The position numbers and the translations under genes are program-made. Under the pieces are notes generated by a model. That model was not told the origin of the DNA. It made no database searches and saw only the letters and a program-made list of their open reading frames with translations. From a virus, in IMG/VR virus record IMGVR_UViG_3300010883_000565, positions 1-22,206 of that record: a DNA stretch of 22,206 bases; one strand, given 5' to 3'. Shown here piece after piece: positions 1 to 22,206 of this stretch (the stretch's first letter is position 1; the number at the start of each line of letters is the position of its first letter).

Positions 1-1
1 C

Positions 2-148
2 CACTGTGTAGTGTTATGTGGCTATGGGCCTGGACTCTTCATCGTGAGGAATTCGTGGGGAACTGGCTGGGGTCATCGCGGGTATTGCTACGTGACGGAG
101 AGCTACGCCAAGGACTCGTTTAGTGAAGTGTTCGGTATCACTGTGTAA
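2..148 (+). CDS. Papain-like (C1A) cysteine peptidase, C-terminal end (partial)
   Basis: The frame is open from the left edge to TAA at 146-148 and gives the last 48 residues of a protein that begins outside the window. It reads HCVVLCGYG, then a few residues later FIVRNSWGTGWGHRGYCYV. In clan CA, family C1A, the catalytic His lies in a GHAV.(L/V)VGY motif and the catalytic Asn in the NSWG.xWG.xGY motif, so the first residue visible here is probably the catalytic His and the Asn of RNSWG (nt 50-52) the third member of the triad. The catalytic Cys, the propeptide if any, and the start lie upstream. The gene overlaps the polymerase gene by 26 bp if that gene starts at GTG 123. Its role is unknown; virion maturation, lysis or a host-directed activity are all possible. 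The family call is strong because the motif is near canonical. Confidence 0.85.
   Translation, partial: HCVVLCGYGPGLFIVRNSWGTGWGHRGYCYVTESYAKDSFSEVFGITV
110..114 (+). promoter_or_regulatory. Ribosome binding site deciding the polymerase start
   Basis: AAGGA lies 8 bases before GTG 123, an ideal distance. The next in-frame start, ATG 150, follows the upstream stop as TAATATG but has no SD at a useful distance. GTG 123 is therefore preferred, although the TAA-T-ATG arrangement recurs at other junctions in this genome, so ATG 150 remains possible. The choice changes only nine N-terminal residues. Confidence 0.6.
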
Positions 149-3100
149 TATGCAAGACGACGATACATACCCTAGGTCTAGCTCTCGGAAGTATGGCTCT
201 CCGTTGCCTAATGAATGGCCCGTTATTGAGCCGCCGGGAGCTGTTCGGATCGCGATTGTAGGCTCGATGCCGACGAAGAACGAAGACTACTATTCGAAGC
301 TCTTTATCGGGGAGGCTGGAAAGTTCCTCGATGCTGGGCTAGGGAAGGAGGGCCTGGTGAGGGCTCAGTGCCTCCTTTGCAACGTGTCATGGGTGAGGTC
401 GGAGCGAGGCTATCTTGACGAGTTCGAGTGGGACGGCAACGAGGTGCAGTGTAGCTTGGCTCACTTGGCAGAGGATCTGGAGAAGTTTGATCCTACGATT
501 GTGCTCTGTCTAGGTAACGAGGCACTGCATGTTATGAAGGTCGGCAACGTCGATCCAGGGAGGAAGAAGGGCTTGTTTAATTGGCCTCACAAGATCCAGA
601 CGGCGAGAGGGACTCTCTTCGAGTCGAACTTTCGACCGGGGCAGAAGTGCCTGGGGGTGCTTCATCCGAACAACATCTTGAAGGACTTCTCTGATCAGTC
701 TTACTTCGCCTTCGACATGGAGAAGCTCAAGCGAGAGGCAGGGAGCAAGGAGCTGAAGCTTCCGAAGCGGGATATCAAGGTCTTGAAGACGATAGATGCC
801 GTGGAGGATAAGCTCTGGGAGGTTGATTGCTGGGCCTATTGTGCAATTGATATCGAGGGGAGCCAGTCGAACATCACCTGCATCTCGTTCTCGTGTAACC
901 CTGACTTCGCTTATGTGGTGCCGTTCGCGCATTACGATGGCTCTAGCTTTTGGAGCGAGGATGAGGAGATTCGGGCTTGGGTGCTGGTGCGGGACGTCAT
1001 CGAGAACGAGAGAGTTAAGAAGATCGCTCAGAATGGGACGTATGACTTCTACGCACTGGCTTTCGGGCTAGGGATCTGCGTGGAGGGCTACGAGCACGAT
1101 ACGATTATTGCCTGGTGGGAGCTTTATCCTGAGATGAGAAAGGGCTTGGCTACGCAGGTCTCGATACTGACGGATGAGCCGTATTACAAGCCTGACAAGG
1201 CTCACGGTGGGCTCAAGTTCAACTCCGACGAGCACTTCTGGAGGTATAACGGGATCGACTCTGCTGTGACATATGAGTGCTGGGTTGAGGAGATGCGGCG
1301 CATGGATGCCGGGCAGAGGAAACACTACGCTTTCAACATGGAGCTGCAAGGCGGGCCGGTGCTCTACATGATGCTGAGGGGGATTCTCTTCGACGTGGAG
1401 AAGGCGGCGAAGCTCCAGGCGAGCACGAGGGCTGAGGTCTCGAAGCTTCAGCGGTTGATTGATAAGGAGAGCGGGATCACGTTCAGCTGCGAGGCGAAGA
1501 AGGATGACTTCTCAGACGTATTGCAAATCGTTCGCAATGAGTTCTGCTCCAAGAGGATCAAGAAAGCGGAGCTTGTGACTGTCGAGCGGTGGAAGCCTAT
1601 GAAGTGGAACGGCAAGCGGTGGGTCAAGAAGGGTCCGCTCGTCATGGTTGAGCCTACGGACGGTCCACTGTTGGGCAACGACGGCGATCTCCCTACGACA
1701 AACGGTTTGAAACTGACACTAGCTTATGTTAAAGCGTTCGTGACGAAGGAGAAGCTGGTGGACTACGAGCCGAAGAACTTCAAGGAATGTGAGTTGTCTG
1801 TGTTGGAGTCGAAGCGTGCTCTGTGGATTGAGGCGAAGGGAATCATCGCGAGGATTCGATCTGATGGCGTTTCGGAGGACTTGCTAGGCGAGTTATCAAT
1901 AAAGCTTGGGGTGGCCGTGAATGTGGGCTCTACGCAGCTTGATGGGGATTCTCAGACGTTTCTCTATGGGACGTGTAAGCTTCCGAGGGTCTTTGTCAAT
2001 AAGAGGGGACAATTCTCGGTTGAGGAGCCTGCTGCACACAGGAACCGCATCGAGAATGGTGTCGTCAAGAGTCACGCTGACAAGAAAGTTGTGTCGAGTA
2101 TGCAGGCGTTAGCGAAGCTGTATGCCAAGACTGAGGATGTGCGGGCTCTCTGGGTGCTCCAGATCCGGAGGCTGAGGAAGATCGTGACGGACTTGAACGT
2201 GAAGCTAGACGAGGACTCGAGGTGTCGGGCTAGTATCTCGCTTGTGAAGGAGACGGGGAGGATGGCGGAGAGCAAGACTCCGGCTGGGACGGGCTTGAAT
2301 AGGCAGGCGCTGAACAAGGACTTGCGAGAGATTTGCGTGGCAGACCCGAAGAGTTCGCTCTATCAGTTCGACCTGGAAGGTGCCGACAACTGGACGGTAG
2401 CAGCGGAGTGTGCTAGGTTAGGAGATAACACCATGCTAGAGGATTTAAGAGCCGGTCTAAAGCCAGCTAAGATTCTCTCCCTGATCGTTCACCTAGGTGC
2501 CGACAAGGTCCGAGGGTTGATCAGGAACGAGATCAAGCAAGAACTGAGAGACGCGAAGGATATGCCGGGGTGGTTGTATCCCGCTTGCAAGGCTGGAGTG
2601 CACGGTTGCGTGACAGAGGGACACGAAGTCCTGACGAAGCGTGGCTGGATTCGAGTCGAAGACTACAAACTAGGCGAGCCTATTATGGTGTATGATCTTG
2701 AAACTCGATTCGGGTTTTTCGAGGAGATCGAGGATTTCTACACTGGCGATCATAGAGGCCCTACGTATGAAATTGAAGGCAATAGTCTTAGTCTGTGTGT
2801 AACCGACTGCCATACGATGCCTTACACTACGAACGGCAATCCAAAGTCGAAGAGAGCTGACGATTTGTGTGGTTTTAAGGATGCTCAGTTACCTACGGCT
2901 TGCACTTACATAGGAGGAAGCCCGAAGAAGCACGTTCAACTAATAGCTGCTTTTCAAGCCGACGGGTCTATTCACCATAAACAGATCCGATGGCACTTCA
3001 AGAAGGAGAGAAAGATTCAGCGTCTACTCATGCTTTTACGCGAAGCTGGCATGGAGCATTCTATGTCTCGATACAAAGACGGATCGACACACATATCAAC

Positions 3101-4115
3101 TAAGGGTGATATCGCTCAAAAGTGGTTCGGCTTCAAGAAGGCTGGAGCTTATTTGCTGGAGTGGGATGCTCAGAGTTTAAAGCTATTCCTTGAGGAGCAC
3201 GCTTACTGGGACGGTTATCTGAAGCCAGATGGATCTTTTGAAGTCTCGGCTGTTAATAGAGAGCACCTAGATTGGTTAGCGACGGTAAGCAAATTGGTGC
3301 AGAAGGGCTATACTTGGAATAAGGTTAGAACGAGTGGTTACGGGTCAATCGTGCATTCGGTTAAATTTAACAATCGAACCTATGCGTCTAAAAGCAGCTT
3401 AGATAAATTTGAACTGTCGAACTTGAGATTGAATCGCGACAAACTGGTTTATTGCCCTGTGACTTCCACGGGATTCTTCATGGTGAGGAGAAATGGGAAG
3501 ATATCAGTGACGGGCAACTCGAGCTACCTCATGGGGTGGGTTACGATGGGCGAGACTGTCCTCAAACACTCACTCCATTCCCTACCCCTGGATCTGTCTT
3601 CGGCGTCTCCTCTTATCCTTAAGAAGAAGAACATCGAGAAGATTCAGGACGCTTTCTTCTCTAGGTGGAAGGGCGTTAAGAAGTGGCACGAGGCTGTGTC
3701 GAAGAACCTACTCGACAACGGCTACGCCCAGACGAGTGTCGGACATCGGCGGACGTTCATGGGACGCAAGGCTGAGTATCGACAGGGTGCGAAGCTAGCG
3801 AACAGGGAGACGCTGAAGGAGGCACTCTCTACGTTGCCACAGTTTTATACGACGTATGCAACGAAGCTGGCACTGTGGATGTTATGGTTTGACCCTGAGA
3901 ACCGGACGGAGGAGGGTGACTTGAAGCTGGAGCCGATCCTCTGTGTTCACGACTCGTTGTTGGGTCAGGCCAAGGATGTCTACGAGGAGTGGGCTAAGGC
4001 TAGGATCAAGACCTACTTCGACAACGAGATTGAGATTGCGGGGATGCCTATCACTATTCCAGCAGAGGGAACCATAGGCCGCGACTGGGGCATGAAAGAC
4101 GAGGTAATCATATGA
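123..4115 (+). CDS. Fusion of UDG-like domain, 3'-5' exonuclease and family A DNA polymerase, with intein
   Basis: This is the phage replicative DNA polymerase, made as a 1330-residue precursor (1026 after intein removal). Residues about 41-190 match the UDG family 4/SPO1-type fold: VGSMP (46-50), FIGEAGKFLD, CNVSW, VLCLGNEAL and LHPNNIL. The usual catalytic GEAPG motif is GSMPT here, so glycosylase activity looks lost. The DnaQ-like proofreading domain is intact: D243 and E245 in AIDIEG, D308 in NGTYDF, Y375 and D379 in YNGID. Polymerase motif A is FDLEGADNW (D750). Motif B is KAGVHG/SSYLMG, split by the intein between G828 and S1133, with K823 as the expected dNTP-binding Lys. Motif C is VHDS (H1276, D1277). 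The stop overlaps the start of the next small gene (ATGA). SPO1-type polymerases also carry an N-terminal UDG-like domain. Confidence 0.93.
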   Translation: MKCSVSLCNMQDDDTYPRSSSRKYGSPLPNEWPVIEPPGAVRIAIVGSMPTKNEDYYSKLFIGEAGKFLDAGLGKEGLVRAQCLLCNVSWVRSERGYLDEFEWDGNEVQCSLAHLAEDLEKFDPTIVLCLGNEALHVMKVGNVDPGRKKGLFNWPHKIQTARGTLFESNFRPGQKCLGVLHPNNILKDFSDQSYFAFDMEKLKREAGSKELKLPKRDIKVLKTIDAVEDKLWEVDCWAYCAIDIEGSQSNITCISFSCNPDFAYVVPFAHYDGSSFWSEDEEIRAWVLVRDVIENERVKKIAQNGTYDFYALAFGLGICVEGYEHDTIIAWWELYPEMRKGLATQVSILTDEPYYKPDKAHGGLKFNSDEHFWRYNGIDSAVTYECWVEEMRRMDAGQRKHYAFNMELQGGPVLYMMLRGILFDVEKAAKLQASTRAEVSKLQRLIDKESGITFSCEAKKDDFSDVLQIVRNEFCSKRIKKAELVTVERWKPMKWNGKRWVKKGPLVMVEPTDGPLLGNDGDLPTTNGLKLTLAYVKAFVTKEKLVDYEPKNFKECELSVLESKRALWIEAKGIIARIRSDGVSEDLLGELSIKLGVAVNVGSTQLDGDSQTFLYGTCKLPRVFVNKRGQFSVEEPAAHRNRIENGVVKSHADKKVVSSMQALAKLYAKTEDVRALWVLQIRRLRKIVTDLNVKLDEDSRCRASISLVKETGRMAESKTPAGTGLNRQALNKDLREICVADPKSSLYQFDLEGADNWTVAAECARLGDNTMLEDLRAGLKPAKILSLIVHLGADKVRGLIRNEIKQELRDAKDMPGWLYPACKAGVHGCVTEGHEVLTKRGWIRVEDYKLGEPIMVYDLETRFGFFEEIEDFYTGDHRGPTYEIEGNSLSLCVTDCHTMPYTTNGNPKSKRADDLCGFKDAQLPTACTYIGGSPKKHVQLIAAFQADGSIHHKQIRWHFKKERKIQRLLMLLREAGMEHSMSRYKDGSTHISTKGDIAQKWFGFKKAGAYLLEWDAQSLKLFLEEHAYWDGYLKPDGSFEVSAVNREHLDWLATVSKLVQKGYTWNKVRTSGYGSIVHSVKFNNRTYASKSSLDKFELSNLRLNRDKLVYCPVTSTGFFMVRRNGKISVTGNSSYLMGWVTMGETVLKHSLHSLPLDLSSASPLILKKKNIEKIQDAFFSRWKGVKKWHEAVSKNLLDNGYAQTSVGHRRTFMGRKAEYRQGAKLANRETLKEALSTLPQFYTTYATKLALWMLWFDPENRTEEGDLKLEPILCVHDSLLGQAKDVYEEWAKARIKTYFDNEIEIAGMPITIPAEGTIGRDWGMKDEVII
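2607..3518 (+). other. Intein with LAGLIDADG-type homing endonuclease, in motif B of the DNA polymerase
   Basis: Residues 829-1132 of the polymerase precursor (304 aa) form an intein. Cys829 begins block A (CVTEGHEVLTKRGWIRVEDY). Block B is TDCH (T894-H897). The central part has two dodecapeptide-like motifs, LIAAFQADG (940-948) and HAYWDGYL (about 1026-1033), typical of a DOD/LAGLIDADG homing endonuclease. The C-terminal block ends RRNGKISVTGN, with Asn1132 followed by extein Ser1133. The residue before the terminal Asn is Gly rather than the common His, a variant known in other inteins. Joining the flanks restores KAGVHG-SSYLMG, a good family A motif B. The element is more A/T-rich than its flanks and has only two CTAG sites, consistent with separate ancestry. 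Boundaries are well set by Cys1, Asn and +1 Ser. Confidence 0.92.
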
Positions 4116-4204
4116 CAAAAGAGCAGCAAGAACTACTCGAGACGCTTATCTTGATCATCTGCGCGGTCTCGTTGATCATCGCCTACGCATTGAAATTTTC
4201 ATAA
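4112..4204 (+). CDS. 30-residue single-span membrane peptide
   Basis: ATG 4112 overlaps the polymerase stop as ATGA, and GAGGT at 4101-4105 stands 6 bases upstream, so translation initiation and coupling are both well supported. The peptide starts MTKEQQELLE and continues with about 17 mostly hydrophobic residues (LILIICAVSLIIAYAL), then KFS and TAA. This is one short transmembrane helix with a charged, probably cytoplasmic N-terminus. No family is recognised. Such coupled micro-membrane proteins in phages can be lysis regulators, superinfection factors or membrane tethers for the upstream enzyme, but nothing in the sequence picks among these. It is the last gene before the structured non-coding stretch. 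Confidence 0.65.
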   Translation: MTKEQQELLETLILIICAVSLIIAYALKFS

Positions 4205-4207
4205 TTA

Positions 4208-4284
4208 TGCTGGCTAGGGCGTAGAGCCGAGGGAAGTCCTCGGACGGGTTCATACTGATCCCTTGATTGATCACCTAGTCAGCA
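4208..4284 (+). ncRNA. Candidate structured RNA: three-way junction
   Basis: Three stems nest exactly. P1 pairs 4208-4218 with 4274-4284 (11 bp, one G-U). P2 pairs 4227-4232 with 4238-4243 (CCGAGG/CCTCGG, loop GAAGT). P3 pairs 4256-4260 with 4269-4273 (TGATC/GATCA) and abuts P1 with no spacer. Joining strands are 8 nt (4219-4226) and 12 nt (4244-4255). There is no coding frame of note. It could be a ribozyme, a cis-acting leader, a processed small RNA or a packaging/replication signal. It does not contain the hammerhead core (CTGATGA and GAAA), and I do not recognise a named riboswitch. Confidence 0.45.
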
Positions 4285-4306
4285 CGCTTTACCCATCAGT
4301 GTTCAC

Positions 4307-4355
4307 CTCGCGTTATTCATGCGGGACATAAAAGTAGCGGATTCGTCCGCATACT
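4307..4355 (+). promoter_or_regulatory. Two leader hairpins, one with a UUCG tetraloop
   Basis: CTCGC 4307-4311 can pair with GCGGG 4321-4325 (one G-U, 9-nt loop). Then AGTA-GCGGA (4333-4341) pairs with TCCGC-A-TACT (4346-4355) around a TTCG loop (4342-4345), with a bulged A at 4351. UUCG-capped stems are very stable in RNA. No U-run follows, so neither is a convincing intrinsic terminator. The 5' arm of the UUCG hairpin has an alternative partner downstream (AGCGGATT 4336-4343 with AATCCGCT 4396-4403). Confidence 0.5.
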
Positions 4356-4361
4356 ACGTCA

Positions 4362-4414
4362 GCGAGTAGAGAGACGGACTTATCGATGGGTTTGCAATCC
4401 GCTTCTCTACTCGC
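4362..4414 (+). promoter_or_regulatory. Inverted repeat enclosing the start codon of the 4386 gene
   Basis: An 11-bp perfect inverted repeat, 4362-4372 (GCGAGTAGAGA) with 4404-4414 (TCTCTACTCGC), is extended by CGGA 4375-4378 with TCCG 4398-4401 across a 2x2 internal loop. ATG 4386 lies in the apical loop. The inner pairing competes with an 8-bp alternative helix to 4336-4343. This could regulate initiation at 4386, or block it so that ATG 4437 is used. There is no U-tract after the right arm, which argues against a terminator. Confidence 0.5.
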
Positions 4415-5492
4415 ACACTTTCAAGACAACAAGACTATGAAACTAAAACTAAACATGGAGCTTCCCTCCGAGATCGAACTCCCCGACGAGTTGCTAGGTG
4501 TCAATGCCGAGCTAGAGAAACGAGTGGCCGTTGTCGAGAACGAGCTACTGAAGCGGACCTATGCCGAGGTCAAAGATGTCGTGGCGAGTGCGCCTGACAA
4601 GTCTGACCCTATCGATGCCGAGGACGTTGAGAAGCTGAAGCGGGACGTGAGAGACTTGAGGATTCGAGCTGACCTCTTCGCTAGTGAGATCGACTCGCTT
4701 AGGAATGAGAAGATGACAGAGAGGCTAGATGGCGTGGTGTCAATCCTGGACTTCTGCACGACGAGAGAGGAGCAACTAGAGGTTGTTAAAGGCAAGCGAC
4801 CCATCGACGGCTACTTGGCGAGTTCGATAGCCAAGCTAGAGGAGATCGGCGGATTCAGGGGAGGCATAATCTCGTTACCTGTGGGGAAACTACGTGCAAC
4901 TACGAGCATTGCAGTGCCTACTGGGGTCTCGCTAGTCGGTCAAGGCAAGTTCCAAACCAGTCTTACGGTAGACATATCAACTTCGATACTCAGTTACGGT
5001 ATCACCGTGGCGGGAAGAAGTTCTTCTGTCACGCTGCGAGGGTTTAGCTTGAACGTCACTGCTAGCCGTGGGGATATCAACGGTATTCTGCTTGGTGATG
5101 ACTTAGTCTCGTGCGAGCTGGCTGATCTGAGCGTCCTCAGCTCTTCGACGCTAGCTAAGAGCGTAGGTGTCACTCTACCTAACGGTGACGCAGTCCTCCT
5201 GGAGATCAACAACTGCGCCATCATGGGATGGAAGGTCGGACTTCGGACAGCAGCTTTGATGTCGAAGACATCGTGTAGAATCGGCAACTGCAATACCGGC
5301 ATCATGGTGCTGAAGGGACTGCTAGATGACGCCTCCGAGATAAGCGAATGTAATCTAGATCACTACATAGGGCGTGAGTCGCTCGGTTACGAGACTAGGA
5401 AGGGCTCAAACACTTTCGACGCAAGAGAGGTAGCCGGAGGGAAAGCTACGTTCTCTGTCGGAACCTTCCAGACCGGCGACACGCTACTCTAG
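4386..5492 (+). CDS. Coiled-coil plus beta-helix protein, probable tail or receptor-binding protein
   Basis: The 368-residue product has a charged, heptad-like N-terminal third (ELEKRVAVVENELLKR, then DVEKLKRDVRDLRIRADLF and further), fitting a trimeric coiled coil. From about residue 158 it has short Gly/Ser/Thr/Val-rich strands: GGIISLPVGKLRATTSIAVP, TGVSLVGQGKF, then ITVAGRSSSVTLRGFSLNV. This rhythm is typical of the pectin-lyase-like parallel beta-helix of phage spikes. No catalytic motif is seen. The start is uncertain: ATG 4386 lies in the loop of a long hairpin behind a weak purine-rich GAGAGACGG, while ATG 4437 (MKLKLNMELP) follows A-rich sequence and opens a more natural N-terminus. 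It is the only virion-type gene on the + strand, and its stop touches the stop of the opposing gene. Confidence 0.75.
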   Translation: MGLQSASLLAHFQDNKTMKLKLNMELPSEIELPDELLGVNAELEKRVAVVENELLKRTYAEVKDVVASAPDKSDPIDAEDVEKLKRDVRDLRIRADLFASEIDSLRNEKMTERLDGVVSILDFCTTREEQLEVVKGKRPIDGYLASSIAKLEEIGGFRGGIISLPVGKLRATTSIAVPTGVSLVGQGKFQTSLTVDISTSILSYGITVAGRSSSVTLRGFSLNVTASRGDINGILLGDDLVSCELADLSVLSSSTLAKSVGVTLPNGDAVLLEINNCAIMGWKVGLRTAALMSKTSCRIGNCNTGIMVLKGLLDDASEISECNLDHYIGRESLGYETRKGSNTFDAREVAGGKATFSVGTFQTGDTLL

Positions 5493-8400
5493 TTATCTCG
5501 ATAGCTCCGAAAGATCAAAAGTTCTGCTGGCTATATCTTCCTCGTCTCCAATGAACTCGTCAATAGCTTGGTAGGCACTTGCGAGGGCTGCTGGATTGTA
5601 GTCCTTGGCCAACGACTCTAATACAACTCCACTAGCCATAGCAATTCGAATGAATGGTAGGAAGTCGTCTGGTTCGGTCCTCTTGGCTAGTTCTCTGATC
5701 CGAGGACTAGTCAGAAGGGTAGCAGCCAACCGGTATTTAATGTGTGTGTAGGCCGAACCCCACTGTAGCTTGAACAATTTCGTGATGACTCCTCCAGCTG
5801 CTATGCCTCCTGCCTGAGCTGAGACGTCTGCTGGTGGGACGGTAGCTATTTGAACGCGAGCTAAGTCATCTAGGTCATTCATTATTTCAGAACCTAGAAC
5901 AGCTCTTAACTTTCTCTCTCCACCTCTGATCTCCGCTGTCAACTTCTGACCATCAAAAGCAACAACCCTATCGCCCTTGAGTAGCTTGAGAGAATCTTCG
6001 GTGGTTGCGGATCTAGCTGAGTCCTTAAACAACTGCTCGACGGTGAGTGACCTGACATCGTCCATCAACCCAGGAGACTTCTCTAGTATAGCTACAACCT
6101 CTCTAACTTCGTCAAGGCTACCAGTCAGCACTTTGTTGACGAAGTCGTCTGCGCTTACGATGGTCGAGATATCTGTGCCATCCTTCTGAGCTTTTACGAG
6201 CCTGTCGATGAGCCCGTTGCGGAAGCGTACATTGCCTGCCTGTATGGATTTAAGTGCTGTCTCGATGTTTGTTTTGGTAAACTGCTTTTTCGCTAGCAAC
6301 TCGAAGATTTTAGCGTTTGGTATTCCTTCTCTCATAAGGGCTGCACCCTCGTTAACGTAATCTTGTAGAGCCCTCCATTGAGCCTCTCCTCCTAGCATGT
6401 CAGAGACCATCGAGTCACTTTTCAACCCTTGTAGTCTCGTGACGAAATTCTTGAGGTTTACGATACCAGCACCTTGCTCTGTGGTGTTTAGTATGGCGGA
6501 AAGAGCTGTCCGCTTGAACGTATCGAAAGTCTCCTCCCCTCTAGCTAGGGCTGTAGCAGCTAAACCAGCAGCATCCGCGTTGGGCGGGATGTCAGTGAGC
6601 TTCTTGGTCAGTAACTCTTTGACTTTAAAATACTGATCCTCATTAGTTAGCGTCTCATCAAAGATCTGTCTCGGACCTAACTTGGTCTGGGTATCATCAG
6701 CTAACAGGGATATGATACGCTTATCTTGTAGTCGTCCCACGTTTCTCTTGTAGAACTTGTTAGCGGCTTCGTAACTCTCTCGGAGTGCTGGGTCTGTCAC
6801 CTGCGCTAGTCCTTCGTCCAGGGATCTAGTTAAGGCTGCGGCGAGGTCTTTCCTCATTTTAGATGACGTGTCATCGAGAACCTGGGTGGCACTGAGACTG
6901 TCAAAAAGAGATGTCCTAAGTGATCGTATCTCATTAAGAGGTGTTAGGTCGTCTAGTTCAGCAATGCCAGCCAGTCTTCGCATCAAGTCAGATGGGATCA
7001 GCTTCTCATTAGGGACTCTGCCTCCTCCTGTGGTCACCGTCGTCGTTATTGGTCTGCCTAAATCGTCTAGAATTAGAGAGGTTTCCTCAACCACCTTTTC
7101 GGGTTGCGTCTTCTTGATCAGGTCCTTACGTATCTTCTCTGCTGCCTCTTTAAGACTCTTGATTGGTAGCAGAGGGTTCTTCAGTGCGATGCGTGCGTAT
7201 AGTTCATCTGATATCTCACTAAAAGTTAACTTTTCTGCAATGGCAGACCAACGAATGAGTCCTCCAGACGCTCGTTCGGACAATCCGGCATTGGCTTTAG
7301 GCGACGACACTCGGATTAGCTCATCTAGCTCTTTGTTAGCTGCTCGGATGCCTTCGTGAATGTTTTTAGCGATCATGTCCGTTGCGCTACGAACCTCCTC
7401 GGCGACTCTAGTGACAGCTCTGCGGTTGACCTCATCATCAAATGGCAAGTCCGGTAAGTCTCGCTTCCCTCTCCCTGTCAAAATCCAAGCCTGTAATTCT
7501 ACCATCTGCTTTTCTCTGGCTCTCTCCTGAAAACGGAAAATACTTTTGGCTGAGGGAAACTTACCCGTAAAGATCTCGGCACCTTGTAGTGTTGGGCTTC
7601 CTGTGAGTTGACCTAGAGAGAAATCGAAGCCTAGTCCTCCAGACTTTTCCTTTAGTCGTTGAGCCGCAGCAAGTCCTTCTTGGATCACAGAACCCTTCCC
7701 TTGGATAAGCGTCGTGTCTATGACTTTCTTCAGTCCCGCAGGCAGCAAAGACATCGTGATTTCAGCAGCAACTTCAGTCTTCAGAGACTTGGCTCTGGCT
7801 TGGATACGTTCTCCTATCTTCCCAAGATCCTGCCTTGCTGCCGCACCTGTAAGAACGTCAGACCCAACTTGAGCGGTCTTCTGCCCTAAGACAGCACCAG
7901 CTACGGCAATAGCCCCCCTCTTCAGCGCACCTTTTGACGCTTGCCTTGCTAACTGACCTACGACGACAGCACCTGGACCGCTTTTTAGAGCCAGAACAGT
8001 ACCTCCCGCCGCAGCTGCCATCTCCACTATTAGTCCTCCAATGTCGAAAAGATCTCGGAGGCTCCCTCCTCGCTCGTCGAAGAGTAGATCCTTCTCCTTC
8101 CCCGTAGCAGGATCAACGAGCCCACGCAGTATTGTGTTACCGTCAGGCAGCTCCTCTAGCTCAATGTTTTTAAATTGCTGGTTCAGAAGGTCTCGACGAG
8201 TCTCAGGGTCATCTGTTAAACCACCTAGAAAGCGACCAACGAAGCCAACACCCGTTTGGGTGTCGAGTTCGATCCGCTCTCCAGCTTCGTTGAACCGACC
8301 ATATTCAACCTGGAACCCGTTTTCGGTGAATGCTGTGCCTGATGCGTTAAGATTACGCCTATCACCTGGACCTCTCGGCACAGGGTTTAGTTCCGAGGCT

Positions 8401-8798
8401 GGCGCTGGGCCTAGTGACGCACTTCCTGCCACCTTTGCAACCCCAGCCATGACGTCAGCTGGAGTAGGAGGATCGAAAGGAGGAGCAGAAACAGGAGCAG
8501 GGGTTTGGGCTTCTCCGCCAGTCTGGTCAATGTTAAGGCTCGTATCGATGACGACCTCACCTGATGCTATATTTCTTTGGTCTCCCTTGAAACCTGGGAG
8601 GAGAGGAAGAGTAGCTGGATCAATACTAGGCGGGGTATTAGCCGCTTGAGCAGCACTAGAGATGCCGCCGATTACATCGCCTGTGACGAACTGCTGTTCG
8701 AGCTGATCAGTAGTAATGCTAGGGCTAAGAGTTGGTGTTGCTACGGAATCACCTGATTCGAAATCACCTGAAATGAACTGTTCTTCTCGGCTAGCCAT
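5493..8798 (-). CDS. 1101-residue internal virion / DNA ejection-type protein
   Basis: This is the largest and last gene of the structural array. The N-terminal 150 residues are low-complexity, rich in Pro/Gly/Ala, and carry short repeated peptides (EEQFISGDF at 6-13, EQQFVTGDV at 34-42, DQRNIASGEV at 73-82). Residues about 250-310 are Gly/Ala-rich and hydrophobic with interspersed basic residues, which could insert in a membrane. The rest is long, charged and mainly helical. In podoviruses, three such genes at the end of the array encode the internal core that is ejected to make a channel, so a gp16-like role is inferred from position and size. No lytic transglycosylase motif was found, although T7 gp16 has one. 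The ATG follows the upstream stop by 8 bp and has no SD. Confidence 0.6.
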   Translation of the reverse strand: MASREEQFISGDFESGDSVATPTLSPSITTDQLEQQFVTGDVIGGISSAAQAANTPPSIDPATLPLLPGFKGDQRNIASGEVVIDTSLNIDQTGGEAQTPAPVSAPPFDPPTPADVMAGVAKVAGSASLGPAPASELNPVPRGPGDRRNLNASGTAFTENGFQVEYGRFNEAGERIELDTQTGVGFVGRFLGGLTDDPETRRDLLNQQFKNIELEELPDGNTILRGLVDPATGKEKDLLFDERGGSLRDLFDIGGLIVEMAAAAGGTVLALKSGPGAVVVGQLARQASKGALKRGAIAVAGAVLGQKTAQVGSDVLTGAAARQDLGKIGERIQARAKSLKTEVAAEITMSLLPAGLKKVIDTTLIQGKGSVIQEGLAAAQRLKEKSGGLGFDFSLGQLTGSPTLQGAEIFTGKFPSAKSIFRFQERAREKQMVELQAWILTGRGKRDLPDLPFDDEVNRRAVTRVAEEVRSATDMIAKNIHEGIRAANKELDELIRVSSPKANAGLSERASGGLIRWSAIAEKLTFSEISDELYARIALKNPLLPIKSLKEAAEKIRKDLIKKTQPEKVVEETSLILDDLGRPITTTVTTGGGRVPNEKLIPSDLMRRLAGIAELDDLTPLNEIRSLRTSLFDSLSATQVLDDTSSKMRKDLAAALTRSLDEGLAQVTDPALRESYEAANKFYKRNVGRLQDKRIISLLADDTQTKLGPRQIFDETLTNEDQYFKVKELLTKKLTDIPPNADAAGLAATALARGEETFDTFKRTALSAILNTTEQGAGIVNLKNFVTRLQGLKSDSMVSDMLGGEAQWRALQDYVNEGAALMREGIPNAKIFELLAKKQFTKTNIETALKSIQAGNVRFRNGLIDRLVKAQKDGTDISTIVSADDFVNKVLTGSLDEVREVVAILEKSPGLMDDVRSLTVEQLFKDSARSATTEDSLKLLKGDRVVAFDGQKLTAEIRGGERKLRAVLGSEIMNDLDDLARVQIATVPPADVSAQAGGIAAGGVITKLFKLQWGSAYTHIKYRLAATLLTSPRIRELAKRTEPDDFLPFIRIAMASGVVLESLAKDYNPAALASAYQAIDEFIGDEEDIASRTFDLSELSR

Positions 8799-8806
8799 AG
8801 CTGTGC

Positions 8807-9943
8807 TTAGGGTATGTTAAGTGCTGGTGTAGCTAGAGGGAATGACTCGTTAGCTTGGAAAGGTGCGGACCTCCAGAGTTTTCTCAGTGCCGAATCACTG
8901 AGATGACTCAGCTTCCCCGTTTTCCTGGCGACGAGTAACTCGTCTTGAGTCAGCATGTTAGTGGGCAGATTCTCAGCCTGCATTTGCAGTGGGATCTGCA
9001 TACCTGCTGCGACGAGAGATTGTTTGTTAGATTCAACTAGCAATCGCCCTGTCCTTGATACTGCCCTTGCATATCGCTCTGGGCTGTCAATGAAGTCGAG
9101 GCCAATGTCTTTGATTAACCTGTTTACCTCATCTTTATTTATCTGTCCGTCTGACCGCAAAGCTCTAACTAGTTCAGCTGAAAAAGCTTTTTGCGAGGCT
9201 ACGATATCTGTCGCAGCCCCTGGCGTCTTAGCTCCCACACGTTCGAAGAACCTGTTAAGGTAACCTATTGGTCCTATAGTCTCATCCGTTGACAGAGCTG
9301 CGAGCATCGAAGCGTTCTGCACCACCCTGAGAGACGCTCCTACAGAAGCTTGCAAGTTAGTCTCAGTCGATGTAGTTGGCTCGAAAACTTGACCGTTGGT
9401 TCGACGTATAAGAGGTTTACCGTCAGGACCGTAAATCGTCTCAGAAGATTGAGGTGGATTTCTGAACGTGCCACCACCCCCGGTCATGCTGGCTAAAGGT
9501 AAATTATTGCCCTTTGCTATTTTTGCAGCATCGGTGAACTCGGCTTTTTTAGCTTCCACTTCTAGTATCCCGTTTACTCGATTGAAAAACTGCCCGACGA
9601 CCTCGTGGTTCGCAGACGTGCCGTTGACCATGCCCATGAGATTCGGGATGTCCTCCGGGGGGGCGTCTTTTGCGATCCAGGCTGTGTAAGCTTGAGTGAA
9701 TTCTAGATCTTTCTCCTGCTCTGCTAGCTTGAGGAACTGCTTGGCTCGCCCTTCGGTAGCTCTAAGGCCAGCCGATAAGTTCGCTATACGATTCTGCTCT
9801 CGATTTATGCCTAGTCCGACGTCGCGTTGGTCTAGCTCACGGTCTCGTTGGGCTGATTGGTAGCCTTGCACGAAGAACTCCCCGAAGGGTGCACCTCCGC
9901 TGACGTTCTTAGCTTGCTCGAAGATCTGTGCTACTGGATCCAT
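8807..9943 (-). CDS. 378-residue internal virion-type protein
   Basis: This is a helical, Gln/Ala/Arg-rich protein without signal peptide or obvious membrane span. The N-terminus (MDPVAQIFEQAK, then GYQSAQRDRELDQRDVGLGINREQ) and the glutamine-rich helices resemble phage internal core proteins. A flexible Gly-rich segment (MTGGGGTFRNPPQSSET) separates two helical parts at about residues 150-170. The second of three genes in the ejection-protein position, it starts as TAATATG one base after the preceding stop, with a weak AGGG about 7 bases ahead of the ATG. A gp15-like role is inferred from gene order only; no diagnostic motif is visible. Confidence 0.55.
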   Translation of the reverse strand: MDPVAQIFEQAKNVSGGAPFGEFFVQGYQSAQRDRELDQRDVGLGINREQNRIANLSAGLRATEGRAKQFLKLAEQEKDLEFTQAYTAWIAKDAPPEDIPNLMGMVNGTSANHEVVGQFFNRVNGILEVEAKKAEFTDAAKIAKGNNLPLASMTGGGGTFRNPPQSSETIYGPDGKPLIRRTNGQVFEPTTSTETNLQASVGASLRVVQNASMLAALSTDETIGPIGYLNRFFERVGAKTPGAATDIVASQKAFSAELVRALRSDGQINKDEVNRLIKDIGLDFIDSPERYARAVSRTGRLLVESNKQSLVAAGMQIPLQMQAENLPTNMLTQDELLVARKTGKLSHLSDSALRKLWRSAPFQANESFPLATPALNIP

Positions 9944-9944
9944 A

Positions 9945-10709
9945 TTATTGCCCTGGTGGTCGAGATTGGAAACCTTGGATTTGCCCGTAAGATTCCTGGT
10001 AGGTCGGTGTCGAGTTGTTGTTGTTGGCTGCTCCTTTTCCCATCATAAAGGAGCCGTATTGACCTATGGAATTGCCGAACTGGTTGAGACCTGCGGCTAT
10101 CGCTGCTTTGGTAGGTGAAGGAGCTGCTTTAACTCCAGCTGCCATCAAATCTCGTTGATATTTCAGGTTCCTCTCGCTCTGATCAATGGTGACTCGCTGC
10201 CCAGGCGAGAAGAACATCGAGGCGACGTTGAAAGAATTAGGGGTGAGCATACTAGATAGTGCGCTAAAGTTCTGAAGACCGGTCTGCTGAAGGCCGAGGG
10301 ATGTGATACCTAGGTCTCTGGCAGTTGCGTTGCGGCCTAGTTGACTACCTTGGAAGCCTCCTTGAAATCCAGCTGCTGCTGAAGATCGACTGACCTGCTG
10401 AAAGATATCTGTGGGGATCTCGCCACGGAGGAGGGCTCCGATATTGCTGCGAGCTTGGCCTAGTTGACCAGGGAGACCAGCTTCTATCGCCGCCTCCTGG
10501 TTTCGGGCGTTTGCTAGATTGACTTCTCGACCTAGACGCTCCAGATCAGACGTTGCTGCGAGGTTATCTTGAGTCGTGTCCTTCTGGACCTGAGTCGGAT
10601 CTATGGTATTAAAAACAGGTATCTTGGTCTTCTTACCTGCTCCGACTTTAGCCGCGACTCCCTTTGCCACAGCCGCTATGGCCAATGCTGCTACTATTCC
10701 TATCGCCAT
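9945..10709 (-). CDS. 254-residue internal virion-type protein with N-terminal membrane segment
   Basis: Residues 2-20 (IGIVAALAIAAVAKGVAAK) are a hydrophobic, Ala-rich segment and probable membrane helix. The middle part is Gln/Leu/Ala-rich and amphipathic (NLANARNQEAAIEAGLPGQLGQARSNIG), followed by Gly/Asn/Gln-rich sequence such as GFQGGFQGSQLGRNATA and a disordered C-terminus. This composition and its place first among the three terminal genes fit a T7 gp14-like ejection protein that inserts in the outer or inner membrane. It begins 4 bp after the adaptor-like gene stop and has no SD (TTTAAGATCATG). The call rests on composition and order. Confidence 0.55.
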   Translation of the reverse strand: MAIGIVAALAIAAVAKGVAAKVGAGKKTKIPVFNTIDPTQVQKDTTQDNLAATSDLERLGREVNLANARNQEAAIEAGLPGQLGQARSNIGALLRGEIPTDIFQQVSRSSAAAGFQGGFQGSQLGRNATARDLGITSLGLQQTGLQNFSALSSMLTPNSFNVASMFFSPGQRVTIDQSERNLKYQRDLMAAGVKAAPSPTKAAIAAGLNQFGNSIGQYGSFMMGKGAANNNNSTPTYQESYGQIQGFQSRPPGQ

Positions 10710-10713
10710 GATC

Positions 10714-11967
10714 TTAAATTGGGTTAAAGACTCCCATTCCTCCAGAGCCCCCGTCTACGTGTTTGATATCGTATTTTGCTCCTGCTCCACTGTAAGCTGA
10801 GAGTTCTCCGTCGATCTCTCGAATCGCTTTGACCTCCAGACTCTCCGCTTCTTGGAGTCTGTTCTGTTCTTCCCTTTGTATCGCCATGCACATTGTTTTG
10901 ATCGCACCGAGGTTGTCGATGATCAGAAAGTCGTTGTCAACCGATACGGGAACGTGCCGTAGCCTTGCTAGGACGGTGAGAGATTTGTCTTCGCAAGAGG
11001 AGGTCGCTGACGCACACGTCCCGTAATTCGATAGACCAGGGAAGAGCATCTTCCTGTAGGTCGGTAAAGTCTCGCTGGGCTCGTAGGCACCTATCTGTTT
11101 CTGCTCGATTGCGGCCGTCGAGTCCCAAGTCCACATATCAACTCGACCTGAGGTGACTGGCTTGACGATCTTGACGACCTTCGTGAAAGTGTTCGTGGTG
11201 TTGACGGCGGTCCCCGCTAGGGTGAGCTGCTCGCCGTCTGTCCAGACTGTTCCGACCTTAGTGCGTATCCACTGAGCGTTCTCGTCGTAGCCCATGATGG
11301 TCACAATCAGACCGGTATCCTCCGCAGCTGTGCTAGACAGGGCTCGGATGAGTCGGTTGAAAGCGATCGATGCTGTTGCCGTAGCCGCGGCCCCGCCTCC
11401 TCCGGTGAAAGAAATTGTTGGTGCTACGACGTAGCCCGATCCGCTATTGGTGATCGTGACGACTGTAACCGCTCCGGCTACGACGGTCGCTGTGGCTAGT
11501 GCTCCGGCTCCTGTCGTGTCGGTCGAGTCGTTCGTTATGACGACGGTCGGAGCTGTGACGTAGCCGCTGCCACCCGCTGTGACCGCGATTGCCGTGACGC
11601 TCTTGCCCGAACCCACATCGTTGAAAGTTGCTGTCCTGCCGTGATCGAGGAGTTCGTTGCCTATGGACTTGTCGCCACTGTAGAGATAAGTGCCGTTGCC
11701 TAGAAATTCGTGCCAGATCGGTCGGACGATGCCGGGGGTGTCGCATAGTGCGAAGCTCTCGACGGTGCGGATCTGACGAGGGAGAACGATACAGCTCTCG
11801 TTTATGCAAAATCGGTAACGGACTAGAGATCCGACGCTCTGATTAGGTCGATTGAGCAGACGTTCCTGAGCCTCGTTCACTAGGTCAGTGACACGGGTGT
11901 CCGTCGAGCACATCCCTAGAGCCCGTGCAGCCGTGGCTTTCGCTGCTCCTAGTGTTAGAAAACTCAT
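10714..11967 (-). CDS. Head-tail adaptor-like (tail tubular A-like) protein with inserted beta repeats
   Basis: The 417-residue protein starts MSFLTLGAAKATAARALG and soon has DLVNEAQERLLNR, a helical opening common in podoviral adaptor/tail tubular A-type proteins. It continues with beta-rich sequence containing GSLVRYRFCINESCIVLPRQ and ends in a helical segment (TMCMAIQREEQNRLQEAESLEVKAIREIDGEL). Residues about 119-202 hold two copies of a GSGY..APT beta motif that read as an insertion. It is Cys-rich (C20, C54, C59, C75 and others). The ATG overlaps the preceding stop (ATGA) with AGGG just upstream. It lies between the tail-collar fibre and the internal virion genes. The adaptor assignment is tentative; a nozzle or other neck component is possible. 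Confidence 0.5.
   Translation of the reverse strand: MSFLTLGAAKATAARALGMCSTDTRVTDLVNEAQERLLNRPNQSVGSLVRYRFCINESCIVLPRQIRTVESFALCDTPGIVRPIWHEFLGNGTYLYSGDKSIGNELLDHGRTATFNDVGSGKSVTAIAVTAGGSGYVTAPTVVITNDSTDTTGAGALATATVVAGAVTVVTITNSGSGYVVAPTISFTGGGGAAATATASIAFNRLIRALSSTAAEDTGLIVTIMGYDENAQWIRTKVGTVWTDGEQLTLAGTAVNTTNTFTKVVKIVKPVTSGRVDMWTWDSTAAIEQKQIGAYEPSETLPTYRKMLFPGLSNYGTCASATSSCEDKSLTVLARLRHVPVSVDNDFLIIDNLGAIKTMCMAIQREEQNRLQEAESLEVKAIREIDGELSAYSGAGAKYDIKHVDGGSGGMGVFNPI
11407..11598 (-). repeat. Two-copy coding repeat (GSGY..APT units)
   Basis: Residues 124-144 (VTAIAVTAGGSGYVTAPT plus VVI) and 167-187 (VTVVTITNSGSGYVVAPT plus ISF) of the adaptor-like protein are copies 43 residues apart, each followed by a Gly/Ala/Thr-rich stretch. 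This unit is a widespread beta-strand repeat in phage structural proteins. The DNA copies are diverged, so the duplication is not recent. Confidence 0.7.
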
Positions 11968-12704
11968 GACGCCCTGTAGTATACACGGAATGTCCGTTTA
12001 ATCCAGTAACCAGTTTTATAAGGATTCATCGAGTCGAAAGCTTCGCCGCTAGTCCCCACGAGCTCAGTAGTCCTGAGACCTGCGGAATGGAAAGTGTCAG
12101 CTTCACTTGTGGTATGACCCCCGTTTTCGTGGTAGAAGGTGTCCGATTCACCAGAAGGGTCTGACGTCAGTGATCCACTTACTCCTCGTATGTAGGCTAT
12201 GCCGTCGTGAACGTGAGGCGGCGTGTTGTTGTCTGCGAGCGTTACCTGATCGAGACCTCCTGTATCACCTAGAGCCGTGACTGTTCCACTCGTTGGGAGT
12301 GCTCCTACGTGGAGAGGTATTCGGCCTATGAAGTCTGTGTCTTCCTCCCACATAGGTCCGAGAGACGCTCCGACCGCACCAGCTTCGCCTCCGTCAAAGG
12401 TTTCAAGATCTGTGAGAGTTCCTAGATACCAGTGACGAACTTTGCTGCTTGTCGAAAATGGGTGTCTTGACGTCCACGCTCCGAACCACCGATAGATCCG
12501 GTCGTCTGACGTGTTCATCCAGAGCTTGTCACGATCCGTTGCCGGAGGTTGAGACGCTGAGGTAATGATCACCGTAAACGACGACGACTCTAGCGAGACT
12601 GAGGCTCGTGTCAGGATGTCGTTGTTTAACGTTTGCACGTCGCTAGGGTAACAATAACCCGCTGGAAGCGTTCCTGGTATAATCTTTAGAGTCGCGACTG
12701 CCAT
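11964..12704 (-). CDS. Tail fibre with tail-collar-like C-terminus
   Basis: The protein has 246 residues. An N-terminal helical part is followed by PPATDRDKLWMNTSDDRIYRW, a common phage fibre motif in which a short loop leads to an LW.NT....YRW beta unit. The distal half has LDQVTLADNNTPPHVHDG and ends FDSMNPYKTGYWIKRTFRVYY. These match the pattern of collar-type domains in which (L/V)T...(M/L)P.H.H precedes a terminal NN.PPY...YWI.R segment. The paired His residues (H164, H166) suit metal binding in such trimers. The start is TAATATG after the previous stop, without SD, and its end overlaps the adaptor-like gene start by 4 bp. A fibre or spike component is likely; its receptor is unknown. 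Confidence 0.65.
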   Translation of the reverse strand: MAVATLKIIPGTLPAGYCYPSDVQTLNNDILTRASVSLESSSFTVIITSASQPPATDRDKLWMNTSDDRIYRWFGAWTSRHPFSTSSKVRHWYLGTLTDLETFDGGEAGAVGASLGPMWEEDTDFIGRIPLHVGALPTSGTVTALGDTGGLDQVTLADNNTPPHVHDGIAYIRGVSGSLTSDPSGESDTFYHENGGHTTSEADTFHSAGLRTTELVGTSGEAFDSMNPYKTGYWIKRTFRVYYRAS

Positions 12705-12705
12705 A

Positions 12706-14535
12706 TTAAGGTGCGGTTATGTAGCTATAATCATTCTCAGGGCATCCGGTGACACTGCCAGCCGCAACAGAGGCAGAAGGGCAAGCACCCACAAATTCTT
12801 CTGGCTTCTCCATACCCTCTAGACGCAATCTCTTGATCTGCGCGAAGCCTGTTATCTCCAGTCGCATAGCAAACGAGTAGCCGTCTGAGTAAGGTTTCCC
12901 TGTCGCCTCATCGCAGTCGATAGGAAACTCAGGGAGTCTCACACGAGATCGATACTGTTCTCGATAGTTTAGAGGTGTGTCGCATGGAACTAGATTGCAA
13001 TCCTTATAGGTCGCTTGTTCCTGCCATGAGTGATGAGCCTGCCAGATAGGTTCTGCATCTGCTCGAAACTTGGACGTGAAATCAATCTGACCTGTCAGTC
13101 GGTCATACCAGATCGAAGCTGTTCTCAGTCTCTTGTAGCTCCAGCCATCATCTCGAAAGCGGTAGGATGGAGTTTCGATAACCCATTGAATAGGGCTATC
13201 CTGAGAGTCGAACTTGTCACCTCTCGATAGCTCCCACATCTCGATTGTGTCATCAGCTGGATTGATCGTAAACAGATAGCAACGATTCGAATCAGGCTGA
13301 TGGACGATCTGTAAGACCAGTAGACCGGTCCAAACACCCTCCCAGCTAGGTTGAGACCGGCTGAACATCCCTGATACAGGATGAAAATCTAGAGCTACGA
13401 TCCCTTGATGGACGTAGCCGTGGACATTGCCTGCGGAGTCTGCGTATTGGTAAGGTGACGCGAGCTGCAAGAGTCGATTGTCGAACAGGGCTGCGCTGCC
13501 GAACCTGAGTGCTGGTCGATTGTCATCGTCTAGTGTCCTAGAGACCTCCGTTGAGAGTGGTGTGTTCACCCATGTCCCGTGATCTCGACGAGCTATAGAG
13601 AAGGATCGGATGCCATCATCTGCTCGGAACCAGATATCTCCATTAACGTTGATGGTCGAGTTCTGACTAACAGCTCCGGCGGCTAGATTAGAAATTGTTT
13701 GTATGGGCGACTGGAGGTTCTGCCACTGGTCGCGGTCGAACGGAGCGTCTATAGATATGACGCCCTGAGTCGTGAACACCTGGAGCGGTCCCTGCCCAGT
13801 TGTGGTGTCTTGAATCGCTATCGAGCGCATCGCCACGATGTCTCCAGCGTCTTCCCCTACCACGAAGGATCCTCCGCCGTTGAGAAACGTGTTCTCTGTG
13901 AACGACAGGATGTCAGCGGTAGACTGCGTAAGAGAGTAGGCTAGGTCTCCAGCAACGAAGCTCTTCCTGTCTGGCAGCGTCACCCAAAGGCGTCCCTTGT
14001 TGTAGGCCATGACAGACCCTATGGGAACTTCAGCCTGTGTCGTCGTTGATCTGGGTCTTGATCTTCGAAGAGACACACCGTCAAAGATTAGAGGTATCGA
14101 TGATCCGTCTTGGATGATTAGGAACTCTTCAGCTCGCACCATCCATACTTGATCTTGGTTGTCAGGGTTAGACTCACCAGAGGTAGTTGAAAGATCAATC
14201 ACCTGTAGGTTACCTAGATCGATCCGAAAGATTCTCCCAGATATTGAAGCTACAATGAAGTTAGCTCCATTCGAGTCGGTGTAAGGGATAGCTCCTTGCC
14301 AGCGACCGTTTTCGAAAGCTGCTTTGACTGTCGCATCGGTGTCGCCGTTCTCGTCTAGAAACTTGAGAAGGCTTTTGCTCCAACCTGGGCGACACTGAGG
14401 ATAGCCATTGCGGGTGGTGCCATTGACCATCCAAGAGAGCTGATCCGGTGCCACAGCCTCAGGATTGAAAGCAGTATTAACCCCACGAGTAATGACGTTG
14501 AATCCTGCATAGGTTCCTAGCGGATCGGCTATCAC
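12706..14535 (-). CDS. 609-residue beta-rich tail protein (possible nozzle / tail tubular B-like)
   Basis: The N-terminus reads PEAVAPDQLSWMVNGTTRNGYPQCRPGW (residues about 26-52), a motif I associate with large beta-propeller-like proteins of podovirus-type phages: a statement of the form 'A...Q.....N...R.G....RPG'. The body is made of repeated beta blades (VWMVRAEEFLIIQDGSSIPLI, then RGDKFDSQDSPIQWVIETPS). Cys residues occur near the end. Translation starts at GTG, overlapping the upstream stop as GTGA, behind a strong SD AGGGGGAAG (14541-14549). Position between lysis-like genes and the collar fibre, plus size, fit a tail nozzle, but a minor tail protein or adhesin is possible. Confidence 0.5.
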   Translation of the reverse strand: MIADPLGTYAGFNVITRGVNTAFNPEAVAPDQLSWMVNGTTRNGYPQCRPGWSKSLLKFLDENGDTDATVKAAFENGRWQGAIPYTDSNGANFIVASISGRIFRIDLGNLQVIDLSTTSGESNPDNQDQVWMVRAEEFLIIQDGSSIPLIFDGVSLRRSRPRSTTTQAEVPIGSVMAYNKGRLWVTLPDRKSFVAGDLAYSLTQSTADILSFTENTFLNGGGSFVVGEDAGDIVAMRSIAIQDTTTGQGPLQVFTTQGVISIDAPFDRDQWQNLQSPIQTISNLAAGAVSQNSTINVNGDIWFRADDGIRSFSIARRDHGTWVNTPLSTEVSRTLDDDNRPALRFGSAALFDNRLLQLASPYQYADSAGNVHGYVHQGIVALDFHPVSGMFSRSQPSWEGVWTGLLVLQIVHQPDSNRCYLFTINPADDTIEMWELSRGDKFDSQDSPIQWVIETPSYRFRDDGWSYKRLRTASIWYDRLTGQIDFTSKFRADAEPIWQAHHSWQEQATYKDCNLVPCDTPLNYREQYRSRVRLPEFPIDCDEATGKPYSDGYSFAMRLEITGFAQIKRLRLEGMEKPEEFVGACPSASVAAGSVTGCPENDYSYITAP

Positions 14536-15011
14536 TTGAGCTTCCCCCTCTGCTTCTCGGTCTCCCCTAGAACAGTTAAGAGTTGTGCTTTGAGTGCCGT
14601 GTCCGTGGTAATGGTCGCTAGAGACCTAAGAGAACTCGTCGTCGCGCCCAGTGCTCCGTCAGCAGCTCGCCCAAAGTGAGAGAGCTTAGAGAAGAACACC
14701 CAGGCCAGAAGTAGAAAACCTAGACCTACACAGCCGACTAGAATTGAAATGCCTAGTGGCGTAGTGAGAGAAGCTGATATATCTTCCTGAGAACCTGCGA
14801 CAGATCCCGCGTCGTGAGTCAACTTAATCGACTCTTGAAACGGCGAGTTCGCACTGGGCAAACCGGACGAGGTAACTCGCTCGATCATCAAGTTCTGACT
14901 GTTGGCAATTGACTCCGTTGCTTGAACCGACTCGGTGCGTTTTTGTGGAAGCAATGAGGAAGCACAACCGACAAAGAGAGCGATAGATATTATGACAGCT
15001 GAGATCTTCAT
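14532..15011 (-). CDS. Lipobox plus transmembrane protein, spanin-like candidate
   Basis: The 159-residue product begins MKISAVIISIALFVGCASS: a basic residue, a hydrophobic stretch and a lipobox-like FVGC with Cys16. A second hydrophobic helix covers residues about 86-107 (LGISILVGCVGLGFLLLAWVFF), followed by a 50-residue charged tail. Phage u-spanins combine an outer-membrane lipoprotein N-terminus with an inner-membrane helix, and the roughly 65 residues between them would span the periplasm. The Phe at -3 of the lipobox is atypical, and the C-terminal tail is longer than usual, so another membrane lipoprotein is possible. It overlaps the upstream membrane gene (ATGA) and the downstream tail gene (GTGA). 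No SD precedes the ATG. Confidence 0.5.
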   Translation of the reverse strand: MKISAVIISIALFVGCASSLLPQKRTESVQATESIANSQNLMIERVTSSGLPSANSPFQESIKLTHDAGSVAGSQEDISASLTTPLGISILVGCVGLGFLLLAWVFFSKLSHFGRAADGALGATTSSLRSLATITTDTALKAQLLTVLGETEKQRGKLK

Positions 15012-15268
15012 CTGATGATTGACACCACGAGAGCCTTAAAAGTCTCGTTGGAGACCAGAAGGAAGATCAAAACGAAACTCCCTAGTGCCTCTACGATTCT
15101 TACTCTTTTGCTCTGAGCCTGCATCCTCTGAACGATTCCTAGTATTCCTTTGCTATCATCTCCGACGATGGCGAGAGTCAAATCGTGCAGCTTCGCGCTG
15201 CTCTCTTGTTGACCTGCCTGTAACCCCGCTAAAACCTCTTTAAACTCACTCATCTCCTCGTCGCTCAT
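15008..15268 (-). CDS. Small holin-like membrane protein
   Basis: The 86-residue protein has a charged, helical N-terminus (MSDEEMSEFKEVLAGLQAG) and a coiled segment, then one transmembrane helix at about residues 58-74 (IVEALGSFVLIFLLVSN) and a second hydrophobic C-terminal stretch (FKALVVSII). The layout, with a soluble amphipathic N-terminus and a hydrophobic C-terminus, recalls XhlA-type haemolysin/holin partner proteins. It is coupled by a 4-bp ATGA overlap to the lipobox/TM gene, which supports a lysis or envelope function. No endolysin is seen in this window. The ATG has no SD, and a second ATG six codons in has purines too close to it to act as SD. Confidence 0.5.
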   Translation of the reverse strand: MSDEEMSEFKEVLAGLQAGQQESSAKLHDLTLAIVGDDSKGILGIVQRMQAQSKRVRIVEALGSFVLIFLLVSNETFKALVVSIIR

Positions 15269-15314
15269 AAGCAGCTAAAATCTCGAAAAACTCGTTTAGG
15301 CTAATGACCCAGCA

Positions 15315-16457
15315 CTAAAGTAAATACCTGCTAGTTATGAACCACTCGAGGCCGTCACTGATGACATTCATCGTGGCATACTGGGCGACAAGATTCTGCC
15401 CAGGCAGACCGTTGAGCGTTTCAGGTGCAAGAGGCGCGACGCCATGAATTCCTCCTGCTACAGTCTTTATGAACGTGTATTCGAGTCCTGAGTTACCTAT
15501 AGCCGTCGGCAAGTTAGCGAGCAACGATCCTGCGTTTAGCTTGATCACCTGGTCAGCGATTAGCACAGCGTATGGATTAACTCCCACGTCTGTTATGGAT
15601 CTGTTTGAGAGCCCAAAGATTATACCTGCTGCCGCTGCTGTCTTGGTCTCCAAGCCGTTAACTGTAGCGAAAGTGACATCACCAGCAACTAGCCCCGCTA
15701 CAGCGTCCACGGTCGCAACTTGATTGTCAGCGACTCCGATCACCAAACCTAGAGCTGTCCTCGCGTTGGATGCTGTCTTGGACTCGATTCCGTCAGCTGC
15801 TCCGAAGATAGCCTCGCCTACAATGAGACCTGCTACGTCATCAACCGTCACCGAGTTCTCGTGGGCTACTCCAATAGTTCGTTGGTTGAGAGTTCCTGAC
15901 TGGTTCTCTAGAACCTTGCCGTAAGCCCCAGGCCCAGGAGGGAGAGCAGTGTCAACTGGAACCGCCGCTGGCAGTCCAGCACTCGCTGACATCGTGACAT
16001 AGGTGGCAGAGTTGGGAGCGTTACCAGCGGAGTCACCGACGGCACCTTGAATACCTCCAGGCGATACCTGTAAGCCCGTCGTGATAGGCGTAGTTGGGGC
16101 TGAGTTGTCAGGGTAAGCACCTGTCGAGACATCTTGAAGATTCTTGAGGATGACACTCGTTGTCGTTGGCTTCGATTGAACTTCCATGTATCCGGCTAGC
16201 TCAACGAACACGACTTGACCTATTATAGCCGCACCCTCGACCTTACCCATCCACGTCGAGTCGCTGACATCTACGGTTACGTCAGAGAGTTCTGCTGGCA
16301 TAGTGAACCCTCCGTCGAGAGTCGAGAAAGCGTTGACGCCTGCTGTGCCGTTGGTGCCGTTGGTGCCAGCTGTCCCGGTTGGGCCTGGAACCTGAACGCT
16401 CGCTTCCCCGTCGCATGGAGAGCAGCAATCTGCTAGAGATGGTAGTGAACTCGCCAT
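15315..16457 (-). CDS. Collagen-like repeat spike/fibre protein with tandem beta repeats
   Basis: The 380-residue product has a Cys cluster (C11, C12, C15), then a Gly-X-Y run at about residues 25-42 (GPTGTAGTNGTNGTAG) that fits a short collagen-like triple helix. Next comes a beta domain with FTMPAELSDVTVDVSDSTWM, GQVVFVELAGY and SVILKNL, a pattern frequent in phage fibres, where a strand with 'W' leads to 'VF...AGY...SVILKNL'. Residues about 195-239 and 240-283 are a tandem repeat of beta units (GVA, then VAGL..G...F....G.E.KTA). The C-terminus is beta-rich. The protein is likely exposed on the tail or capsid as a fibre. It lies in a 46-bp and 50-bp gap-flanked slot between membrane genes and a 99-residue gene, with at best a weak TAGG as SD. 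Confidence 0.65.
   Translation of the reverse strand: MASSLPSLADCCSPCDGEASVQVPGPTGTAGTNGTNGTAGVNAFSTLDGGFTMPAELSDVTVDVSDSTWMGKVEGAAIIGQVVFVELAGYMEVQSKPTTTSVILKNLQDVSTGAYPDNSAPTTPITTGLQVSPGGIQGAVGDSAGNAPNSATYVTMSASAGLPAAVPVDTALPPGPGAYGKVLENQSGTLNQRTIGVAHENSVTVDDVAGLIVGEAIFGAADGIESKTASNARTALGLVIGVADNQVATVDAVAGLVAGDVTFATVNGLETKTAAAAGIIFGLSNRSITDVGVNPYAVLIADQVIKLNAGSLLANLPTAIGNSGLEYTFIKTVAGGIHGVAPLAPETLNGLPGQNLVAQYATMNVISDGLEWFITSRYLL
15609..15875 (-). repeat. Two-copy coding repeat of about 44 residues
   Basis: Within the collagen-like protein, residues about 195-239 (IGVAHENSVTVDDVAGLIVG onward, ending ESKTAS) and about 240-283 (IGVADNQVATVDAVAGLVAG onward, ending ETKTAA) are tandem copies. 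The identical skeleton and conserved Gly positions suggest a beta-structured unit, possibly of the kind used as capsid decoration or trimerising module. Confidence 0.7.
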
Positions 16458-16507
16458 AGTATTAAACCTAGGTCTACATAGAGTGGATAGTTTCTAGAGA
16501 CGGGAAT

Positions 16508-16807
16508 CTATACTACTGGAACGCCACTCGGTGCTGCGTCTATCGCGGCTCGCACTTCGTCTAGCGAAGGGATCGTAATGATGGACGCTGCATTGCAAGT
16601 AGCTACAGCGGCTGCAATCGTGGCATATTCGCTATCTAGCAAACTCATGTCAGGATCTTGAGACAACTCCAGTCTAGCAGATAGTCGCTTGCCTGGAGAG
16701 TTGTTACCCACAAGAGTAGCGTTAAGGTTATTCCCGTGCACTCGATTGGTAGCCTCCGATGAAGCTGCTGTTACAAAAGCAAGAGCGGTTTCTGTTTTAT
16801 TAGCCAT
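16508..16807 (-). CDS. Hypothetical small protein (99 aa)
   Basis: No family is recognised. The N-terminus is Ala/Thr-rich (MANKTETALAFVTAASSEATNRVHGNN), the middle is polar with Gly-Asn (VGNNSPGKRLSARLELSQDPDM), and the C-terminal half is helical with one Cys and ends PSGVPVV. There is no signal peptide, membrane span or coiled coil of note. Its ATG follows an A-rich stretch (AATAAACACT) and has no SD. It sits between the tailspike gene and the collagen-like spike gene, so a small virion protein or tailspike chaperone is conceivable, without direct evidence. Confidence 0.55.
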   Translation of the reverse strand: MANKTETALAFVTAASSEATNRVHGNNLNATLVGNNSPGKRLSARLELSQDPDMSLLDSEYATIAAAVATCNAASIITIPSLDEVRAAIDAAPSGVPVV

Positions 16808-16827
16808 AGTGTTTATTTATGAGATTA

Positions 16828-19398
16828 TTATGCGATAGTGACGACGCCAGAGAACATAATTAAGGATGTATCCGTGAAGTGTGTGTCGGAAAGGTAACTA
16901 GCCGAGGTTGCTCCCTGCTGGTAAGGCACACCAGTTGCAGCAGAGACTGCAAGGCGAACTCCAACTCTCATCGTTATATTAGCATTCATGGCGTGAAGTT
17001 CAGTCAGAAGGATTTGCGATGCGTTGGATGACGAGAACGCCCAAGGAAATCCCTCGAAGGTCGCTTTGCCTGTATTGTCTCCCTTCGACGACAACTGAAA
17101 GCGACATCGAACATAATACGTATTCTCAGCGAGCTTTACCCACGTCCCAAGCTGCTGACTGTAAGAACAGGCTGTGGTAACAGGTGTGGCAAAGGACATA
17201 GAGGGGGTCCACGTCCCACTGGCACCAGGCGGAACTATCATGGCAGTTGCGTTGGAGTTGGTCGCGTCGTAACCATTGCTCGAATCGTCCAGCCAGTCTC
17301 CGTTTGATTCGATGTTGCGCCCTTGGTAGCTGGCGAATGCTCCGATTCTTTCGAGTGTCGAACCATTCGTATACGTAGTCGGCGTAGTGTCTGTTGCGAT
17401 AAATTCAACGCCTGTCGCATCGCTTCCAGCACCTACGTTCGTAAATACATCTAAAGCAACATACGTTTTAATCCTGTATGCTTTTCCGATGACGAGGACA
17501 CCAGCAGTCTGTGTTCCGCCAGCGTCTTTGTATTCTTCAGGGACCGCGTTGCCCGTTGCGTTCTGCGTTGCCATCTGAGCCGCCGTCAGCTCCAGATTCC
17601 AGAAAACTATCGACTTTATTCTACCATCAGAAAAATCAGCCGCTTTTGTGCGTGTCCCTATCTCGGTTACTTGAATGAGTTGTTCTGATGCCTCATAAGT
17701 ACCGACTGGAGCGGTAGCCGTGGAAGGGAGTGCTGTCGGGCCATAAAGTGCAATCCCGTCAGCTGCTGTTGCTCCCCCTTGCCCATCATAGGTAAAACCA
17801 GCGAAACGATCCCCTGCCCCGTCAGTGAAACTGATAGCATCTTCTTTTCGCAGCACAGTCGCCGTCGCGGACTCATCGTAGGCAATGGCATAAAGTAGGT
17901 CTGTCGCGTCAAAGCCAAACGACCATTCTTGCAGTAACGCAGAAAACTCACGCCCAACAATTTCAAAACCCGTAACCTCGTCTGGATCAATAATGGTTGT
18001 CACCGACCTTTTGAAATCGCTAGTTCCGTCGCCTAAGCTGAAGATCGTTGCTTGGGCAATCGTCGCTTTCGCTGAATTGTTAGGATTGAAATCCAAGCCA
18101 TTTCCAGGTGCCTTGGAAAGTTGGCGAGCATCTACCTCATCTCGGTTGTAGCCCAAACCCCACCAGTTCCCTAAGCCTAGATCACTGGTGGTCCCAGATA
18201 TCTTGTTTCCTATCAGATGGTTGTTGTCCGATGACGCATCTAGAGTGATGCTAGCGTTAGCAACGGCGAAGGAGTTGTTATCGATTGCCGAGTCAGAGAC
18301 AGACTCTAGCTTGAGTGCAGTTCCTGTCCCTACGGAGGTGAATTGATTTCCTACGATGCTCGCATTAGTGTGGCTCGTAGCAGCAATGAAGTAGATATCT
18401 TGGTCTCCTGTGTCCGTAGCATCATTACCATCGAACAAGTTGTTCTCGATGGAGATGTGCTCAGTCGTTGAGGCAGGGGTGAATACGTAGAGACCTTTCC
18501 CGAAGTTATTCGTGATCTGGTTGCCTAGAACCCTAATTCCATCCGCAGTTCCTAGAACACCAACACCACCTGACCCTGATGCACAGCCCTCTATCTTGCT
18601 ATTGGAGATCTGACTCTGCTTGCTAAGGCCGGAGAACTTGATACCGATAGCACCAGAGCTGCCAACCATCACGCGGTCAACGATATTGCCCTCTCCGTTG
18701 AACAGAGACACAGCAGCCTCGGAGAAGCCTTGAAAGTAACACCCATTGACGTAGCAGTTTCTAGCTGACGTGAAAGTAATAGCGGTAGTCGGAGTACCAC
18801 CTGTATCGATGATACGGAGACTCGCAACCTCGACTGAGGAGCTGTTATTAGTCGTCCCGTCTCCCGTGAAAGAGACCGAAGGAGTCGCTACAGTCTGACT
18901 GCTAATGGTCGAACCGATGCCGCTAGCTGTCGTATTATCCTGACCGGAGACTCCCATCAAGCGAACACCCGGAGTGAGGACTAGAGTCGCCTTGATGAGA
19001 TAATCACCAGAAGGAAAGAAGACAATGCCTCCCTCTTTCGTTGTGGCTTCATCGATAGCTGACTGAATCGATGCTTGGTCGTCGGTAACACCGTCACCTA
19101 TTGCGCCAAACGACTTGACGTTGTAGATCCCGTCGCCACCTGAAGCAGCACCTAATGGGATCAGCAACCAGCGACCAGACCAGGTCGTGTCATCTGGTTG
19201 AAGGATCTCGTAGCCATCATCAGCTGCACTCGAAGACGAGTCAAACTTGTAGACTAGACCAACACCTGTGGAACCCACAATAGAGTGAGCCTTGTCAACT
19301 GGTCGAGGGATCTCGCGAACTTGACTGATCGTAGATGCCTCGAAAATGGACGGGAGCAGAAACTCCCTTACATCTGTTCCTGAGCGTGTTAGTGGCAT
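16828..19398 (-). CDS. Modular tailspike: pectate-lyase-3 beta-helix, LamG-like domain, C-terminal head-binding/receptor module
   Basis: The 856-residue protein has recognisable modules. Residues 1-90 are an N-terminal beta adaptor (DGYEILQPDDTTWSGRWLLI). Residues 91-410 start with YNVKSFGAIGDGVTDDQASIQ and GGIVFFPSGDYLI, the signature opening of a pectate-lyase-3-type parallel beta-helix (Pfam PF12708), followed by strand repeats (ISNSKIEGCASG, ISIENNLFDGND, ASIVGNQFTS). Residues 435-612 look like a LamG/ConA-like jelly roll, ending IKSIVFWNLELTAAQM. Residues 629-725 contain the IGKAYRIKTYVALDVFTNVG and TTPTTYTNGSTLERIG linker common in phage tail proteins. Residues 727-856 begin GTWTPSMSF and form a common C-terminal tail module. 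No catalytic triad is clear. It probably binds or degrades host surface glycan. No SD; the start is TAATATG after the preceding stop. Confidence 0.88.
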   Translation of the reverse strand: MPLTRSGTDVREFLLPSIFEASTISQVREIPRPVDKAHSIVGSTGVGLVYKFDSSSSAADDGYEILQPDDTTWSGRWLLIPLGAASGGDGIYNVKSFGAIGDGVTDDQASIQSAIDEATTKEGGIVFFPSGDYLIKATLVLTPGVRLMGVSGQDNTTASGIGSTISSQTVATPSVSFTGDGTTNNSSSVEVASLRIIDTGGTPTTAITFTSARNCYVNGCYFQGFSEAAVSLFNGEGNIVDRVMVGSSGAIGIKFSGLSKQSQISNSKIEGCASGSGGVGVLGTADGIRVLGNQITNNFGKGLYVFTPASTTEHISIENNLFDGNDATDTGDQDIYFIAATSHTNASIVGNQFTSVGTGTALKLESVSDSAIDNNSFAVANASITLDASSDNNHLIGNKISGTTSDLGLGNWWGLGYNRDEVDARQLSKAPGNGLDFNPNNSAKATIAQATIFSLGDGTSDFKRSVTTIIDPDEVTGFEIVGREFSALLQEWSFGFDATDLLYAIAYDESATATVLRKEDAISFTDGAGDRFAGFTYDGQGGATAADGIALYGPTALPSTATAPVGTYEASEQLIQVTEIGTRTKAADFSDGRIKSIVFWNLELTAAQMATQNATGNAVPEEYKDAGGTQTAGVLVIGKAYRIKTYVALDVFTNVGAGSDATGVEFIATDTTPTTYTNGSTLERIGAFASYQGRNIESNGDWLDDSSNGYDATNSNATAMIVPPGASGTWTPSMSFATPVTTACSYSQQLGTWVKLAENTYYVRCRFQLSSKGDNTGKATFEGFPWAFSSSNASQILLTELHAMNANITMRVGVRLAVSAATGVPYQQGATSASYLSDTHFTDTSLIMFSGVVTIA

Positions 19399-19399
19399 A

Positions 19400-19831
19400 T
19401 TATTTTAAAGGGGTTGCGTGAACTATCGCTGACGAGCCTGTAGACCTTATAAATTTTGCAGACTCCGCTAGGCTCTTCGACCAAAGCTCAGTGTAGTCTT
19501 GAACTAGCAACTGACCGTTGGTAATCGTCGGTGCGCTGCCGTCGAAGGTTACTCTAGCTGGGTGATCCTGCACATTGATGCTGACGTAGTTTGCCGCCGA
19601 ATCGAAAGCAACTAGCTGGACTCCTCCAACTGTGGCATCGACTGTCAGTTGTTGATCTGCTCCCGCTGAAACAAGCGTGGCTAGTGGGGAGGTGGTGCTT
19701 GCTCCTAGCTGTAACTCACCCAGAACCTGGAGAGTTGCCTTCATCACTGAGTCCTTGTCTAAGTTCTTGACGTTAGACTGACTAGAACGAGCAGCTACAG
19801 CGTTAAGCGCGGTGAAATCAAATGCTGACAT
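19400..19831 (-). CDS. Small head- or tail-associated protein with beta domain (143 aa)
   Basis: The helical N-terminus (MSAFDFTALNAVAARSSQSNV) precedes a beta-rich part with VQLVAFDSAANYVSINVQ, DHPARVTFDGSAPTITNGQL and then a helical KSLAESAKFIRSTGS followed by AIVHATPLK. The pattern (strand, TFDGS.PT...G, then W.K.LA..AKFIR..G.....V) occurs in small phage structural proteins next to capsid or tail genes. Function is not established; a head-decoration or neck protein is plausible. The start ATG at 19831 has no SD and comes shortly after a very stable GC hairpin (19844-19863). The stop is followed after one base by the tailspike ATG (TAATATG). Confidence 0.65.
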   Translation of the reverse strand: MSAFDFTALNAVAARSSQSNVKNLDKDSVMKATLQVLGELQLGASTTSPLATLVSAGADQQLTVDATVGGVQLVAFDSAANYVSINVQDHPARVTFDGSAPTITNGQLLVQDYTELWSKSLAESAKFIRSTGSSAIVHATPLK

Positions 19832-19843
19832 AAGAAATTGGTA

Positions 19844-19863
19844 GGGGGAGGGAGACCTCCCCC
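19844..19863 (-). terminator. GC-rich hairpin between two small head genes (partial terminator or processing hairpin)
   Basis: GGGGGAGG 19844-19851 pairs with CCTCCCCC 19856-19863 (8 bp, seven of them G-C) around a 4-nt loop. On the transcribed strand it is followed by TACCAATTTCTT, a weak U-rich tail. It sits after the 132-aa gene and would leave capsid and that protein upstream, the rest of the array downstream. This suits partial termination or mRNA-end protection that makes capsid-proximal transcripts more abundant. Confidence 0.45.
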
Positions 19864-19870
19864 GTTTGAG

Positions 19871-20269
19871 TTACTTCGCGTATCCGCCGTTGGCGATATA
19901 CTGTTGAACTGCTTGGATCTCCAGATCTGCTCGCCAAGTAATCGGCGTAATATCCGCAGGAGTGATCCGAACCTCGATGTTGTCTGCCGTAGCCACCATA
20001 GATGGCGTTGCAGCCGCAGACTCGATGTCAACGGTCTGCGCCACGGCTCCGACGATTGCTAGGGTTCCACCGTCGTTGAGGAAGAACCCCTTCAACTCGT
20101 AGAAGAATCCCTCATCGAAGTTGTCCGTAGAGACTCCGTAGATACGAGCAATGACTGCGTATCCCTGGTCCTTGACAGTTGCCGTGGTCGTGATGACCTG
20201 ATTAGCGGTTGCGGCAGTCGTATTGAGAATGTTCCCACTACGCTGCGTGAAATCTTGTGATACACTCAT
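19871..20269 (-). CDS. Small beta-rich head-associated protein (132 aa)
   Basis: No named family is recognised. After a polar N-terminus (MSVSQDFTQRSGNILNTTAATANQVITTTATVKDQGY region) come alternating beta strands with AVIARIYGVST, FFYELKGFFLNDGG and TLAIVGAVAQTVDIESAA. The C-terminal half continues ADNIEVRITPADITPITW. This is what one expects of a small all-beta decoration or head-completion protein encoded just after the capsid gene. It has a good SD, AAGGA at 20276-20280, 6 bases before the ATG, unlike its neighbours. A 23-bp gap separates it from the capsid stop, and a GC-rich hairpin follows its own stop. Confidence 0.65.
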   Translation of the reverse strand: MSVSQDFTQRSGNILNTTAATANQVITTTATVKDQGYAVIARIYGVSTDNFDEGFFYELKGFFLNDGGTLAIVGAVAQTVDIESAAATPSMVATADNIEVRITPADITPITWRADLEIQAVQQYIANGGYAK

Positions 20270-20292
20270 AGTCGTTCCTTATTCGTTAGAGG

Positions 20293-21498
20293 TTAGGAAG
20301 CGCAAACGAGCGTGCAGCCCATTGGATCACAACGGTTATGAACGAAAGCGACACCGCGCCACGTTTCCTTCGGCTTGCCTGCGTGTCCCAACTGGAGACG
20401 GTGATAGATCACAGTTCCGTCAGGGTTACAGGTTCGATCAATGATGTTCTTCAACGTCACAGCTCCAGTGAAGTTCACGGGATCGAACTTGAAGTTCGGG
20501 TGCGGATCGGTTGGAGGTCGAGGAATCAAAGACTCCATGACCTCGGCATCAAACAAGAATGACTCTTCATCAGCAGCCGTCTTCCACGTAGGATTGACGA
20601 TAGCCTCTTGACCCTTCGTAGCGTTGCTACCAAGAGCGAAGGCCGGGATCTCGGTGAATACTCCAGCAGCACAAGAGAACCTACGAGGATAAGGATCAGC
20701 GAGCCAAGCAATGTCGCCATACGAGTGAGAGACCCCGAAGGCTCGCACTAGCAGGTTATTGAGATTGCTAAGTCGAATATCCTCTCGGATCTCGGCGTTC
20801 TGCCGGATGATGTTCCCTCTCGTCTCGTTAGAAACGATCATAATACCTAGTGGCGAGCCACCGGCACCGCGAAGCAGAGCATCGGCTCCAGCACCTTCAC
20901 GCATTTGATCGATGAAGTAATACCTCACGATAGCCATGTGAAGAGGCTGAGTAGGACAAGCTGCTGGGTAGGTCGTTGCTAGAGTGTTCGTGTTAGTTGC
21001 ACCACTGGCACAATCATCGACGACCACTTTGGTCTGACAGAGACGGAAGTACTCGTGGCGATACTTGATCTCCCACAAGATGCGGGAATAGTCTCCCAGG
21101 ATTCCGGCTACACTCTCCAGTTGATTCTGGAGGTCGAAAGCTGGCATGATATCAATGTTACAGATATCTGGGCCTTCGCGAGCGATTCGCTCTAGTGAAA
21201 AGTTTCGCGTCGTCGAAGCGATGGGAATTTTCTCGCTAGGAGGCAAACAAGAGCCGCCAGCTTGACCATCAGGGATGACGTCGTTAGGTTGAATCGAAGT
21301 CCAACTAGGATCGGCTTCGGTTGGGGCAGAGCGTTCGTAGAAGAGGACGTTCAAAGACGGTCCCATCCCATTCATCCACTCGCCGCGACGGATGATATTG
21401 AGCCAAAGGGATCGTTGAAAGACCCTTCGCTCCATGATCGGCACGACAAACCTTCCGGTTTCGTTGTGCACGAAGTTAGTTACAGCTTCACAAGACAT
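20293..21498 (-). CDS. Probable major capsid protein (401 aa), Cys-rich
   Basis: Size, first position in the structural array, a long structured leader, and following small head genes all fit the major capsid protein. The sequence has an N-arm-like start (MSCEAVTNFVHNETGRFVVPIMERRV), a Trp/Arg helix (FQRSLWLNIIRRGEWMNGMGPSLNVLFYERSAP), a long amphipathic helix region (MPAFDLQNQLESVAGILGDYSRILWEIKYRHEYF) and later beta-rich segments (YHRLQLGHAGKPKETWRGVAFV). I do not see a specific HK97-fold signature, and no scaffold or protease gene lies in the window. Eleven Cys residues are unusual for a phage capsid protein, three of them in the last residues CDPMGCTLVC. The ATG has no SD and lies directly after a 9-bp inverted repeat. 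Confidence 0.55.
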   Translation of the reverse strand: MSCEAVTNFVHNETGRFVVPIMERRVFQRSLWLNIIRRGEWMNGMGPSLNVLFYERSAPTEADPSWTSIQPNDVIPDGQAGGSCLPPSEKIPIASTTRNFSLERIAREGPDICNIDIMPAFDLQNQLESVAGILGDYSRILWEIKYRHEYFRLCQTKVVVDDCASGATNTNTLATTYPAACPTQPLHMAIVRYYFIDQMREGAGADALLRGAGGSPLGIMIVSNETRGNIIRQNAEIREDIRLSNLNNLLVRAFGVSHSYGDIAWLADPYPRRFSCAAGVFTEIPAFALGSNATKGQEAIVNPTWKTAADEESFLFDAEVMESLIPRPPTDPHPNFKFDPVNFTGAVTLKNIIDRTCNPDGTVIYHRLQLGHAGKPKETWRGVAFVHNRCDPMGCTLVCAS

Positions 21499-21715
21499 AA
21501 TGACAAACAGTTAAGTTGCGAAACACACAATCACGCTCTAGCAATCCGCTAGAGCTGCGTATTTCCTGTTTGTCCCCGGTCAGCGGGACCATTTCGACCT
21601 TTGTAAATGAATCCTAAGATTCGTCGAAACAGTTCAATGTCTTGTGACGGGCTGAACTAGGCCCATATTAGCTCGACTCCACGAGCTTACATATCTTCAC
21701 CTCCGTGTCAAGTGT
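21499..21715 (-). promoter_or_regulatory. Structured leader upstream of the capsid gene
   Basis: These 217 bp hold no gene of note but a series of stems. They are GACAAACAG 21502-21510 with CTGTTTGTC 21566-21574 (9 bp), enclosing GCTCTAGC 21535-21542 with GCTAGAGC 21548-21555 (8 bp, 5-nt loop). Others are TTTCGAC 21592-21598 with GTCGAAA 21623-21629 (7 bp), enclosing GAATC/GATTC 21609-21613/21618-21622, AGTTCA/TGAACT 21631-21636/21653-21658, and AGCTCG/CGAGCT 21670-21675/21682-21687. A GTCCC/GGGAC alternative (21572-21576/21585-21589) competes with the 9-bp stem. The capsid ATG follows the 9-bp arm after CATT and lacks an SD. A promoter may lie here; see the rejected TTGACA. Confidence 0.55.
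21687..21704 (-). promoter_or_regulatory. AUG-UAA start-stop minigene with perfect SD
   Basis: Read on the minus strand, GGAGG (21704-21700) is followed by 7 bases and then ATG (21692-21690) directly followed by TAA (21689-21687). The SD strength and spacing are better than for most true genes in the window. It follows the FkbM-type gene stop by 11 bases. It may trap or load ribosomes on the capsid leader, act in translation control, or be an accident; a 10-codon GTG frame overlapping the SD is the alternative. Confidence 0.5.
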
Positions 21716-22201
21716 CTAAGTTGGATCTATCCACCAGTCCTCGAACGGAACCCCGTCACAGTGCACATCCATATAAGATAGAGCATACCCTAGACCCCTC
21801 AAATACTCCCTCATCTCGGCTCTCGGACCATTCCCCAGCCTATACGAGTCGTGTTCAACGGTCATCGCCTTGAACCTAGTGGTCGTCGGCAAGCCCTTCA
21901 GCACCGCACACGTATCATCATCGCAATCTAGCGACAGAAACCCCACACTCGGCGTCAGAACCTTGCTCCAATCGAACGTCAGAGCGTCCTCGATGAGGTA
22001 ATTGGAACTCCTCAGCCTCAAATGATCCTCGAAATGACTGGGATCTTTGTCCACGCTCACGCCTCCCCAGCCTCTAAGCTCCAGCAGATAGCAATTATTG
22101 TGGAAGATCGGCTGGCTAGCCCCTATATCGAGGAACGTCGTCGGACGCTTCACCTTGTCCAGCGCGAAAAGATCCTGCCCCGCCTGACTATAGCTCCTCA
22201 T
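21716..22201 (-). CDS. FkbM-type (Methyltransf_21-like) SAM-dependent methyltransferase
   Basis: The 161-residue product starts MRSYSQAGQDLFAL and has TFLDIGASQP (residues about 22-31), the SAM-binding motif I of the FkbM family. Also present are GWGGVSVDKDPSHF (acidic ribose-binding loop, D51 or D53), ALTFDWSKVL, FLSLDCDDDT (residues 89-97) and the later AMTVEHDSY strand/helix, all in the order seen in FkbM enzymes. These transfer methyl groups, usually to sugar hydroxyls. The start ATG 22201 (in TTGATG) is chosen by homology to the usual YSQ.GQD opening; the first five bases of the window edge lie upstream, so an SD cannot be judged. It faces the same way as the capsid gene and is separated from it by the structured leader. 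Confidence 0.82.
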   Translation of the reverse strand: MRSYSQAGQDLFALDKVKRPTTFLDIGASQPIFHNNCYLLELRGWGGVSVDKDPSHFEDHLRLRSSNYLIEDALTFDWSKVLTPSVGFLSLDCDDDTCAVLKGLPTTTRFKAMTVEHDSYRLGNGPRAEMREYLRGLGYALSYMDVHCDGVPFEDWWIDPT

Positions 22202-22206
22202 CAAGC

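Follow-up and report, generated by a model that had tools for sequence, protein, structure and literature searches.

A conserved structured RNA, probably held together by a kissing interaction, in front of a tail-like gene of an uncultivated phage

The DNA analysed here (the window) is a fragment, 22,206 bases long, from an uncultivated phage. Folding and comparison with related contigs show that, in its predicted plus-strand RNA, the region in front of a tail-like gene forms a branched domain closed by the helix P1 and, farther downstream, a 12-bp stem, P6, which ends 22 nt before the start codon. On this sequence evidence, the conserved structure is almost certainly real. The element is best read as a structured 5′ leader that serves the tail-like gene, and we assign a probability of roughly 0.65 to its action in cis on this gene. 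A 7-bp kissing pairing, supported on two sequences, appears to tie the two ends of the RNA together.

The element lies in a gene-free gap of 232 bases between a tiny open reading frame (ORF) and the tail-like gene (Table 1), and the virion genes on the minus strand converge on the polymerase gene and the gene for the 351-aa protein. This 351-aa product contains a coiled-coil followed by a beta-rich part. It matched no Pfam family, and it is only tentatively called tail-like; its structural model had a low confidence of 37, too poor for a fold search. The element was compared with its counterparts in two relatives, G003 and G004, which are longer contigs identical to each other across the element stretch. 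The C-terminus of their polymerase is about 70% identical to that of the window, and the gene order (polymerase, small ORF, gap, and tail-like gene) is the same. It was also found that the uracil-DNA glycosylase domain of the polymerase is family-4-like, and that the intein-like insertion occurs in G003 and G004 too and is absent from the homologue in G001.

Table 1 Positions of the element, its parts and the neighbouring genes in the window
Feature	Position	Strand	Remarks
DNA polymerase A gene	123-4115	+	N-terminal uracil-DNA-glycosylase domain and intein-like insertion; genomic context of the element
Tiny ORF	4112-4204	+	30 codons; overlaps the polymerase stop; read from the sequence
P1 domain	4208-4284	+	P1 (4208-4218/4274-4284, 11 bp) closes a junction with P2 and a weak P3
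P2	4227-4232/4238-4243	+	In the minimum-energy fold; within the P1 domain
P3	4256-4260/4269-4273	+	UGAUC/GAUCA; possible; weakest helix
Small hairpin	4284-4302	+	ACGCU/AGUGU; loop UUACCCAUC displays the kissing strand 4291-4297; window fold
Kissing strand 1	4291-4297	+	ACCCAUC; predicted to pair with 4385-4391
P4 hairpin	4307-4325	+	4307-4313/4319-4325; window fold only, not confirmed by the relative
P5, UUCG hairpin	4333-4355	+	Outer pairs with one double change
P6 hairpin	4362-4414	+	12-bp stem 4362-4373/4403-4414; loop with conserved AUCGAYGGGUU (4382-4392)
Kissing strand 2	4385-4391	+	GAUGGGU; in the P6 loop; predicted to pair with 4291-4297
Spacer	4415-4436	+	22 nt; open; conserved CACTTTCAA
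Tail-like gene	4437-5492	+	351 aa; ATG 4437; from homologue alignment

The folding energy of the region 4200-4440 was −83.7 kcal/mol, as compared with a mean of −64.2 kcal/mol for the shuffled sequences (z = −4.1), and none of the 200 shuffles was as stable. The sub-region 4326-4420, when folded alone, gave a z of −5.2. When 367 segments of 200 nt were scanned on the plus strand, the segment 4201-4400 ranked third, and it marks the second distinct region after that at 21361-21680. A reading made from the sequence alone (the sequence-only reading) had placed a compact structured RNA at the border between the replication block and the tail-like gene, and this description is borne out by the folding energy and by the retention of the fold in the relatives. 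Among the helices that it named, P1, P2, the UUCG hairpin, and the long hairpin are all contained in the minimum-energy fold, while P3 is only weakly present: at this site, the fold favours a nearby GGG/CCC pairing over UGAUC/GAUCA.

The corresponding gap of the relatives was folded independently. It gave a z of −4.0 and yielded P1 with 11 bp, P2 with a loop of 5 nt, and P6 with 12 bp, and these three helices are built mostly from letters different from those of the window. When 43 pairs were compared between the window and the relative, 22 were found to be altered on both sides and none was broken; these counts come from two independent sequences with registers set by hand, and the independent folds do not depend on the registers. 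The P6 stem is the clearest case, with 10 double changes and 2 unchanged pairs among 12, and no single-side change or broken pair. For P1, 10 pairs were compared (6 double changes, 1 single-side change, 3 unchanged), and for P2, 6 pairs (3 double changes, no single-side change, 3 unchanged). Smaller numbers were obtained for the hairpin at 4284-4302 (1 double change, 1 single-side change, and 2 unchanged among 4) and for the outer pairs of P5 (1 double change, no single-side change, and 3 unchanged among 4). A MAFFT alignment, by comparison, displaces the P1 and P6 arms. With their position unconstrained, stems of 12 bp or more arose in 2.5% of the shuffles of the window and in 12.5% of those of the relative. 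The compensatory changes anticipated by the sequence-only reading were encountered in P1 and P2, with no pair broken, but not in P3, nor in the alternative helix that it had proposed, which is absent from the relatives. Besides P3, the relative gives no support to P4, the inner P6 stem, or much of P5, and in the P5 region its own fold favours another hairpin. The letters are best conserved in two blocks: the linker, CTTTACCC[A/G]TCAGnGTTCA, which is the longest conserved block, and AUCGA[U/C]GGGUU in the P6 loop.

These replacements bear on the possibility that the inverted repeats act in the DNA, in replication, recombination, or packaging, rather than in an RNA. The element adjoins a DNA polymerase gene, and pieces of the minus strand fold as well (z = −3.0 and −5.8), which would suit such a DNA-level element. 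However, the stem letters are almost fully replaced between the two lineages, which sequence-specific binding of a duplex would not permit. Moreover, G-U pairs occur in P1, P2, and P6 and thus fit a plus-strand RNA, and a contact between two loops requires a single strand. Taken together, a role at the DNA level is highly improbable.

The two blocks of best-conserved letters contain the strands of the kissing helix, which the sequence-only reading had not noticed. The strands 4291-4297 and 4385-4391 can form seven Watson-Crick pairs. Six of the 7 pairs compared are unchanged in the relatives, none shows a single-side change, and one is compensatory, being A-U in the window and G-C in the relatives; that is, the only differing base of the P6 loop block is matched by a change in the linker. 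When the linker and loop blocks were shuffled, 7 pairs were reached in 0.37% of the trials. Because the linker strand sits in the loop of the small hairpin in the window fold, the contact is probably one between two loops, namely, a kissing interaction.

The placement of the element is constant relative to both of its neighbours. On the upstream side, P1 is located at the stop codon of the small ORF in both lineages: the tiny ORF of the window ends 3 nt before P1, and the stop codon of the relative shares 2 nt with the P1 arm. On the downstream side, the distance from the end of P6 to the ATG is exactly 22 nt in the window and the relatives alike. The tiny ORF itself (4112-4204 in the window; 2163-2249 in L012) has 28-30 codons, contains one hydrophobic stretch, and overlaps the polymerase stop in the sequence ATGA in both lineages; its product is probably a membrane peptide.

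The start codon at 4437 is indicated by two observations. One is that the 351-aa protein and its homologues align only from the methionine encoded there. Another is that, in the distant homologue of L002, a stop codon stands immediately before the methionine matching 4437. The sequence-only reading had instead taken ATG 4386, in the loop of the long hairpin, as a start codon, and had proposed that two mutually exclusive helices around it toggle translation as a switch or thermosensor. The 8-bp perfect pairing on which this proposal was built, 4336-4343 with 4396-4403 (AGCGGATT/AATCCGCT), does exist in the window. It has no counterpart in G003 and G004, however, and at least one perfect 8-bp complement was found in 19.8% of the dinucleotide shuffles of the element; ATG 4386 is replaced by ACG in the relatives. 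In addition, the bases −22 to −1 before ATG 4437 are mainly unpaired, with a mean unpaired probability of 0.57 in the window and 0.86 in the relative, so a thermosensor of the start-hiding form is unlikely. Since the supposed start codon is not kept, the alignable start is at 4437, the 8-bp helix lacks a counterpart, and the start region is open, two exclusive states around a start codon are left unsupported, and we consider such a switch scarcely credible. Nor does the element create the opening, because the spacer of the window was predicted to be slightly more open when the element was removed (0.74 as compared with 0.62). A Shine-Dalgarno sequence is missing from the tail-like gene, as it is from most genes of the window.

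Whether the element belongs to a described family was examined using Rfam 15. The window element had no match up to E = 10, and none at the curated cut-off; the element of the relative gave only spurious sub-threshold matches, the best of which, to a microRNA family, scored 21 bits where the cut-off is 69. No match was found to the known ribozyme families in Rfam. The element, thus, belongs to no Rfam family at the curated cut-offs, in agreement with its earlier description as a candidate for an undescribed one. Scans of viral contigs with three DNA patterns (the linker, the linker plus the loop, and the loop plus the 3′ block) recovered true copies only in G003 and G004; the other matches were rejected, as they were without the fold, without a complementary partner, or inside a coding sequence. 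Queries of the viral contigs with the polymerase and capsid proteins (single sequences and profiles) and with the tail protein yielded no further contig covering the locus, the polymerase profile found nothing among the genome contigs, and the phage records gave no match when searched with the element, the polymerase C-terminus, and the tail and capsid proteins. In G001, whose polymerase is 49% identical, the region before the tail gene has a 9-bp hairpin (z = −1.7) without a common motif, and the element is absent there.

These searches leave room for a different kind of RNA. The element may instead act in trans, as an independent small RNA of the phage or as an RNA that cleaves itself, and be placed before the tail gene by chance. 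Its compact fold with conserved unpaired letters would suit such an RNA, and a new RNA class is possible because Rfam has no such family. What speaks against this explanation is that the distance to the tail start is identical to the base in both lineages, and that the plus strand of 4000-4600 contains no terminator-like site and no promoter-like site of the sigma-70 type, the only type sought. An intrinsic terminator was likewise rejected, as there is no G+C-rich hairpin with a T run on the plus strand of this region. A search for a phage-type single-subunit RNA polymerase gave no match in four records, and its control was likewise silent. We judge an RNA acting in trans to be improbable.

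Another structured leader was observed in the window. It occupies the minus-strand gap from 21715 to 21499, before a 401-aa putative capsid gene, and shows the strongest fold signal in the window (z = −4.9); the homologous stretch in G004 gave a z of −6.2. Its stem GACAAACAG/CUGUUUGUC is conserved and reaches to within a few bases of the ATG, and the inner hairpins are re-paired in relatives; the leader was also noted upstream of the 401-aa gene in L003, L004, L005, and L006. No credible Rfam match was found for it. Among the gaps of G004 tested, the tail and capsid leaders stand out, together with single segments at 7.3-9.5 kb. The latter belong to a stretch of roughly 2 kb that separates divergent blocks of genes (L056, about 7350-9530), with no convincing ORFs and a few segments of z < −3. 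Judging from the translations, a run of glycosyltransferase- and methyltransferase-like genes precedes the putative capsid gene in L006 (2135-8227) and in the matching part of G004.

A cis-regulatory role, which the sequence-only reading had already suggested, remains the best reading of the tail-gene element, although by a mechanism other than a switch. The locked fold would act post-transcriptionally and control the gene at the end of the replication operon: it may wall off an open ribosome-binding window and set the output of the tail protein from a polycistronic message. Control might be exerted by a protein that binds the kissing complex and alters the fold, or by ribosomes that, on completing the tiny upstream ORF, occupy the 5′ strand of P1. 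Initiation without a Shine-Dalgarno sequence is known in Flavobacterium johnsoniae, where it is modulated by structure close to the start (PMC6847099). We infer translational control of the tail gene with a confidence slightly short of even odds. A more specific version, a new class of leader in which the kissing helix forms and breaks as ribosomes terminate on the tiny ORF at P1, is a long shot. If it were true, translation of the polymerase operon would be coupled to the output of the tail protein without a Shine-Dalgarno sequence, and the lineage would hold two different structured leaders, the second being that before the putative capsid gene.

The amounts of protein may alternatively be set through mRNA decay rather than initiation. 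In that case, the locked fold with its 12-bp stem would serve as a nuclease site or as a shield, separating the polymerase and tail parts of the transcript and protecting one of them. This would suit a long and nearly perfect stem that stands where the replication genes meet the virion genes and whose letters are free to vary as long as pairing is retained. The T4 gene 32 transcripts are cleaved 71 nt ahead of the start (PMC3014915). A plain stem, however, needs neither conserved loop letters nor a covarying kissing pair nor a fixed 22-nt spacer, and we regard processing or stabilization as rather unlikely. The cis-acting leader, if it is one, offers a testable case of message control, which combines strong compensatory evidence, a defined kissing contact, and a constant spacing to the start with the lack of a Shine-Dalgarno sequence, and it would represent a new RNA family to be sought in related uncultivated phages.

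To our knowledge, large structured leaders that precede virion genes are little known in DNA phages other than T4. The present element resembles the structured-RNA families of Rfam in being a conserved structured RNA with covariation, but no family matches it at the curated score. Among the T4 leaders, those of e, soc, 49, and I-TevI are similar in that the structure adjoins the start and early readthrough could reach the gene (PMC3014915). In these genes, the Shine-Dalgarno sequence or the AUG is inside a helix, whereas here the start region is mainly open. The leader of T4 gene 32 is closer in this respect, as a pseudoknot is followed there by an unstructured ribosome-binding stretch (PMC3014915); both are phage leaders with a fold locked by a tertiary contact and then such a stretch, which in our case is known by prediction. 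The two differ in architecture and in product: in T4, a hairpin pseudoknot lies about 67 nt upstream of the gene for a single-strand binding protein, gp32, which binds the leader in autoregulation, while the present element is a kissing-loop fold of about 210 nt that ends 22 nt before the gene for a coiled-coil, beta-rich, tail-like protein.
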